From assembly GCF_000060345.1 (NCBI RefSeq), contig NC_008571.1, positions 2,914,001 to 2,978,000 of the forward strand: a DNA stretch of 64,000 nt, written 5' to 3'. Both the position numbers and the translations under genes were made by a program. Each line of letters begins with the position of its first letter. Position 1 is the first letter of the stretch. The DNA comes from Christiangramia forsetii KT0803. GTDB taxonomy: Bacteria; Bacteroidota; Bacteroidia; Flavobacteriales; Flavobacteriaceae. Shown piece by piece: positions 1 through 64,000 of the stretch. Below the pieces are notes generated by a model, which searched no databases, had not been told where the DNA came from, and saw nothing but the letters and a program-made list of their open reading frames with translations.

Positions 1-43
1 TTTAATGATTTGAAGCTGAAACAGAAAGTTCAATATTAAAATT

Positions 44-69
44 TCATCCTTCGACTGCGCTCAGGATGA
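44..69. repeat. REP-like hairpin repeat
   Basis: A 7-bp stem (TCATCCT at 44-50 with AGGATGA at 63-69) encloses a loop beginning TCGACTGCGC. From memory, sequences of this form are scattered in many copies between genes of flavobacterial genomes. It lies downstream of argS, where it could act as a transcript-end hairpin. The repeat status is inferred from recall; only one copy is in this window. Confidence 0.45.
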
Positions 70-110
70 CAATCGTATTTCTTAACGCCTTAAAATGCTT
101 TTCAGTTTAG

Positions 111-131
111 ATGCTGAAACAAGTTCAGCAT
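111..131. repeat. REP-like hairpin repeat
   Basis: A perfect 8-bp inverted repeat, ATGCTGAA (111-118) and TTCAGCAT (124-131), with a 5-nt loop, followed by GACG. Like the hairpin at 44-69, it resembles dispersed intergenic palindromes of Flavobacteriaceae and sits in the non-coding stretch after argS. Confidence 0.45.
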
Positions 132-206
132 GACGAAATGTTTCACTTCGTACTTCCTCTTTTATTTACTTTCTTCCGAAGACTTCCGCAGATTCTTTTC
201 TCCCTT

Positions 207-234
207 CACTCTTCACTTCTCACTCTTCACTTCT
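207..234. repeat. 14-bp tandem direct repeat
   Basis: The unit CACTCTTCACTTCT occurs twice back to back (207-220 and 221-234) in a pyrimidine-rich tract that ends just before the argS stop codon. Nothing coding was seen in 1-243. Confidence 0.6.
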
Positions 235-243
235 AACTTCAGC

Positions 244-2022
244 TTACATTCTCTCCGGAACCTCGATCCCAAGTAGCTTAAACCCTGATTTTATAACGTT
301 TGCTACTAATCCTGACAATTGTACTCTGAAAACTTTTTCAGCTTCATCATCAATACCCAAAATCTGAACATTTTGATAAAAGGAATTGAAAGATTTCACC
401 AGTTCATAGGTGTAATTAGCGATTAGTGCAGGCGAATGATTTTCTGCCGCTAAAGCAATGGTCTCTGGAAATAATTGAACCTGCTTGATCAATTCTTTCT
501 CTTTTTCATGAAAACTAAACTCTTTCGATAGCTCTGCTGAAGTATCAAATTCAGCTTTTCTTAGAATTGACTGGATCCTTGCATAAGTATATTGAATAAA
601 CGGCCCCGTATTTCCCTGAAAATCGACCGATTCTTCAGGATTAAAAAGGATTCGTTTTTTAGGGTCTACCTTTAAAATGTAATATTTCAAAGCTCCAAGC
701 CCAATAATTCTGTATAGTTCTTCTTTTTCGGTTTCAGAATAGCCATCAAGCTTCCCTAATTCCTCTGAAATATTTTTAGCAGTTTCAGCCATTTCCCTAA
801 TAAGATCATCAGCATCAACTACCGTACCTTCACGACTTTTCATCTTCCCGCTAGGAAGATCCACCATTCCGTAACTTAGGTGATACAAGGCATCTGCCCA
901 ATCGTAACCAAGTTTTTTCAGAATAAGGAAAAGCACTTTAAAATGATATTCCTGTTCGTTCCCAACGGTATATACCATCTGGTTGATATCAAAATCTGCA
1001 AATCTCTGAATGGCAGTTCCAATATCCTGGGTCATATAAACCGCTGTTCCGTCACTTCTTAGAACGATCTTTTCATCCAGCCCCTCGTCACTAAGATCAA
1101 TCCAGACACTTCCATCATCTTTTTTATAAAAAACTCCGTCTTCCAGGCCTTTCTGAATATTATCCTTACCTAATATATAAGTTTCGCTTTCGTAATAATT
1201 CTTGTCAAAATCGACCCCGAGAGCATCATAGGTTTTCTCGAATCCGTCATAAACCCATTGGTTCATGGTAGACCAAAGTTTCACTACTTCCAGATCGTTC
1301 GCTTCCCATTTTCTCAGCATTTCCTGAGCTTCTACAAAAATTGGAGCCTGAGCCTTTGCTTCCTCTTCGCTCTTTCCTTCTTCCTTTAGCTGAGCTATTT
1401 CCTTCTTATATTCCTGATCAAATTTTACGTAGTAATTCCCAACCAGTTTATCGCCTTTTAGACCGGTAGATTGCGGAGTTTCTTCATTTCCAAATTTCTG
1501 CCAGGCGACCATAGATTTACAAATATGTATTCCACGGTCATTGATCACCTGCACCTTATAAACTTCATTTCCGGCCGCTTTTAAAATTTCAGAAACTGAA
1601 TATCCTAAGAGGTTGTTTCTAATATGACCAAGATGCAACGGCTTATTGGTATTAGGTGAAGAATATTCCACCATAATTCCGCTGGCGTCGCTTTGTGGCA
1701 AAAGAATCCCGAAATCTTCTCTATCCTTAACATCATTAAAGAAATTGATGTAATATTGGTCACTGATCACGATATTCAGAAAACCCTGAATTACATTAAA
1801 ACTGGCAACTTCTTCAACCTCATCTTCCAGATACTTCCCAATTTTTTCAGCTAATTGCGCAGGACTGGTTCTGAGCTGTTTTAGCATCGGAAAAACCACC
1901 AAAGTGATATCGCCTTCAAAATCTTTACGGGTAGGCTGAAATTCGATGTTTTCAGGTTCAACCTCATAATGCTTCTTGACGGCCTCGTTTACTTTTGATG
2001 CAAGAATTTGTTCAATATTCAT
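244..2022 (-). CDS. argS: Arginyl-tRNA synthetase
   Basis: Class I aminoacyl-tRNA synthetase that charges tRNA-Arg with arginine in the cytoplasm; 592 aa, normal for the family. The N-terminal tRNA-binding (Add-1-like) region is followed by the HIGH-type signature HLGH at residues 130-133 within SSPNTNKPLHLGH. A KMSKS-like KMKSR comes later (before EGTVVDADD), and a C-terminal helical anticodon-binding domain ends in ..LGIEVPERM. The reading frame is open upstream to an ATG at 2115. I chose the ATG at 2020-2022 (MNIEQILASK) because it matches the usual family N-terminus, has an AGGA a few bases before it, and lies just downstream of a TATCTTTG promoter box (2064-2071) that would sit inside the longer version. 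Confidence 0.96.
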   Translation of the reverse strand: MNIEQILASKVNEAVKKHYEVEPENIEFQPTRKDFEGDITLVVFPMLKQLRTSPAQLAEKIGKYLEDEVEEVASFNVIQGFLNIVISDQYYINFFNDVKDREDFGILLPQSDASGIMVEYSSPNTNKPLHLGHIRNNLLGYSVSEILKAAGNEVYKVQVINDRGIHICKSMVAWQKFGNEETPQSTGLKGDKLVGNYYVKFDQEYKKEIAQLKEEGKSEEEAKAQAPIFVEAQEMLRKWEANDLEVVKLWSTMNQWVYDGFEKTYDALGVDFDKNYYESETYILGKDNIQKGLEDGVFYKKDDGSVWIDLSDEGLDEKIVLRSDGTAVYMTQDIGTAIQRFADFDINQMVYTVGNEQEYHFKVLFLILKKLGYDWADALYHLSYGMVDLPSGKMKSREGTVVDADDLIREMAETAKNISEELGKLDGYSETEKEELYRIIGLGALKYYILKVDPKKRILFNPEESVDFQGNTGPFIQYTYARIQSILRKAEFDTSAELSKEFSFHEKEKELIKQVQLFPETIALAAENHSPALIANYTYELVKSFNSFYQNVQILGIDDEAEKVFRVQLSGLVANVIKSGFKLLGIEVPERM

Positions 2023-2063
2023 TTTCCTATGCTTTTTAGCGTATTTCCAATAATTTAAGTGTG

Positions 2064-2071
2064 CAAAGATA
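2064..2071 (-). promoter_or_regulatory. Promoter -7 box of argS
   Basis: The minus strand reads TATCTTTG followed by CAC, a perfect match to the Bacteroidota -7 consensus TAnnTTTG. The expected TTG at -33 is not clear (CTTT at the right distance). Transcription would start near 2057, giving a leader of roughly 35 nt to the 2022 start codon. Confidence 0.5.
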
Positions 2072-2154
2072 AAATAAAAAATTTCTAAAGGCATAGTATT
2101 ATAGACAGCCGACATCAGGATTTAAAAGAATATTATCCCTCATATTTGCCTTTA

Positions 2155-2335
2155 TTACTTTTTTTCTATTGATGAAAAAAGTAACCAAAAAAATCTAGGC
2201 TTACACAAGTTGATTTAAATTTATCGTTCACCACCTAAATTTTAGGAACTCGCTATAAAAATTCTCGTGAGTAGAATGAGTTGGCAAGCTCAAACAGCCT
2301 AAAATTCTACGGTAGTTTCACTTCAAATTTTACTA
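2155..2335. repeat. Possible degraded dispersed intergenic element
   Basis: The 2072-2481 stretch has no convincing gene. It opens with a 10-bp inverted repeat (TTACTTTTTT at 2155-2164, AAAAAAGTAA at 2175-2184). Further on are an AT-rich near-palindrome CCTAAATTTTAGG (about 2233-2245) and a partly inverted copy, GCCTAAAATTC, near 2297-2307. The order of these pieces resembles long intergenic repeats I recall from other flavobacteria. Copy number elsewhere in this genome cannot be judged here. Confidence 0.35.
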
Positions 2336-2481
2336 TAAACTTTCGATAGGCCATAATAAATTACCCAAATCTTGAAACTGATCATTTAAATTAGTGAAAT
2401 AATTATCATTGGTAAGATCAGGTAATAAAGCATATCTCGAAGTCATTTAAAATTCAAATCCTTATATTTAGGAAAAAAGAA

Positions 2482-2910
2482 ATGCTAATTAATATTTCCT
2501 ATAACCGCCCGGCCATTTCAGAAAAAATAAATACAGAAGTGGGTAAGCCTTTCACGTTGATGCAAAGGGTAAAATTAAAAGGCAGCGGATCCCCAAAACT
2601 GCAAATTACCTCCACAAGTATAGACATTCACAATCTCCTTATTCTGGATAACAACGCCAATATTTGCAATGTAGAAATGAGAAATAGTGGCATTATTGTG
2701 ATGTTTAGATCGCTATTAGAAACCTACGCTCTGGTAATTCCATATTATAAATTGAACCTTTACAAAGGCAAAGCTGAAGAATACAGCATCTATAAGGATC
2801 ATCATTTTATCAAGGTAAAGGCTGATACCCCGGGAATTCATAAGTTTTTCAAAAAGATTATTGATTATAAGAATGACAATGCGCCAACTCAAATTGAAGA
2901 TCTTCGGTAA
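2482..2910 (+). CDS. Hypothetical protein (flavobacterial)
   Basis: A 142-aa soluble protein with no signal peptide or membrane segment. I do not recognise a named domain. It has an N-terminal beta-rich half (LINISYNRPAI.., VKLKGSG..) and a basic C-terminal third (HKFFKKIIDYK). The segment ALVIPYYKLNLYKGK followed by a short strand-turn-strand looks like a small PH-like or beta-barrel fold, but that is only an impression. It stands alone, on the opposite strand from argS and the same strand as the MarC gene about 100 bp downstream. The start is ATG with GGAAAAAAGAA in front of it. The ordinary codon pattern and good coding statistics suggest it is real. Confidence 0.75.
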   Translation: MLINISYNRPAISEKINTEVGKPFTLMQRVKLKGSGSPKLQITSTSIDIHNLLILDNNANICNVEMRNSGIIVMFRSLLETYALVIPYYKLNLYKGKAEEYSIYKDHHFIKVKADTPGIHKFFKKIIDYKNDNAPTQIEDLR

Positions 2911-3015
2911 TACTCAGTTTACATTCTTCAATTTTCAAGTGTTTTGTTTAACCTAAAATTGATTTCATTTTAATTTTTCAGAAGAAAAGCTGATGCAATT
3001 TTGCTGAAAAAATTA

Positions 3016-3642
3016 ATGGAGCTATTTATTTATATTTTCGCAGCACTCTTCTCGGTTATAAATCCGCTAGGAACGGTCCCGATCTTTGTTGGACTCACCA
3101 AAGAAGATTCAAAAGCCGAAAGATCAAAAACGTCCATTTTAACGGTGATCAATATCTTTGTTATTCTGCTTATTAGCTTTTTTACCGGCAGGTATATTCT
3201 AAATTTCTTCGGAATAAGTCTAGACTCCCTAAGAATCGCGGGCGGACTTATCATAACAACTTCGGGATTTGCCTTGCTTACAGGTTCTTTTTCAAAACAT
3301 AAAGGAATGGATAAGCCAAAAGTAAAGGAAGATGCTTTTCAAAGGGATGGTGTTTCGCTTACACCGCTGGCAATCCCAATGCTTGCAGGACCTGGATCAA
3401 TTTCATTTCTTATCGGACTTTACCAGGAATATGAATCATGGAATGATAAATTAATTGCTGTAATGGCAATTTTTAGTGTTTGCCTGGCAACTTTATTAGT
3501 GCTAAGAAGTTCGCATTATATTGTAAATATACTTGGAGCATCCGGAATCAACGCAATATCAAGGATTATCGGGTTTATTGTAATCGCTATTGGTGTGGAA
3601 TATATAAGTTCATCTGTCATAAACTTATTAAGTAGTGTTTAA
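3016..3642 (+). CDS. MarC family integral membrane protein
   Basis: A 208-aa, very hydrophobic protein with about six membrane segments in two repeats of three. It begins with the family's typical opening, in which a short helix leads into SVINPLGTVPIFVGLT; LTPLAIPMLAGPGS is the equivalent motif in the second half. MarC/UPF0056 proteins are inner-membrane proteins of uncertain transport function, and the old link to multiple antibiotic resistance has not held up. The frame is open to a TTG at 3001, but the ATG at 3016 gives the usual N-terminus and is preferred. It converges on the small membrane protein gene at 3647 with only 4 nt between the stops. Confidence 0.9.
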   Translation: MELFIYIFAALFSVINPLGTVPIFVGLTKEDSKAERSKTSILTVINIFVILLISFFTGRYILNFFGISLDSLRIAGGLIITTSGFALLTGSFSKHKGMDKPKVKEDAFQRDGVSLTPLAIPMLAGPGSISFLIGLYQEYESWNDKLIAVMAIFSVCLATLLVLRSSHYIVNILGASGINAISRIIGFIVIAIGVEYISSSVINLLSSV

Positions 3643-3646
3643 TAAA

Positions 3647-3850
3647 TTACCTTTTCCTAAAAGCTAATCCTCCAACTAAAGAAAGTATTCCAAATACGAT
3701 CATAGCATAAGACTGGGTGTTATCGCCATGAGCTTCAACCTGCAAAGGCCCTGCATCTATTGAAAATTCAGGTGTAATGAGCTGATACGCTCCATAACCA
3801 ACCAATCCTATTCCAATGATCAAAAGGACAAATTTAAGCACGTTATTCAT
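3647..3850 (-). CDS. Small two-helix membrane protein
   Basis: A 67-aa protein with an N-terminal hydrophobic helix (residues about 5-25), a short polar loop (TPEFSIDAGPLQVEAHGDN) and a second helix (about 48-63) ending in FRKR, consistent with a cytoplasmic C-terminus. The layout resembles DUF3185-type small membrane proteins, but I cannot assign it firmly. Its ATG lies 70 bp from the divergently transcribed SDR gene, so the two promoters share that gap. Function unknown. Confidence 0.75.
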   Translation of the reverse strand: MNNVLKFVLLIIGIGLVGYGAYQLITPEFSIDAGPLQVEAHGDNTQSYAMIVFGILSLVGGLAFRKR

Positions 3851-3920
3851 TTAATAAAGTTTTATTAATCTGAAGTGAAAGTAATAATTTAATCTCTAAT
3901 TTGATGTTCAAATTCTTCAA

Positions 3921-5357
3921 ATGCGCATATTACTTACCGGGGCCAATGGATACATAGGTATGAGGCTTTTGCCACAATTGCTTGAACAGGGACATGAAGT
4001 AGTTTGTGCAGTTCGAAACCGAAGCAGGTTTACCTCCAATGAAGAACTCAAAGAGAAAGTTGAAATTGTAGAAATAGATTTTCTTAAGGATTCAACAGCA
4101 GCGGAAAAGATTAAAAATATCGATGTTGCTTATTACCTCATCCATTCAATGACGGGTTCCACCAAAGATTTTGACAAACAGGAAGCCCAGGCTGCAGAGA
4201 ATTTTAATAAAATGATGGCTGAAACTTCCGTAAATCAGGTGATCTACCTTAGCGGTATCATTAACGAAGAAGAGTTATCTAAACATTTAAAATCCAGAAA
4301 AGCTGTTGAAGAAATTCTTTACAAAGGAAATTTCAATGTCACCGTTTTAAGAGCGGCTATTATTGTAGGTTCAGGAAGTTCTTCGTTTGAGATCATTCGT
4401 GATCTTTGTGAAAAACTCCCCGCTATGATCACTCCAAAATGGGTGAAAACAAAATCCCAACCTATTGCTATCCGGAATATTATTCAGTATTTGACCGGAG
4501 TTATTGGTCTTGAAGAATGTTATAACGAATCTTTTGATGTTGGCGGTCCAGATGTTATCACCTATCAGGAAATGATGGAACAATATGCTGAAGTTCGAGG
4601 CTTAAAACTCTGGATCGTTGGAGTACCATTTATGTCCCCAAAACTAAGTTCCTACTGGTTGTATTTTGTAACCTCCACTTCTTACCGACTTGCGCAAAAT
4701 CTTGTAGATAGTATGGCTATTGAAGTTATCACCAAAGATACACGTCTTCAGGAAATCCTTAATATTGAACTCATTCAGTATAAAGAAGCCATTAAAATGG
4801 CATTTCATAAAATTGAACAAAATGAGGTGATCTCCAGCTGGAAAGATTCCCTTAGTAGCGGGAGGTTCAGAAAAGAACTGAATAAGTATGTTCAGATTCC
4901 GAAATACGGGTGTCTGCAGGATAAAAAATCCATAGAAGTTGAAGATCCCGAGGAAGCCCTGGAAAGAGTATGGGCAATTGGTGGACTAAATGGTTGGTAT
5001 TACGGAAACTGGCTTTGGAAAGTACGTGGTTACATGGATAAACTTTTTGGTGGAGTTGGCCTTCGCAGAGGGAGAACCCACCCAAACAGGATCAATGCCG
5101 GAGATTCACTTGATTTCTGGAGAGTTCTCCTGGCCGATAAAGAGGAAAAAAGATTACTGTTATTTGCTGAAATGAAAGTTCCCGGGGAAGCATGGCTGGA
5201 ATTTAAAATAGATGAAGACAATGTACTTCACCAAAATGCTACTTTTAGACCTAAGGGTTTACTTGGGCGGGCTTACTGGTATTCTATGTATCCGTTTCAT
5301 TATTTCATATTTGAGGGTATGATCAATAGAATTGCGAAGGGGATTAAAAAAGATTAG
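3921..5357 (+). CDS. SDR-family oxidoreductase with DUF2867 domain
   Basis: A 478-aa fusion. Residues 1 to about 300 form an NAD(P)-binding Rossmann domain of the atypical SDR/NmrA type: GANGYIG at 7-13 is the dinucleotide loop, YYLIHSMTG follows the fourth strand, and YLSGI is near the usual catalytic strand. The C-terminal ~160 residues (from about 320, with WYYGNWLWKVRGYMDKLFGG and PGEAWLEF) match DUF2867. E. coli YbjT has the same two-part layout. The substrate is unknown; a role in quinone, lipid or redox metabolism is only a guess. It precedes the BCCT transporter by 25 bp on the same strand, so the two may be co-transcribed. Confidence 0.88.
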   Translation: MRILLTGANGYIGMRLLPQLLEQGHEVVCAVRNRSRFTSNEELKEKVEIVEIDFLKDSTAAEKIKNIDVAYYLIHSMTGSTKDFDKQEAQAAENFNKMMAETSVNQVIYLSGIINEEELSKHLKSRKAVEEILYKGNFNVTVLRAAIIVGSGSSSFEIIRDLCEKLPAMITPKWVKTKSQPIAIRNIIQYLTGVIGLEECYNESFDVGGPDVITYQEMMEQYAEVRGLKLWIVGVPFMSPKLSSYWLYFVTSTSYRLAQNLVDSMAIEVITKDTRLQEILNIELIQYKEAIKMAFHKIEQNEVISSWKDSLSSGRFRKELNKYVQIPKYGCLQDKKSIEVEDPEEALERVWAIGGLNGWYYGNWLWKVRGYMDKLFGGVGLRRGRTHPNRINAGDSLDFWRVLLADKEEKRLLLFAEMKVPGEAWLEFKIDEDNVLHQNATFRPKGLLGRAYWYSMYPFHYFIFEGMINRIAKGIKKD

Positions 5358-5382
5358 TTTTATGAACTAAGAACCACCCAAC

Positions 5383-6885
5383 TTGAAGTCAAATTTCAAC
5401 GCACTATTTAAGAATAAAGTCTTTTTGATCTCTGCGATCATTCTTATTCTTAGCTCTATCCTCATTTTCGTATTTACGAATCAGTTTTATAATAGCATCG
5501 AAGAACTCTCCCTTTGGGTAAGGGAATACTTCGGAACTTTTTATCTCTGGCTGGGATTAGGCTGTGTTATTTTCCTTCTCATTATTGCATTCTCTAAATT
5601 CGGAAGAATAAGACTGGGCACTTCTGCGCCAGAATTCGATAGATTATCATGGATCGCAATGCTTTATTCTGCAGGAATGGGAGCCGGTATTCTTCTAAGA
5701 GCAGTACAGGAGCCAGTATTCATGTTTCTAAACAATCCCATTCAAACCGGAGAAACTGCGGAAATTATTTCTTTAGAGTACACCTTTTATCAGTGGGGAT
5801 TTACAGCCTGGGCATTTTACGGGCTTTTTGCACTCGTTATTGGCTATTCCATTTTTGTAGAGAAGGCAGATGTGAGATTGAGTTCTGGATTTTCAGAATT
5901 TAAGAAAATTCGGCTACTACCGCCAGCTATTGATATTCTCACCATACTAACGACGGTAATCGGACTTGTGGCGGCGATTGGTTTAGGGACTACCCAAATT
6001 GAAGGTGGATTGAGTCATATGGAATCCAGAGAACCAGGTTCATTATTGCAAAATATGGCACTGGTATTTCTTATTTGTTCCCTAGCCTTCATGTCTGCAT
6101 GGGCTGGAGTAAACAAAGGCATAAAAAGAATTTCCAACTGGAATATTTATGTAGCGCTCTTACTAATGCTTTTTGTGTTTTTAACCGGGGATATTTCTGA
6201 AATATTACTGAATTTCTTCAATTCCCTCTATCATTATATTATTGATTTTATTCCTCTAAGTCTGGCAATAGGAGACTACGATCCCGGAGTGAAGTTTCTT
6301 ACTGACTGGACCTATTATTACTGGGCATTCTGGTTAGCCTGGGCCCCTTTTACAGGAATATTTATCGCTCGTATTTCAAAAGGAAGAACCATCCGTGAGA
6401 TGATATTGGGCGTTTTACTCATCCCTTCTTTAGGAAGTTTTTTCTGGTTTAGCGTTTTTGGCACCTCGGCATTTGAGTTAATTGAAAGCTGGAATTCTTA
6501 TAACAATGAATTTGGAAATGTCTTCACCTCCATGTTCGTGTTTTTTGAGGCTTATCCTTTACCTGTTATTACAAGTATTATGGTGATCGTTTTACTTATC
6601 AGTTTTCTGGTTACTTCGGTGGATTCTGCAATCTTCGTTCTAAGTATGTTTACCGATAAAGGTAATCCTGAACCGAAAAGAAAATACCGCCTTCTCTGGG
6701 CGGTATTGATCCTTATATTTTGTGAAGCGATTATTGTTCTAGGTCAGGTTAAACCTGATGCTGATGTTTTAACCGCTATGCAGAAATTCTTAATTATAAG
6801 CTCTTTGCCGTTTGCTATTTTAAGCGTGATAATTATCCTGCTTTTCAGCATTAAACTTTTTAGAAGAAGATCAGAAAAAATCTAA
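5383..6885 (+). CDS. BCCT-family transporter (betaine/choline/carnitine type)
   Basis: A 500-aa inner-membrane transporter with about 12 helices. Two family signatures are clear: SAGMGAGILLRAVQEPV, where many BCCT members have a tryptophan-containing FWGVAEP, and the long signature WAPFTGIFIARISKGRTIRE. The family takes up quaternary amines such as glycine betaine with Na+ or H+. The replaced aromatic residue in the first motif means the ligand may differ. Translation appears to start at TTG (5383), because no in-frame ATG occurs before the first membrane segment and an upstream ATG (5362) is closed at once by a stop. The stop overlaps that of the convergent ctlX by 4 nt. Confidence 0.9.
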   Translation: MKSNFNALFKNKVFLISAIILILSSILIFVFTNQFYNSIEELSLWVREYFGTFYLWLGLGCVIFLLIIAFSKFGRIRLGTSAPEFDRLSWIAMLYSAGMGAGILLRAVQEPVFMFLNNPIQTGETAEIISLEYTFYQWGFTAWAFYGLFALVIGYSIFVEKADVRLSSGFSEFKKIRLLPPAIDILTILTTVIGLVAAIGLGTTQIEGGLSHMESREPGSLLQNMALVFLICSLAFMSAWAGVNKGIKRISNWNIYVALLLMLFVFLTGDISEILLNFFNSLYHYIIDFIPLSLAIGDYDPGVKFLTDWTYYYWAFWLAWAPFTGIFIARISKGRTIREMILGVLLIPSLGSFFWFSVFGTSAFELIESWNSYNNEFGNVFTSMFVFFEAYPLPVITSIMVIVLLISFLVTSVDSAIFVLSMFTDKGNPEPKRKYRLLWAVLILIFCEAIIVLGQVKPDADVLTAMQKFLIISSLPFAILSVIIILLFSIKLFRRRSEKI

Positions 6886-7808
6886 GCTTCTGGCAGGAAC
6901 ACCTCGGCCATCATGCATCTTGCACTACCGCCACCGCAGGTTTCTATCGTTTGAATTTCAGAACTTAAAATTTCGCAATGTTTCTCAATTCTTGAAATCT
7001 GATCATCAGTAAGACTTCTGTGAGCTCTGGCGCTCATCACAAGATATTTCTTTTCTGAACCCTGAACCTGAAGCATATTCCCGGCAAACTCATGCATCTG
7101 CTCTTCACTGATGGAAATAATCTCCTTGTTATCCATTTTAAGATGCTTTACAACATTCTTACGTTCCTTTTTATCATCTATAGTATCCAAACAAATAACC
7201 GCAAATTCTTCGGCGACGCACATCATGACATTGGTATGATAAATAGGAAGCCTTTTATTTTCAACACTTTGATATGCATTGAAAATAACCGGTGTAAATT
7301 CAAAATCCTCACAAAATTCGATCAATAAATCTTCATCTGCTCTTGGAGAAATAGCACAGTAAGCCTTTTGATGTTCTCTATCTAAAATAAGACTCCCTGT
7401 TCCTTCTAAAAAAACATCATCTTCTTCTGCAATTGTATAATCTACAATTTCCTTAATTTTTAAGCCTGCATCTTCCAGTTCAGCAAAATATTGAAGTCGG
7501 CGTTCTTTTCTTCTATTTTCAGCAAACATTGGATATAGCGCAATTTTTCCGTCTTCATGAAAAGAGACCCAATTATTTGGAAATATTGAATCTGGTGTAT
7601 CATCTTCAGGAACATCATTTACTACCACCACATTTACTCCAACCGATCTTAGTTTCTCCACAAAAATATCGAACTCCTGTGTGGCCAGCTCATTTATGTC
7701 ATCTCCTTCAATTTCGGTCTGGAAATAATTATTTACCGCGGTTTGTTCATTCATTCTAAAACCAACCGGTCTTACCATCAATATCGTATCTGTAATCTGC
7801 TTCATCAT
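6882..7808 (-). CDS. ctlX: Citrulline utilization hydrolase CtlX-type (amidinotransferase fold)
   Basis: A 308-aa member of the guanidino-group modifying superfamily with the alpha/beta propeller fold. Visible elements are IFPNNWVSFHEDG, LEGTGSLILDR (the G-[ST]-G loop with a preceding acidic residue), YHTNVMMCV carrying the catalytic histidine, and CGGGSARCMMAE near the C-terminus. Cys298 in that last motif is the likely nucleophile. CtlX proteins hydrolyse citrulline or a related ureido/guanidino compound; the exact substrate here is inferred from family membership. The gene lies 7 bp downstream of a second amidinotransferase-fold gene in the same direction, a two-gene operon. It starts with two adjacent ATGs (7806 and 7803). 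Confidence 0.85.
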   Translation of the reverse strand: MMKQITDTILMVRPVGFRMNEQTAVNNYFQTEIEGDDINELATQEFDIFVEKLRSVGVNVVVVNDVPEDDTPDSIFPNNWVSFHEDGKIALYPMFAENRRKERRLQYFAELEDAGLKIKEIVDYTIAEEDDVFLEGTGSLILDREHQKAYCAISPRADEDLLIEFCEDFEFTPVIFNAYQSVENKRLPIYHTNVMMCVAEEFAVICLDTIDDKKERKNVVKHLKMDNKEIISISEEQMHEFAGNMLQVQGSEKKYLVMSARAHRSLTDDQISRIEKHCEILSSEIQTIETCGGGSARCMMAEVFLPEA

Positions 7809-7815
7809 AAAAAAT

Positions 7816-8727
7816 TTAATCCCTAATTAAAGGTAAAGTAGAACATCGTAATAAACCTTCCTGTTTGGAAATTTCAGCGTAAGGCACTTCTTCAACAGTG
7901 ATTCCCTGTTCTCTAAGCCATGAATTTAATCTGGTAAATCCTTTTTCAGAAATTACCACATCTTCAGAAATTGAGAAAATATTAGAATTCATCTGGTACA
8001 TTTCATCACGAGTGATCTCGTACACATTATCTCTTCCGAAGAAATTTATAAGCCATTCATATTCCTCTTCAATTAAAAAACCACCTTTATATAGGATAGC
8101 CTTATTTTTTCCTACAGGTTGAAAACAACAATCCAGGTGCAACGCATTATCTTTTGCTATGGTATTAGATTTTTTCAGGCTAAAGGAAACAACCTTCTTT
8201 TCGGGAAAGATCTTTTCTAAAGCTTCTACTGCCTGCCAGTTAGTTCTGGCGGTTATAAAATCTTTATAATCTTTTCCTTTGTAGGTGCCAACAAAAATAT
8301 AATCCCCGTAAGGCATTACATCACCACCTTCAATATGTGCTTCTTCAGGCAAGGTGATAATCTTGGCAGGATCTATTTTTTTAAGAACATGTTCAATAGC
8401 ATCAATCTCCTGATCACGGTCTGGAAGTATATTTGATTTTATAAACTTATCATCTATCACAAACGCGATATCGCGAGTAAAGATCTGATTATAATTCTCA
8501 ATTACCTTAGGTCTGAATACCTCAACTTCATATTTTTCAAAAACAGCAGCCACCGCTTCCATTTCTTTAATCATATCTTCTTCTTCAGGATAGGTCCCGG
8601 CCTTAATATGCTCTTGAGACTTTGGATCGTATGCCTCTTCTAATGTAGGAATAGGACCATTACTTTCGGCTGTTCCCAGCACCACAGTTCTAAGTCTTGA
8701 AGTTTCGTTGCTTATATGCAATTTCAT
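7816..8727 (-). CDS. Arginine deiminase / dimethylargininase-like hydrolase
   Basis: A 303-aa protein of the same fold as CtlX but from the ADI/DDAH branch. The catalytic elements are FTRD at 83-86, IEGGD at 132-136, HLD at 197-199 and RCSTLPL with Cys295 near the C-terminus. Such enzymes hydrolyse arginine, methylated arginine or related guanidines, giving citrulline plus ammonia or an amine. If so, the product could feed the downstream ctlX (7-bp gap). It is first in the pair and has its own -7 box directly after the gltA terminator. True arginine deiminases are longer (around 400 aa), so I do not call it arcA. Confidence 0.85.
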   Translation of the reverse strand: MKLHISNETSRLRTVVLGTAESNGPIPTLEEAYDPKSQEHIKAGTYPEEEDMIKEMEAVAAVFEKYEVEVFRPKVIENYNQIFTRDIAFVIDDKFIKSNILPDRDQEIDAIEHVLKKIDPAKIITLPEEAHIEGGDVMPYGDYIFVGTYKGKDYKDFITARTNWQAVEALEKIFPEKKVVSFSLKKSNTIAKDNALHLDCCFQPVGKNKAILYKGGFLIEEEYEWLINFFGRDNVYEITRDEMYQMNSNIFSISEDVVISEKGFTRLNSWLREQGITVEEVPYAEISKQEGLLRCSTLPLIRD

Positions 8728-8741
8728 TGCTAAAATTTTGA

Positions 8742-8749
8742 CAAATATA
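8742..8749 (-). promoter_or_regulatory. Promoter -7 box for the deiminase-ctlX pair
   Basis: The minus strand reads TATATTTG, a perfect TAnnTTTG match, 14 nt before the start codon at 8727. Transcription would begin about 8 nt before the ATG. A -33 TTG would fall inside the gltA terminator stem and is absent, so the call rests on the -7 box and position. Confidence 0.4.
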
Positions 8750-8780
8750 AAAAAGCTTCATCCGTTGATGAAGCTTTTTT
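8749..8780 (-). terminator. Intrinsic terminator of gltA
   Basis: A perfect 14-bp inverted repeat (8749-8762 and 8767-8780) with a 4-nt CGTT loop. The stem runs AAAAAAGCTTCATC, so an A-tract and T-tract flank the GC part on either strand and the structure could work both ways. It is 32 nt past the gltA stop. Confidence 0.9.
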
Positions 8781-8812
8781 AATTAATTCATTTTTGATAA
8801 GAATATGGAATC

Positions 8813-10096
8813 TTATCTATTTCCAAGTGGCTTAAAATCTCTGTGATTTTCACCAATATAAATCTGACGTGGACGACCGATTGGTTCCTTTTTTAATCTC
8901 ATTTCTCTCCATTGAGCGATCCAGCCCGGAAGTCTACCTAATGCAAACATTACCGTGAACATTTCTACAGGAATTCCCAGTGCACGATAGATAATTCCCG
9001 AATAGAAATCTACGTTTGGATATAATTTCCTTTTTACGAAATAATCATCTTCTAATGCTTCTTTCTCCAATCCCTTTGCAATATCAAGCACAGGGTCTTC
9101 AACTCCTAACTGACTAAGAACTTCATCAGCAGATTTCTTAATGATCTTAGCTCTAGGGTCAAAGTTTTTGTAAACACGGTGACCAAAGCCCATTAAACGG
9201 AAAGGATCTTCTTTATCCTTCGCCTTCTGCATGAACTTGTGAGTATCTCCACCATCTTCCTTAATTTTTTCAAGCATTTCAATTACTGCCTGGTTAGCTC
9301 CACCGTGAAGTGGCCCCCAAAGCGCAGAAATACCTGCAGAAAGTGATGCAAATAATCCAGCATGAGAAGAACCTACCATTCTTACCGTTGACGTAGAACA
9401 ATTCTGCTCATGATCTGCATGAAGAATCAATAATTTATCTAAAGCATCAATCACAGTTTTATCTACGCTATAGGTTTTATTTGGTTTTTCGAACATCATT
9501 TTATGCAGATTCTCTACATAACCAAGAGACTCATCACCATAATTAAGCGGAAGGCTATTTTTCTTTCTCAACGTCCAAGCAGCAAGTACCGGGAATTTCC
9601 CGAGAATCTTAACGATTGCCTTATACATCTCTTCTTCTGAAGAAACATCTACTGAAGATGGGTTAAAAGCGATCAAAGCACTTGTTAACGATGAAAGAAC
9701 TCCCATTGGATGTGCTGATTTCGGAAATCCATCAAGGATCTTCTTCATTTCCTCATCTACATGAGATTGTTCTTTAATATCTGTAGTAAACTTCTCAAGT
9801 TGTTGCTTATTTGGTAATTCTCCGAAAATCAATAGATATACCACTTCAAGAAAATCAGCTTTTTCTGCAAGATCTTCAATTGCATAACCACGATATCTTA
9901 AAATACCTTTCTCACCGTCCAAAAATGTGATAGCACTCTCACAGCTTCCAGTATTTTTAAATCCTGGGTCTAAAGTTATGATTCCTGCTTCTCCACGTAG
10001 TTGTTTAATATCTACGCCTATTTCATCTTCGGTTCCCTTAGTAACGGGAAACTCATATTTTTTTCCGTCAAATTCGAGTGTCGCTGTTTTAGACAT
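8813..10096 (-). CDS. gltA: Citrate synthase
   Basis: Condenses acetyl-CoA with oxaloacetate to citrate, the entry step of the TCA cycle. At 427 aa it has the N-terminal beta extension (TATLEFDGKKYEFPVTKG) typical of bacterial hexameric, NADH-sensitive type citrate synthases. Active-site regions are visible: LHADHEQNCSTSTVR, WGPLHGGANQAV with the first catalytic histidine, and GFGHRVYKNFDPRA with the second histidine and the region of the catalytic aspartate. It is a single gene with its own terminator. The 270 bp between it and glgA are AT-rich and hold only its presumed promoter; I saw no clean TAnnTTTG box there. Confidence 0.97.
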   Translation of the reverse strand: MSKTATLEFDGKKYEFPVTKGTEDEIGVDIKQLRGEAGIITLDPGFKNTGSCESAITFLDGEKGILRYRGYAIEDLAEKADFLEVVYLLIFGELPNKQQLEKFTTDIKEQSHVDEEMKKILDGFPKSAHPMGVLSSLTSALIAFNPSSVDVSSEEEMYKAIVKILGKFPVLAAWTLRKKNSLPLNYGDESLGYVENLHKMMFEKPNKTYSVDKTVIDALDKLLILHADHEQNCSTSTVRMVGSSHAGLFASLSAGISALWGPLHGGANQAVIEMLEKIKEDGGDTHKFMQKAKDKEDPFRLMGFGHRVYKNFDPRAKIIKKSADEVLSQLGVEDPVLDIAKGLEKEALEDDYFVKRKLYPNVDFYSGIIYRALGIPVEMFTVMFALGRLPGWIAQWREMRLKKEPIGRPRQIYIGENHRDFKPLGNR

Positions 10097-10366
10097 ATTA
10101 TATATAATTCTTTTAGATTAATTTTTAAGGATTGCTAAATTACGAAATTTAGTGTTAAAATAATTTTAAGGCTAGTAACGAAATTTCATAAATAGTCCGA
10201 TTTTATTCAGTTTTCATGAAATTTAACTATAGACAACCAAAAACTTAGGCTTGTTTTAATAATAAAGGCTTAAATATGGAAAAAATGCAGGTTTCAATAT
10301 TAAGTTTTTATGAGACAATAAAGAATGTCATTAACCGCAAACAGATCTAATACAACATTGCTAACT

Positions 10367-11908
10367 TCAAATCTTATAAAGTTCTTTATAGTATCTATTT
10401 ACCGATTTTTCCCATGTAAATCTCTCTTGCTTCGCATTCACGCATATTTTTTGCCATGTCTCCTTATCATTAAAAAAGAGATCTACTGCTTCTGAGAATA
10501 CATCTACAAAATTTTTGGTTTTTTCTTCTATATTCTTCCCATCAAAACTAAAACCAGTCTTCTTATGTACAACAGTATCCTTTAATCCACCTGTATGATG
10601 AACCAGGCACGGCTGCGCATTTCTCATTGCGAGCATCTGACTAATTCCGCAGGGCTCAAACTGACTGGGCATTAGGTACAAATCAGACTCTTGATATAAC
10701 ATATCTATAATACTATCAGACTGTGCATTTATAAATATAAAGTTCTTGTATTTATAGCTAGCCTCTCTAAAGATTGATTCATATTCTGGTGCACCGGTTC
10801 CAAGAAGGATATATATTCCATTAACCTCGGTGAGTTTTTCCATTAATCCAGCCAGTAGATCAGGATTTTCTTTGAAGAAGAAAAATTTCTGTTCTGTTAA
10901 GCGTGCAACACTGGCACAAATAAAATCCGGGTTGTGCTCTTGCCATCGAGTGATTTTTTCTCCTGTATGTGCCAGATAATGTGCTTTATAATCTTTATTA
11001 TCTTCTTGCAACCAGCGAAAAAGTCTTCGAACACATTGTCTTAATAAAATACCTTTTTCTACCTCATTAATATTTGAGTAGTTGGCTCCATTTAAGATTC
11101 CGAATAAACGCTTTTCCTTTTTTGCTTTTTTAAGATCTTCTTCCAGACCTTCACCTCCAATAAAATGGGGCGGATGACTCGGCTTCTGAATATCTTCTTT
11201 GTAAGATGGCGATACGGTATGTACTGCATCTGCCAATCTAATCCCCACCGCCATAAGATTAATACAATCCGGATAGCGACGATCGTATAATTTTTCCCGA
11301 TCATATTCTAAATCCGGAAAGAATGCATCTACAGAAGAGTAATTATTACTGAAAGGTCTTATTCCCTGTATGGCCAGATTATGAATTGAATACACAAACC
11401 TGATATCTTTTAATACACTAAATTTTGGATTAAATTCTTTCAAAAATAATAGCATGCTTGTATGCCAGTCATGAAGGTGAATGATATCTATTTTTCCAAA
11501 TATTTCTTCCCGGATAGCCGCGGCAACACCTGTACAAAACAGTGAAAAAACATTGGCGTCTGTAAAAAAAGGTTGATCGGGATCATTAAAATAAATATGG
11601 GCGATATCCCCGGCTTTTATATCTGGATGATGAAATACATAATGTTTTATTCCGGCAATCTGTTTTTTCCCCTGAACCTGGTACACTTCTCCATTATGAG
11701 GTACTCCCCGGAAAACAAAATTCACGTCGGCAATCTTTCTAGCTTCAGAAATATGTAAACGTGAATATGAAGGCGTGATTACATTTACGATATCGCCCTT
11801 TGCCGCTATCTGTCTCGGTACGTCACGAACAACATCACCCATTCCACCAGCTTTACAGCGTGGAATTCCATCGTTTTCAGCAGCGACAAATAGAAAATTG
11901 GTCTTCAA
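10367..11908 (-). CDS. glgA: Glycogen/starch synthase (GT5)
   Basis: Transfers glucose from ADP- or UDP-glucose to growing alpha-1,4-glucan. The 513-aa protein has a GT5 N-terminal domain with the nucleotide-sugar binding motif KAGGMGD at 19-25 (KTGGL in E. coli GlgA), HLHDWHTS in the middle, and a GT-B C-terminal domain with MPSQFEPCGISQML. The reading frame starts at TTG (11906-11908, MKTNFLFVAAEND). An in-frame TAA lies three codons upstream and the next ATG falls within the sugar-binding motif, so TTG is the credible start. No glgB, glgC or glgP neighbour is present. Confidence 0.93.
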   Translation of the reverse strand: MKTNFLFVAAENDGIPRCKAGGMGDVVRDVPRQIAAKGDIVNVITPSYSRLHISEARKIADVNFVFRGVPHNGEVYQVQGKKQIAGIKHYVFHHPDIKAGDIAHIYFNDPDQPFFTDANVFSLFCTGVAAAIREEIFGKIDIIHLHDWHTSMLLFLKEFNPKFSVLKDIRFVYSIHNLAIQGIRPFSNNYSSVDAFFPDLEYDREKLYDRRYPDCINLMAVGIRLADAVHTVSPSYKEDIQKPSHPPHFIGGEGLEEDLKKAKKEKRLFGILNGANYSNINEVEKGILLRQCVRRLFRWLQEDNKDYKAHYLAHTGEKITRWQEHNPDFICASVARLTEQKFFFFKENPDLLAGLMEKLTEVNGIYILLGTGAPEYESIFREASYKYKNFIFINAQSDSIIDMLYQESDLYLMPSQFEPCGISQMLAMRNAQPCLVHHTGGLKDTVVHKKTGFSFDGKNIEEKTKNFVDVFSEAVDLFFNDKETWQKICVNAKQERFTWEKSVNRYYKELYKI

Positions 11909-12014
11909 AGATTTTGGTTAGTTAAGTAATTGAATTTAATCATAAAACTACGACTCTCACAGCGAAATTGATTAAATGATTGTTAATAAAATAGATAATC
12001 GAAAATAATTAAAC

Positions 12015-12047
12015 AAAAAAAAGCCCCTTCTTCCGAAGAGGCTTTTT
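12015..12047 (-). terminator. Intrinsic terminator of eno
   Basis: A 13-bp stem (12018-12030 and 12035-12047) with TTCC/GGAA loop. On the minus-strand RNA the single non-Watson-Crick position is a G-U pair, whereas on the plus strand it would be C-A. The structure and its U-tract therefore favour termination of eno transcripts. Confidence 0.88.
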
Positions 12048-12066
12048 AATGTATCTATAAAAAATA

Positions 12067-13365
<1,299 letters not shown>

Positions 13366-13490
13366 TTATTAGTTAGTTGAACAATCTGCAAGATACAAAG
13401 ACAAGTATAAAAAATCGACTGAGACTGTTAGTTTTAAAGCATTTATAACATTAAAACATACTAAAACGTTTTCGGTTTATGAAGTTTTTA

Positions 13491-14159
13491 TCATAATGCT
13501 GAAAAGAGGTCATAATACACACGTATTCCTAAACCAATTCCATCTTTGCTACCTCCTCCAGACGTAAAATCGTAGTCTGAAAAATCAAGAGACTCTATAC
13601 CTTCTTTAGAATTTAACCTGGTGTACTTCAAATAAAAGGCAAACCAGAGATGATCAACATTCACTAATTGCCCTTCTATTCCTGCTGCAAAACTCCAATA
13701 GTTCTGATCTTTTGAATACTTCTGCTTCTCTTCCAGCTCGTATCTCTCATTTCCATTATATAGAAAGTAGTTCCCTTTTGCATAGAGCTTTCCAAAATTA
13801 TACTCCGGAATAAGAACTAGCGCAGCCTCCTCATTCCCAAATTTTAATTTTGGGGCAAGACTTATAGAAAAAGAAGTAAATGAAGCTTTGTATAAAGCAC
13901 CAGGAATGGCATTTGGATCCGGACTATCATTAAATTCCCTTTCAGGCAATATTCCAGCACTAAAATTCAACCCTACTTCAGGTGCAAAAAATTCCCATTG
14001 ATAAACCTGACTTCCAAAGTTTACATTATAAAAAGCATCATTCTCAAATCCTGTATGCCGATAATATTCAAAGCCCCCATACAACACCGGGTGCTTTTGC
14101 GCAATTCCATGTATGGAATTAAGTATGAAGAAGAAAATTATTATTGTGCGACCAACCAT
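13491..14159 (-). CDS. Predicted outer-membrane beta-barrel protein
   Basis: A 222-aa exported protein with a signal peptide at residues 1-20 (IIIFFFILNSIHGIAQ). The body consists of alternating amphipathic strands rich in Tyr, Phe and Gly, ends in VYYDLFSAL, and looks like an 8-10-stranded barrel. I do not recognise a named family. It overlaps the upstream gene by 19 nt, so the two are translated from one message and probably work together. Function unknown. Confidence 0.75.
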   Translation of the reverse strand: MVGRTIIIFFFILNSIHGIAQKHPVLYGGFEYYRHTGFENDAFYNVNFGSQVYQWEFFAPEVGLNFSAGILPEREFNDSPDPNAIPGALYKASFTSFSISLAPKLKFGNEEAALVLIPEYNFGKLYAKGNYFLYNGNERYELEEKQKYSKDQNYWSFAAGIEGQLVNVDHLWFAFYLKYTRLNSKEGIESLDFSDYDFTSGGGSKDGIGLGIRVYYDLFSAL

Positions 14160-14671
14160 CCTAACTGAAACGAAAATAGTGGTTTAACGTAGGTGTCCCC
14201 TGAATCATTAAATCCTAAACCAAGCCCCAGGTTTAAATTCAATTTAAATCCGCTTTCATAAACTCTTTGCAATCCCCAGGCTGGGCCTACAAATGCGCCG
14301 TAATCATTTTCATAATCCAAATCACCTATTATTGCATTGCCGCTGGTTACAGAAGCGATACCGGTAATATAGTTAGCCGAATTCTCTGAAGTTTTTTTAC
14401 CCTTATCCGCTCTTTTTTCGAAATTATAATAATAACGATATTGAGCCTCAAAGCCTGGATAAATACCATAGGCTTCCCCGAATAAAGAAGAATATTGATA
14501 CGTGAATCCAATTCCAAGATTTAAATCTATGGTTGACCGATCTGAAACTGAAAATTCATATTCGGCTGAAGGAGCTAATAAATTTAGAGAGAATTGATTA
14601 TTTGTAGTTGTTTCCTGAGAAAATATATTCAGACTTGCTATTAATGCCAGAACAAATAAGAAATGCTTCAT
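14141..14671 (-). CDS. Predicted outer-membrane protein (hypothetical)
   Basis: A 176-aa exported protein with a signal peptide (MKHFLFVLALIASLNIFS, cut before QE). The mature part alternates glycine and aromatic residues (LGIGFTYQYSS, LNLGLGLGF) and closes with FSFQLGWLVAQ, consistent with a small transmembrane beta-barrel. It is first in a two-gene operon with the gene at 13491, and is driven by a consensus promoter at 14698-14727. No named family is recognised. Confidence 0.75.
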   Translation of the reverse strand: MKHFLFVLALIASLNIFSQETTTNNQFSLNLLAPSAEYEFSVSDRSTIDLNLGIGFTYQYSSLFGEAYGIYPGFEAQYRYYYNFEKRADKGKKTSENSANYITGIASVTSGNAIIGDLDYENDYGAFVGPAWGLQRVYESGFKLNLNLGLGLGFNDSGDTYVKPLFSFQLGWLVAQ

Positions 14672-14697
14672 TTTAATATCTAGATAGGACGAAGATT

Positions 14698-14727
14698 CAA
14701 AGCTAGCCGAATATACCTAATTGGCAA
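14698..14727 (-). promoter_or_regulatory. Consensus promoter for the two outer-membrane protein genes
   Basis: On the minus strand TTG (14727-14725), a 19-nt spacer and TAGCTTTG (14705-14698) match the Bacteroidota primary sigma factor consensus at every position. The -7 box ends 26 nt before the start codon at 14671. This is one of the best promoter matches in the window. Confidence 0.75.
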
Positions 14728-14753
14728 ATTTTATTTTAGTTCTAAGAGTAACC

Positions 14754-14786
14754 AAAAAAAAAGCCGAAATCGAGATTCCGGCTTTT
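14754..14786 (-). terminator. Intrinsic terminator of carA
   Basis: A 12-bp stem (14759-14770 and 14775-14786) with a 4-nt loop. One pair is G-U on the minus-strand RNA and A-C on the plus strand, and the long A-run at 14754-14762 becomes the U-tract for carA. It begins 24 nt after the carA stop. Confidence 0.88.
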
Positions 14787-14809
14787 CTATATTTATATAA
14801 TTTTTGTTT

Positions 14810-15922
14810 CTAAGCTTTCACTGATTTGATTCGATCTATAAACTCATCAAACAAGTAACTGGCATCATGTGGTCCAGGACTTGCTTCCGGGTGATACTGC
14901 ACAGAAAAAGTATTTTTGTTTTTCATAGCCAACCCTCCAACTGTACCGTCATTAAGACATATATGTGTAACTTCTACATCAGGATGTGCTTCAGTTTGAT
15001 CTTTGTCTACTGAAAAACCGTGATTTTGAGACGTGATTTCACCTTTACCACTCACCATATTCTTTACAGGATGATTTATCCCTCGGTGTCCGTGATGCAT
15101 TTTATAGGTTTTAATTCCGTTTGCTATCGCTATAATCTGGTGACCAAGGCAGATTCCGAATAAGGGATGATCCTTTTCAATAATAGTCTTTGTAACGTTG
15201 ATTGCACTCTCCAAAGGTTGCGGATCCCCAGGTCCGTTAGAAAGGAAGTATCCATCAGGATTCCATTCTTTCATTTCTTCATAGGTAGCATTGTAAGGAA
15301 ACACTTTTATATAGGCATCCCTTTCAGAGAGATTTCTAAGAATATTAGTTTTAATACCTACATCCAAGGCTGCAATCCTGTAGGTCGCATTTTCATCACC
15401 AAAGTAGTACGCCTCTTTAGTAGAAACTTTAGAAGCCAATTCCAGTCCGTTCATATTTGGCACTTCTGCCAATTGTTTTTTAAGACCTTCAATATTTGTC
15501 ACATCAGAAGAAATTATAGCGTTCATAGCACCGTTTTCTCTAATATAAGTCACCAAAGCCCTGGTATCTACATCTGAAATAGCGAAAATATTATTTTCAT
15601 TCAGAAACTCCTCCAGCGTTCTATCTGATGCCGGCCTGGATTCTGTATAACTAAAATTCTTACAGATAAGCCCCGATATTTTAGCAGTATTGGATTCATT
15701 TTCCCTTTCACTGGTTCCATAATTACCAATATGAGCATTGGTGGTCACCATTAATTGTCCATAATAAGAAGGATCTGTAAAGATCTCCTGGTAACCTGTC
15801 ATTCCCGTATTAAAACAAACTTCTCCTACGGCGCTACCTTCCTTATTTCCGACTGATTTTCCATAAAAAATGGTTCCATCTTCAAGTAAGATGATCGCTT
15901 TACGTTTAGCCTGATATTTCAT
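14810..15922 (-). CDS. carA: Carbamoyl-phosphate synthase small subunit
   Basis: Glutaminase subunit that supplies ammonia to CarB for carbamoyl phosphate, used in pyrimidine and arginine synthesis. The 370-aa protein has the N-terminal CPSase small-chain domain (AIILLEDGTIFYGKS, FNTGMTGYQEI, DVDTRALVTYIR) and a class I glutamine amidotransferase domain. In the latter, FGICLGHQ carries the nucleophile Cys and QYHPEASPGP the His and Glu of the triad. The partner carB is not in this window. The gene follows rplQ but is separated from it by a strong terminator and has its own -7 box. Confidence 0.97.
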   Translation of the reverse strand: MKYQAKRKAIILLEDGTIFYGKSVGNKEGSAVGEVCFNTGMTGYQEIFTDPSYYGQLMVTTNAHIGNYGTSERENESNTAKISGLICKNFSYTESRPASDRTLEEFLNENNIFAISDVDTRALVTYIRENGAMNAIISSDVTNIEGLKKQLAEVPNMNGLELASKVSTKEAYYFGDENATYRIAALDVGIKTNILRNLSERDAYIKVFPYNATYEEMKEWNPDGYFLSNGPGDPQPLESAINVTKTIIEKDHPLFGICLGHQIIAIANGIKTYKMHHGHRGINHPVKNMVSGKGEITSQNHGFSVDKDQTEAHPDVEVTHICLNDGTVGGLAMKNKNTFSVQYHPEASPGPHDASYLFDEFIDRIKSVKA

Positions 15923-15947
15923 AGTTGTGATATAGTTGATGCTGCGG

Positions 15948-15955
15948 CAAATTTA
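15948..15955 (-). promoter_or_regulatory. Promoter -7 box of carA
   Basis: Minus-strand TAAATTTG matches TAnnTTTG and lies 25 nt upstream of the carA start, between that start and the rplQ terminator. No clear TTG is found at -33. No sign of a pyrimidine-responsive attenuator was seen in the short leader. Confidence 0.42.
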
Positions 15956-15973
15956 ATAATTTATTTATTGGGT

Positions 15974-16009
15974 ATAAAAAAAGGATAAACTATTAAAGCT
16001 TATCCTTTT
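15974..16009 (-). terminator. Intrinsic terminator of the ribosomal-protein cluster
   Basis: A perfect 10-bp stem, AAAAGGATAA (15979-15988) and TTATCCTTTT (16000-16009), whose minus-strand transcript ends in seven U residues. It lies 29 nt after the rplQ stop and closes the rpsL-to-rplQ cluster. Confidence 0.88.
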
Positions 16010-16037
16010 AAAATTTAGGCGGTAATAAGAATCATTG

Positions 16038-16583
16038 TTATTCCTCTTTTTTATCGTCCTTTTTTTCTTCAGCCTTTGGCTCTTTAGCTTTAGGCTCTTC
16101 TTTTTTCGTTTCTTTAGCAGAAGCTTCTTTAGGCTCGGCAGTAGAAGCTGTATCTTCAGTCTTCTTCTTACCAGCACGACGAGTAGATTTTTTCTTCTTA
16201 GGCTTCTCTCCTACATTGTAGGTTTCATTAAAGTCTACAAGTTCTACCAATGCCATTTCTGCAGCATCCCCAAGACGACTACCAAGTTTGATAACTCTGG
16301 TATAACCTCCCGGGCGATCTCCTACTTTAGGAGCTACTTCACGAAATAATTCGCTTACAGCTTCTTTACTTCTAAGCTTACTAAACACAAGACGTCTGTT
16401 GTGAGTAGTATCGTTCTTACATTTAGTAACTAGAGGCTCTACAAATACTTTAAGAGCTTTAGCTTTAGCTACCGTTGTATTGATACGTTTATGCTCAATT
16501 AGGGAACATGCCATATTCGCAAGCATAGCTTTACGATGTGCAGTTTGTCTACCTAAGTGGTTTATTTTCTTTCCGTGTCTCAT
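16038..16583 (-). CDS. rplQ: 50S ribosomal protein L17 with long charged tail
   Basis: Component of the large subunit near the exit tunnel. Residues 1 to about 120 are ordinary bL17 ([12 protein letters not shown] start, [16 protein letters not shown]). The protein is 181 aa because of a ~55-residue C-terminal tail made almost only of Lys, Glu, Ala and Ser/Thr (such as [16 protein letters not shown]). E. coli L17 is 127 aa; extended tails are known from Bacteroidota. The tail is low-complexity and probably disordered. It is the last gene of the cluster, 96 nt after rpoA. Confidence 0.97.
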
Positions 16584-16679
16584 GACATTTTATGTTTCAT
16601 CATCTTGCTACAACTCATTTTGAGGAGCAAATTATGACGGTTATTTATTTTAAATCCCAGTTAAGAATTGAATCCTGAA

Positions 16680-17672
16680 CTAGTCTTTATCTAATTTATA
16701 TTTTGAAAGGTCCATTCCAAAGTTCAAACCTTTATTGCTTACAAGCTCTTCCAATTCAGTAAGTGATTTTTTACCGAAATTTCTAAACTTCATCAAATCG
16801 TTCTTATTATAAGAAACAAGGTCTCCCAAAGTATCAACTTCAGCTGCTTTAAGACAGTTCAATGCTCTTACTGAAAGATCCATATCTACCAACTTCGTCT
16901 TAAGAAGTTGTCTCATATGAAGAGATTCTTCATCGTAAGTTTCAGTTTGGGCAATTTCATCTGCTTCAAGAGTGATACGCTCATCAGAGAATAACATGAA
17001 GTGATGTATAAGTGTCTTAGCTGCTTCGGTTAAAGCATCTTTTGGATGAATAGAACCATCACTGATAATTTCAAATACCAGTTTTTCGTAGTCAGTCTTC
17101 TGCTCAACACGAAAGTTTTCGATACTATATTTTACATTCTTAATAGGAGTGTAAATAGAATCTACGAAAATCGTTCCTAGAGGAGCATTGGCTTTTTTGT
17201 TTTCTTCAGCCGGAACATAACCTCTACCTTTCTCGATAGTGATCTCCATGTTCAAGCTAACTTTCTTATCCATGTGACAGATTACCTGATCTGGATTAAG
17301 AACCTGAAATCCTGAAATGAATTTCTGGAAGTGACCGGCAGTTAATTGCTCTTCTCCTGAAACCGAAATAGTAACCGATTCATTATCGATCTCATCGATT
17401 TGTCTCTTGAATCTTACTTGTTTAAGATTCAGGATAATTTCAGTTACGTCTTCCACTACACCTGCAATGGTAGAGAATTCGTGATCTACACCTTCAATTC
17501 TTACTGAAGTGATCGCGAAACCTTCCAAAGAAGATAAAAGCACTCGTCTTAAAGCGTTACCAACAGTTAATCCATAACCAGGCTCCAAAGGGCGAAATTC
17601 AAATTTCCCTTCGAAATCGGTTGAATCAATCATTATAACTTTATCGGGCTTCTGAAAATTTAGTATTGCCAT
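16680..17672 (-). CDS. rpoA: RNA polymerase alpha subunit
   Basis: Dimerises to nucleate the RNA polymerase core. The 330-aa protein has an N-terminal dimerisation domain ([28 protein letters not shown], cited in part: [15 protein letters not shown]) and a linker. The C-terminal domain has the helix-hairpin-helix segment [19 protein letters not shown] and [10 protein letters not shown] that contacts activators and UP-element DNA. The conserved alpha-operon order rpsM-rpsK-rpsD-rpoA-rplQ is kept. Confidence 0.98.
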
Positions 17673-17694
17673 ATTTCGACTTCTGTGTGAATTA

Positions 17695-18300
17695 TTATTT
17701 CGAATATAATTCGACTATAAATTGCTCGTTAATGTTTTCAGGAATCTGAACTCTTCCAGGAACAGCTACGAAAGTACCTTCTTTCTTTTCTGAATTCCAT
17801 GAAATCCATTCGTAAACACTGCTGTTATTTGATAGTGATTCCTGTACCACAGCAAGTGATTTAGATTTTTCTCTAACTCCAACAACGTCACCAGCTTTTA
17901 GGTGATAAGAAGGAATGTTTACCAATTCCCCATTTACAGTGATATGACGGTGACCAACTAACTGACGGGCAGCTCTTCTTGAAGGTGCTACACCCATACG
18001 GTACACTACATTATCTAAACGAGATTCGCAAAGTTGAAGAAGAACCTCACCAGTAATTCCCTGGGCACGGGTAGCTTTTTCAAACATGTTACGGAATTGA
18101 CGCTCAAGAATACCATACGTATACTTGGCTTTTTGCTTCTCCATTAACTGGATAGCATATTCTGATTTTTTTCCACGACGACGGTTATTACCGTGCTGTC
18201 CCGGAGGATAATTTCTTTTTTCGAAAGATTTGTCGTCTCCAAAAATAGCTTCACCGAATTTACGGGCTATTTTAGTTTTTGGACCTGTATATCTTGCCAT
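17695..18300 (-). CDS. rpsD: 30S ribosomal protein S4 (zinc-free form)
   Basis: Primary 16S rRNA binding protein and, in enterobacteria, translational repressor of the alpha operon. The 201-aa sequence starts [17 protein letters not shown] and has the S4 RNA-binding domain ([19 protein letters not shown]). No Cys cluster is present in the N-terminal region, so this is the C-minus form. An 83-nt gap separates it from rpsK upstream, the only sizeable spacer inside the alpha block. Confidence 0.98.
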
Positions 18301-18383
18301 TACTATAGTTATTTTAGAAAGGGATTATGAATTAAGGCATAAGTCCTTCGATAATCTAAATCCTCTCTTATTATTAAAATTTA

Positions 18384-18785
18384 TTAAACTCTACGTCTCT
18401 TTGGTGGACGACAACCGTTGTGTGGAAGTGGAGTAATATCGATAATTTCAGTAACTTCGATACCACTATTGTGAACTGCTCTTATTGCAGATTCTCTACC
18501 GTTTCCAGGACCTTTTACATAAACCTTCACTTTACGCATACCTGCCTCATGTGCTACTTTCGAAGCATCTTCAGCAGCTAATTGTGCAGCGTAAGGAGTA
18601 TTTTTCTTAGATCCTCTAAAGCCCATCTTACCTGCAGACGACCATGCAACAACATCTCCCTTTTTGTTGGTAAGAGAAATAATAATGTTGTTAAAAGAAG
18701 CAGTTACGTGTGCTTCACCGTTGGATTCAACGACTACTTTACGTTTTTTCTGAGTTTTAGCTTTTGGATTTGCTTTCTTTGCCAT
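18384..18785 (-). CDS. rpsK: 30S ribosomal protein S11
   Basis: Platform protein of the small subunit that contacts the mRNA exit region. The 133-aa protein has a lysine-rich N-terminus, then [32 protein letters not shown] and the invariant C-terminus [15 protein letters not shown]. It follows rpsM by 8 nt. Confidence 0.98.
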
Positions 18786-18793
18786 ACTACTTA

Positions 18794-19168
18794 CTATTTA
18801 GTCGCTTTTTTCTTGTTAGCAACTGTTTTTCTTCTTCCTTTTCTGGTTCTGGAGTTGTTCTTAGTTCTTTGACCTCTTAATGGAAGTCCAGCTCTGTGAC
18901 GAATTCCTCTATAGCATCCAATGTCCATAAGACGTTTGATACTAATTTGAACTTCAGTACGTAATTCTCCTTCAATTGTAAACTGACCAACAGCCTCACG
19001 GATTTTACCAATCTCGTCATCGTCCCAATCTGAGACTTTCTTACTCTCGTCTACTTTAGCTTGTGCAAGTATCTCCTGAGCCCTGCTTCTGCCAATTCCG
19101 AAGATATAGGTCAATGCTATAACCCCTCGCTTTTGTTTAGGTATATCTACCCCTGCAATTCTTGCCAT
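18794..19168 (-). CDS. rpsM: 30S ribosomal protein S13
   Basis: Head protein of the small subunit that contacts the P-site tRNA and 50S bridges. It is 124 aa: [15 protein letters not shown], a helix-two-turn-helix core ([15 protein letters not shown]), [20 protein letters not shown] and a basic tail. It starts 2 nt after the rpmJ stop, so the two are translationally coupled. Confidence 0.98.
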
Positions 19169-19170
19169 AA

Positions 19171-19287
19171 TTAGCCTTGTCTTTGTTTAAATCTAGGATT
19201 CTTTTTGTTAATTACGTAAAGGCGCCCTTTTCTGCGTACAATTTTGCAGTCGGCACTTCTCTTTTTTATTGATGCTCTAACTTTCAT
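19171..19287 (-). CDS. rpmJ: 50S ribosomal protein L36 (zinc ligands lost)
   Basis: A 38-aa gene read directly from the sequence: ATG at 19285-19287, TAA at 19171-19173. The translation begins [15 protein letters not shown] and ends [12 protein letters not shown], unmistakably bL36. The zinc-binding form has Cys at 11, 14 and 27 and His at 33; here only Cys14 remains (Ser11, Asn27, and no His), so it is a C-minus L36 that cannot bind zinc. It lies between infA (116-nt gap with a putative promoter) and rpsM (2-nt gap). Confidence 0.97.
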
Positions 19288-19363
19288 CTTATCTCTTTTT
19301 TATTCACCGGCAGAGTCTTAACTCATTCTGTGAAATTTTAGCCGTCATAAATTTTTCAGAGTG

Positions 19364-19371
19364 CAAAAGTA
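19364..19371 (-). promoter_or_regulatory. Putative internal promoter before rpmJ
   Basis: Minus-strand TACTTTTG fits TAnnTTTG within the 116-nt gap between infA and rpmJ. An inverted repeat flanks the box on the minus strand (CTGAAAA-type arms at about 19352-19359 and 19390-19397). The -33 element is weak. It would separate expression of the alpha block (rpmJ to rplQ) from the spc block. Confidence 0.42.
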
Positions 19372-19403
19372 TAAAAAATTTATAAAAGGCTGAAAATTAC
19401 TTT

Positions 19404-19619
19404 TTAGTATCTGTAAGTTATTCGAGCCTTAGTTAAATCGTAAGGACTCATTTCCAGTTTTACTTTATCTCCAGGAAGTAATTTTATATAATGCATACGC
19501 ATTTTTCCGGAGATGTGTGCAGTCACCACGTGACCATTTTCCAATTCTACACGAAACATAGCATTAGACAATGCCTCAATGATAGTTCCGTCTTGTTCGA
19601 TTGCTGCTTGCTTTGCCAT
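19404..19619 (-). CDS. infA: Translation initiation factor IF-1
   Basis: Binds the 30S A site during initiation. The 71-aa protein is a single S1-like OB-fold: [51 protein letters not shown]. It starts 3 nt after secY stops. The map and adk genes that often sit between secY and infA are absent here. Confidence 0.98.
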
Positions 19620-19622
19620 AAT

Positions 19623-20960
19623 TTAAGCTACTGCTTTTCTGTTTTTACCTGTTTTCATTAATCCATCATAGTGTCTATTCAGCAAGTAAGAATTTACCTG
19701 TTGCATAGTATCTATTGCAACTCCAACCATAATTAAAAGCGAAGTACCTCCAAAGAATAACGCCCAGTTCTGTTGTACACCCAACAGTTGAACAACTATC
19801 GCAGGGAACACTGCAATAAGAGCCAGGAATATAGATCCCGGAAGGGTTATCTGAGACATAATACGATCTAAATATTCAGAAGTTTCACCTCCCGGACGAA
19901 TACCAGGAATAAATCCACCACTTCTTTTAAGATCGTCAGCCATTTTATTTGTTGGAACTGTGATCGCAGTATAGAAATATGTAAATATTATAATCAATAA
20001 TGCAAACACTAGATTATACCAAAATCCGAAAATATTCTGAAATGCAGCAGTTACACCCTGAGCAGTATCTGAGTCTGATAGACCAGCTACAGCCACAGGA
20101 ATAAACATAATCGCCTGAGCAAAGATGATAGGCATAACCCCTGATGCATTCAGTTTTAACGGTATATATTGTCTTGATCCGAAAACATTCTTTTCATATC
20201 CGCCTGAAGCAGATCTCCTGGCATACTGCACAGGAATTTGACGTACTGCCATAACCAGCATTACTGAAGCCATTATAATGGCAAACCAGATAACTAATTC
20301 TATCAGTATCATTACAAGACCACCATTCGATTCAAATACTCTTGAAGCGAATTCCTGAATAAAGGCTTGTGGCAGTGTGGCAATAATACCAACCATAATC
20401 AATAATGAAATACCGTTACCAATACCTTTATCTGTGATCTTCTCACCAAGCCACATCGCGAAAATAGTACCTGTAGTAAGTATAATTACTGATGATACCA
20501 CAAATGTTAGATTATCGCCTAACAAAAATGCTTCACCTGGTAAGGTCGCAAACAGGTTATAGATATAACCTGGCCCCTGTACAAGGGTAATCGCAATGGT
20601 AAGCCAACGTGTGATCTGATTAATCTTCTTACGCCCGCTTTCTCCTTCTTTCTGAAGCTTCTGAAGATAAGGAATCGCAATTCCCATCAGCTGCACCACA
20701 ATGGAAGCAGAAATATAGGGCATGATCCCCAGTGCAAAAACCGATGCATTTGAGAATGCACCTCCGGTAAAAGCATTAAGAAGCCCTAATAATCCACCAT
20801 CCGTTTGGGTAGCCAGATTAGAAAGCTGAGCGGCATCAATTCCGGGAAGCACAACCTGTGCCCCAAAACGATAAACCAAAAGCAAACCGAGGGTAACTAA
20901 AATTCTATTTTTTAGCTCCTCGATTTTCCAAATATTTTGAATCGTATTGATGAATTTCAT
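19623..20960 (-). CDS. secY: Protein translocase subunit SecY
   Basis: Channel-forming subunit of the Sec translocon in the inner membrane. The 445-aa protein has ten predicted helices. N-terminal RILVTLGLLLVYRFGAQVVLPGID, quoted in part as YRFGAQVVLPGID, leads to the plug region (ASSIVVQLM-like ISASIVVQLMGIAIP). The cytoplasmic loop KMADDLKRSGGFIPGIRPG is the strongly conserved ribosome/SecA contact. It is encoded inside the spc block after rplO, as in most bacteria. Confidence 0.98.
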   Translation of the reverse strand: MKFINTIQNIWKIEELKNRILVTLGLLLVYRFGAQVVLPGIDAAQLSNLATQTDGGLLGLLNAFTGGAFSNASVFALGIMPYISASIVVQLMGIAIPYLQKLQKEGESGRKKINQITRWLTIAITLVQGPGYIYNLFATLPGEAFLLGDNLTFVVSSVIILTTGTIFAMWLGEKITDKGIGNGISLLIMVGIIATLPQAFIQEFASRVFESNGGLVMILIELVIWFAIIMASVMLVMAVRQIPVQYARRSASGGYEKNVFGSRQYIPLKLNASGVMPIIFAQAIMFIPVAVAGLSDSDTAQGVTAAFQNIFGFWYNLVFALLIIIFTYFYTAITVPTNKMADDLKRSGGFIPGIRPGGETSEYLDRIMSQITLPGSIFLALIAVFPAIVVQLLGVQQNWALFFGGTSLLIMVGVAIDTMQQVNSYLLNRHYDGLMKTGKNRKAVA

Positions 20961-20971
20961 TTGATTATCTA

Positions 20972-21424
20972 TTATAAAGTAACAACTTCACCTCCGGCAG
21001 CTTCAATAGCTTCTTTCGCTGAGGCCGTAAATTTATGAACAGATATTTTCAACTTAGCCTTTAATTCACCTCTACCTAATATCTTAACAAGCTCGTTTCT
21101 TCCGGCAAGACCGTTTTCAACCAACACGTCCATATCAACTGTATCCTTAATTCTTCCTTCATCTACCAGGTTCTGTAATGTATCCAGGTTAATTCCCTGA
21201 TATACTTTACGGTTTCTGTTAGTGAATCCAAATTTTGGAACACGTCTCTGAAGTGGCATCTGCCCACCTTCAAAACCAATCTTTTTAGAATAACCTGAAC
21301 GTGACTTGGCACCTTTGTGACCTCTGGTAGCGGTTCCACCTTTACCAGATCCTTCACCACGACCAATACGCTTGCTATTCTTTCTAACTGAACCTTCTGC
21401 AGGTTTTAAGTTACTTAAATCCAT
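20972..21424 (-). CDS. rplO: 50S ribosomal protein L15
   Basis: Late-assembly large-subunit protein. The 150-aa sequence shows the glycine/arginine-rich N-terminal extension (RIGRGEGSGKGGTATRGHKG) that threads into rRNA, FEGGQMPLQRRVPKFGF, and a C-terminal L15e/L18e-type domain ending EAIEAAGGEVVTL. Spacing to secY is 11 nt. Confidence 0.98.
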   Translation of the reverse strand: MDLSNLKPAEGSVRKNSKRIGRGEGSGKGGTATRGHKGAKSRSGYSKKIGFEGGQMPLQRRVPKFGFTNRNRKVYQGINLDTLQNLVDEGRIKDTVDMDVLVENGLAGRNELVKILGRGELKAKLKISVHKFTASAKEAIEAAGGEVVTL

Positions 21425-21433
21425 GAGAGATTA

Positions 21434-21616
21434 TTATTTTGTTTCTTCTACAGAAACTAAGTGTTTAACTTTATTTACCATACCAAGGATGTTTGGCGTA
21501 TCGTCATGCTCAACCGTTTGACCAATCTTCTTCAATCCTAAAGATTCAAGAACTAATTTTTGGTTCTTCGTGCGGTTGATGGCACTTTTTACTTTTGTGA
21601 CTTTTATCTTTCCCAT
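21434..21616 (-). CDS. rpmD: 50S ribosomal protein L30
   Basis: A 60-aa large-subunit protein beginning [15 protein letters not shown] and containing [15 protein letters not shown]. The frame is open upstream to 21688, into rpsE, but the ATG at 21614-21616 gives the normal length and a 13-nt spacer from the rpsE stop, so it is chosen. Confidence 0.97.
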
Positions 21617-21629
21617 CTTATTCCTTGAT

Positions 21630-22154
21630 TTATCCTTTAAAAACCTTTTCCAATGAAACGCCTCTCTGTTTCGCAACAGTTTCAGCACTTCTTAATTGTA
21701 GTAAGGCATCAAAAGTAGCTTTTACAACATTGTGAGGGTTTGAAGATCCCTGGTTCTTAGAAAGTACATCATGTACCCCAACAGATTCCAATACTGCACG
21801 AATCGCACCACCAGCAATAATACCGGTACCGGCAGCAGCTGGAAGAAGCATTACTCTTGCTCCACCATACTTACCTTTTTGTTCGTGCGGTAAAGTTCCT
21901 TTGTGTAAAGGGATGCGTACCAGATTTTTCTTAGCATCTTCTACCGCTTTAGAAATAGCGTCTGCAACTTCCTTGGATTTTCCAAGTCCTTGTCCAACAA
22001 CACCATTTTCATCTCCAACTACAACAATAGCAGAGAATCCAAATGCTCTACCACCTTTTGTAACCTTAGTAACACGTTGTACTCCAACCAAACGATCCTT
22101 TAATTCAAGACCTCCTGGTTTTACATGTTCTACGTTTTTATAATCTTGATACAT
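21630..22154 (-). CDS. rpsE: 30S ribosomal protein S5
   Basis: Small-subunit protein at the mRNA entry helicase site, important for decoding accuracy. The 174-aa protein has a dsRBD-like N-terminal half ([36 protein letters not shown]) and a C-terminal half with [21 protein letters not shown]. The residues around the usual spectinomycin-resistance loop (VTKGGR) are intact. Confidence 0.98.
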
Positions 22155-22159
22155 ATTTT

Positions 22160-22516
22160 CTAGAATTTTAGTCCTCCCTCGCGAGCACCTTCTGCTAATG
22201 ATTTAACTCTACCGTGATATAAATAACCACCTCTATCAAAAGAAATAGTATCTATTCCGGCTTTTTTCGCCTTCTCAGCAATGGTTTTTCCAACCATTTG
22301 AGCCTGCTCTTTTCTATCTGCAGAAGCAGAAGCGATATCCTTATCTCTTGAAGAAGCTGATGCCAAAGTTTTACCTTCAACGTCATCGATAATCTGAGCA
22401 TAAATTTCTTTATTGCTTCTAAAAACAGATAATCTAGGACGGCTTGTTGTTCCAACGATATCCTTACGGATACGTTTTCTAATTTTATTTCTTCTATCTA
22501 ATTTTGATAATGCCAT
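22160..22516 (-). CDS. rplR: 50S ribosomal protein L18
   Basis: Binds 5S rRNA and joins it to the central protuberance with L5 and L25. The 118 aa include the basic start ([16 protein letters not shown]), [19 protein letters not shown] and the C-terminus [19 protein letters not shown]. Five nt separate it from rpsE. Confidence 0.98.
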
Positions 22517-22528
22517 AACTAAACTTTA

Positions 22529-23071
22529 TTAAGCTGATTTACCTGCTTTTCTTCTCAATTGCTCTCCAACAAACTTGATACCTTTACCTTTATATGGTTC
22601 TGGTGCTCTGAATGAACGGATTTTAGCTGCAACCTGTCCAACAAGTTGTTTATCATGAGAAGTTACCTTTACGATCGGGTTCTTACCTTTTTCTGAGATA
22701 GTCTCCACCTTAACTTCGGGAGCCAAATCTAGCACAATATTATGGGAATAACCAACAGCAAGATCTAACTTGTTCCCCTGGTTCGTAGCACGGTAACCTA
22801 CACCTACCAATTCAAGTGATTTAGTGTAACCGTTTGTAACCCCTTCAATCATATTGTTTACCAAAGCACGGTACAAACCATGTTTAGCTTTCTGATCACT
22901 TTTTTCTGAAGAACGCTCAAAAGTAATAACATTATCTTCGATTTTAACATCGATATCTCTTATCTCTTGCTTAAGCTCTCCTAACTTTCCTTTTACCGTT
23001 ACAACACCATCTTTGTGATCTACTGTCACACCTTCTGGAATTGTAACTGGGCTTTTACCTATTCTTGACAT
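22529..23071 (-). CDS. rplF: 50S ribosomal protein L6
   Basis: Large-subunit protein near the factor-binding centre. The 180 aa form two similar alpha/beta domains: MSRIGKSPVTIPEGV at the start and the signature PEPYKGKGIKFVGEQLRRKAG at the C-terminus (quoted as PEPYKGKGIKF). Residue pattern and length are normal. Confidence 0.98.
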   Translation of the reverse strand: MSRIGKSPVTIPEGVTVDHKDGVVTVKGKLGELKQEIRDIDVKIEDNVITFERSSEKSDQKAKHGLYRALVNNMIEGVTNGYTKSLELVGVGYRATNQGNKLDLAVGYSHNIVLDLAPEVKVETISEKGKNPIVKVTSHDKQLVGQVAAKIRSFRAPEPYKGKGIKFVGEQLRRKAGKSA

Positions 23072-23090
23072 TTCTTTAGTCTTTTAAGTA

Positions 23091-23489
23091 TTAGTATACG
23101 TAGCACAATACCTCGCCACCAACTTTATTCGCTTTCGCTTGTTTTCCAGTCATTACTCCGTGAGAAGTAGAAACAACCGCAATACCAAGACCATTAAGGA
23201 TTCTTGGAATTTCAGTTGATCCAGCGTATTTACGTAAACCAGGTTTACTTATTCTCTGGATCTTCTTAATTACCGGCTCTTTAGTAAGTTTATCGTACTT
23301 AAGAGCGATCTTGATAGTTCCCTGAGCGGTAGTATCTTCGAATTTATAACTAAGAATATATCCCTGATCGAATAATATCTTTGTGATCTCTTTTTTAACA
23401 TTGGAAGCAGGAATTTCCACTACTCTGTGGTTCGCAGCATTTGCATTCCTGATTCTTGTTAAGTAATCTGCAATAGGATCTGTATTCAT
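23091..23489 (-). CDS. rpsH: 30S ribosomal protein S8
   Basis: Central-domain 16S rRNA binder; in E. coli it also represses the spc operon. The 132-aa sequence has DPIADYLTRIRNANAA at the start and the signature GLGIAVVSTSHGVMTGKQA near the C-terminus, ending in CYVY. It is preceded by a 70-nt gap from rpsN that contains a perfect 18-bp palindrome. Confidence 0.98.
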   Translation of the reverse strand: MNTDPIADYLTRIRNANAANHRVVEIPASNVKKEITKILFDQGYILSYKFEDTTAQGTIKIALKYDKLTKEPVIKKIQRISKPGLRKYAGSTEIPRILNGLGIAVVSTSHGVMTGKQAKANKVGGEVLCYVY

Positions 23490-23518
23490 TTATCTTTATT
23501 TGCGAATGTGGTTTTCAA

Positions 23519-23536
23519 TCCCGATAGCTATCGGGA
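23519..23536. repeat. 18-bp palindromic repeat between rpsN and rpsH
   Basis: TCCCGATAGCTATCGGGA is a perfect palindrome lying in the 70-nt spacer between two ribosomal genes otherwise packed 2-20 nt apart. Palindromes of exactly this type are, from memory, repeated many times in flavobacterial chromosomes. In RNA it would form a 9-bp stem with almost no loop. Repeat status needs a genome search. Confidence 0.55.
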
Positions 23537-23559
23537 GAACCTTCATTCAATTTATAATT

Positions 23560-23829
23560 TTACCAGCTTGCTTTCTTAACTCCTGGGATAAGACCTTGAT
23601 TAGCCATTTCTCTGAACATTACACGAGAAAGACCAAATTGTCTCATATACCCTTTAGGTCTACCTGTTAATTTACATCTGTTATGCAAACGAACCGGAGA
23701 AGAATTCTTTGGTAGTTTCTGTAGGCCTTCGTAATCACCAGCTTCTTTTAAAGCGGCTCTTTTTTCAGCATACTTCTTCACCAATTTCTGTCTTTTCACC
23801 TCACGGGCTTTCATTGATTCTTTAGCCAT
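23560..23829 (-). CDS. rpsN: 30S ribosomal protein S14 (zinc-free form)
   Basis: An 89-aa head protein of the small subunit. It has [17 protein letters not shown] and the conserved core [18 protein letters not shown] followed by [12 protein letters not shown]. Only one Cys is present, so it lacks the CxxC-CxxC zinc knuckle of the short form. It starts 2 nt after rplE. Confidence 0.98.
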
Positions 23830-23831
23830 AA

Positions 23832-24383
23832 TTAGTTCTTTTTAAAAGGTAATCCTAGTTCTGTTAACAATGCTTTTGCTTCCTTATCGGTATCAGCAGT
23901 GGTAACAAATGTGATATCCATACCAGCGATTCTATTCACTGCATCAATATCTATCTCAGGGAAGATGATTTGCTCTGTCACCCCAAGGTTATAGTTACCT
24001 CTACCATCAAATCCATTAGATTTGATTCCGTTAAAATCACGTACACGTGGTAACGCACTAGTGATTAATCTATCTAAGAATTCATACATTCTATATCCGC
24101 GTAAAGTAACTTTTGCTCCAATTGGCATTCCCTTACGCAGCTTAAACGATGCAACATCCTTTTTCGAAATAGTAGAAACGGCCTTTTGACCGCTAATAGC
24201 TGAAAGTTCGTCGATAGCATGGTCGATAAGTTTCTTATCTGCCACTGCTCCACCAACTCCACGGCTAATTACTATTTTCGTAAGTTTTGGCACCTCCATT
24301 ATATTGGAGTAGCTGAATTCTTCCTTAAGAGCACTTTTCACTCTCTCGTTATATTCCTGTCTAAGTCTTGGTACGTATGCCAT
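23832..24383 (-). CDS. rplE: 50S ribosomal protein L5
   Basis: 5S rRNA binding protein of the central protuberance, contacting the P-site tRNA. The 183-aa sequence contains [20 protein letters not shown], quoted as [13 protein letters not shown], then [16 protein letters not shown] and [17 protein letters not shown]. Two nt separate it from both neighbours. Confidence 0.98.
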
Positions 24384-24385
24384 AA

Positions 24386-24697
24386 CTATATTACTTCATT
24401 AGATTTTTTAGAAAATCTCACTTTCTTTCCATCTTCTTCTTTATAACCAACTCTGGTTGTATCACCATTCTTATCGATTAGTGAAAGATTAGAAATATGG
24501 ATAGGAGCTTCTTTCTCCTTAATACCACCTTGTGGATTAGAAGCACTTGGCTTCTCATGTTTAGAGATCATATTAACCCCTTCCACAATGGCTTTGTTCT
24601 TTTCAATAAGTACCTTCTGCACTTTACCTTCCTGACCTTTATGGTCTCCAGCAATTACACGAACGGTATCTCCTGATTTTATCTTAAGCTTTGTCAT
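24386..24697 (-). CDS. rplX: 50S ribosomal protein L24
   Basis: Assembly-initiator protein of the large subunit near the tunnel exit. The 103 aa include the KOW motif ([20 protein letters not shown]) and [19 protein letters not shown]. It is followed 2 nt later by rplE. Confidence 0.98.
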
Positions 24698-24709
24698 CTT
24701 TTTAATGTA

Positions 24710-25078
24710 TTAAAGCACTTCTGGTGCCAATGATACAATTTTCATGAATTGCTTATCACGAAGCTCACGAGCTACAGGACCAAAAACACGGGTTCCGCGC
24801 ATTTCTCCCTGAGGACCTAACAATACACATGCATTATCATCAAAACGAATATAAGATCCGTCTGGTCTGCGAACTTCTTTCCTGGTACGAACAACAACTG
24901 CTGTTGAAACTGCACCCTTCTTGATACTTCCGTTAGGGGTAGCTTCTTTTACACTGACAACTATCTTGTCTCCAACAGATGCGTATCTTTTCTTTGTACC
25001 TCCTAATACACGGATTGCTAAAACTTCTTTAGCCCCGGTATTATCTGCTACTTTTAGTCTGGACTCTTGTTGTACCAT
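24710..25078 (-). CDS. rplN: 50S ribosomal protein L14
   Basis: Large-subunit interface protein contacting helix 14 of 16S rRNA and the site of RsfS silencing. The 122 aa are typical: [20 protein letters not shown], the loop [17 protein letters not shown] and [24 protein letters not shown] (quoted as [12 protein letters not shown]). Confidence 0.98.
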
Positions 25079-25080
25079 GG

Positions 25081-25338
25081 TTATTTAGCTCTTTCAATTA
25101 TTTCTACTAGTCTCCAAGTCTTGGATTTACTTAAAGGTCGTGTTTCCATGATCTTTACAGTATCACCTTCGTTGCAGTCGTTATTTTCGTCGTGGGCTAC
25201 GTATTTTTTCGTTTTTAAAACGAATTTTCCATACATAGGATGTTTTACTTTTTTCACTTCAGAAACCACTATGGATTTCTGCATTTTGTTACTTGTAACA
25301 ACTCCTACACGCTCTTTTCTTAAGTTTCTTTTTTCCAT
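25081..25338 (-). CDS. rpsQ: 30S ribosomal protein S17
   Basis: An 85-aa OB-fold protein that binds the 5' domain of 16S rRNA. It shows [38 protein letters not shown] and [16 protein letters not shown]. The gap to rplN is 2 nt. Confidence 0.98.
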
Positions 25339-25356
25339 CTTTCAGCAGAATAACAA

Positions 25357-25548
25357 TTATTGTTGTTCTCTTTTAGTTAACTCTGTAGCTAATCTCGCCA
25401 CATCTCTTCTTACAGTTCTTAACTGTATTGGATTTTCCAAAGGCGAAACAGCGTGAGCCATTTTCAAATCTGAATAAGCTTTTCTAGACTTACCAAGCTC
25501 TTCTTGCAATTCTGCAACAGACAATTCTTTTACTTCTGATTGTTTCAT
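25357..25548 (-). CDS. rpmC: 50S ribosomal protein L29
   Basis: A 63-aa helical-hairpin protein next to the tunnel exit, part of the docking site for trigger factor and SRP. It begins MKQSEVKELSVAELQEEL and contains LRTVRRDVARLATEL, the usual L29 signature. Confidence 0.97.
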   Translation of the reverse strand: MKQSEVKELSVAELQEELGKSRKAYSDLKMAHAVSPLENPIQLRTVRRDVARLATELTKREQQ

Positions 25549-25558
25549 AATTCCAATA

Positions 25559-25978
25559 TTATTCTTGATAATCTCTAGCTACTACAAATTTAGTTCTCAC
25601 AGGAAGTTTTTGCGCTGCAAGACGTAATGCCTCTTTAGCCACGTCCATTGGTACACCACCAATTTCGAACATGATTCTTCCTGGTTTTACCACAGCTGCC
25701 CAATATTCAACCGCACCTTTACCTTTACCCATACGTACTTCAAGAGGTTTCTTTGTGATAGGCTTATCCGGGAAAATTTTGATCCAGATAGATCCTTCTC
25801 TTTTCATATAACGGGTAGCGGCGATACGCGCTGCTTCTATTTGACGTGCAGTAACAAAACTGGAATCCATAGATTTGATTCCGAAGGTACCGTTAGAAAG
25901 TCTGTGCCCTCTTTGAGACAAACCTTTCATACGGCCTTTCTGTTGCTTACGGTATTTTGTTCTTTTAGGTTGTAACAT
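25559..25978 (-). CDS. rplP: 50S ribosomal protein L16
   Basis: Large-subunit protein close to the peptidyl-transferase centre and A-site tRNA. The 139 aa include [33 protein letters not shown] and [19 protein letters not shown]. Spacing to rpmC is 10 nt. Confidence 0.98.
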
Positions 25979-25998
25979 TTTTTCTTTACTTTAAAAAA

Positions 25999-26718
25999 TT
26001 ACTTTCTACGACGTGATTTGTTACCACCTCGTCCGGCTCCGGACTTCTTACCTTGATTTTTCGCAAGGCCAACAAGAGGCGAAAGCTCTCTTTTTCCGTA
26101 TACCTCACCTTTCATGATCCATACTTTAACACCCAATCTACCATAAGTAGTGTGTGCTTCAACTAAAGCATAGTCAATATCAGCCCTAAAAGTAGACAAT
26201 GGAATTCTTCCATCTTTGTATGATTCTGAACGTGCCATTTCAGCACCATTTAAACGTCCGGAAATCTCTATTTTGATTCCTTCAGCATTCATTCTCATTG
26301 CAGCCGCGATAGCCATTTTAATTGCACGACGGTAAGAGATACGATTCTCAATTTGTCTGGCAACACTCGCACCCACAAGGTGAGCATCAAGTTCTGGCCT
26401 CTTAATCTCAAAGATGTTTATTTGAACTTCCTTGTCGGTAATCTTTTTTAGCTCTTCCTTAAGCTTGTCTACCTCCTGACCACCTTTCCCGATAATAATA
26501 CCAGGTCTAGCAGTAGTGATAGTAACGGTTACAAGCTTAAGCGTGCGCTCGATGATTACACGCGATACACTCGCTTTAGAAAGACGAGCATGGATATACT
26601 TTCTAATCTTATCGTCTTCGGCTAACTTATCGCCGTAATCATTACCTCCGTACCAGTTGGATTCCCAACCTCTAATGATACCAAGGCGATTCCCGATTGG
26701 ATTTGTTTTTTGTCCCAT
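25999..26718 (-). CDS. rpsC: 30S ribosomal protein S3
   Basis: Forms part of the mRNA entry helicase with S4 and S5. The 239 aa comprise an N-terminal type II KH domain ([16 protein letters not shown]) and a C-terminal domain ([29 protein letters not shown]) with a basic, glycine-rich end. Confidence 0.98.
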
Positions 26719-26726
26719 ACTATCTC

Positions 26727-27134
26727 TTAGCTTTGTGTATTATTGTTTGCTCCAAGCACCAATGTAACGTGGTTGGATCTCTTTCTAATTCGGTGTGCAC
26801 GACCCTGTGGAGCTGGACGAAGTCTTTTTAACATACTTCCTCCGTCTACACGAATCTCTTTCACAAATAATTCAGCTTCTTCAAGATTTGCATCCTCATT
26901 CTTAGCTTGCCAGTTGGCAATTGCTGAAACCAATAGTTTCTCTAAGCGATTTGAAGCTTCTTTCTTGCTGAATTTTAAAATATGAAGCGCTTTTTCTACT
27001 TTTTCACCTCTTACTAAATCCGCCATAAGACGCATTTTTCTAGGTGAAGTAGGGCAGTTATTTAACTTTGCAAAAGCTACCTGTTTCTTGGCTTCTTTTA
27101 TTTGCTCTGCTCTTTCTCTTTTACGAACTCCCAT
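26727..27134 (-). CDS. rplV: 50S ribosomal protein L22
   Basis: Lines the exit tunnel through its long beta-hairpin. In the 135-aa protein the core is [18 protein letters not shown] and the hairpin lies around [20 protein letters not shown] (positions about 100-119). No deletion of the kind linked to macrolide resistance is apparent. Confidence 0.98.
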
Positions 27135-27139
27135 AGCTT

Positions 27140-27418
27140 CTATTTTCTACCTTTATTTTTTGCACCTGCATGTCCTCTGAAAGAACGCGTTGGTGAAAAT
27201 TCTCCTAGTTTATGACCTACCATGTTTTCAGTTACATAAACAGGAACAAATTGTTTCCCGTTGTGTACTGCAATAGTTTGCCCTACAAAGTCTGGAGTAA
27301 TCATAGAAGCTCTAGACCAGGTTTTGATCACGGCTTTCTTTCCTGACTCAACATTCTGAGCCACTTTTTGTTCCAGTTTGTAATGAACGAAAGGTCCTTT
27401 TTTTAATGAACGTGCCAT
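27140..27418 (-). CDS. rpsS: 30S ribosomal protein S19
   Basis: A 92-aa head protein that pairs with S13. It shows [18 protein letters not shown], the signature [15 protein letters not shown] and the C-terminus [17 protein letters not shown]. Three nt separate it from rplB. Confidence 0.98.
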
Positions 27419-27421
27419 ATC

Positions 27422-28261
27422 TTATTTTTTCTTTCTAGTCTTTCTACGTTCTACAATATATTTATTACTCGCTTTCGTTCTTGAACGGGTCTTAAATCCT
27501 TTAGCAGGAAGACCTTTTCTTGAACGTGGGTGACCTCCAGAAGCTCTACCTTCACCACCACCCATTGGGTGATCTACAGGGTTCATAGCTACTGGTCTTG
27601 TTCTTGGACGGATACCCAACCATCTGCTTCTACCGGCTTTACCACCGATCATAAGCTGATGATCACTGTTAGAAACAGCTCCTATAGTCGCCATACATAA
27701 AGCAAGAACTCTACGAATCTCACCTGAAGGCAATTTGATAGTAGCATACTTTCCTTCTCTTGCCAATAATTGAGCAAAAGCACCAGCACTACGCGCCATT
27801 ACAGCACCTTGTCCAGGTCTTAGCTCTATACAAGAGATCACAGTACCAAGCGGAATGTTAGCCAAAGGCATCGCATTTCCAATTTCAGGAGTTGCAGCTT
27901 CATTACTAGAAACTACATTTTGATCTACCTGAAGCCCGTTTTGAGCAATAATATACCTTTTCTCACCATCTTGATAATTCAATAATGCGATAAAAGCCGT
28001 TCTGTTTGGATCGTATTCTATACTAGCGACAGTTGCAGGAATTCCCTGCTTGTCACGTTTAAAATCGATAACTCGGTAACGTTTCTTATGACCACCACCC
28101 TTATAGCGCATGGTCATCTTACCTTGACTGTTTCTACCACCTGATTTTTTTATCGGCGCCAATAGGCTTTTCTCCGGCTTATCAGTAGTAATGGCGTCAT
28201 ACCCATTAACTACTCTAAAACGCTGACCAGGTGTAATTGGTTTTAATTTTCTAACTGACAT
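27422..28261 (-). CDS. rplB: 50S ribosomal protein L2
   Basis: Among the most conserved large-subunit proteins; needed for subunit joining and close to the peptidyl-transferase centre. The 279 aa include an OB-fold ([17 protein letters not shown]), an SH3-like domain and the C-terminal loop [20 protein letters not shown] that carries the conserved histidine. Confidence 0.98.
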
Positions 28262-28270
28262 TCTTTAATC

Positions 28271-28561
28271 TTAAAGATTACTATATAAATCAATAGTTTC
28301 ACCTTCCGCCACCTGTACTACTGCTTTTTTATAAGCCTTAGTTTTACCAGTGATCATACCAGATTTTGTGAATTTGGTATTACGATCCGGACGGACATTC
28401 ATAGTTCGAACTTTAGTAACAGACACGCCATAAGCAGATTCGATCGAATCTTTGATCTGAATCTTATTTGCCTTGTTACTTACCACAAAAGTAAAGCGAT
28501 TATTCATCTCGCTATCTGCGGTAGCTTTTTCTGTAATAACAGGTTTTATTAAGATGCTCAT
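28271..28561 (-). CDS. rplW: 50S ribosomal protein L23
   Basis: Docks trigger factor and SRP at the tunnel exit. A 96-aa protein with ILIKPVITEKATADSEMNN, VKTVNV-like KVRTMNVRPDRNTKF and a C-terminal strand ending in YSNL. Nine nt lie on either side. Confidence 0.97.
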   Translation of the reverse strand: MSILIKPVITEKATADSEMNNRFTFVVSNKANKIQIKDSIESAYGVSVTKVRTMNVRPDRNTKFTKSGMITGKTKAYKKAVVQVAEGETIDLYSNL

Positions 28562-28570
28562 AACGGTTTA

Positions 28571-29197
28571 TTAACTTAATTTCGACTCAATTCCTTCTAA
28601 AGAACCTTCTAAAAAGACGATGCTTTTCGCATTAAGTATTTTGTAAGTACTTAATTCTGAACTACTTATCACTTCAGAGGTCTTTAAATTGCGCGACGAC
28701 AAATATACATTTTTATTTGAATCGCCCAACACTATTAGAGATTTTTTACTTTCAATACCCAGAGCCTTAAGAACTTCCGTGAAGTTTTTAGTCTTAGGAG
28801 TATCGAATGAAAAATCTTCTATTACCATAATTGCCTTATCATTTGCTTTAATAGAAAGCGCAGATTTTCTAGCAAGACGCTTAAGGTTTTTATTCAATTT
28901 AAAACCGTAATTTCTTGGTCTTGGTCCAAAAACACGTCCACCACCTTTAAAGATAGGAGACTTGATACTACCTGCTCTTGCAGTACCAGTACCTTTTTGT
29001 TTTTTGATCTTACGAGTAGAACCCTTGATCTCTGCTCTTTCTTTAGCTTTATGAGTTCCCTGACGCTGGTTAGCCAGGTATTGTTTAACATCAAGATAAA
29101 CAGCGTGGTCATTAGGCTCTATAGCGAAAACAGAATCAGAAAGCTTTGCTTTTCTGCCCGTTTCTTTTCCTTTTATATCTAAAACTGCTATTTCCAT
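28571..29197 (-). CDS. rplD: 50S ribosomal protein L4
   Basis: Tunnel protein and, in gammaproteobacteria, autoregulator of the S10 operon. The 208 aa contain the long rRNA-reaching loop with [17 protein letters not shown] and the segment [18 protein letters not shown]. The ATG overlaps the rplC stop by one base (TAATG), implying coupled translation. Confidence 0.98.
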
Positions 29198-29808
29198 TAC
29201 TTACTAATGATTACGTATGAGTTTTTAGATCCAGGCACACATCCTTTTATAACTAAAAGATTCTTGTCTGCAACAACCTTTAAAACTCTCAGGTTTTCAA
29301 TTTTAACTCTTTCTCCACCCATTCTACCGGCCATCTTCATTCCCTTGAAAACTCTCGCAGGATAAGACGCTGCTCCAATAGAACCTGGTGCTCTTAATCT
29401 GTTGTGCTGACCGTGAGTGGCCTGCCCAACTCCTCCAAATCCGTGTCTCTTAACAACACCCTGGAAACCTTTACCTTTAGATGTACCTGCGATATCCACA
29501 AATTCACCTTCTTTGAAATGTTCCACGGTAACAGAGTCACCTAATTTGTAATCTTCATTATAACCCTGGAATTCAACGACTTTACGTTTTGCAACGGTTC
29601 CTGCTTTTTTAGCGTGCCCTTCGGCAGCTTTACCAACAGTCTTTTTGTCATCGAAACCAAGTTGAAGTGCTTCATACCCGTCAACCTCTTTGGTTCTGAC
29701 TTGGGTAACCACGCATGGTCCAGCTTGTATCACGGTACATGGGATATTCTTCCCATTCTCGTCGAAGATACTGGTCATGCCGATCTTTTTTCCTATTAAC
29801 CCAGACAT
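29197..29808 (-). CDS. rplC: 50S ribosomal protein L3
   Basis: Assembly-initiator protein whose loop approaches the peptidyl-transferase centre. The 203 aa include [36 protein letters not shown] and [16 protein letters not shown]. It is the first gene after the unusual 209-nt spacer following rpsJ, with a hairpin 41 nt upstream of its start. Confidence 0.98.
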
Positions 29809-29848
29809 ATTTAATTAATTATTAATTGTTTACTTATTTAAAAAACTA

Positions 29849-29873
29849 AGGGCTGAAAAACACATTCAGCCCT
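29849..29873 (-). promoter_or_regulatory. Terminator-like hairpin in front of rplC
   Basis: A 9-bp stem, AGGGCTGAA and TTCAGCCCT (29849-29857 / 29865-29873) with a 7-nt loop. On the minus-strand transcript it is followed after three bases by six U residues. It lies between rpsJ and rplC, so it could be an attenuator, a processing site or a terminator remnant. Confidence 0.55.
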
Positions 29874-29926
29874 GAATTGTATTTTTCACCGTTTTTCCTT
29901 CGCGAAACGCTTAGGACATGTTTTTT

Positions 29927-29967
29927 GAAAGTTAAAAACTTTCGAGAGATCCCTCCCTTGTCGGGAT
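29927..29967. repeat. Repeat-like palindromes between rpsJ and rplC
   Basis: Two inverted repeats sit side by side: GAAAGT/ACTTTC (29927-29932 / 29938-29943) and ATCCC/GGGAT (29949-29953 / 29963-29967). The intervening GAGAGATCCCTCCCTTG resembles the core of dispersed flavobacterial intergenic repeats that I recall. The rest of the 209-nt spacer shows no gene and no promoter box. Confidence 0.4.
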
Positions 29968-30017
29968 GGATACTTCAAAACTTTTGTTTCGCCTCAGCTC
30001 ACAAAAGCCAAGAATTA

Positions 30018-30323
30018 TCACACCTTAATCTCTACCTCTACACCACTTGGCAATTCAAGCTTCATCAACGCATCAATCGTTTTTGAAGAAGAGCTATAAA
30101 TATCAAGCAATCTCTTGTAAGAGCTTAACTCGAACTGCTCTCTGGATTTCTTGTTCACGTGAGGTGAACGAAGAACAGTAAAGATTTTTTTGTTTGTTGG
30201 TAACGGAATTGGTCCGGTAACAACAGCTCCCGTAGTCTTTACGGTTTTTACGATTTTCTCAGCAGACTTGTCTACCAGGTTATGATCGTAAGATTTTAGT
30301 TTTATTCTGATTTTTTGACTCAT
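30018..30323 (-). CDS. rpsJ: 30S ribosomal protein S10
   Basis: Head protein of the small subunit and, as NusE, an antitermination partner of NusB. The 101 aa include [20 protein letters not shown] and the loop [20 protein letters not shown], quoted as GPIPLPTNK. It follows fusA by 10 nt with no tuf gene between, so the str and S10 blocks are joined here. Confidence 0.98.
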
Positions 30324-30333
30324 TTCCTTAAGA

Positions 30334-32445
30334 TTATTCGTTTGCTGCTCCTTTAGCTGCTTTGATTACTTCTTCAGAAATATTAGAAGGAGTTTCAGCA
30401 TAGTGAGAGAATTCCATAGTTGAAGTTGCTCTACCCGATGAAAGTGTTCTTAATGTAGTTACATATCCGAACATTTCAGAAAGTGGTACTTCAGCTTTGA
30501 TTACTTTCGCTCCAGATCTGTCTGACATATTGTTTACCTGACCTCTTCTTCTGTTAAGGTCACCAACAATATCACCCATATTTTCTTCCGGAGTTACCAC
30601 TTCTACTTTCATGATTGGCTCAAGGATTACAGCTCCTGCTTTTTTAGCAGCATCCTTATACCCCATTTTAGCAGCCAATTCAAAAGAAAGTTGATCTGAA
30701 TCCACAGGGTGGAAAGAACCATCCTTAAGTGTTACTTTCAAAGAATCCATTGTAAATCCTGCAAGAGGACCATTCTTCATAGCTTCTTTGAATCCTTTCT
30801 CTACAGAAGGAACAAATTCTTTAGGAATACGACCACCTTTAATTACGTCTACGAATTGAAGACCAGTACCTTCGAAATCTTCATCAATTGGTCCCATTTC
30901 GAAAACAATATCAGCAAACTTACCACGACCACCAGACTGTTTCTTATAAACTTCTCTGTGATCTGCGCTTTTTGTAATAGTTTCTTTGTACTCTACCTGA
31001 GGCTCACCAACATTAACTTCAACTTTAAACTCACGCTTCATACGATCAATAATAATCTCCAGGTGAAGTTCACCCATACCAGAGATAATTGTTTGACCAG
31101 AATTTTCGTCAGTTTTAACTGTAAAAGTTGGATCCTCTTCAGCTAACTTACCAAGAGCCATTCCCATTTTCTCCACATCAGCCTTAGTTTTAGGCTCCAC
31201 AGCGATACCGATTACCGGCGCAGGGAAAGACATAGATTCAAGAACAATTGGGTGCTTCATATCTGTAAGCGTATCTCCCGTTTTAATATCCTTAAATCCT
31301 ACTGCAGCTCCAATATCTCCAGCCTCGATACTATCTATAGGCTCTTGTTTATTAGAGTGCATCTGGTAAATTCTTGAAATACGCTCTTTCTTACCAGAAC
31401 GAACGTTCAACACGTAAGAACCAGCATCCAGCGTACCTGAATACGCACGGAAAAATGCCAAACGACCTACGAAAGGATCGGTAGCAATTTTAAATGCAAG
31501 CGCAGCAAATGGAGAATCAACATGAGGCTTACGACTTTCTTCTTCGCCCGTATCTGGGTTAGTACCTTCAATCGCCTCCACATCTGCCGGAGAAGGAAGG
31601 TAACGCATCACAGCGTCAAGCATTGCCTGAACACCTTTATTTTTAAATGCAGAACCACACATCATTGGAATGATGCTCATATCTATAGTAGCAGCTCTTA
31701 ATGCAGCGATAATTTCATCTTCAGTAATAGAACTTTCGTCCTCGAAGAATTTTTCCATCAGCGCTTCATCATATTCAGCAACCGCTTCTACTAATTCTGC
31801 ACGGTATTTATTTACATCGTCTAAAAGCTCTTCAGGAATTTCGATAGTATCATAGGTCATCCCATGATCTTCATCATTCCATATAATAGCTTTCTTAGAA
31901 ATAAGATCAACCACACCTTTAAAGTCAATTTCATCACCGATTGGAACCTGAAGAGGTACCGGGTTACCACCTAGCATTTCTCTTACCTGACGACAAACGT
32001 TGAAAAAATCTGCTCCCTGACGGTCCATTTTATTAACGAAACCTAGACGTGGAACTCTATATTTATCTGCCTGTCTCCATACAGTTTCAGACTGAGGCTC
32101 CACCCCATCTACTGCAGAAAACAACGCAACAACACCATCAAGTACACGTAAAGAACGCTCTACCTCTACGGTAAAATCAACGTGACCGGGTGTATCTATA
32201 ATATTAACTGTAAATTCTTGATCACGGTACATCCACTTACAGTGTGTAGCCGCAGAAGTAATCGTGATACCACGCTCCTGCTCCTGCTCCATCCAGTCCA
32301 TAGTAGCAGCACCATCATGAACTTCACCTATTTTGTGACTTATACCTGTATAATAAAGGATACGCTCTGTTGTTGTGGTTTTACCCGCATCAATATGAGC
32401 CGCAATTCCGATATTTCTAGTAAATTTTAAATCTCTTTGTGCCAT
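30334..32445 (-). CDS. fusA: Elongation factor G
   Basis: GTPase that drives translocation and, with RRF, ribosome recycling. The 703-aa protein has the complete G domain ([16 protein letters not shown]-loop, [24 protein letters not shown]) and domains II to V, with the mobile loop region [16 protein letters not shown] in domain IV. It is encoded in the classical str position after rpsG with a 6-nt gap. It appears to be the canonical dual-function EF-G rather than a specialised paralogue. Confidence 0.98.
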
Positions 32446-32451
32446 GTTGTT

Positions 32452-32928
32452 TTAGAATCTAAAGTGAGAGAATGCTTTGTTAGCTTCAGCCATCTTATGA
32501 GTATCAACTCTTTTCTTAACAGCAGCTCCTTCTTCTTTTGCGGCAGCAAGAACTTCAGCAGCTAATTTACCAGCCATTGATTTCTCGTTTCTCTTACGCG
32601 AAAAGCTAATTAACCACTTCATAGCAGTAGATACTTTACGATCTGGTCTTATCTGCATTGGAATTTGAAAAGTTGCACCTCCAACACGTCTGCTTCTCAC
32701 TTCAACGTGAGGCATTACGTTAGAAAGAGCATCTTTCCAGATCTCTAATCCAGTTTTCTCTTCGTCTTGTTTCTTTTCATCCACGATCGCGATAGCGTCA
32801 TAGAAAATTTTAAAGGCAACAGATTTCTTACCATCCCACATCATCATGTTCACAAAACGTGTAACAAGCTGATCGTTAAATTTTGGATCTGGTAAAAGAG
32901 GTCGTTTTTTCGCCTGTCTTTTTCTCAT
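32452..32928 (-). CDS. rpsG: 30S ribosomal protein S7
   Basis: Primary binder of the 3' major domain of 16S rRNA and an E-site wall protein. The 158 aa include [19 protein letters not shown], the signature [18 protein letters not shown] and [13 protein letters not shown] at the end. In enterobacteria it represses the str operon. Confidence 0.98.
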
Positions 32929-32951
32929 TTCTTTACATTAAAAGTTTTTAA

Positions 32952-33326
32952 TTACTTCTTAGGGCGTTTTGCTCCGTATTTAGACCTACGCTGAGTTCTA
33001 CCTTCAACACCGGCAGTATCTAGCGCACCACGTACAATGTGGTATCTAACACCAGGCAAATCTTTTACCCTTCCACCTCTAACCAATACTATCGAGTGCT
33101 CCTGTAGATTGTGTCCTTCACCCGGAATGTAGGCATTCACCTCTTTTCCGTTAGTCAACCTTACCCTGGCCACTTTTCTCATAGCCGAGTTTGGTTTCTT
33201 AGGAGTTGTTGTGTACACACGTGTACAAACACCTCTCCTTTGAGGGCACGAATCCAAAGCAGCCGATTTACTCTTCTTGGTTATTTTGGCTCTTCCTTTT
33301 CGTACTAATTGTGAAATTGTTGGCAT
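32952..33326 (-). CDS. rpsL: 30S ribosomal protein S12
   Basis: Decoding-centre protein. The 124 aa contain [20 protein letters not shown] and [18 protein letters not shown], with the lysines usually altered in streptomycin-resistant mutants (in PKKPNSA and GRVKDLPG) both present. It is the first gene of the 17-kb ribosomal cluster and has a consensus promoter 56 nt upstream. Confidence 0.98.
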
Positions 33327-33381
33327 AATTTCCTATACACTAATTATTAATAAAATTTACTCCCCTGTTTTTTAGGGTCTG

Positions 33382-33411
33382 CAAAGGTAGAAATAAAAAA
33401 GTATAATTCAA
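33382..33411 (-). promoter_or_regulatory. Main promoter of the ribosomal-protein cluster
   Basis: On the minus strand TTG (33411-33409), a 19-nt spacer and TACCTTTG (33389-33382) match the Bacteroidota consensus exactly. The leader to rpsL is about 50 nt and contains a short CCCT/AGGG stem (33363-33366 / 33374-33377). It faces away from the first SusC promoter about 170 bp off; the AT-rich DNA between (33412-33577) shows no further feature. Confidence 0.75.
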
Positions 33412-33577
33412 ATATTATCGCAATTATTTAATTTAGAATTGCTTAAAATAGAATTTTATATAAAGACCAGAAATTACATAAGAGTTAAGCAGTCTTTGCA
33501 TGTTGATTTAAGGAGTAAGCGCTAAATAAAAAAACATCATCGTTTTAACATAAATGTTAAGTTTATATAAAATTACC

Positions 33578-33608
33578 TTGTATTATTAACTTTTAATTAG
33601 CATTTTTG
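33578..33608 (+). promoter_or_regulatory. Promoter of the first SusC/SusD locus
   Basis: TTG (33578-33580), a 20-nt spacer and CATTTTTG (33601-33608), one mismatch from TAnnTTTG. The same box and spacing recur before the other two SusC genes. Transcription should start at about 33613-33616, at the conserved leader GGCTAATTCAAA. Confidence 0.65.
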
Positions 33609-33612
33609 AAAA

Positions 33613-33634
33613 GGCTAATTCAAATTAAGTTAAA
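33613..33634 (+). promoter_or_regulatory. Conserved SusC 5' leader, copy 1
   Basis: GGCTAATTCAAA (33613-33624) begins 22 nt before the ATG. Copies 2 and 3 have the same 12-mer 23 nt before theirs. The motif lies where the mRNA 5' end is expected, so the whole untranslated leader may be only this element plus the A-rich initiation region. Confidence 0.6.
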
Positions 33635-36600
33635 ATGAAAGTAAAATTACGTAGTATTCTAACGCTTATACTGGCGTTAGTAGTGCAAATAAGTTTTGCA
33701 CAGGAAACAACCATTACCGGTACGGTATCAGGAGAAGACGGTCTCCCCCTGCCAGGTGTAAATGTCCTCAAAAAGGGAACTTCGACAGGTACACAAACGG
33801 ATTTTGATGGAAATTATTCCATTGAGGCAGCAGAAGGAGATATTCTTGTATTTTCATTTTTAGGAATGGAGTCCCAGGAATATACTATTGGGTCTGTAAA
33901 CATTGTAGATGTAACTATGGCTACCGACGCAGCATCTTTAGATGAAGTTGTGGTTGTAGCATACGGAACTTCTAGCCTAGAAGCTTTTACAGGTTCCGCC
34001 AGTGTTATAGGTTCCCAGGAGCTTGCATCGCGAAACGTTACATCACCTATCGCAGCCATAGAAGGTAAAGCAACCGGAGTTCAATTCACGTCTCCAGCCG
34101 GACCAGGTGATTCCCCAGGAATTGTAATAAGAGGTGTTGGTACCCTTAATGGCGATACCGACCCTTTATACATAGTGGACGGCATGCAATTTGAAGGAAG
34201 TTTAAGTTCTATCAACCAGGAAGACATTGCATCTTTCACAATCCTTAAGGATGCAGCATCTACTTCTTTATACGGTTCAAGAGCTGCTAACGGAGTTGTA
34301 ATAATTACAACGAAATCAGGAACTAAGGGGGAAATTAAAATGAGTGTTTCAGCTCAATCCGGCTTAGTATCTAACGGTATACCACGATATGACCAGGTTT
34401 CACCGGGAGAATATTACGAGGTAATGTGGGAGGCTCTTAAAAATTCAAGTGCGGGTGATGGTGATCCTGAATTTGCTAGTGCCAATATCTACAACCAGTT
34501 AGGTTACAACCCATTTAACGTTCCTAATGATCAAATTGTAGGCGTTAACGGTCAATTAAATCCAAATGCCGAGGTTATCTATCAAAGTTTAGATTGGTTT
34601 AATCAACTTCAGCAAACTGGATTGAGAACAAATTATAATATGAATGTTTCTGCCGGTGGTGAAGATCATACCGTATTTTTCTCGGCATCTTATTTAGATG
34701 AAGAGAGTTATGTAGTTACATCTGGTTTTGATCGTTTGACCGCAAGATTAAATGGGGAATTTGACGTGAACGACCGAATCACAATTGGAGGTAGCGCAAA
34801 TATTACCATTTCCGAAGCTGTTGGACCAAGTTCTGCAGGGACAGGAAGCATTGTAAATCCCTTTAGTTTCGCACAGGGTATTGGTTCTATTTATCCAGTG
34901 TACGTTAACGACCTACAGGGAAATATTGTAACAGATAATTTTGGTGCTCCTGTATTTGATAACGGTGAAGGATTCTCAGAATTTAATATTGGATCACGCC
35001 CAGTGAATCAGGGACGCCATGCACTTCAGGAACTACTATTAAATAACGAAAGCGATAGAGATAATACATATGGCTTTAGATTTTTTGGAGAGCTGGAGGT
35101 ATTTGACGGTCTAAACTTTAGATTGAATTACGGTAGAGATATCAATGAACTTTTTGAAAGAGAATACGAAAATGCTATCATCGGAGATGCTCAACCAGAC
35201 GGAAGACTTAGTGAAGATCGCGCTCGAAGAGAGGTAGAGAATTTCAATCAACTTCTTACCTACTCAAAAAGATTTGGTAAGCACAATCTTGACTTTACTG
35301 CTGGGCACGAAAGTTTTGAAAGATCTATTTCAAATCTTTCAGCTTTAGCTACCGTACAGGCAGCCAATGGAATCTATGAATTTGCAAACTTCTCAAACAT
35401 CGTTGACTTAGACGGTGCTACATTCGATAAGGCTATTGAAGGTTACTTTTTTAGAGCCAATTATAATTTTGATGATAAATACTATATAAGTGGTTCAATA
35501 AGACGTGATGGATCGTCTGTCTTCAATGCCGATAAAAGGTGGGGAACTTTTTATTCTGTAGGTGGATCCTGGAGAATAGACCAGGAAAACTTTATGGATG
35601 ATGTTTCTTTCATAGATAAATTAAAGCTGAGAGCTTCTTACGGAGAAGTGGGTAATGATGATCTTTTAGACAGCTATTTATCACAGGCGAGATTTTCCAT
35701 TACTTCAAATGCCGCAAGACCCGCAATACTTTTTACAGATATTGGAAATACAAACTTACAATGGGAAACAATTGAAAGCTTTGATGTTGCGCTTGAGTTT
35801 GGATTATTCAACAACTTCTTAGATGGTTCAATTGAATACTATAAGAAAAATTCTAGTGATCTGCTTTACAATTTACCGATTGCCCTAAGTAATGGTCTAA
35901 ATGAGTTTCCAGTTAATCTTGGAGATATGTACAATTCGGGTTGGGAATTTGCAGTTACCGGTCATTTAATGAACCAGAATGATTTTTTCTGGGACTTGAC
36001 CTTACAAGCTTCTACATTCAAAAATGAAATTACCTCTTTACCAGATCCATTTATTACCGGATCTAAGAGATGGGCAGCAGGACGTTCTAGATTCGATTTC
36101 TTTTTGTTAAGAACTGCGGGAGTAGACCCGGAGAATGGTGACCAATTATTCTTTTTATACGAGCAGGATGAAGACGGAGAAAGCGTACCTGTTAGAAATG
36201 CAGACGGTAGCATCCAGACTACAAATGACTGGCAGGAGACAGAAAGAGCTTATACCGGTGATTCCTCAATTCCAGATCTACTTGGCTCTGTGGCTAATAG
36301 CTTTAGATATAAAGGATTTAATTTAGATTTTCTGATTACCTATGGTATTGGTGGTAGTGTTCTTGATAATGCTTATGCTGATTTAATGCACAGCGGATCT
36401 TACGGTAGTTCTCTTCATCCTGATATTCTAAATGCGTGGAGACAACCCGGTGACATTACAGATGTACCAAGACTTGAAAATGGTAATCCTAATTTAGTTC
36501 GTACGCAATCAGATAGATTTATAACCGATGCTTCCTTTTGGTCTTTGAAGAATGTTAATTTAGGATACAATTTTGATAATAACACAACAGATGCTCTTGG

Positions 36601-36757
36601 GTTGGATGACCTCAGGATTTCAATTACAGGTGAAAACTTATACCTAAACAGCGAAAGAAAAGGATTAGATCCGCAATACAATTTGGCAGGAACAGCGCCA
36701 GGAGATGATTTCTCTCCAGCAAGAATAATTTCATTAGGCTTAAACCTATCTTTCTAA
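33635..36757 (+). CDS. SusC/RagA-family TonB-dependent outer-membrane transporter 1
   Basis: A 1040-aa TonB-linked beta-barrel that imports a bound nutrient across the outer membrane with its SusD lid. Visible parts are a signal peptide at 1-22 (cut after SFA), a carboxypeptidase-D-regulatory-like domain at about 25-100 with GLPLPGVNVLKKGTS and TQTDFDGNYSI, and the SusC signature DEVVVVAYG at 103-111. The plug follows (about 115-230, ASTSLYGSRAANGVVIITTK), then the barrel ending ..IISLGLNLSF. The next gene 18 nt on is its SusD partner. The pair is not next to glycoside hydrolases or sensors, so no substrate can be assigned. Its N-terminus is the most diverged of the three copies. Confidence 0.95.
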   Translation: MKVKLRSILTLILALVVQISFAQETTITGTVSGEDGLPLPGVNVLKKGTSTGTQTDFDGNYSIEAAEGDILVFSFLGMESQEYTIGSVNIVDVTMATDAASLDEVVVVAYGTSSLEAFTGSASVIGSQELASRNVTSPIAAIEGKATGVQFTSPAGPGDSPGIVIRGVGTLNGDTDPLYIVDGMQFEGSLSSINQEDIASFTILKDAASTSLYGSRAANGVVIITTKSGTKGEIKMSVSAQSGLVSNGIPRYDQVSPGEYYEVMWEALKNSSAGDGDPEFASANIYNQLGYNPFNVPNDQIVGVNGQLNPNAEVIYQSLDWFNQLQQTGLRTNYNMNVSAGGEDHTVFFSASYLDEESYVVTSGFDRLTARLNGEFDVNDRITIGGSANITISEAVGPSSAGTGSIVNPFSFAQGIGSIYPVYVNDLQGNIVTDNFGAPVFDNGEGFSEFNIGSRPVNQGRHALQELLLNNESDRDNTYGFRFFGELEVFDGLNFRLNYGRDINELFEREYENAIIGDAQPDGRLSEDRARREVENFNQLLTYSKRFGKHNLDFTAGHESFERSISNLSALATVQAANGIYEFANFSNIVDLDGATFDKAIEGYFFRANYNFDDKYYISGSIRRDGSSVFNADKRWGTFYSVGGSWRIDQENFMDDVSFIDKLKLRASYGEVGNDDLLDSYLSQARFSITSNAARPAILFTDIGNTNLQWETIESFDVALEFGLFNNFLDGSIEYYKKNSSDLLYNLPIALSNGLNEFPVNLGDMYNSGWEFAVTGHLMNQNDFFWDLTLQASTFKNEITSLPDPFITGSKRWAAGRSRFDFFLLRTAGVDPENGDQLFFLYEQDEDGESVPVRNADGSIQTTNDWQETERAYTGDSSIPDLLGSVANSFRYKGFNLDFLITYGIGGSVLDNAYADLMHSGSYGSSLHPDILNAWRQPGDITDVPRLENGNPNLVRTQSDRFITDASFWSLKNVNLGYNFDNNTTDALGLDDLRISITGENLYLNSERKGLDPQYNLAGTAPGDDFSPARIISLGLNLSF

Positions 36758-36775
36758 TAATAAAAAAATTACACT

Positions 36776-38425
36776 ATGTCATATAAAATAAAATATCTCT
36801 TATTGATATTTCTTTCGATGTCAATAACCTCTTGCGAGGAGGAATTTCTAGAAAGAAGACCCACAGATGCCATTTCGGCAACAGATGCCTTGGCAAATGA
36901 AGATAATATGCAGCTCATATTAGACGGGATACACCGTGGTCTATACTCCCAGTCCCAGACTGTTTTTCCAGGCGGTGATACTGGCAGAGCTAATAACCAC
37001 TATTGGGTACCGCTGGGTGATAATTTAGCGGGTGACCTCATTCATTCTGCAAATGCGAACAATTTATCCTGGCGTTCTGCCATGCAATGGAATGAGCACA
37101 CACAGCCCACTTCCTTAACAACAGAAATATTTTGGTATCACCGCTACAATATTATTCTACATGCAAATTTGTTAATTAATGAAATAGAAAGTGGAACATT
37201 AACTGAAACAGCGAGACTTAAACATATCCTGGGCCAGGCGTACACTTATAGAGCATATGCATATTTATCTTTAGTGCAGCATTATGGAAGAGGTTATTTA
37301 ATCGGTGACCCGGCTTCTGACCCTGGGGTTCCAATATTATTCTCATCTGAAACACCATTTACAAGTCAACCAAGATCTACTGTACAGGAAGTTTATACTC
37401 AGATTGGGTCAGATTTAGATGCAGCGATCAGCTCGTTTGAAGGTAGCGAGCCTCCAGGGGTTGGAGGTGCTGCAGCAAAAGCACAGTTAAGTGTTGATGT
37501 AGCTCAAGGTTTAAAAGCACGTTGGGCACTTTCCAAAGGAGACTGGGCTACAGCAGCAGAAGCCGCTGCGAAAGCAAGAGAAGGCTACGCATTATTAGGT
37601 GAAGATGAATGGAAATCAGGTTTTAATTCTAATGAACTTTCAGAAGTAATCTGGGGGAGCAATGTGATTGCTGCCGAAACAACCTTCTTTAGATCTTATT
37701 TCTACTTAGCCAGCAACACATTTAATGGTAGCCAGGTTAGAAACAATCCGAAAATAGCAGATCGCAGGATGGTGGATGCTATTCCAGAATCAGACTACAG
37801 AAAAGATGTCTTTTTACCGGACGCACCAAATTCAAATACTTCTGCCGCGAATGGTAATGGAGGATGGGAAAATAATACAAACCCATTGTACGAAACAGAG
37901 GAGGAATTTGATGCTGCGGTAGCTGAAATTAAAAGCACATATGGCTTAACATCCGGGCATAATACTCATCCATATATGCATTTTAAATTGAAAAATGCAA
38001 ATCCTGGAAGTATAGATCCAGATGATGTTATATATATGAGAGCTTCAGAAATGTATTTGATCGAAGCAGAAGCAAAATTAATGATGGGAGATCTTGCTGG
38101 CGCTAAAGAAGCTTTGAAGCCTTTAGCTGAAGCAAGGGACGAGGAATGGAGTGCTGATGAATTCAATACTGAAGAAAGTTTCTTCGAACATATAAAGTTT
38201 CAATGGCGACTGGAAATGTGGGGAGAAGGCTTTGGGTATACCAACCACATTAGATGGGATGAAGGTATAGACCATGGTGCCAATGGAGGTTCTGGAGCAT
38301 CTGAAGTTCTTTATCAGGATGCTTTTCAAATGGACAAACCATCCACAAATGATGATTGGATTTTTAAAATTCCTCAGGCAGAAATTAACGCCAATCCAAA
38401 TTTAAGTCCATCAGACCAGAATTAA
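36776..38425 (+). CDS. SusD/RagB-family surface lipoprotein 1
   Basis: A 549-aa nutrient-binding lipoprotein that caps the SusC barrel. The signal peptide ends at lipobox Cys20 (SITSC), followed by EEEF, an acidic stretch that fits the lipoprotein export signal directing proteins to the cell surface. The typical SusD start LERRPTDAISATDAL, TPR-like helices (ILGQAYTYRAYAYLSLVQHYG) and the C-terminal IPQAEINANPNLSPSDQN are present. This is the classical SusD/RagB type with a C-terminal 'IP..E...NP.L.QN' pattern, unlike SusD 2 and 3. It is followed by a hairpin terminator. Confidence 0.94.
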   Translation: MSYKIKYLLLIFLSMSITSCEEEFLERRPTDAISATDALANEDNMQLILDGIHRGLYSQSQTVFPGGDTGRANNHYWVPLGDNLAGDLIHSANANNLSWRSAMQWNEHTQPTSLTTEIFWYHRYNIILHANLLINEIESGTLTETARLKHILGQAYTYRAYAYLSLVQHYGRGYLIGDPASDPGVPILFSSETPFTSQPRSTVQEVYTQIGSDLDAAISSFEGSEPPGVGGAAAKAQLSVDVAQGLKARWALSKGDWATAAEAAAKAREGYALLGEDEWKSGFNSNELSEVIWGSNVIAAETTFFRSYFYLASNTFNGSQVRNNPKIADRRMVDAIPESDYRKDVFLPDAPNSNTSAANGNGGWENNTNPLYETEEEFDAAVAEIKSTYGLTSGHNTHPYMHFKLKNANPGSIDPDDVIYMRASEMYLIEAEAKLMMGDLAGAKEALKPLAEARDEEWSADEFNTEESFFEHIKFQWRLEMWGEGFGYTNHIRWDEGIDHGANGGSGASEVLYQDAFQMDKPSTNDDWIFKIPQAEINANPNLSPSDQN

Positions 38426-38453
38426 CTATAAAATTATATTTTTGAATTACCCA

Positions 38454-38494
38454 AAAAGTCTCCAACTTACTAAAAGTCTGGAGACTTTTCTATT
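38454..38494 (+). terminator. Intrinsic terminator of SusCD locus 1
   Basis: An 11-bp stem, AAAAGTCTCCA (38454-38464) and TGGAGACTTTT (38479-38489), with a 14-nt loop and a T-rich tail. It lies 29 nt after the SusD 1 stop. Confidence 0.82.
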
Positions 38495-38985
38495 TTAAAA
38501 GACTTGTAAAATTTAAACAAAGTAAATACTCACAAACCACATTGCCCTCTTCCTTCTCAAAATCAACAATAAAAAGAGGATAAACTTTATTATTTTAATT
38601 AAATCCCACCAGCCCTCCAAATTGAACCTGGCATATTACTCTATTTTCATATTTTGTGGCTAAATTAAATTTTTCTCCTATTTATCCCGTGCATAAGATT
38701 TCAGTTTCACTGGTCAAAATATTTCGTTCGAAATAATTTTTAAACATTCTCTAAGAAATAAATTGGATACACCTTCATTTGCTAATTTTTAGAAAAAAAA
38801 TCACCAAATAAAACTTTTTATTACTACAATTTCTATTAATAAACAAAACTCATAGAAATAATTGGTTTTTTTTGTGAAATAGTAAATATTAAAGTAACAA
38901 TAGAGTCATTTGTTAAAAAAATTATACTATTAAACTGATTATCAAATACATGTATTTCTAACAAAAAATTAACGTGCGATTAAGT
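38495..38985. other. AT-rich intergenic stretch without recognised features
   Basis: About 490 bp between the SusCD 1 terminator and the SusC 2 promoter. It is strongly AT-rich with frequent stops in every frame. I saw no RNA gene, repeat shared with the rest of the window, or coding remnant. Confidence 0.6.
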
Positions 38986-39016
38986 TTGTATTAACCTTTA
39001 ATTCTGCTCATTTTTG
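38986..39016 (+). promoter_or_regulatory. Promoter of the second SusC/SusD locus
   Basis: TTG (38986-38988), a 20-nt spacer and CATTTTTG (39009-39016), with the same -7 box and the same spacing as copy 1. TATTAAC after the TTG and TTTAATT in the spacer are also close to copy 1. Confidence 0.65.
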
Positions 39017-39021
39017 GGGTT

Positions 39022-39044
39022 GGCTAATTCAAATAAATTTAAAA
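39022..39044 (+). promoter_or_regulatory. Conserved SusC 5' leader, copy 2
   Basis: GGCTAATTCAAA (39022-39033) followed by TAAATTTAAAA to the ATG. It differs from copy 3 at one base over 23. Confidence 0.65.
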
Positions 39045-42000
39045 ATGAAAGCAAAATTTAGTAGTATTTTAACGCTATTACTGGCGTTTGTTGTGCAAAT
39101 AACCTTTGCACAAGAGCAAACGATTACCGGTATGGTAACCGATTCTGATGGGTTACCGTTGCCTGGTGTAAACGTGCTCGTAAAAGGAACCTCAACAGGT
39201 GTTCAAACAGACTTTGACGGAAACTATTCCATTAATGCCAATGTTGGCGATGTTTTGGCGTTTTCTTTCGTTGGTCTTAAAACTGCAGAATATACTGTTG
39301 CAAACAACACTGAAATTGATGTAGTACTGGAAGCAGACGCAGCGCAATTAGATGAAGTGGTGGTTACCGCTCTGGGAATTAAAAGAGAAAAGAAATCATT
39401 GGGGTATGCTACACAATCTGTAGAAGGCTCTGAAGTTTCTGATGTTCCTACTACAAACTTTATGAACTCACTTTCTGGTAAGGTGGCTGGTTTAAATATT
39501 AAATCTTCAGGTACGCCAGGCGGATCTTCTAATATTGTAATTAGGGGAAACTCCTCTTTAACTGGTAATAACCAGGCTCTTTTTGTTGTAGATGGAACAC
39601 CTATTAGTAACAGTAACTCTAACACATCCGATCAGACTAGAGGTAGGGGTGGTTATGATTATGGTAATGCCGCAATGGACATCAACCCAAATGACATCGC
39701 TTCTATTAACGTATTAAAAGGTGCAGCTGCATCAGCATTGTATGGAGCAAGAGCCGCAAATGGTGTGGTAATTATTGAGACTAAAAAAGGGAGTAAAGGT
39801 AAAGGAATTGGTATTTCTATTAACTCTACCGTTACTACAACCCATGTAGATGATACTACTTTACCAGTTTATCAAGATCAATATGGAGCTGGGTATGGGC
39901 AATATTACCCTTCAGATGATGGTTATTTTCTTCTGTATGATATAGATGGTGACGGTAATCTTGATGAAACTACTCCTTTTACGGAAGATGCTTCTTTTGG
40001 TGCACCATTTGATCCTAATAGATTGATATATCAATGGAATTCAATATACCCACAATTAGAGGGAACTTTTCAGCAGGCGCAACCATGGACTGCAGGTGCC
40101 ACTACTCCAAGTTCTATCTGGAACATGGGGGTTACAACAATAAACTCTGTTGCATTAGATGGTGGGACAGATAAAAGTTCATTTAGAGTAAGTGGGACTC
40201 ATTTAGATCAAAAAGGTGCGTTACCTAACAGTTCTATCAAAAGAAATACTTTAAAATTTAGCGGGACACATGACTTTAATGATAAATTTAGTGCTGCCGC
40301 CAATATTACCTATACTAGGACAGATGGTAAAGGACGTTATGGTACAGGTTATGATGCAGAAAACGTGATGCAGTCTGCTAGACAATGGTGGCAGAGAAAC
40401 GTAGATTTTCAAGAACAAAGAGATGCCTATTTTGCAACCGGAGAAAATATTACCTGGAACCCGAATGGACCAGATAATTTATCTCCGATCTATTTTGACA
40501 ATCCATATTTTACAAGATATGAGAATTTTCAAACAGATAATAGAAATAGATATTTTGGTAACGTTAACTTGACATATGAGATTAACGATGTATTTAGTGT
40601 ATTAAGCCGTTTTACTTTTGATACTTTTGAAGAGTTGAGAGAAGAGAGAAGAAATGTTGGAAGTACCGGAGTTTCTGGTTATTCTAGAATCAATAATCGT
40701 GATTCAGAATTTAATTATGACCTAATCCTTAATTTTAATACAGATATTGCTGACGGCTTGAATCTTGATGGTAACTTAGGTATGAATTTGAGAAGAAACT
40801 ATCGAGAATTTATAGATGCTTCAACCAATGGTGGTTTAAACGCTCCAGGATTCTACGCACTAAGCAACAGTGCTTCTGCACTTCAGCCACCTAACGAATA
40901 CGAAGCAACCAGAATGCTAGATGGTTTTTATGCTCGTGCAAGCTTAGGATATTTAGACACTTATTTTGTAGATGCTACTATAAGAAGAGACCGTTCTTCT
41001 ACGCTTCCTAAAGAAAACAATACTTTTTATTATCCTTCAATTTCAGGAAACGTAATTGTATCAAACCTTTTGGATGCTAATTGGCTTAACTTTGCTAAAC
41101 TTAGAGCAAATTATGCTGAAGTTGGTAACGATACAGATCCATATCGTGTTTTTAATACTTATACAATTAGTACTCCATTTGCAGGGAATGGGATTGCTTC
41201 AAATAATTCACAGTTAGCAAACATAAACCTAAAACCGGAACGTACTAAATCATATGAGGTTGGTATCGAAACCAATATTTTAGATCGAAGAATTGGTATT
41301 GATGCTTCCTATTATAATATTCAAACAGAAGATCAAATTACACCAGTACCGGTTTCAAATGCTACAGGTTTCAACACTGTATTATTAAATGCAGGGACGA
41401 TTGAAAATAAAGGACTTGAAGTATCTTTAACATTAAACCCTGTTAGAACGGAAGATTTCAACTGGAATATCACTGCCAACTGGGCAAAGAATGAGAGTGA
41501 AGTAATTGAACTACGTGAAGGAATCGAAAACCTGGAATTAGCTTCTCTACAAGGTGGTGTTTCTATAAATGCTACTCCTGGAGTTGCTTATGGCGCCATA
41601 AGAGGTACAGATTATGTATATGATGATGCAGGAAACCGCGTTGTAAACTCTAGAGGTTACTATCAAGTGACTTCTAATAGCAACAACATTATTGGAAATA
41701 TCCAGCCAGACTGGACAGGAGGTATTCAAAACAGCTTACAGTATAAAGATTTCACATTAAGTTTCCTTATAGATATGCAGAAAGGTGGAGATATTTTCTC
41801 CCTTGATACTTGGTACGGTTTCGCAACTGGACTATATGACCAGACTGTTGGAACCAACGATCTAGGAAATCCAATGAGAAATCCACTATCACAGGGTGGA
41901 GGTATAATTCTTCCAGGTGTTACTGCAGATGGACAACCAAACAATACAAGGGTAGATTTTTCTAATTTTGGGAATCCTTATGGTTATGCCAGAGATGCAA

Positions 42001-42263
42001 ATAAAGGTCATGTATATGATGCAGGTTTTGTAAAATTGAGAGAAGCTAGTCTAACTTATAATTTCAGCGAAAACTTAATAGACCAATTACCTCTTACCAA
42101 CGCCTCCCTTTCAATTATAGGAAGGAACCTTTGGATCATAGACAAAAATGTTCCTTACAGTGATCCTGAAGCAGGATTAAGTTCAGGTAACATTCAGGGA
42201 TACCAATCAGGGGCATATCCAAACTTCAGAGAGATTGGTGCAAGCGTGAAACTTAACTTTTAA
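39045..42263 (+). CDS. SusC/RagA-family TonB-dependent outer-membrane transporter 2
   Basis: A 1072-aa TonB-dependent transporter. The signal peptide (1-22, cut after TFA) is identical in sequence to that of copy 3. It is followed by the carboxypeptidase-D-like domain (LPLPGVNVLVKGTSTGVQTD), the signature DEVVVTALG at 103-111, a plug with ASALYGARAANGVVIIETK, and a barrel ending ..GASVKLNF. The repeat-like GDGNLDE segment near residue 300 resembles a calcium-binding loop (DIDGDGNLDE). SusD 2 starts 5 nt after its stop, so the two are translationally coupled. The substrate is unknown. Confidence 0.95.
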   Translation: MKAKFSSILTLLLAFVVQITFAQEQTITGMVTDSDGLPLPGVNVLVKGTSTGVQTDFDGNYSINANVGDVLAFSFVGLKTAEYTVANNTEIDVVLEADAAQLDEVVVTALGIKREKKSLGYATQSVEGSEVSDVPTTNFMNSLSGKVAGLNIKSSGTPGGSSNIVIRGNSSLTGNNQALFVVDGTPISNSNSNTSDQTRGRGGYDYGNAAMDINPNDIASINVLKGAAASALYGARAANGVVIIETKKGSKGKGIGISINSTVTTTHVDDTTLPVYQDQYGAGYGQYYPSDDGYFLLYDIDGDGNLDETTPFTEDASFGAPFDPNRLIYQWNSIYPQLEGTFQQAQPWTAGATTPSSIWNMGVTTINSVALDGGTDKSSFRVSGTHLDQKGALPNSSIKRNTLKFSGTHDFNDKFSAAANITYTRTDGKGRYGTGYDAENVMQSARQWWQRNVDFQEQRDAYFATGENITWNPNGPDNLSPIYFDNPYFTRYENFQTDNRNRYFGNVNLTYEINDVFSVLSRFTFDTFEELREERRNVGSTGVSGYSRINNRDSEFNYDLILNFNTDIADGLNLDGNLGMNLRRNYREFIDASTNGGLNAPGFYALSNSASALQPPNEYEATRMLDGFYARASLGYLDTYFVDATIRRDRSSTLPKENNTFYYPSISGNVIVSNLLDANWLNFAKLRANYAEVGNDTDPYRVFNTYTISTPFAGNGIASNNSQLANINLKPERTKSYEVGIETNILDRRIGIDASYYNIQTEDQITPVPVSNATGFNTVLLNAGTIENKGLEVSLTLNPVRTEDFNWNITANWAKNESEVIELREGIENLELASLQGGVSINATPGVAYGAIRGTDYVYDDAGNRVVNSRGYYQVTSNSNNIIGNIQPDWTGGIQNSLQYKDFTLSFLIDMQKGGDIFSLDTWYGFATGLYDQTVGTNDLGNPMRNPLSQGGGIILPGVTADGQPNNTRVDFSNFGNPYGYARDANKGHVYDAGFVKLREASLTYNFSENLIDQLPLTNASLSIIGRNLWIIDKNVPYSDPEAGLSSGNIQGYQSGAYPNFREIGASVKLNF

Positions 42264-42268
42264 AAAAA

Positions 42269-43696
42269 ATGATTATGAAAAAATATATAATAGCACTCCT
42301 TGCTCTAGTGACCTTATGGTCTTGCCAGAGTGATGAAGATTATGAGGATCTAAATAGGGATCCTAAAAACCCTACGCAGGTATCAGAAGCCTTTTTATTT
42401 ACTTCTGCAACCGTTAGCCTAGGTGATCAACTAGCCACTCCTAATGTAAATTTAAATGTATTTAGATTTTTGGCACAATACCTTTCGACAACTACATATT
42501 TGGATGAACCTAATTATAATTTGACGAATCGTAATATTCCACAGAATCATTGGTCTGAAATTTACAGGGATGTAATTTTTGATCTTCAAAATGCCAAGAC
42601 AAATATTATGAATAATGCAGATTTATCTGAAACTGAAAAGTCTGCGCGTATTGGACAGGCTGAAGTTTTAGAAGTATATGCATGGCATGTATTGGTAGAT
42701 TCCTTTGGTGATATTCCTTATACCGAAGCGCTGGATGCACAACAATTTCCACTTCCTGCTTATGATGACGCTTCAACAATTTATGGAGACCTAATTTCAA
42801 GGTTAGATTCTACCACTGCTGATCTTGAAGCCGGACAAGGTTTCACATCTGCAGATGTGATTTATGGTGGAAATATGGATAAATGGGTTAAATTTGCAAA
42901 CTCTTTAAAACTAAGACTTGCAATGAGACTCTCAGATGTTAATCCATCACTTTCACAGAGTGCCGCAGAATCTGCAATTTCTGGAGGTATATTCACTTCA
43001 AATGATGATAGCGCATTAATCGCCTATCAAGGATCATTCCCTAACACTAATCCACTATGGGAGGATCTTGTGCAAAGTGGAAGATCTGATTATCTAGCTG
43101 CAAATACTATTGTGGATTATTTAAATGATCTTAATGATCCTAGAAGAATGTATTATTTTGATGATAATTTGAGTGGTGGTTATGTTGGAGGTATCTATGG
43201 AGGAAGTAATTCTTTTCCATTTTTTACCCATATAGGAGAAGATTTTAGAGATCCAACACATCCGGGAATCTTTCTTGATTATGCTGAAGTAGAATTTTAT
43301 TTAACTGAAGCTGTACAAGATGGTTACTCTGCACCAGGATCTGCTGAATCTCATTATAACGCTGCAATTACTGCATCTATAATGTATGCAGGTGGTACTC
43401 AAGCAGATGTTGATAGTTATCTTTCTCAATCCTCGGTAGCCTACGACGGTACAGAATACAGATTAGGATTCCAGTTCTGGATTGCGATGTATGATAATCC
43501 ATTTCAAGGATGGTCTGTTTGGAGAAAATATGATGCTCCAGAGCTTAATGTAGCTGCAGATTCAGGAAGACCTGTTCCACTAAGATATACTTATCCAGTA
43601 AACGAACAGAACCTTAATCCAACCAGCTATGAAGCCGCATCTTCCGCAATTGGTGGAGACGATCAGCAAACCCCAATTTTCTGGGACGTTGAATAA
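42269..43696 (+). CDS. SusD-like surface lipoprotein 2
   Basis: A 475-aa lipoprotein with lipobox Cys19 (LWSC), then QSDEDYED, a good match to the acidic surface-export signal of flavobacterial lipoproteins. The body has the SusD-like_2 style: DLNRDPKNPTQVSEAF after the anchor, AYAWHVLVDSFGDIPYTEAL in the middle and a C-terminal RLRY-type PVPLRYTYPVNEQNLNP. Two in-frame ATGs (42269 and 42275) are possible, and the second gives the cleaner signal peptide (MKKYIIALLALV). It pairs with SusC 2, and a third lipoprotein gene follows 38 nt on. Confidence 0.93.
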   Translation: MIMKKYIIALLALVTLWSCQSDEDYEDLNRDPKNPTQVSEAFLFTSATVSLGDQLATPNVNLNVFRFLAQYLSTTTYLDEPNYNLTNRNIPQNHWSEIYRDVIFDLQNAKTNIMNNADLSETEKSARIGQAEVLEVYAWHVLVDSFGDIPYTEALDAQQFPLPAYDDASTIYGDLISRLDSTTADLEAGQGFTSADVIYGGNMDKWVKFANSLKLRLAMRLSDVNPSLSQSAAESAISGGIFTSNDDSALIAYQGSFPNTNPLWEDLVQSGRSDYLAANTIVDYLNDLNDPRRMYYFDDNLSGGYVGGIYGGSNSFPFFTHIGEDFRDPTHPGIFLDYAEVEFYLTEAVQDGYSAPGSAESHYNAAITASIMYAGGTQADVDSYLSQSSVAYDGTEYRLGFQFWIAMYDNPFQGWSVWRKYDAPELNVAADSGRPVPLRYTYPVNEQNLNPTSYEAASSAIGGDDQQTPIFWDVE

Positions 43697-43734
43697 TTGC
43701 TTTTTAACTGTGAATAAATTATAAAATATAGAAA

Positions 43735-44874
43735 ATGAAAAAATATTTAAAACTTGCAAGCTTAAGCGTACTCATCGCCGTAGGTTTGACATCATGTGAA
43801 GCTGATGATGATGGATATCGTGACGATCCTACTGAGATAGGAGGTTATGCTACTTTATCTGACAGATCTATTTCCCGTTTCGACAGAAACTCTGATCTTA
43901 ACATCAACTTTTTCGCCACTGAAGCTGTAAGCGTGGAAAGTGTGGAGATTATCCAGGGCGGATCAGTGGTTGGAAACGCAACTGTATCCGGGGAAACAGC
44001 TACTTTTAATACATCAATCTTAGGGGATTTTACATTTCCAGATGATGACGGAGTGGATCAACAAACCGGATCTTATCCTATTAGAATAAGAACAACTTAT
44101 TCCAATGGTGAAGTTTCTGAAGATCCCTTTACTGTAGGCGTAGAAAAAGTAATCTCTTTAGGTGATAATGCCACAGAGACTACTATGGACAGTTTATCTG
44201 CTGTGACTTTAAACTATGAAGTTTCTACATTCTCTGCTAACGTAGATGATGTTATGTTAGAATTAAAAAGAAACAGTGATGGAACTTTTATAGACAGCGA
44301 CGTAGATGTAGCTACAGACGGAGGTTCTGTAATGCTAAGCGAAACCAACTTTGCTGATTTAAATCTTGGAGTTAACGATACTCTTTTTTATAAATTAACA
44401 GCTACAAGTGGCAACTTAACTGATATAACGAGCGGACAGGTTGCTATTACTCCTAAAGCTTTTACTAATTCAAATTCTGTTACATTATCAGATGATCTTA
44501 CCATGAACCAGCTTGATCTGGCTACAGGTGCTATCTCGGGTGATGGTGAGGACAACGGAGCAGATATTCGTTTTCTTGACCCTACAGGATTTGAAGTTAT
44601 TGATGGCTCAGATGTATCTTTTGTAAAACTCGATGAGGATTTTGATGCCGATGTATTAACTGCAAGAGCAGCTTATGAAGATGGAGATACTATAACTTCT
44701 GCAACAGACCTTGAAAATGGAGACATATTTGTTTATAAGGATACTAGAGATGTTGAAGATGAAGATGGTAATATAGAAACTCAAAACTTCTACGGTATAT
44801 TTAGAATAGGAAGTGTTAGTGTAGTTGATGGTAATGCAGTTAGCTTTGACATTGATTACTCTGATGGATTTTAA
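43735..44874 (+). CDS. Surface lipoprotein accessory to SusCD 2
   Basis: A 379-aa lipoprotein: signal peptide with lipobox Cys21 (GLTSC) followed by EADDD, another acidic surface-export signal. The rest is acidic, beta-rich and poor in Cys, with repeated Ig-like or fibronectin-like sandwich features (SYPIRIRTTYSNGEVSEDPF, LFYKLTATSGNLTDI). I recognise no named family. Its place after SusC 2/SusD 2, where SusE/SusF-type binding proteins often sit, suggests that it helps to bind the ligand of that system. It is the last gene before a terminator and has no counterpart in loci 1 and 3. Confidence 0.85.
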   Translation: MKKYLKLASLSVLIAVGLTSCEADDDGYRDDPTEIGGYATLSDRSISRFDRNSDLNINFFATEAVSVESVEIIQGGSVVGNATVSGETATFNTSILGDFTFPDDDGVDQQTGSYPIRIRTTYSNGEVSEDPFTVGVEKVISLGDNATETTMDSLSAVTLNYEVSTFSANVDDVMLELKRNSDGTFIDSDVDVATDGGSVMLSETNFADLNLGVNDTLFYKLTATSGNLTDITSGQVAITPKAFTNSNSVTLSDDLTMNQLDLATGAISGDGEDNGADIRFLDPTGFEVIDGSDVSFVKLDEDFDADVLTARAAYEDGDTITSATDLENGDIFVYKDTRDVEDEDGNIETQNFYGIFRIGSVSVVDGNAVSFDIDYSDGF

Positions 44875-44900
44875 GAAAAGTCATTCTTAGATTTTATTTC

Positions 44901-44929
44901 AAAACCACCCCTAACCGGGTGGTTTTTTT
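44901..44929 (+). terminator. Intrinsic terminator of SusCD locus 2
   Basis: A 10-bp stem, AAAACCACCC (44901-44910) and GGGTGGTTTT (44917-44926), with loop CTAACC and a T-run. The same stem and loop end locus 3 at 49794-49822. Confidence 0.9.
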
Positions 44930-45137
44930 ATATAAATATTTGCTTACCTAGCATTTAATATATCTTCATTAATTCATCCTAAAGAATATTATTTCAGAAT
45001 TAATAGATAGGAAAACTGCTGAACTGAAAGAAAATTATTAAGAATATAAAATATTGATGTTTTCAATTTACTCATCAGTGATTCGTGCAAATGATTTAAA
45101 ATTATTTAGTTTACAGCAATTTTTAACATATATTTTA
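44930..45137. other. Intergenic stretch before SusC 3
   Basis: About 200 AT-rich bases between the terminator and the SusC 3 promoter. A short TTAACATAT motif recurs twice near its end (45123 and 45145 region). No gene was seen. Confidence 0.55.
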
Positions 45138-45167
45138 TTGATCATTAACATATTTATAGCATTTTTG
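45138..45167 (+). promoter_or_regulatory. Promoter of the third SusC/SusD locus
   Basis: TTG (45138-45140), a 19-nt spacer and CATTTTTG (45160-45167), again the non-consensus C at the first position of the -7 box. Confidence 0.65.
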
Positions 45168-45172
45168 ATGCT

Positions 45173-45195
45173 GGCTAATTCAAACAAATTTAAAA
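45173..45195 (+). promoter_or_regulatory. Conserved SusC 5' leader, copy 3
   Basis: GGCTAATTCAAA (45173-45184) followed by CAAATTTAAAA to the ATG. It starts 5 nt after the -7 box, as in copy 2. Confidence 0.65.
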
Positions 45196-48100
45196 ATGAA
45201 AGCAAAATTTAGTAGTATTTTAACGCTATTACTGGCGTTTGTGGTGCAAATTACCTTTGCGCAGCAACAAACGATCACCGGTACGGTTACAGACGAGGAT
45301 GGTCTGCCTCTGCCTGGAGTAAACGTTTTAATTAAAGGTACCAATACGGGTACTCAAACAGATTTCGACGGTAATTACTCTATTGGAGCAGAGCAGGGTG
45401 ATATCCTTTCTTTCTCTTTTGTGGGATTACAAACCTCAGAGGTCACCGTTGGATCTTCCAACCAAATTAATGTCACCATGCAGGGAGATGCAGCTCAACT
45501 TGATGAAGTTGTAGTTACTGCTCTTGGAGTTCGAGCGACACCGCGGTCTGTTACTTATGCAGTAGAAGGTGTAACAGCTGAAGAAATTGAAAATACCGGG
45601 GAAACCAACCTGGTAAATTCGCTTTCCTCTAAAGCAGCTGGTGTAAATGTAGTAAGTGCATCTGGTTCTGTTGGGGCTTCTTCCAACATAAGGATTAGAG
45701 GGAACACTTCCATTAACAGATCAAACAGCCCATTATTTATTGTAGATGGGGTGCCAATTGACAACTCGAGTTCAGGAAATGGTGTTGGGGATGTAGACCA
45801 ATCGAACAGAGCGATCGATATTAACCAGAATGATATTGCTTCTATCGATATTTTAAAAGGTACTGCCGCTCAAACACTTTATGGGTTGAGAGCTGCTAAT
45901 GGAGTTGTGATAATCACCACCAAAAAAGGTCAGTCCGGAGCACCTACCGTAAATGTTTCTTCCACTATCCAGTTTAGTGAAGTAAATCAACTTCCAGATT
46001 TACAACAAGAATATGCCCAGGGAAGACCTGTAGAAGGGCAACCTACATATAGAGGCCCTGAAACTGGCGAAGGTTTTAGCTGGGGACCAAGGATATCTTC
46101 TTTGGAATATGATGGGGACACTTCTTACCCTTACAGCAGATTTGGAAGACTTGTACCTGAAGGGGAAGGTAATGGGATGCCTGCGATGGCATTTGATAAA
46201 TCAGATTTTTTCGTGACTGGTGTGTTGAATGAACAAAACGTATCCGTTAGGGGAGGTTCTGAAAAAGTTAAATATTATATCTCCGGAGGCAAGCTAAATC
46301 AAACTGGTGTTGCTCCGAAAGAAGAATTTGATAGAAGATCTTTTAGAGGTGATATAAGTGCATCTCTTACAGATAATTTTGAAGTTTCTGCCAGTGGTAA
46401 CTATATTAATTCAGGGGGGCGTCGTGTTCAAAGAGGATCTAATGTTTCCGGTATTATGCTTGGGCTTTTAAGAGCCACCCCTTCGTTTGATAATGGTAAT
46501 GGTCTTGATGGTAGAGATGCTGCTAATACTCCTAGTAGCTACGAATTACCTGATGGCAGGCAACGAAGCTACAGAGGCGGGATTTATGACAACCCATACT
46601 GGACCGTAGCTAAGAATCCTTCATTCGACGATGTAAAACGTTTTATTGGTAGATTATCTTTTGAATATAAGCCTTTCGATTGGGCAACTGTTCAAGGTAC
46701 TTATGGATATGATCAGTATTCTGATGTGAGAAAACAGGGTGTTGATATTAATAGTGCTGGGAACCCTCAGGGTCAGGTTTATGATTCAAACATTTTTAGT
46801 GAAGATATCAATACGCAATTACTGGTACTTTTTAATAAGAATATTTCTGAAAATATAACCTTCAATAGTATTCTTGGATATGATGGATTTAGAACAGAAA
46901 GTTTATTACGCGATGTTTTAGGAAATGGATTAACCATTCCCGGTTTCTTCAATGTTTCAAATACTGCCAGCCAAGCTACTTCAGAAAGTTTATTGAATAG
47001 AAGAAATCTAGACGCCTTTCTTTCAGAGGTGAAATTTGGGATCAATGAAACCCTATTTATTAATGGTGCCTTTAGAAATGACTGGTCTTCTACCCTTCCG
47101 GAGGATGACAACAGCTTTGTATCTTATAGCGCAGGGGTTTCTTTTGTATTCACTGAACTATTGAATAGTGGCTTTATGAATTACGGAAAACTTAGAGGTT
47201 CATATGGTAAAACTGGTAACGATGCACCAGCTTTTGGTACATTAACCTATTATAACGCAGCAACAACTGGAGGAGATGGGTTTATTGATGCAAATCAGTT
47301 TCCGATCTTTTCTACGGTAGCCTTTGAAAGATCAGCACAACAGGGTAATCCAAATATTCGTCCAGAGGTAACTAAAGAATTCGAGGTAGGTGCGGAATTT
47401 AGATTTTGGGATTCCAGAATTAAGTTAGACGTCACTTATTACGATAAAGAAACAACCGATCAAATTATACCTGTTGACCAACCGGCTGTTACCGGATTTA
47501 CTTCGCGAATTGTTAATGCTGGAGTAATTTCTAACAAGGGTTGGGAAGCTCTTTTAGGTATTAAGCCAATCCAGACAGAAAATTTCACATGGGATATTGA
47601 CGCCAACTTTTCAACTTATGAAAATATTGTAGAAGAGTTAGCTGAGAACGTAGAGTCTATTACCCTCGCTGGATTTACATCAACTTCGTCCAGGGTTATC
47701 GCTGGTGAACCTTACGGAGCCATTTTTGGATCTAGGTTTGACAGAAATGAAAATGGAGAAGTACTAATAGGTGATAATGGTTTCCCTTTGGTAAATCCGG
47801 AAGACGGTGTTATAGGAGATCCTACACCAGATTTTAATATTGGTGTAAGAAATACCTTTTCATATAAGAACTTTTCATTATCTGCTTTGCTAGATATACG
47901 TGAAGGTGGCGATGTATGGTGTGGTACTTGTGGGATTATAGATTACTTTGGTACTTCCCAAAAAACAGCCGAGCAACGTGAAATTACAGATTTCGTGTTC
48001 GATGGAGTAAATGCGAATACTGGAGAAACAAACACTCAAGAGGTAGCATTGGCCAATCCTGAAAACGGACTTGGTTCATATCGATGGGTACGTTACGGTT

Positions 48101-48375
48101 TTGGTGGAGTTTCAGAAGACTATATTTATGACTCTTCATGGGTTAGGTTAAGAGAAGCTTCTCTAACCTATAGATTACCATCGGTTCTTTTAGACAATTC
48201 ATTCCTTACAGGTGGTTCCTTAACTGCGTCTGCAAGAAATCTCTTTGTTATCACAGATTATCCGGGAATTGATCCTGAAACAAACTTAACCGGAGCTTCC
48301 AACGGAGTTGGCCTGGATTACTTTAACCAGCCAAACACTAAAAGTTATGCACTAACGGTCAAACTTAATTTTTAA
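45196..48375 (+). CDS. SusC/RagA-family TonB-dependent outer-membrane transporter 3
   Basis: A 1059-aa TonB-dependent transporter. It has a signal peptide at 1-22 (identical in sequence to copy 2), a carboxypeptidase-D-like domain (GLPLPGVNVLIKGTNTG), the signature DEVVVTALG at 103-111, a plug with AQTLYGLRAANGVVIITTK, and a barrel ending ..SYALTVKLNF. A Cys pair (VWCGTCG) lies in a late extracellular-loop region, unusual because mature SusC barrels are nearly free of Cys. SusD 3 follows after 12 nt. The first ~110 residues closely match copy 2, while the barrel clearly diverges. Confidence 0.95.
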   Translation: MKAKFSSILTLLLAFVVQITFAQQQTITGTVTDEDGLPLPGVNVLIKGTNTGTQTDFDGNYSIGAEQGDILSFSFVGLQTSEVTVGSSNQINVTMQGDAAQLDEVVVTALGVRATPRSVTYAVEGVTAEEIENTGETNLVNSLSSKAAGVNVVSASGSVGASSNIRIRGNTSINRSNSPLFIVDGVPIDNSSSGNGVGDVDQSNRAIDINQNDIASIDILKGTAAQTLYGLRAANGVVIITTKKGQSGAPTVNVSSTIQFSEVNQLPDLQQEYAQGRPVEGQPTYRGPETGEGFSWGPRISSLEYDGDTSYPYSRFGRLVPEGEGNGMPAMAFDKSDFFVTGVLNEQNVSVRGGSEKVKYYISGGKLNQTGVAPKEEFDRRSFRGDISASLTDNFEVSASGNYINSGGRRVQRGSNVSGIMLGLLRATPSFDNGNGLDGRDAANTPSSYELPDGRQRSYRGGIYDNPYWTVAKNPSFDDVKRFIGRLSFEYKPFDWATVQGTYGYDQYSDVRKQGVDINSAGNPQGQVYDSNIFSEDINTQLLVLFNKNISENITFNSILGYDGFRTESLLRDVLGNGLTIPGFFNVSNTASQATSESLLNRRNLDAFLSEVKFGINETLFINGAFRNDWSSTLPEDDNSFVSYSAGVSFVFTELLNSGFMNYGKLRGSYGKTGNDAPAFGTLTYYNAATTGGDGFIDANQFPIFSTVAFERSAQQGNPNIRPEVTKEFEVGAEFRFWDSRIKLDVTYYDKETTDQIIPVDQPAVTGFTSRIVNAGVISNKGWEALLGIKPIQTENFTWDIDANFSTYENIVEELAENVESITLAGFTSTSSRVIAGEPYGAIFGSRFDRNENGEVLIGDNGFPLVNPEDGVIGDPTPDFNIGVRNTFSYKNFSLSALLDIREGGDVWCGTCGIIDYFGTSQKTAEQREITDFVFDGVNANTGETNTQEVALANPENGLGSYRWVRYGFGGVSEDYIYDSSWVRLREASLTYRLPSVLLDNSFLTGGSLTASARNLFVITDYPGIDPETNLTGASNGVGLDYFNQPNTKSYALTVKLNF

Positions 48376-48387
48376 TTAAAGTACAAT

Positions 48388-49767
48388 ATGAAATATTATA
48401 AATTAACAGCAGTATTTTTCACGGTCTTATTCAGTATGTCACTACTGGTTTCCTGTGAATATGACGACGTAAACCAGGATCCTACAAGACCTGGTGGAGA
48501 AAGCGTTCCACTGGTAGCTATTGTTCCAGCTATGCAAACACAAACTCACAGAAATATTGGCGCCGTCTTAGGCCGATATGGTGGGATTATAATGCAGCAA
48601 TGGCAGGGATTTGACGCGCAGCAGTTACAATATACATCTTATGTAATCGGAGAGAATGACACCAACAACCCATGGGATTTTGGACTATACACAGGTTCTA
48701 TGAGAGATGCTGCCGATATTATTGAAAGAGCAACCGCTACGGAGGCTCCCAATACCAGAGGTTTAGCAAAAATCTATATGGCTATTAATTTAGGTGTCGC
48801 TACGAATGTATGGGGTGATGTTCCTTATTCCGAAGCATTTATGGGAGAGGAAAATTTAACTCCTAAGTATGACGATCAGGAGGAACTTTACGGAGTTTTA
48901 CAAACTTTACTTTCTGAAGCTATCACCGATCTGGAAGCTGAAGATCCGGCAGGAATTCAGGGTGACCTGATTGGTGGAAGTAATGATCAATGGATCGCTA
49001 CAGCCCATGCACTAAAAGCTCGTTTTTATATTCAGCAAACCAGTGTTAAAAGTGATGCTGCCCAACAGGCACTAACAGAAGCTCAAATGGCTATGGAAAG
49101 TAATGGTGGACAGCTTGACTTCATGTGGGAAAATACCCAAAATGGTGGGCACCCACTTGCCTTATTTGGGTTTCAAAGACCAAACACCATGATCATCGGT
49201 GATTTCTTTGCAGATCTAATGATGGAAGACCCTCGTATGGATTTATATATGACTCCAGATGAAGGTGATCTATTTTTATATTTCGATGCTTCTAATCCAA
49301 ATCTATTTTGGGCAAAATTAGATAGCCCTTCTCCAGTAATTAGCTACTCTGAGTTGAAATTTATCGAAGCAGAAGCTCTCGAAAGAACGGGTGGAGACGG
49401 TAGTGAAGCTTTAGAAGAAGCAATTCGAGCAAATTTAGCATATTTAGGTGTTTCTGCTGGAGATACAGAAGACTATATAGGCAGCGTAGGAGATGCAAGT
49501 ATCGAAACCATTATTATTGAAAAATACAAAGCAATGTATGGTCAGGCTCCAATCCAGGTTTGGAATGATTATAGAAGAACGGGCTTTCCTGATATTACTC
49601 CAGATCCAAACGGTGAAAATGGAAATGATCCCTCTGGAATAATACCAAGAAGACTATTATATCCAATCTCTGAAAGACAATCTAATCCAGATGCCTATCA
49701 AGCAGCTATAGATGCCCAGGGTGGTCACTTGTTGGATGATGATATTTGGGTATTTCCAAGAAATTAA
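48388..49767 (+). CDS. SusD-like surface lipoprotein 3
   Basis: A 459-aa lipoprotein with lipobox Cys23 (LLVSC) followed by EYDD. It belongs to the same SusD-like subtype as SusD 2: VNQDPTRPGG after the anchor, NVWGDVPYSEAFMGEENLTPKYD in the middle (quoted as NVWGDVPYSEAF), and a C-terminal RRLLYPISERQSNPDAYQAA. It should form the lid of SusC 3. No further lipoprotein follows; a terminator lies 27 nt on. Confidence 0.93.
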   Translation: MKYYKLTAVFFTVLFSMSLLVSCEYDDVNQDPTRPGGESVPLVAIVPAMQTQTHRNIGAVLGRYGGIIMQQWQGFDAQQLQYTSYVIGENDTNNPWDFGLYTGSMRDAADIIERATATEAPNTRGLAKIYMAINLGVATNVWGDVPYSEAFMGEENLTPKYDDQEELYGVLQTLLSEAITDLEAEDPAGIQGDLIGGSNDQWIATAHALKARFYIQQTSVKSDAAQQALTEAQMAMESNGGQLDFMWENTQNGGHPLALFGFQRPNTMIIGDFFADLMMEDPRMDLYMTPDEGDLFLYFDASNPNLFWAKLDSPSPVISYSELKFIEAEALERTGGDGSEALEEAIRANLAYLGVSAGDTEDYIGSVGDASIETIIIEKYKAMYGQAPIQVWNDYRRTGFPDITPDPNGENGNDPSGIIPRRLLYPISERQSNPDAYQAAIDAQGGHLLDDDIWVFPRN

Positions 49768-49793
49768 GTAGGGTTTAATTGACAGTAATAGAA

Positions 49794-49822
49794 AAAACCA
49801 CCCCTAACCGGGTGGTTTTTTT
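49794..49822 (+). terminator. Intrinsic terminator of SusCD locus 3
   Basis: The same AAAACCACCC-CTAACC-GGGTGGTTTT hairpin as at 44901-44926, followed by TTT. Confidence 0.9.
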
Positions 49823-49859
49823 ATTCTCTAAAATTAAACTTCAGGATTATTATAAATAT

Positions 49860-49867
49860 TAACTTTG
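49860..49867 (+). promoter_or_regulatory. Promoter -7 box of rlmB
   Basis: TAACTTTG matches TAnnTTTG and ends only 4 nt before the rlmB ATG at 49872. If used, transcription would begin at or next to the start codon, giving a leaderless or nearly leaderless mRNA. The -33 TTG is not evident. Confidence 0.45.
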
Positions 49868-49871
49868 CGGT

Positions 49872-50609
49872 ATGGAAGAAACAACTAGGATTTTTGGAAT
49901 TAGAACTGTTATTGAAGCTATAGATAGCAAGAAAGACATCGAAAAGGTGTTTATTCAAAAAGACCTTTCCGGACCTTTATTTAAGGAATTGAACCGAAAC
50001 CTTAAAGAAGGTAATTACAATATTTCTTATGTCCCTGTTGAAAAGCTAAACAAACTTAGCAAAAATGGAAATCATCAGGGTGTTGTAGCGAATATTTCTC
50101 CTATCGGTTTCGTGAGCCTCGAAAAGTTAGTCGAAGATTCGCAAAAATCTTCCACTACCCCATTATTTGTTTTGTTAGACGGAATAACCGACGTTAGAAA
50201 TTTTGGTGCAATTATTAGAACTGCAGAATGCTGTGGTGTTACCGGGATTATTATTCAGGAAAAAGGATCTGCTCCTATTAATGCCGATACGGTAAAAACT
50301 TCAGCTGGAGCAGTATTTAATATTCCTATTTGTAAAGTAAACCATATCAAAGATGCTGTTTTTCATCTTCAGACTTATGATATTAAACTCATTGCGGCTA
50401 CTGAAAAAACCGATGATGTTATTTTCGATATAGACCTAAAACAACCAATTGCTATTATCATGGGTGATGAAGCTAAAGGTATTTCAAATTCCATATTAAA
50501 ATCTGTAGATTACAAAGCTAAACTTCCAATGCTAGGGAGTATAGCTTCCTTGAATGTTTCTGTCGCCTGTGGGGCATTTTTGTATGAGGCGGTGAGACAA
50601 CGAATCTAA
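49872..50609 (+). CDS. rlmB: 23S rRNA 2'-O-methyltransferase, RlmB type (SPOUT family)
   Basis: A 245-aa TrmH/SpoU-family enzyme expected to methylate G2251 in the P-loop of 23S rRNA. It has a short N-terminal substrate-binding domain (RIFGIRTVIEAIDS, HQGVVANISP). The C-terminal trefoil-knot domain contains the three SPOUT motifs: DGITDVRNFGAIIRTAE, IIMGDEAKGIS and PMLGSIASLNVSVACG. The exact target is inferred from the family. Its stop overlaps that of the convergent rhomboid gene by 4 nt. Confidence 0.92.
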   Translation: MEETTRIFGIRTVIEAIDSKKDIEKVFIQKDLSGPLFKELNRNLKEGNYNISYVPVEKLNKLSKNGNHQGVVANISPIGFVSLEKLVEDSQKSSTTPLFVLLDGITDVRNFGAIIRTAECCGVTGIIIQEKGSAPINADTVKTSAGAVFNIPICKVNHIKDAVFHLQTYDIKLIAATEKTDDVIFDIDLKQPIAIIMGDEAKGISNSILKSVDYKAKLPMLGSIASLNVSVACGAFLYEAVRQRI

Positions 50610-51340
50610 TCTTTTTCTGGATTTTCTTTATAGATATAATTATATTGACTCTCTTCATCCTCCTCTTCTTCTATTGGTAAATTTTCGATGAAATTTCCGT
50701 TTTCATCAAAATGTCTCATAAAGAGATCATCTTCTTCAGAATAATCGGGCTGTTGCCAGGAATATTTCGGTGGTTCGGGAATATTCTTTCTGAAAACTAG
50801 AGAGAGTGCAAATCCACTTAGAAGACCTGACAGATGACCTTCCCAGGAGATAGATGGATCTATTGGTGTTACATACCAGACTAATCCGCCATAGATAAAA
50901 ACAACAATCAATGACAAGGCAACCAGCCTGTAATGTTTTGAAAAAACACCTTTAAAGAAAAGGAATCCAGCAAGTAAATAGATAATCCCACTGGCGCCAA
51001 TATGATTTGCAGGCCTACCAATTAACCATGTAAGCAACCCGGTTGAAAGAAGACCAATGAGAAGCACCTTCCAGCTTATAGGCCTGTAGAAATAGAAAAG
51101 TGCCAGAGATAATATAAATATCGGAATGGTGTTATTAAAAAGGTGCTTTATATCTGAATGAATGAAAGGTGAAAATATAATTCCGCGTAAACCCACAATT
51201 TCTCCAGGTCTAACACCATAAGAATTAAATTTAACTCCAAACCGAACTTCTATCCAGAAAACTATCCAGATGAGAAGTACAAATAAAAGCGGATATGCTA
51301 TGGTCCCGCTCGTAAAAACAAAAGGTGAGGAAGTTTTCAA
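50606..51340 (-). CDS. Rhomboid-family intramembrane serine protease
   Basis: A 244-aa six-helix membrane protease. The catalytic serine is Ser117 in GASG (115-118) and the partner histidine is His169 in WEGHLSG. The HSDIKHLFNN segment (61-70) provides the oxyanion-side His and Asn, and RGIIFSPFIHSD matches the L1 loop entry. The C-terminal ~60 residues are acidic and cytoplasmic (EEEEDEESQYNY). The start appears to be TTG at 51338-51340 (MKTSSPFVFT), because no ATG precedes the first membrane segment. Substrates are unknown. Confidence 0.88.
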   Translation of the reverse strand: MKTSSPFVFTSGTIAYPLLFVLLIWIVFWIEVRFGVKFNSYGVRPGEIVGLRGIIFSPFIHSDIKHLFNNTIPIFILSLALFYFYRPISWKVLLIGLLSTGLLTWLIGRPANHIGASGIIYLLAGFLFFKGVFSKHYRLVALSLIVVFIYGGLVWYVTPIDPSISWEGHLSGLLSGFALSLVFRKNIPEPPKYSWQQPDYSEEDDLFMRHFDENGNFIENLPIEEEEDEESQYNYIYKENPEKD

Positions 51341-51418
51341 ATTTTCTCCAATTTTAATTAATATTACAAAAAACCATCCAAACTAGAATGGATGTAATAC
51401 TGTCACATTTTTATTGCT

Positions 51419-52693
51419 ATGAATCAACCACTGGCCGAAAGACTCCGCCCAAAAACACTCGAAGATTATTTGAGTCAGCAACATCTTATTGGAAAAAATG
51501 GTGCTCTTAAACAACAAATTCAGCAGGGAATAATTCCGTCTATGATCTTTTGGGGCCCACCGGGTGTTGGAAAAACTACGCTGGCCAATATCATAGCAAC
51601 AGAGTCCGGGAGACCATTCTTCACCTTAAGTGCAATTAGCAGTGGCGTAAAAGATGTACGCGAAGTAATTGAAAAAGCTAAAAAGAGTGAAGGTCTGTTT
51701 ACGACAAAAAGTCCTATTCTATTTATAGATGAAATACACCGTTTTAGCAAATCTCAACAAGATTCTCTTCTAGGAGCTGTTGAAAAAGGATGGGTGACTC
51801 TCATAGGTGCGACAACCGAAAATCCGAGTTTTGAAGTGATTTCGGCTTTATTATCCAGATGTCAGGTTTATATTCTAAAGCCATTCTCAAAAGAAGATCT
51901 AATTGCGTTACTACAAAGGGCTATTAAAGAGGATAAAAGCATCGCTTCAAAAAATGTAAAGCTGAAAGAAACTGAAGCTTTACTTAGATTAAGTGGCGGA
52001 GATGCCAGAAAACTACTTAATATTTTTGAACTTCTGGTAACCTCAGCAGAAAAGAATGTAGAAATCACCAATGATCTGGTGCTATCAAAAGTTCAGCAAA
52101 ACACGGTATTATATGATAAGACCGGTGAACAACATTATGATATTATTTCTGCCTTTATAAAATCTATCAGGGGAAGTGATCCCAATGCGGCTGTTTACTG
52201 GCTCGCCAGAATGATAGAAGGTGGTGAGGATGTAAAGTTTATAGCGCGTAGATTATTGATCCTGGCCAGTGAAGATATTGGAAATGCAAACCCCACTGCC
52301 CTGGTAATTGCAAATAATTCTTTTCAAGCTGTAAATACCATTGGTTATCCTGAAGCAAGAATCATTCTTAGCCAGTGTGTTACTTATCTTGCAACTTCTC
52401 CTAAAAGTAATGCCGCTTATAAGGCAATTAATGAGGCTCAAAGCCTGGTTAAAAAAACCGGTAACCTCTCTGTGCCATTAGCAATTAGAAATGCTCCTAC
52501 AAAGCTTATGAAAGATATTGGCTATGGGAAAGACTATAAGTATGCCCATAATCACGAAGGAAATTTTGTGGCAGCAGAATTTATGCCGGATGAAGTTAGA
52601 AATACTACTTTATACAAGCCCGGAAATAACCAGCGGGAAAATGCCCAGCGTGAATTTCTAAGAAAAAGATGGCAAAAGAAATATGGGTATTAA
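51419..52693 (+). CDS. rarA: Replication-associated recombination protein A (AAA+ ATPase)
   Basis: A 424-aa MgsA/RarA/WRNIP1-type clamp-loader-like ATPase acting at stalled forks. It shows [19 protein letters not shown] at the start, the Walker A motif GPPGVGKT (46-53), Walker [10 protein letters not shown], sensor 1 [11 protein letters not shown], and the C-terminal MgsA tetramerisation region ([21 protein letters not shown], quoted as [13 protein letters not shown]). Its stop codon overlaps that of the convergent gene by 4 nt (TTAA). Confidence 0.95.
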
Positions 52694-53544
52694 TCGTTCA
52701 GCTCATAAGTTAGAACGACCATTTTATCTTCTTGTTTATTGAAATATTCAACTATAAGATTAGCATTTTTATCAAAATAAGCTACGCCCTGATTGGTCAA
52801 TGAATTATAAATATAACTCTTCCCTCCACTAGTTTTAATCAAAATAGCTATTGGATCTGAAGAGTTCTCTTGAAATAATCCAAGTCCTTGCGGTGTTTCT
52901 TTCAGACTATAATTTTTTCCTGAATAACTATATTCTCCCTGTCCATTTTCTTTTTTCTCCACCTCAACTGCTACCTCAGGTTCTTCTTCTATAATCTCAT
53001 CTTCTTCCGTTTCAACACTGTCTTTTACTGCGGACTTCTCTACTACCGGTTCTTTTACAGGAACCGGAGCAGCTGCCACCTCCTTTTCTGAAGATTCCCT
53101 GGCAATATTAGTATTTTCAACGTAGTTATAATCAACTTCTTCTACTGAACTGAATGCATCTCTCAAGGCTTCATGATAAGCTGTCTTAAAGTCCTTCTCG
53201 CGAGTTGTTCCTTCCCTGGTTTCAAAGACTACGTTATTTCCACAATCAATCAACTGAAGTGTGAGTTTAGTAACAAACAGGCTGGAGTTATTTACAACAT
53301 TGGTATTTAACCCCAGGCAAGGATTATTTCTGAGATCCTCCGGTTTATCTTCAGTTTTCATGACCGTATTAAAACCATACTTTTCGAAAAGAAACTTAGT
53401 TAATGAATTCAATCTGTATTGATCAACTTCGTCAGTAAACTCAAAGCTTTCCGGAACAATAATATATTTATAATTATTCAAGTCCTGAGCCGAAGCCATA
53501 ATTACAAATCCAAAAATAAATATGCCTGTAAGTAATGTTTTCAT
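52690..53544 (-). CDS. Exported hypothetical protein with acidic linker
   Basis: A 284-aa protein with signal peptide 1-19 (cut after ASA). Residues about 20-135 form a domain beginning YKYIIVPESFEF with LTKFLFEKYGFNT, which I have seen in flavobacterial hypotheticals. A low-complexity Glu/Val/Pro linker (about 150-200) follows, then a C-terminal beta-rich domain (YSYSGKNYSLKETPQGLGLF). No enzymatic motif was seen. Its ATG overlaps the stop of the upstream outer-membrane protein gene (4 nt), indicating coupled expression. Confidence 0.8.
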   Translation of the reverse strand: MKTLLTGIFIFGFVIMASAQDLNNYKYIIVPESFEFTDEVDQYRLNSLTKFLFEKYGFNTVMKTEDKPEDLRNNPCLGLNTNVVNNSSLFVTKLTLQLIDCGNNVVFETREGTTREKDFKTAYHEALRDAFSSVEEVDYNYVENTNIARESSEKEVAAAPVPVKEPVVEKSAVKDSVETEEDEIIEEEPEVAVEVEKKENGQGEYSYSGKNYSLKETPQGLGLFQENSSDPIAILIKTSGGKSYIYNSLTNQGVAYFDKNANLIVEYFNKQEDKMVVLTYELND

Positions 53545-54950
53545 AAATCTTTAAATATAAATTGTAGCCCCAACTGTAGTGAAGCACTATTCGCTTTTGC
53601 CAAATTAGTATAACCCATTATATCATTCGCTGCAAGATAGATATTAAAATTCTTAAAACGAGAAGAAACCATCGCTCCAAGTTTTGTTAATGAAAATTCA
53701 TCTACTGCATAAGCGAGACGAAATCTTAAATTATCGTTTACCTTTCTATCCCAATATGCAGTAACTCCATAAGTAGGGCCTTTAGGTCTATTAACTCCTG
53801 AAATAAGCATGCCAAACAGATTCATAAATCTGGGTCGCTTACTTATAAGATAATCACAGGGCAGAATAGACTTTCCTGTTCCAAATTCAAAAGAAGCGTT
53901 AAATTTTAAAGGACGCCAGGTAGTATATTCATTGGCTGTAGTCTCATCCCTGAGATTTGCATCTAGCCTCTCTTCAAAAACATCCCAATATGGAATGGCA
54001 CTTTCGCTTCCATCGAGCTCAGGAAATAAAGGCTCCAATCCATTGGTTTGGAATGAACCAAAATAATTGCTGTTTTCAAGATCTTTCTGATGGAACATCA
54101 AACCAAGATCCTGAACAGATCCATTTATAGAAAACTGATCCGTTACTCTATAATTGAATCCAAGATCTATCCCAACTCCTACATTCTGACCTAAGAGTGA
54201 CCTGCTCAAAAGATCTGCCACTGCGCCATCGACGGTAATACTATCTTTTACTTTCAAAGACGCATATCCTGAAGTATTTACAATAACATTTAACCCGTCT
54301 ACTTCATGCCGATAAAAATTAGGGCCGTTTGGTGTTTGTACGGTTCTAAATACACCTTCATTGCCGGTGCTCTCAGCGTTGAATATTCCTGAATACAATT
54401 TCAATCTTCCACCAACCGTCAATTTTCTGTCTACTTTATAATTGAAACCGGCATGATATACGGCTAGTACCTCCCCGGTAAAACTAACATCTGAAAAATT
54501 AAAATCCTGGTTTATATAGTCTGCATTCCCTTCAAAAGCGAGAACTGCAGGATCCTTTGGGAAATAAGCAAAAACATCAAGCTCCTGATAAATACCTGCG
54601 GAAAAATAGCCTTTATTTCCTATCTTCCAGCCTAAAGACAGGATCTCCATTTGCTCATTAATAGAAAAGTAATCCCCCGCCGTGATAGTATTCATCACAT
54701 TCCGGACTCTTTCATTCACATTCCCATTTTCATCAGAAAATATATCATGTGCTGTAACTCCCGTGGAGCCAGCAGATAAATGAAGCTGTGAAAAAAATGG
54801 GATTCCAAAATGCCTGGTAAAATCTATTCTAGCTCCGGGGTTTTGTAGTAGAGACTGCGGTAAATCATCAACATTGTATAGCAATGGCCTATTTTGACCA
54901 AAACTAAATGTTGAAATTAAAAGGAATAAGATTAGGACAATCTTCCGCAT
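53541..54950 (-). CDS. Outer-membrane beta-barrel protein, DUF5723-like
   Basis: A 469-aa exported protein: signal peptide (MRKIVLILFLLISTFSFG, then Q), followed by a long series of amphipathic beta strands with Gly/aromatic alternation. Regions such as LPQSLLQNPGARIDFTRHF and GVGIDLGFNYRVTDQFSING, quoted as GVGIDLGFNYRVTDQF, resemble the DUF5723 / FadL-like families of Bacteroidota. It ends ..LGLQFIFKDL. The frame is open to a TTG at 54962, but the ATG at 54948-54950 places the signal peptide correctly and follows the upstream stop directly. Function unknown. Confidence 0.82.
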   Translation of the reverse strand: MRKIVLILFLLISTFSFGQNRPLLYNVDDLPQSLLQNPGARIDFTRHFGIPFFSQLHLSAGSTGVTAHDIFSDENGNVNERVRNVMNTITAGDYFSINEQMEILSLGWKIGNKGYFSAGIYQELDVFAYFPKDPAVLAFEGNADYINQDFNFSDVSFTGEVLAVYHAGFNYKVDRKLTVGGRLKLYSGIFNAESTGNEGVFRTVQTPNGPNFYRHEVDGLNVIVNTSGYASLKVKDSITVDGAVADLLSRSLLGQNVGVGIDLGFNYRVTDQFSINGSVQDLGLMFHQKDLENSNYFGSFQTNGLEPLFPELDGSESAIPYWDVFEERLDANLRDETTANEYTTWRPLKFNASFEFGTGKSILPCDYLISKRPRFMNLFGMLISGVNRPKGPTYGVTAYWDRKVNDNLRFRLAYAVDEFSLTKLGAMVSSRFKNFNIYLAANDIMGYTNLAKANSASLQLGLQFIFKDL

Positions 54951-54951
54951 A

Positions 54952-55503
54952 CTAAAATTCAAACTTGAAAAGACCTTTAGATGAAAAATCTAATTCACCT
55001 TCAATATCTTTTCCACCATCAATCATTTCCAGTTCTACCAGCATATTTATAGACCTCCTGACTTTTCCAATATCATTACCCGAAACTACGTGAATGGTAT
55101 CAACAATCGTTGGTGAATCATTAGACCCTGGTGGAATATCGTAGTTTACAGAAAATTGCGTTCTGTCATTTTCAGATAAAAACCTGATACTACTTTTAAT
55201 TAAATATGGAAACCTGTTTTCATGTCGAAACCTAAATTCAGCATGCATTAGACCATCCTGAGTATAATCATCATCCAAAAATTCCAATCTCACAGTATCT
55301 CTAATTACCGGAGTAAATGCATTTGTTTCTGAATCTTCAAAATCTGTCTCATTTATTGTATAAAATAAAAGATCAGCTTCAAGATCTGGTGCCAATTTAA
55401 TATCCTGGGCCTGCTCAAAATCTACATCCTTGAAACAGGAGGTCATCAAAAAACTAAAAGCAGCTACAAGTAATGGTATTTTCTGAAGCTTATAATGAAA
55501 CAT
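54952..55503 (-). CDS. Hypothetical lipoprotein
   Basis: A 183-aa lipoprotein with lipobox Cys23 (LMTSC) followed by FKDVDFEQ, then a beta-rich body (HAEFRFRHENRFPYLI, FSVNYDIPPGSND). I recognise no family. It precedes the outer-membrane barrel gene almost without a gap, and the pair plus the third gene looks like a small envelope module. Confidence 0.8.
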   Translation of the reverse strand: MFHYKLQKIPLLVAAFSFLMTSCFKDVDFEQAQDIKLAPDLEADLLFYTINETDFEDSETNAFTPVIRDTVRLEFLDDDYTQDGLMHAEFRFRHENRFPYLIKSSIRFLSENDRTQFSVNYDIPPGSNDSPTIVDTIHVVSGNDIGKVRRSINMLVELEMIDGGKDIEGELDFSSKGLFKFEF

Positions 55504-55546
55504 GAATGGACTTTCTTTAGCAAACGAAATTACTTTTTCTTTAGTA

Positions 55547-56236
55547 TTATAAATAATTTAGAAGTTCTTTTAACTTTTGAATTTTAGGATACTGATTATA
55601 AATTGATTGCGTCTTCGGGCTGAGATGAATTACGTGCATACCAAATTCATGAGCACCAATTATATCAGCTTCAAGATTATCACCAATCATTACCGAATTT
55701 GATGCCTGAGCCCCACTCTTTTTCAGTGCCTTTTCAAAAATAAGTGGATGTGGTTTTTTTACACCGGCATCTTCTGAAGTGGTTATAGTTTCAAAATAAT
55801 CTAAAATAGCGGAATTCCGCATTTTCTTATGCTGAACCTCCTCAAAGCCATTGGTTATAATATGTAACTTATAATTCCGACTCAAATGATCCAGTATTTC
55901 AAGACTCCCCTCCAGTAAATGATTATTATTAGGAAGATATTCAATATAGTTATCAGCGATTATATTGATAGTTGTATCCTGGGCATCAAATTTTAAACTA
56001 TCAAAACTATCTTTAAGTCTTCCATACCTCAATACTTCCTTTGTAACTGAATTGTTTCTGTAACGCTCCCAGTATTTGAAGTTTATCGGCATATAGACCT
56101 GAAGAAAATCATCTACATTCAATTCGATTTTTTGCTTTTCAAACACTTCCTTAAATGCTAATGCTGAATTACGGTCAAAGTCCCATAAAGTATGATCAAG
56201 ATCAAAAAAAACGTGTTTTATATTAGTCAATTTCAT
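55547..56236 (-). CDS. yjjG: Noncanonical pyrimidine nucleotidase, YjjG family
   Basis: A 229-aa HAD-superfamily phosphatase that removes the phosphate from modified or damaged pyrimidine nucleoside monophosphates. HAD motif I is FFDLDHTLWD (nucleophile Asp12, acid/base Asp14), motif II is IITNGFE, motif III is around VKKPHPLIFEKAL, and motif IV is MIGDNLEADIIGA. A C1 cap lies between motifs I and II. It overlaps the end of the deacetylase-like gene upstream by 14 nt. Confidence 0.92.
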   Translation of the reverse strand: MKLTNIKHVFFDLDHTLWDFDRNSALAFKEVFEKQKIELNVDDFLQVYMPINFKYWERYRNNSVTKEVLRYGRLKDSFDSLKFDAQDTTINIIADNYIEYLPNNNHLLEGSLEILDHLSRNYKLHIITNGFEEVQHKKMRNSAILDYFETITTSEDAGVKKPHPLIFEKALKKSGAQASNSVMIGDNLEADIIGAHEFGMHVIHLSPKTQSIYNQYPKIQKLKELLNYL

Positions 56237-57512
56237 GTATCTGCTTTAAAAGAGAATAGTGCAACTTATTATCGGCATAATCTGAAAAATCATGATTACT
56301 GAATACTGCTCTAAACGTACCCCGAACTTCCTTTACCTCCAACAACATTCGTGCAATATCTTCTCTCAATTTAGTTTTGGTCAATTTTTCAACGACATTA
56401 GAATGGAATGCATATGGATGAACGCGTAAAGGAGTTGTTATTTCCATATTTATATCATAAAATAAGTAAGGCGTACAGGTTCCAGCCCGAAACCCGGGAT
56501 TATCAGGATACCCCATGGAGTGATCGTTATTAATCTCTAATTCTGAAAGGTTATTATATTGATCTGGTAGCCTTAAATTATATTGAGAATTCATAGCATG
56601 CTCAATCGGGCTATGAATAATCTCCTCTAATCTCAATTTTTCTTTCCGAAGGCTCTTAACTTCCTCCATTGCGTAATACCCCATTAATAATCCAACCTTA
56701 GCATAATCTGCAACAGATTTTATAACTGCCCGGTGTGGAATTCTATTATGGCTAATATTACGATCATGAATAGAAAAATCACTCAACTGAAACATAAAAA
56801 GCATATATATCTTATGCTCCTTAATTAAATCTATAAGATCTTCAAAAATATCAAGCGGATCATTCTTTACCCTGATCCAAACTTGAAGCCGATCCCCAAC
56901 TTTACCCAGATTCAGTTTAAAAAGATCAAACCAAAGACCTATAAAGCTTCGCAAAAAACCTTTATTTTTAAAAATATAGGTATGATTGGATTCTATGATA
57001 GTTCCCACTTTGTATTTTCGATCTGAAAATTCCAGATTAGGAAAACGATCTAGAAGGATATCTCTAAATTTAAGAGCCCAGATGTCTACAACGGGCTTTT
57101 GTAAAAAACTCTCCTGATAAGCAAGACTTTCCGCCGCCGGAAATCTACCGTCTTCATCTTTTACATGCGGGAGATACTCCTCATACCGGCTCAATAAATA
57201 AAAAGAGGCCGCAAAAATATCAAATGGAAGGTCACTGGCTTCCGGCAAAGGAAAGAAACCAATAGTATCATCCCAAGGCTGTACTTTTATTTCCAGTTCT
57301 GAAAATCCCTGCTCCATTAAAAGATCTACTTTCTGAATAAAGAATTCGTTCCCCAGAGCTTGCCTTCCATAAGATAGTTTAGCGCCATCATGGGCAATAA
57401 ATTCTTCGATTTTAGAAGTAAATTTAATGGGGATTCCCAAAACATGTGTGCAAATATGTTTGAATACATAAATGATCCTTGGGGTAACTTTTTGGGTGTA
57501 AATCAATAACAT
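56223..57512 (-). CDS. Polysaccharide-deacetylase-like protein (possibly catalytically degenerate)
   Basis: A 429-aa cytoplasmic protein of the Bacteroidota family in which an N-terminal DUF7033-like region (about 1-165) precedes a polysaccharide-deacetylase (NodB-like) barrel. Conserved family segments are visible: FDIFAASFYLLSRYEEYLP, NPGFRAGTCTPYLFYD and HPYAFHSN. At the position where active relatives usually have a DxD metal-binding strand I see IIESNHTY (172-179), so the metal site may be lost. This is recalled, not aligned. It sits between radC (11-nt gap) and yjjG (overlap). Confidence 0.8.
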   Translation of the reverse strand: MLLIYTQKVTPRIIYVFKHICTHVLGIPIKFTSKIEEFIAHDGAKLSYGRQALGNEFFIQKVDLLMEQGFSELEIKVQPWDDTIGFFPLPEASDLPFDIFAASFYLLSRYEEYLPHVKDEDGRFPAAESLAYQESFLQKPVVDIWALKFRDILLDRFPNLEFSDRKYKVGTIIESNHTYIFKNKGFLRSFIGLWFDLFKLNLGKVGDRLQVWIRVKNDPLDIFEDLIDLIKEHKIYMLFMFQLSDFSIHDRNISHNRIPHRAVIKSVADYAKVGLLMGYYAMEEVKSLRKEKLRLEEIIHSPIEHAMNSQYNLRLPDQYNNLSELEINNDHSMGYPDNPGFRAGTCTPYLFYDINMEITTPLRVHPYAFHSNVVEKLTKTKLREDIARMLLEVKEVRGTFRAVFSNHDFSDYADNKLHYSLLKQIHEID

Positions 57513-57523
57513 TAAAAGCTGTC

Positions 57524-58222
57524 TTAGAGCATACCTTCATCGGCAAAGCTAAGGTATGATTTTTCAGTTACAATAATGTGGTCAAGAACTTTGATATCCA
57601 GACTCTCTGATGCTGTTTTTAATTTCCTGGTAAGTTGCTTATCGGCTTCGCTGGCTTTGAGATTTCCCGATGGATGGTTATGCGCTAAGATTAGTGAAAC
57701 CGCGCCTAGCTCAAGGGCTTTCTTCAAAGTAATGCGGACATCTACCAGCGTTCCCGTTATTCCGCCCTTACTAATTTGAAATTGCTCGATCACCTTATTG
57801 CTGTTATTGAGATAAATTATCCAAAACTCTTCATGCGGCAATTCACCTATAACAGGCTGCATAATTTCAAAAACAGAATTACTCGAAGTAATCTTCTTCT
57901 GTTCTAAGGCTTCCTCAAGCCTTCTTCTCCTTCCCAGCTCCAATGCCGCAACTATAGAAACGGCTTTTGCTGGCCCAATTCCCTTGAATTTGCATAATTG
58001 ACTTACGGAAAGCTTCCCTAATTCGCTAAGATTATTTTTAGTGGAAGAAAGGATTCGTTTGGATAACTCTACAGCAGTTTCATTTTTACTACCAGACCCA
58101 ATTAAAATGGCAATTAATTCAGAATCACTCAAACTTAATTTACCTTTCTGAAGTAATTTTTCCCTGGGCCTGTCATCTGCTGCCCAATTTTTTATACTAA
58201 GGTTTATTTTTTCATCATCCAT
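57524..58222 (-). CDS. radC: RadC-family JAMM-domain protein
   Basis: A 232-aa protein with an N-terminal UPF0758 domain that includes a helix-hairpin-helix (KFKGIGPAKAVSIVAALELG, 78-97), and a C-terminal MPN/JAMM metal-binding domain (HNHPSGN.. with His181, His183 and Asp194). Despite its name the family has no proven DNA-repair role in most bacteria. The JAMM metal-site residues are complete. It is the first gene of a six-gene minus-strand series down to 52690. Confidence 0.93.
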   Translation of the reverse strand: MDDEKINLSIKNWAADDRPREKLLQKGKLSLSDSELIAILIGSGSKNETAVELSKRILSSTKNNLSELGKLSVSQLCKFKGIGPAKAVSIVAALELGRRRRLEEALEQKKITSSNSVFEIMQPVIGELPHEEFWIIYLNNSNKVIEQFQISKGGITGTLVDVRITLKKALELGAVSLILAHNHPSGNLKASEADKQLTRKLKTASESLDIKVLDHIIVTEKSYLSFADEGML

Positions 58223-58282
58223 CTTAGGTTAAAGATAAACAATGAAATAATATTTTGTTGAAAATTATTGATCCTGAGAAAT

Positions 58283-59635
58283 TTAAATCATCTCTTTAAG
58301 TTCTTCCATATCAAGTCCGCCATAATTTCCGCTGCTCATCATCAGCAGAACTGAATTATTAAGATCTGTATTTTTCAATTCAGCTTTGAATTCTTCAGAC
58401 GTGGTATAAACTTTAAGATTTTCTTTCTGAAAAGCTTCTCTAATTTGATTTTCTGTAACTGCCTCCAACTTCTTAATCGCTACGGCATCTGGAGAGTAAA
58501 ACACCAGGGCTTCGTCTGCTTCAGCGAGGCTATCTTTATATTCCTTTAAAAATTCCGCATTTAAGCTACTGTAAGTATGCAGTTCTAAACAGGCTATCAG
58601 CTTTCTTTCTGGAAATTGCTCTTTTACCGCAGCCGTAGTCGCCGATACTTTTGAAGGACTATGAGCAAAATCCTTAAAAATAATGGAAGATGGAGATTCA
58701 GCTACTTTTTCTAGACGCTTTGAAGCCCCATTAAAAGTAGCGATAGCTTCATAAAAATCATCTTCATCAACACCCATATGCTGACAAATCCATTTTGCTC
58801 CGGCCAGATTATTCAAATTATGCTTTCCGAAAATCTCTAAAGGCAGTTCGCCTTCCGGAACATCTAATATAGTATGATCTCCATCTGTATGATATTCCGG
58901 AGTGTAATAAGCATGTTTTCTTATAGGGTTTTCTGTTTCTTCGGCAAGTTTTTTTACTACTGAATCTTCTTCATTGTAAACCAAAATTCCGCCGTTAATA
59001 ATAGAATCAATGAAAATTTTAAATTGCTCTACATAATTTTCATAAGTCGGGAATACGTTAATATGATCCCAGGCAATTCCACTTAATAAAGCAATATTAG
59101 GTTGATATAAATGAAATTTTGGCCTTCTATCTAGCGCAGAAGATAAATACTCATCCCCTTCTATCACTATAAAATCATTATCTTTGGTTAAATGCACTGG
59201 ATTCCCCAATCCTTCCAGCGATGCACCAACCATATAATCTATTTCTTTTTCGTGGTACTTCATAACATGCAGGATCATAGAAGTAATACTGGTTTTCCCG
59301 TGAGAACCTCCAATAACCACCCTGGTTTTATTTTTCGACTGCTCATATAAAAATTCAGGGTAAGAATATATTTTCAAACCTAGTTCACGAGCCTTTATTA
59401 ATTCAGGATTATCGTCTTTCGCATGCATTCCTAGAATCACTGCATCCAGATCCGGGGAAATATTATCTGCATACCAGCCAATCTCCTTAGGAGATATACC
59501 ATGTTCTATTAGCCTGGATTTAGAAGGTTCAAAGATCGCGTCGTCACTACCAGATATTTCGTAAGATTTTTGTTTTAAAGCAATAGCAAGGCTGTGCATG
59601 GCGCTTCCACCAATGGCGATAAAATGAATTTTCAT
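58283..59635 (-). CDS. mpl: Mur ligase, Mpl type (peptidoglycan recycling)
   Basis: A 450-aa ATP-dependent Mur ligase. The N-terminal domain has MKIHFIAIGGSAMHSLAIAL, the Mpl/MurC-type nucleotide-sugar domain. The central ATPase has GGSHGKTS (109-116) and FIVIEGDEY, and the C-terminal domain has KDFAHSPSKVSATTAAV. Mpl joins a recycled tripeptide (L-Ala-gamma-D-Glu-mDAP) to UDP-MurNAc; MurC, its close relative, adds L-Ala. The sequence start and the length fit Mpl better than MurC, but this is a judgement without alignment. A -7 box precedes it. Confidence 0.82.
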   Translation of the reverse strand: MKIHFIAIGGSAMHSLAIALKQKSYEISGSDDAIFEPSKSRLIEHGISPKEIGWYADNISPDLDAVILGMHAKDDNPELIKARELGLKIYSYPEFLYEQSKNKTRVVIGGSHGKTSITSMILHVMKYHEKEIDYMVGASLEGLGNPVHLTKDNDFIVIEGDEYLSSALDRRPKFHLYQPNIALLSGIAWDHINVFPTYENYVEQFKIFIDSIINGGILVYNEEDSVVKKLAEETENPIRKHAYYTPEYHTDGDHTILDVPEGELPLEIFGKHNLNNLAGAKWICQHMGVDEDDFYEAIATFNGASKRLEKVAESPSSIIFKDFAHSPSKVSATTAAVKEQFPERKLIACLELHTYSSLNAEFLKEYKDSLAEADEALVFYSPDAVAIKKLEAVTENQIREAFQKENLKVYTTSEEFKAELKNTDLNNSVLLMMSSGNYGGLDMEELKEMI

Positions 59636-59649
59636 AGAATGATTTTGTG

Positions 59650-59657
59650 CAAATATA
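59650..59657 (-). promoter_or_regulatory. Promoter -7 box of the Mur ligase gene
   Basis: Minus-strand TATATTTG followed by CAC, matching TAnnTTTG, ends 14 nt before the start codon in the short gap after the TPR gene. The -33 element is unclear. Confidence 0.42.
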
Positions 59658-59682
59658 AGAGTTGACTCAGGTAATTTACCTC

Positions 59683-60561
59683 TTAAAGCCTCTGAATTTT
59701 CTGCTTTTCGATAAGTGCCTTATCAAAATCTGGATCTATCTTCAAAGACCTCTCAATATACTTTAGCGCAATTTCTTGATTATTTTGCATTCTTTCAATT
59801 TGAGCAAGCCTAAGATATGCCCAGGCAGGAGATTTCAGGTCCTTATATCCATAATTCTCGATATATTCCTCAAGGAATTTTTTACCTGCATCAAGTTGAA
59901 TCTCATTTATAGCAGCGGCTTCACCTAATTCATACTTCAGGTAGTTTCTGGAAACAAGTTCAGGCTTCCTTATTGCTGCCCTTATCGCGTCATTATATTT
60001 ATTTTTTGACAGATCTCGGTACTCCTGAATTTTGTAGATGTAAGCGTCAGCTAACAGGGCATCTACTTGATTAATCCTATCTAAATCTGATGCGTAACTT
60101 TCAGCAATTGTTTTGCTACCGCCAACGATACTGGGAAGTTGCATATACAATTCTACTAAAGCCCTACGTGCTTCTTTATGTTTTGGATCAAGCTCAGCTG
60201 CCTTTTTTAGATATTCCTTAATATCTCCTAATAGAAGCGCGGCTTGAAATTTTGAACCATAATAGGCCTTCATTCCCATAGCTCCACCTAACTTGAAATT
60301 GTACATGGCATTTTCAGAATCCAAATCAAGTAGGCCTTCATAATATTCTATGGCTTCATCCCAATTCTTGTTAAAACTGGCAATATCTCCTAAATACTCC
60401 ATTGCTATTGGTTGTTTTTCATGCTGTAGAAAAACTACTCTGGCTTTTTCAATTTCCCCATTATTGAGCATTTTTTCTGCACTATTTATGCTGGTCTGTG
60501 CCATCGATCCGAAGGTAAAAAGGTAAAAAAGTCCGACTATTAACCTGAAATTTGTTAGCAT
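59683..60561 (-). CDS. Exported TPR-repeat protein
   Basis: A 292-aa protein with a signal peptide (MLTNFRLIVGLFYLFTFGSMA, cut before QTS). Several tetratricopeptide repeats follow: AMEYLGDIASFNKNWDEAIEYYEGLLDLD, quoted as NWDEAIEYYEGLLDLD, and LAQIERMQNNQEIALKYIERSLKIDPDF, quoted as IALKYIERSLKIDPDF near the C-terminus. TPR proteins act as protein-protein scaffolds, here probably in the periplasm. The start is ATG at 60559-60561; a TAAGTTTG box (60609-60616, minus strand) is a candidate promoter. It is divergent from the large surface protein gene. Confidence 0.87.
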   Translation of the reverse strand: MLTNFRLIVGLFYLFTFGSMAQTSINSAEKMLNNGEIEKARVVFLQHEKQPIAMEYLGDIASFNKNWDEAIEYYEGLLDLDSENAMYNFKLGGAMGMKAYYGSKFQAALLLGDIKEYLKKAAELDPKHKEARRALVELYMQLPSIVGGSKTIAESYASDLDRINQVDALLADAYIYKIQEYRDLSKNKYNDAIRAAIRKPELVSRNYLKYELGEAAAINEIQLDAGKKFLEEYIENYGYKDLKSPAWAYLRLAQIERMQNNQEIALKYIERSLKIDPDFDKALIEKQKIQRL

Positions 60562-60744
60562 AAGTAAAATTTTTATAAATTTAGGGCGCCCAAAGAGTTG
60601 TAATTCAGCAAACTTAAGGCAACATATTATTAAATGATAAGATGTTTCTTAATTTAACTCAGCATATTAAAAATTATTTTAATATTTGTGCAACTTTTTA
60701 ATGAGTTTTAACCATATATAAATTTTGAATTTAACACCTAGCCT

Positions 60745-63700
60745 ATGCAAAATTTTACTTTAGGGAGGAAAGGCCTTAATTGGTTCCTTTTCGCCTTTAT
60801 TTTATTTATTGGAAATTTAGCCTCTTACGGCCAAGCCCAAGACTGTGCCACACCAGGTTCAGACCAAAACTACTGTTATCTTGAAACAATAGATGACTTG
60901 CGTTATTCTAACGCTACGAACGGAGCTGTTTATGAATCAGCAGATACGGAAAATGATACAGATCCTATAGATGGGGACGAACTTTTGACTGATGGTACTA
61001 CTTATTTCATTGGAAGTACTACAGAGGATTGTAATCGGGTACCTGTTACTGTAGCTGTAGACTCTGCAAATACACCAATGAACACTATTACAAATAATAG
61101 AGGTAGTTTTACTATATCTCCTTGTGAATCTGCAGGTTTTACGGCGAGTGAACTTGAAGATCTTTTCGTTGCTGATTCGGGGTATGACCTAGAAGTATAT
61201 GGTACCGAATTTGGAGAAACTGCTTTAGCGCCAACCGATCCTCTAGCAGCAGGAAATAGCTATTTTGTAGGTCAGGTCGATGCCGATACTACAGATTCAA
61301 ATGATCTTTGCCCATCTACGAGAGCAGCTGTTGGATTTGACCCTCTTGAATCCCCCACTCCAACCGCAGATGCTAACCAAACTTATTGTGAGGGAGCAAC
61401 TGTGGCAGACCTAATGGCTTCTGGAACTGAGCCAAATACTCAGGCTATCAGATGGTATAGAAGTCAAACTTCTAACTCTCCGTTAGCGGATGATGTAGAG
61501 CTTGTAAATGGTGAAGATTATTTTGCAGCACAGGTTGTAAATGATAGAAATAGCCCATTTCCTCCTTGTGAAACTGTAAAAGGTGAACGAAGAGAAGTAA
61601 TCGTTGAAGTAATTTCTTTTGATGCAGGAGATGATGTCATTGGTGAAATTTGTGAAGACGATCTAAGGGAAAGGATTGCCGATGGCGAAGGCTCATCTAT
61701 TCTACTAAATTTCATTACTGATGGAAGGGATTTACCTAATAATGTTACGTTTAATCCTTCTTTAGGATCTTTGGCTCAACAATTCGAAAATGATCCTACC
61801 CAACCTATTATTACCACAGCCACATTTACTACTCCTGAAGAGTGTACTGATGATATTAATTTCAACATAGAAATCAATGAATCTTTTGAAGCGGGCGATG
61901 ACAACACACAGGATAACACAACATGTAGAGCTACATTTTCAGCGGTAGCTACTGAGGGTGAAGTTACGGATTTCTTGATGACTTTATTAAGCTCTGATGC
62001 TGATAATGGCGGTACATTTTCAAATGTAACATCAATAACTGATAATATTAATGCTGGATCGGAAGGCCCTTTTATGTCTACCTACACAGTAGGTTCTGGA
62101 GAACCTTGTGAAGATAGCGCAGATCTAGCTTTTGAAATAGATGAAGCTGATGAGTTGGGAACTCAAACTGGAGACGGCATTTACTGCCAGTCAGAAATTG
62201 ATTCCAGAATTGCAGGAACCACCATGTATGAAGAATTGGCAAGAGAATTATTCTTAGAGCAATTGGATTCAAGTGTTTCGCAAAATGGAGACTTTACCGA
62301 TATGACTTTGGCAGAAGTTGTAGACGCGTATACTGATGGCGTGAGATCATTTATGACAACATATTCAGTTACTACAGAAAGTGGTTGTACATCCTCAGGA
62401 GAAATTTCCTTTGATATTCTAGAAGATGCTCCTGCAAATGCCGGTAGCTTTGATGATATTGAAAATGTTTGTACTAATGAAGACTCTATCGATTTAACGA
62501 CATTACCAAACAACGATCCCGATGCAACAATGGGTGGAACATTCTCTGGTTCTGGCGTAAACAATAATCAATTTGATCCATCAATTGGTGAGGGAACCTA
62601 TACAATCACATACTCTGTAGATGATACAACCCCATGCACAACTGATTCTGACGAAACTACGTTTACTATAACAGTAGAAGATACTCCTATTAATACTAAT
62701 ATTTCAAGGAGCTTATGTGTAACTGATGCACAGGATCTAATTTCAAATCCTATAGCAGGTTTTGAATTTCTTCAAGGTTTAGTGGAAGAAGCAGGCGTGG
62801 AAAATTTTGATGCTGATAATTTTGGCGACGGGACTGTTAGTGAAGCTACAAGCTTATCAAATTTCATTGATTCTCCAACCTCCGATTCTGAAACATTCAA
62901 TTTTGAATATACAGATCCTGCAAATTCAGTATGTGATAGCGAAATTATAAGTATCTCTATTACTATTAATAATATACAGGATGCCAATGCTGGTGATATA
63001 GACAACCAAGTGGCTTGTACTACTGACGGAATAATAGCATTAAATCAATTCCTTGATGGTTCTGGTGCTCAAATGGGCGGAACGTTCTCTGGAGAAGGAG
63101 TAACTAATAATATGTTCGATACTTCTATTGGAATTAACGAAGATGGCTATTTAATTACTTATTCGATAAGTGAAGAGGATTCAGAATGTATTGAAGGACA
63201 GGATTCGACTACGTTTAGAATATTTGTGAATGAACCAGGTCAGGCAATTGCAGAAGCAATGAATGACGAGATTAATGTTTGTACAAGTGAAACTTCTTAT
63301 AACCTAAACGCAGCATTATCTGAGGATAGCACGCTAGGAGGTACATTCTTACTGAATGGAGAAGAATTGGATGGAAACATTTTTGATGCCTCGACAGTAG
63401 AAGCTGGTGAGTATTCATTCACTTATACTGTAAGTTCAGAAGATGCAGATTGTATTGAAGGAGAAGCTTCTACTTCATTTATGATCAATGTGACTTCAAA
63501 CTTTGATTTTGGAAATAATATCACAGCTGTACTTTGCGAATCTGAAGTACCTGAAAATTTAACTGCCGATATTATCGAAGACTTTTACTTAGGTCTGGTT
63601 TCAGGATTACCTTCAGGAGGTACTTTTGACACTACCGCAGAAGAAATCTTAGCGCAATACAATAACAATCCATTTGATACCTTCGCTACAACTTATACTG

Positions 63701-64000
63701 TAGATAATGGAGAATGTCAGGGATCTGTAGTTGTTTCTGTTACTATTCAAGAAGAAGGTCCTGCCAATGCGGGTGATATAGATGATCAAGTGGCTTGTAC
63801 TACTGACGGAATGATAGCATTAAATCAATTCCTTGATGGTTCTGGTGCTCAAATGGGCGGAACGTTCTCTGGAGAAGGAGTAACTGACAATATGTTCGAT
63901 ACTTCTATTGGAACTAACGAAGAAGGTTATTTAATTACTTACTCAATAAATGGAGAAGATTCAGAATGTATTGAAGGACAGGATTCGACGACGTTTAGAG
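60745..64000 (+). CDS. Large secreted Ig-like repeat protein (3' end beyond the window)
   Basis: An open frame from the ATG at 60745 to the window edge, about 1085 codons without a stop; I read long segments of it codon by codon. A signal peptide lies at 1 to about 30 (MQNFTLGRKGLNWFLFAFIL..). The mature protein is very acidic and low in Lys/Arg. It is built from domains of about 80-130 residues with paired cysteines and the recurring motif MGGTFSGxGV followed by FD and a TYSV-type strand, as in IT(F)YTV surface repeats of gliding-motility-associated proteins. The architecture predicts a C-terminal sorting (T9SS) domain beyond 64000, which cannot be confirmed. Likely an adhesin or cell-surface protein. 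Confidence 0.87.
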   Translation, partial: MQNFTLGRKGLNWFLFAFILFIGNLASYGQAQDCATPGSDQNYCYLETIDDLRYSNATNGAVYESADTENDTDPIDGDELLTDGTTYFIGSTTEDCNRVPVTVAVDSANTPMNTITNNRGSFTISPCESAGFTASELEDLFVADSGYDLEVYGTEFGETALAPTDPLAAGNSYFVGQVDADTTDSNDLCPSTRAAVGFDPLESPTPTADANQTYCEGATVADLMASGTEPNTQAIRWYRSQTSNSPLADDVELVNGEDYFAAQVVNDRNSPFPPCETVKGERREVIVEVISFDAGDDVIGEICEDDLRERIADGEGSSILLNFITDGRDLPNNVTFNPSLGSLAQQFENDPTQPIITTATFTTPEECTDDINFNIEINESFEAGDDNTQDNTTCRATFSAVATEGEVTDFLMTLLSSDADNGGTFSNVTSITDNINAGSEGPFMSTYTVGSGEPCEDSADLAFEIDEADELGTQTGDGIYCQSEIDSRIAGTTMYEELARELFLEQLDSSVSQNGDFTDMTLAEVVDAYTDGVRSFMTTYSVTTESGCTSSGEISFDILEDAPANAGSFDDIENVCTNEDSIDLTTLPNNDPDATMGGTFSGSGVNNNQFDPSIGEGTYTITYSVDDTTPCTTDSDETTFTITVEDTPINTNISRSLCVTDAQDLISNPIAGFEFLQGLVEEAGVENFDADNFGDGTVSEATSLSNFIDSPTSDSETFNFEYTDPANSVCDSEIISISITINNIQDANAGDIDNQVACTTDGIIALNQFLDGSGAQMGGTFSGEGVTNNMFDTSIGINEDGYLITYSISEEDSECIEGQDSTTFRIFVNEPGQAIAEAMNDEINVCTSETSYNLNAALSEDSTLGGTFLLNGEELDGNIFDASTVEAGEYSFTYTVSSEDADCIEGEASTSFMINVTSNFDFGNNITAVLCESEVPENLTADIIEDFYLGLVSGLPSGGTFDTTAEEILAQYNNNPFDTFATTYTVDNGECQGSVVVSVTIQEEGPANAGDIDDQVACTTDGMIALNQFLDGSGAQMGGTFSGEGVTDNMFDTSIGTNEEGYLITYSINGEDSECIEGQDSTTFR
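62982..63220 (+). repeat. Long in-frame repeat, copy 1
   Basis: Encodes a domain beginning ANAGDIDNQVACTTDGI and including LNQFLDGSGAQMGGTFSGEG. It is nearly identical at the DNA level to copy 2, exactly 780 nt (260 codons) downstream, including synonymous positions. Confidence 0.9.
63762..64000 (+). repeat. Long in-frame repeat, copy 2 (cut by the window end)
   Basis: Copy 2 of the domain repeat at 62982-63220; the first 120 nt differ at only a handful of bases and divergence increases towards the end. The repeat may extend beyond the window. Confidence 0.9.

Follow-up and report, generated by a model that had tools for sequence, protein, structure and literature searches.

Title: The shared leader of a subset of SusC genes in Christiangramia forsetii KT0803, a probable target site of trans-acting small RNAs

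Introduction

SusC/SusD systems carry out a large share of the polysaccharide uptake of marine Bacteroidota, and work on how they are controlled has dealt mainly with transcription. In enterobacteria, the sigma-E-dependent small RNAs (sRNAs) RybB and MicA pair with the mRNAs of outer-membrane porins close to the 5' end and repress outer-membrane proteins. The case of detailed sRNA control of SusC that we found is in gut Bacteroides: the FopS sRNA family and RbpB were described in Bacteroides thetaiotaomicron, where FopS represses SusC (Nat Commun 2025, PMC11697453). The same article describes DonS, a cis-encoded PUL sRNA of Bacteroides, as a further instance of sRNA control of SusC/PUL expression. 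In Flavobacterium psychrophilum, Rfp18 is a conserved trans sRNA with several related predicted targets, which are metalloproteases (PMC9723704).

The present work concerns a stretch of 64,000 nucleotides of C. forsetii KT0803 (NC_008571.1, positions 2,914,001 to 2,978,000), here called the window. The original prediction, made from this sequence, was that three SusC genes share one 5' leader at the expected mRNA 5' end; the near-identity of copies 2 and 3 was taken to suggest either constraint on the nucleotides themselves, as at a site for translation or for an sRNA, or recent gene conversion. A literature search over titles and abstract openings revealed no description of such a leader/sRNA system. 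The comparative sequence analysis reported here suggests that the shared leader is probably the target site of trans-acting small RNAs controlling the mRNAs of some of the SusC transporters of the outer membrane.

Results

Three SusC genes share one leader

All three genes were identified as SusC-type TonB receptors (Pfam, TIGR04056). As originally predicted, exact copies of the 12-mer GGCTAATTCAAA were found upstream of all three ATGs on the + strand, at 33613, 39022 and 45173, with a spacing from GGC to ATG of 22, 23 and 23 nt for copies 1, 2 and 3, respectively, and an identical -7 box, CATTTTTG, precedes each motif. The 23-nt leaders of copies 2 and 3 showed the expected single difference, T/C directly 3' of the motif. 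The features are:

33601..33608, + strand: CATTTTTG, predicted sigma-A -7 box of susC copy 1 (box geometry from PMC9723704)
33613..33634, + strand: leader of susC copy 1 with GGCTAATTCAAA, proposed sRNA-binding site and predicted first mRNA bases (motif search, duplex prediction)
33635..36757, + strand: susC copy 1, 1040 aa, carboxypeptidase-regulatory-like and plug domains (Pfam, TIGR04056)
39009..39016, + strand: CATTTTTG, predicted sigma-A -7 box of susC copy 2 (motif position)
39022..39044, + strand: leader of susC copy 2 with GGCTAATTCAAA (motif search, duplex prediction)
39045..42263, + strand: susC copy 2, 1072 aa (Pfam, TIGR04056)
45160..45167, + strand: CATTTTTG, predicted sigma-A -7 box of susC copy 3 (motif position)
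45173..45195, + strand: leader of susC copy 3 with GGCTAATTCAAA (motif search, duplex prediction)
45196..48375, + strand: susC copy 3, 1059 aa (Pfam, TIGR04056)

Three exact copies were never reached in 100 dinucleotide shuffles of the window (mean 0.05, maximum 1). Only the exact motif string was considered informative, because the window showed no enrichment at up to 2 mismatches (13 sites observed, 11.6 expected). The box CATTTTTG is one position off the consensus TAnnTTTG. Applying to it the sigma-A box geometry of -12 to -5, as published in PMC9723704, gives a predicted +1 at 33613, 39021 and 45172, so that the 5' end of the SusC mRNA is predicted at or one base before GGCUAAUUCAAA. In the predicted leader fold, the motif had a mean unpaired probability of 0.52-0.69, which corresponds to moderate accessibility. 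An Rfam scan of the window returned one leader match, which was unrelated.

Constraint extends into the signal-peptide codons

The proposed conservation of synonymous sites in the signal-peptide codons was borne out. Between copies 2 and 3, 18/22 same-amino-acid codons were identical in codons 1-24, compared with 14/31, 12/34, 38/86, 27/57 and 90/177 in later stretches; the conservation is confined to codons 1-24 and falls after about codon 24. Identity of the two copies was 92% in codons 1-24 and 72% immediately downstream. The first 8 SusC codons are A-rich and conserved, and two hairpins follow:

33659..33680, + strand: HP1 hairpin of susC copy 1, codons 9-16, CTAACGC/GCGTTAG
33683..33701, + strand: HP2 hairpin of susC copy 1, codons 17-23, GTGCAAA/TTTGCAC
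39069..39090, + strand: HP1 hairpin of susC copy 2
39093..39111, + strand: HP2 hairpin of susC copy 2
45220..45241, + strand: HP1 hairpin of susC copy 3
45244..45262, + strand: HP2 hairpin of susC copy 3

HP1 varies compensatorily, and covariation was significant for one of the two hairpins (58/6/1/25, p 1.5e-15). At the sequence level, the conserved codons 1-24 with their two hairpins are part of the same constrained 5' region as the leader.

Distribution of the motif in genome, genus and family

Genome-wide, 10 exact copies of GGCTAATTCAAA were found versus 0 for the reversed pattern. A fourth copy precedes another SusC gene beyond the three of the window (SusC leaders at 2947613-2959173 and 3057092), and the exact motif is absent from the genome's 16 other SusC genes above the family cut-off. 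Two further own-genome copies are a coding one (L004) and an unexplained one (L002). One-mismatch sites carried little signal (50 versus 24 for the control), and among the 20 of these 50 that were inspected, L276 alone resembles a further sRNA locus.

In 24 genomes of the genus, 153 motif copies were counted versus 10 for the control. The leader is common to SusC genes of many Flavobacteriaceae genera. The original prediction thereby passed part of the refutation test set for it, the motif standing before a further SusC gene of the genome and before those of relatives while synonymous conservation falls off after about codon 24; leader and codon constraint recur together across many genera, and two leader types coexist, each with its own complementary sRNA loci. 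Among 119 classed occurrences, 39 stand 22-24 nt before a SusC ATG, 16 are coding and 64 are neither; the script left 28 of the 119 unclassed, 10 of which are G2 loci (see below). A terminator-like hairpin lies near 36 of the 64 copies, many of these 36 being orthologues (in 21 cases the hairpin is on the TTTGAATTAGCC strand, and in the other 15 it is present solely on the opposite one), against a background of 11/232 random noncoding positions with one strand tested, roughly double for two. In a family-wide set of 69 copies, 34 were still coding after relabelling. Many motif copies are chance occurrences.

Candidate sRNA loci carry the reverse complement

A trans sRNA complementary to the leader had been proposed as a possible reason for its conservation, and conserved TTTGAATTAGCC-strand copies were indeed found in three groups of ncRNA-like candidate loci, G1, G2 and G6, unlinked to SusC. 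These loci are distant from the SusC leaders or on different contigs and are not encoded beside a target PUL; in C. forsetii, G1 (2822653) and G2 (839053) both lie far from the leaders.

G1 was detected in 22/24 genus genomes, in each with an E-value of at most 1.6e-14. Fifteen of the 22 are members of the search model; the exact seed was present in 6/7 of the remaining ones, and one G1 locus (L464) has one seed mismatch. A sigma-54-like -24/-12 box precedes 22/22 G1 loci and 8/800 random windows, with a regular expression written after the alignment had been seen. Part of the G1 seed lies in a weak helix in the predicted fold.

G2 was detected in 14/24 genus genomes with E-values of at most 3.9e-10, and 10 of the 14 are members of the search model. 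It was not found outside the genus: a stricter-filter search of 249 family genomes matched 1, the own genome. It has a sigma-A-like promoter and a 12-bp covarying stem with 7 doubly changed pairs. Its homologues L487-L491 carry two seed changes and L486 one; no leader matching the diverged seeds of L487-L491 was found among the loci examined.

G6 gave matches in 26/395 family genomes versus 0 for the control; 22 of the 26 were judged genuine. G6 is spread over about 20 other genera. An ECF-like promoter (TGNAAY-N17..22-GTCTAT) precedes 22/22 of these loci and 6/266 other GTCTAT sites, again with a regular expression written after the loci had been seen. Four matches to the pattern were dropped: L396 and L414 are coding, L401 is without a terminator, and L408 lies in a 151-codon ORF without the upstream box, though a terminator is present 3' of its seed.

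The seed stands directly before the terminator in G1 and in L003, an antisense seed downstream of an outer-membrane receptor gene (3' UTR), and inside a longer structure in G2 and G6. Leader-like copies lie downstream of a ribonucleotide-reductase gene (G4) and of other genes (G5). Among 29 inspected R1 matches outside the genus, L290, L291, L293 and L306 carry the exact seed and L312 a one-base variant; the remaining 24, with neither, were rejected as chance. An Rfam scan of leader and sRNA loci (19 loci) gave only sub-threshold matches, with E reaching 5 and 1, all of them to unrelated families and none to FopS, assuming that Rfam 15 contains a FopS model.

Predicted pairing and co-variation of candidate sRNA and leader

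The contiguous complement between sRNA and leader was 18-26 nt in 14 of the 24 genomes tested, 12 nt in G125 and 15-17 nt in 9 of the other 23. Across these 24 genomes from 19 genera, it was 19.3 nt with the own leader versus 17.0 nt with swapped leaders, a score reached in 15/50,000 permutations (4/50,000 for a second measure); G228, whose "leader" is the sRNA's own complement, and a second leader of G125 were left out of this set. The co-variation is not limited to the 12-mer but, in antisense register, extends to the tail of the leader, and in G320 a leader 1 nt shorter stands opposite an sRNA seed 1 nt shorter. Own-genome duplexes of G1, G2 and L003 had z of -3.9 to -8.0 relative to shuffled sRNA. 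For G1, the best SusC 5' region lacking the motif (-18.5) and the weakest motif leader (-18.9) were nearly equal in predicted pairing. In many genomes the predicted duplex ends within a few nt of the AUG.

Discussion

The leader, the conserved loci, their complementarity and co-variation and the hairpins are features of the sequences themselves. The nucleotide-level constraint that had been offered as one explanation is supported, since the leader occurs family-wide, its reverse complement lies at unlinked loci in ncRNA-like settings, and leader and candidate sRNA co-vary. According to the proposed mechanism, sRNAs from unlinked loci would carry UUUGAAUUAGCC, either ahead of an intrinsic terminator or within a structured loop, and would base-pair with 12 to 26 nt of the leader; in some genomes the duplex would reach the last bases before the start codon or into it. 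The most likely consequence would be that ribosomes are kept from loading and less SusC is made. Separate sRNA lineages may reach the one site from distinct promoters, sigma-54-like (G1), sigma-A-like (G2) and ECF-like (G6), and 3' UTRs of other mRNAs (L003) are perhaps a further source. We infer that the sRNA loci are transcribed and pair with the leader in the cell, and that the effect is probably repression, because FopS of Bacteroides represses SusC.

The opposite direction, in which the sRNAs pair with the leader and activate or protect the SusC mRNA, is unlikely. A duplex at the very 5' end predicted for the mRNA could protect it from degradation, and deletion of Rfp18 lowered its target mRNA in F. 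psychrophilum (PMC9723704), but a duplex so close to the AUG in many genomes would hide the ribosome site, and the FopS precedent (PMC11697453) is repressive. It is quite improbable that the leader acts by itself as a translation-initiation or mRNA-stability element, the reverse-complement copies being unrelated: such an element would suit an A/U-rich leader adjoining the AUG, the similarly A-rich and conserved first 8 codons, and flavobacterial mRNAs that are without Shine-Dalgarno sequences (according to PMC9723704), but it predicts neither the unlinked reverse-complement loci in ncRNA-like settings nor the co-variation across 19 genera, and the 16 other SusC genes do without the exact motif.

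The co-variation likewise speaks against the view that the motif is a DNA site, spanning +1 to +12, where a regulator of transcription binds in this subset of SusC genes, since it extends, in antisense register, to leader positions beyond the 12-mer. The motif does lie at the predicted transcription start and is invariant among varying flanks, in a scan that itself required the exact motif, but its other recurrent copies adjoin terminators or sit in structured loci and do not stand at promoters, and we consider such a site very improbable. Hardly any probability remains for a recent event, by gene conversion or duplication, that spread the 5' end from one SusC paralogue to others. The drop in identity between copies 2 and 3 after codon 24 would fit it, and local exchange between these two copies is possible; as the sole cause it is contradicted, because the conservation of leader and codons spans many genera, and the two coexisting leader types with complementary sRNA loci and the compensatory changes in HP1 also argue against it.

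We consider it evenly balanced whether the sRNA target site belongs to a family-wide Flavobacteriaceae RNA circuit, in which unrelated sRNA lineages with differing promoters have converged on an invariant 12-nt site at the SusC mRNA start, 3' UTRs take part on both sides (L003 with an antisense seed, G4 and G5 as leader-like decoys that could soak up sRNAs), and the hairpins in the coding region add a second layer at the RNA level. A leader tag matched by candidate small RNAs suggests that the polysaccharide uptake machinery of the outer membrane has a switch not yet described. If this is true, a shared leader read by sRNAs from stress-type promoters would let the cell lower a set of large outer-membrane transporters together. 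Enterobacteria likewise turn down porins together. Exact loci, seeds and naturally compensating pairs are now available for a marine model. The question also arises how such sRNAs act in a genome where an RRM chaperone was not found: a search for RRM_1 proteins of the RbpB type (PF00076, E 0.001) gave 0 in the own genome and matched Bacteroides ihuae in the control set.

Compared with the known systems, the proposed circuit resembles DonS in being sRNA control of SusC/PUL, but DonS is encoded beside its PUL whereas the loci here are unlinked to SusC genes. It resembles Rfp18 as a conserved trans sRNA of Flavobacteriaceae with several related predicted targets, SusC instead of metalloproteases, a likeness judged by description. 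It would resemble RybB and MicA, again by description and in an unrelated phylum, if the motif-based sigma assignments are right, in having sRNAs driven by an envelope-type alternative sigma factor and predicted to pair at the 5' end of an outer-membrane protein mRNA. As in FopS/RbpB, the candidate sRNA is complementary to the SusC translation-initiation region, judged from complementarity and co-variation. In contrast to that system, the circuit lies in another bacterial family, has sigma-54- and ECF-like promoters and is directed at the predicted mRNA 5' end. FopS has a single-stranded 5' seed followed directly by a terminator; here the seed stands just before the terminator in L003 and G1 and inside a longer structure in G2 and G6.

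The SusC leader and its distribution

The genome of Christiangramia (formerly Gramella) forsetii KT0803 consists of one contig, C1, of 3,798,465 bases, on which the window covers 2914001-2978000. The original prediction described a motif shared by the three SusC genes of the window (copies 1, 2 and 3), its spacing from a -7 box and a close likeness of copies 2 and 3; all these points on the sequence were correct. The exact 12-mer of this leader motif occurs three times in the window, and none of 100 shuffles reached three. The box CATTTTTG that precedes the SusC copies is one position off TAnnTTTG, the sigma-A -7 box, which lies at -12 to -5 in Flavobacterium psychrophilum according to the consulted portion of PMC9723704. 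This geometry puts the predicted +1 at the first G of the motif in copy 1 and one base earlier in copies 2 and 3.

The whole genome contains ten exact motif copies and none of the reversed motif used as control. Four of the ten are SusC leaders (the three in the window and a fourth, L009) with the ATG 22-24 nt downstream, and by hand count the exact leader is found on 4 of the 20 SusC genes above the family cut-off. The 24 Christiangramia genomes hold 153 motif copies in total, compared with 10 of the control, and 15 genomes from other families hold 0-1 copies each. Within the family, the 12-mer is present in 184 of 249 genomes and the control in about 84 (hand count); chance accounts for many of the motif copies beyond the genus. 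The 69 copies fetched from there were relabelled as 13 leader-like, 34 coding, 3 antisense with a terminator and 19 other, the last including the first loci of group G6. All leader-like copies except L331 (12/13) precede a SusC signal peptide. Searching named genomes for the leader followed by ATGAAA gave at least 118 stretches; in the 80 examined, 77 of 81 matches share one kind of SusC signal peptide at their start, the exceptions among the matches listed being L163, L184, L192 and L193. Genera with the leader among the matches listed include Salegentibacter, Salinimicrobium, Gillisia, Zunongwangia, Leeuwenhoekiella, Dokdonia, Nonlabens, Psychroflexus, Aequorivita, Gelidibacter and Mesonia.

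Candidate sRNA loci carrying the antisense seed

In and around the genus 119 occurrences were fetched (10 from the own genome, 29 and 80; L041 and apparently also L065-L067 come from outside the genus). The script classified 39 as SusC leader, 16 as coding and 28 as other; a terminator-like hairpin follows TTTGAATTAGCC in 21 (L105 and L119 have one on the other strand too) and solely GGCTAATTCAAA in 15. Aligning the recurrent contexts gave four groups, the candidate sRNA loci G1 and G2 and the groups G4 and G5, in which the leader-like strand precedes the terminator.

G1 consists of TATATAGTTTGAATTAGCCA, an A-rich stretch and a terminator, and is flanked by genes which read as a hybrid histidine kinase and lpxK. 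Its model matches 22 of the 24 genus genomes, including 15 model members, all at E 1.6e-14 or better; of the other two, G004 gave no match and G023 a fragment where a contig ends. The exact seed, the reverse complement of the motif, is kept in 21/22 loci and in 6/7 of those outside the model. A TGGYAY-N4/5-TTTG box, by its sequence typical of sigma-54, lies 43-48 nt upstream in 22/22 loci versus 8/800 random 110-nt windows. Outside the genus, G1 with box and seed was found in four genomes belonging to three genera (L290, L291, L293 and L306).

G2 has a promoter-like TTTTGTTAAAT...TATnTTTAA followed by a 12-bp closing stem and T-rich DNA. Double compensatory changes occur in 7/19 predicted pairs, all within this stem. 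The model matches 14/24 genus genomes with E 3.9e-10 or better (10 model members) and five more weakly, and the exact seed is present in 13/19 loci; under stricter filters, a search of 249 family genomes matched the own genome alone. In the G2 homologues L488-L491 the outer stem is kept and the seed has diverged to TTTGTTTTAGCC or TTTGTGTTAGCC. At L276 (own genome, C1:817699), a further candidate sRNA from its sequence, one seed base is changed and ATTGAATTAGCC is followed by a terminator.

In other genera, the G6 loci show TGNAAY, 17-22 nt, GTCTAT, a variable outer stem, most often TTTATAATTTATTTGAATTAGCC, and a terminator. The TGNAAY-GTCTAT arrangement looks like an ECF promoter, for which a CGT box is reported in the consulted portion of PMC9723704. 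The pattern GTCTATN{24,54}TTTGAATTAGCC matches 26/395 genomes from 21 genera, and the control none; 22 of the 26 were judged genuine, spanning 17 genera, and the script detected a terminator in 21 of these. L359, L321 and L388 add cases from three more genera without the exact GTCTAT.

Further copies lie in 3' UTRs. At L003 (1501-1512; own genome C1:2399117) the antisense seed begins 6 nt past the stop codon of an apparent outer-membrane beta-barrel receptor gene and precedes a terminator, making it a candidate 3' UTR-derived sRNA. In G4 (L010 1501-1512 and ten orthologues), the leader-like GGCTAATTCAAATTTGAATT stands just ahead of the terminator in the 3' UTR of a gene which reads as a ribonucleotide-reductase large subunit. 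In G5 (L055, L061, L072, L094, L105 and L119) TTGAATT..AATTCAA encloses the leader-like motif and a terminator comes next; these copies lie downstream of protein genes. As a guess, G4 and G5 might be sRNA decoys.

Predicted pairing and its co-variation

Sequence comparison within the own genome revealed complements exceeding 12 nt: 18 nt between G2 and the L009 leader, 13 nt between G1 and copy 3, and 19 nt between L003 and copy 3 or, including one G-U, copy 2. Predicted duplex energies of G1, G2 and L003 with the four own leaders were 3.9-8.0 SD below those of shuffled sRNAs, and those of L276 3.8-5.8 SD. For each of these four candidate sRNAs, the best of 13 motif-less SusC 5' regions was weaker than the weakest motif leader.

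Table. Predicted duplex energies (best motif-less SusC 5' region; weakest motif leader)
G1: -18.5; -18.9 (slight margin)
G2: -19.1; -26.9
L003: -21.5; -26.4
L276: -12.9; -17.8

Co-variation was assessed in 24 genomes of 19 genera other than the own, in each of which a G6-type locus is present alongside a verified SusC leader. The contiguous complement was 18-26 nt in 14 genomes, 15-17 nt in nine and 12 nt in G125. With one genome per genus, it averaged 19.3 nt with the own and 17.0 nt with swapped leaders (own value reached by 15/50,000 permutations), and matches in the 12 nt past the core were 9.74 versus 8.59 (4/50,000); the permutations assume that genera are independent, which holds only in part. 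In the clearest cases, leader and seed (21 nt) are both one base shorter in G320, and the leader ...AAATTAATTTAA of G067, G168, G192 and G334 faces seeds ATTAATTTG.

Hairpins in the signal-peptide codons

Among all 39 leaders, same-amino-acid codon identity was 0.91 in codons 1-8, 0.51 in codons 9-16 and 0.72 in codons 17-24, and 0.43-0.49 afterwards; codons 9-16 stand out in leader type 1 alone (0.74; type 2, 0.53). Two hairpins are predicted here, HP1 (codons 9-16) and HP2 (codons 17-23), and the minimum-energy folds of the four own mRNAs all contain both. Across 122 distinct sequences, 91.5% of the HP1 pairs were standard and 34 cells showed double changes; slid versions did not exceed 51% and 21, and 0/500 shuffles reached the HP1 value. 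HP2 had 90.4% standard pairs versus at most 64% when slid; it is backed by pairing and not by co-variation, since its double-change cells number 7 while slid versions reach 25. In 98 distinct sequences, codons 10 and 14 changed in step, being ACG-GCG in 58, ACA-GTG in 25, ACG-GTG (G-U) in 6, ACA-GCG (mismatch) in 1 and others in 8 (Fisher p 1.5e-15, inflated by shared ancestry). The excess of the G-U state over the mismatch is more in keeping with RNA than with DNA. Elsewhere in the window, 18323-18356 (-) matches the Rfam S4-Flavobacteria ribosomal protein leader with 46.3 bits.

Comparison with known systems

No printed description of the SusC-leader system was found in the one open-licence library searched, and we call it, as a proposal from sequence, a new form of regulation of outer-membrane protein mRNAs by sRNAs. 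The nearest known system is FopS/RbpB, as far as the consulted portion of PMC11697453 describes it. In Rfam, the leader and sRNA loci gave sub-threshold hits alone. The SusC-leader system falls outside FopS/RbpB on the RRM protein, a feature of the latter that a search of the own genome did not find, but seems to work like it.
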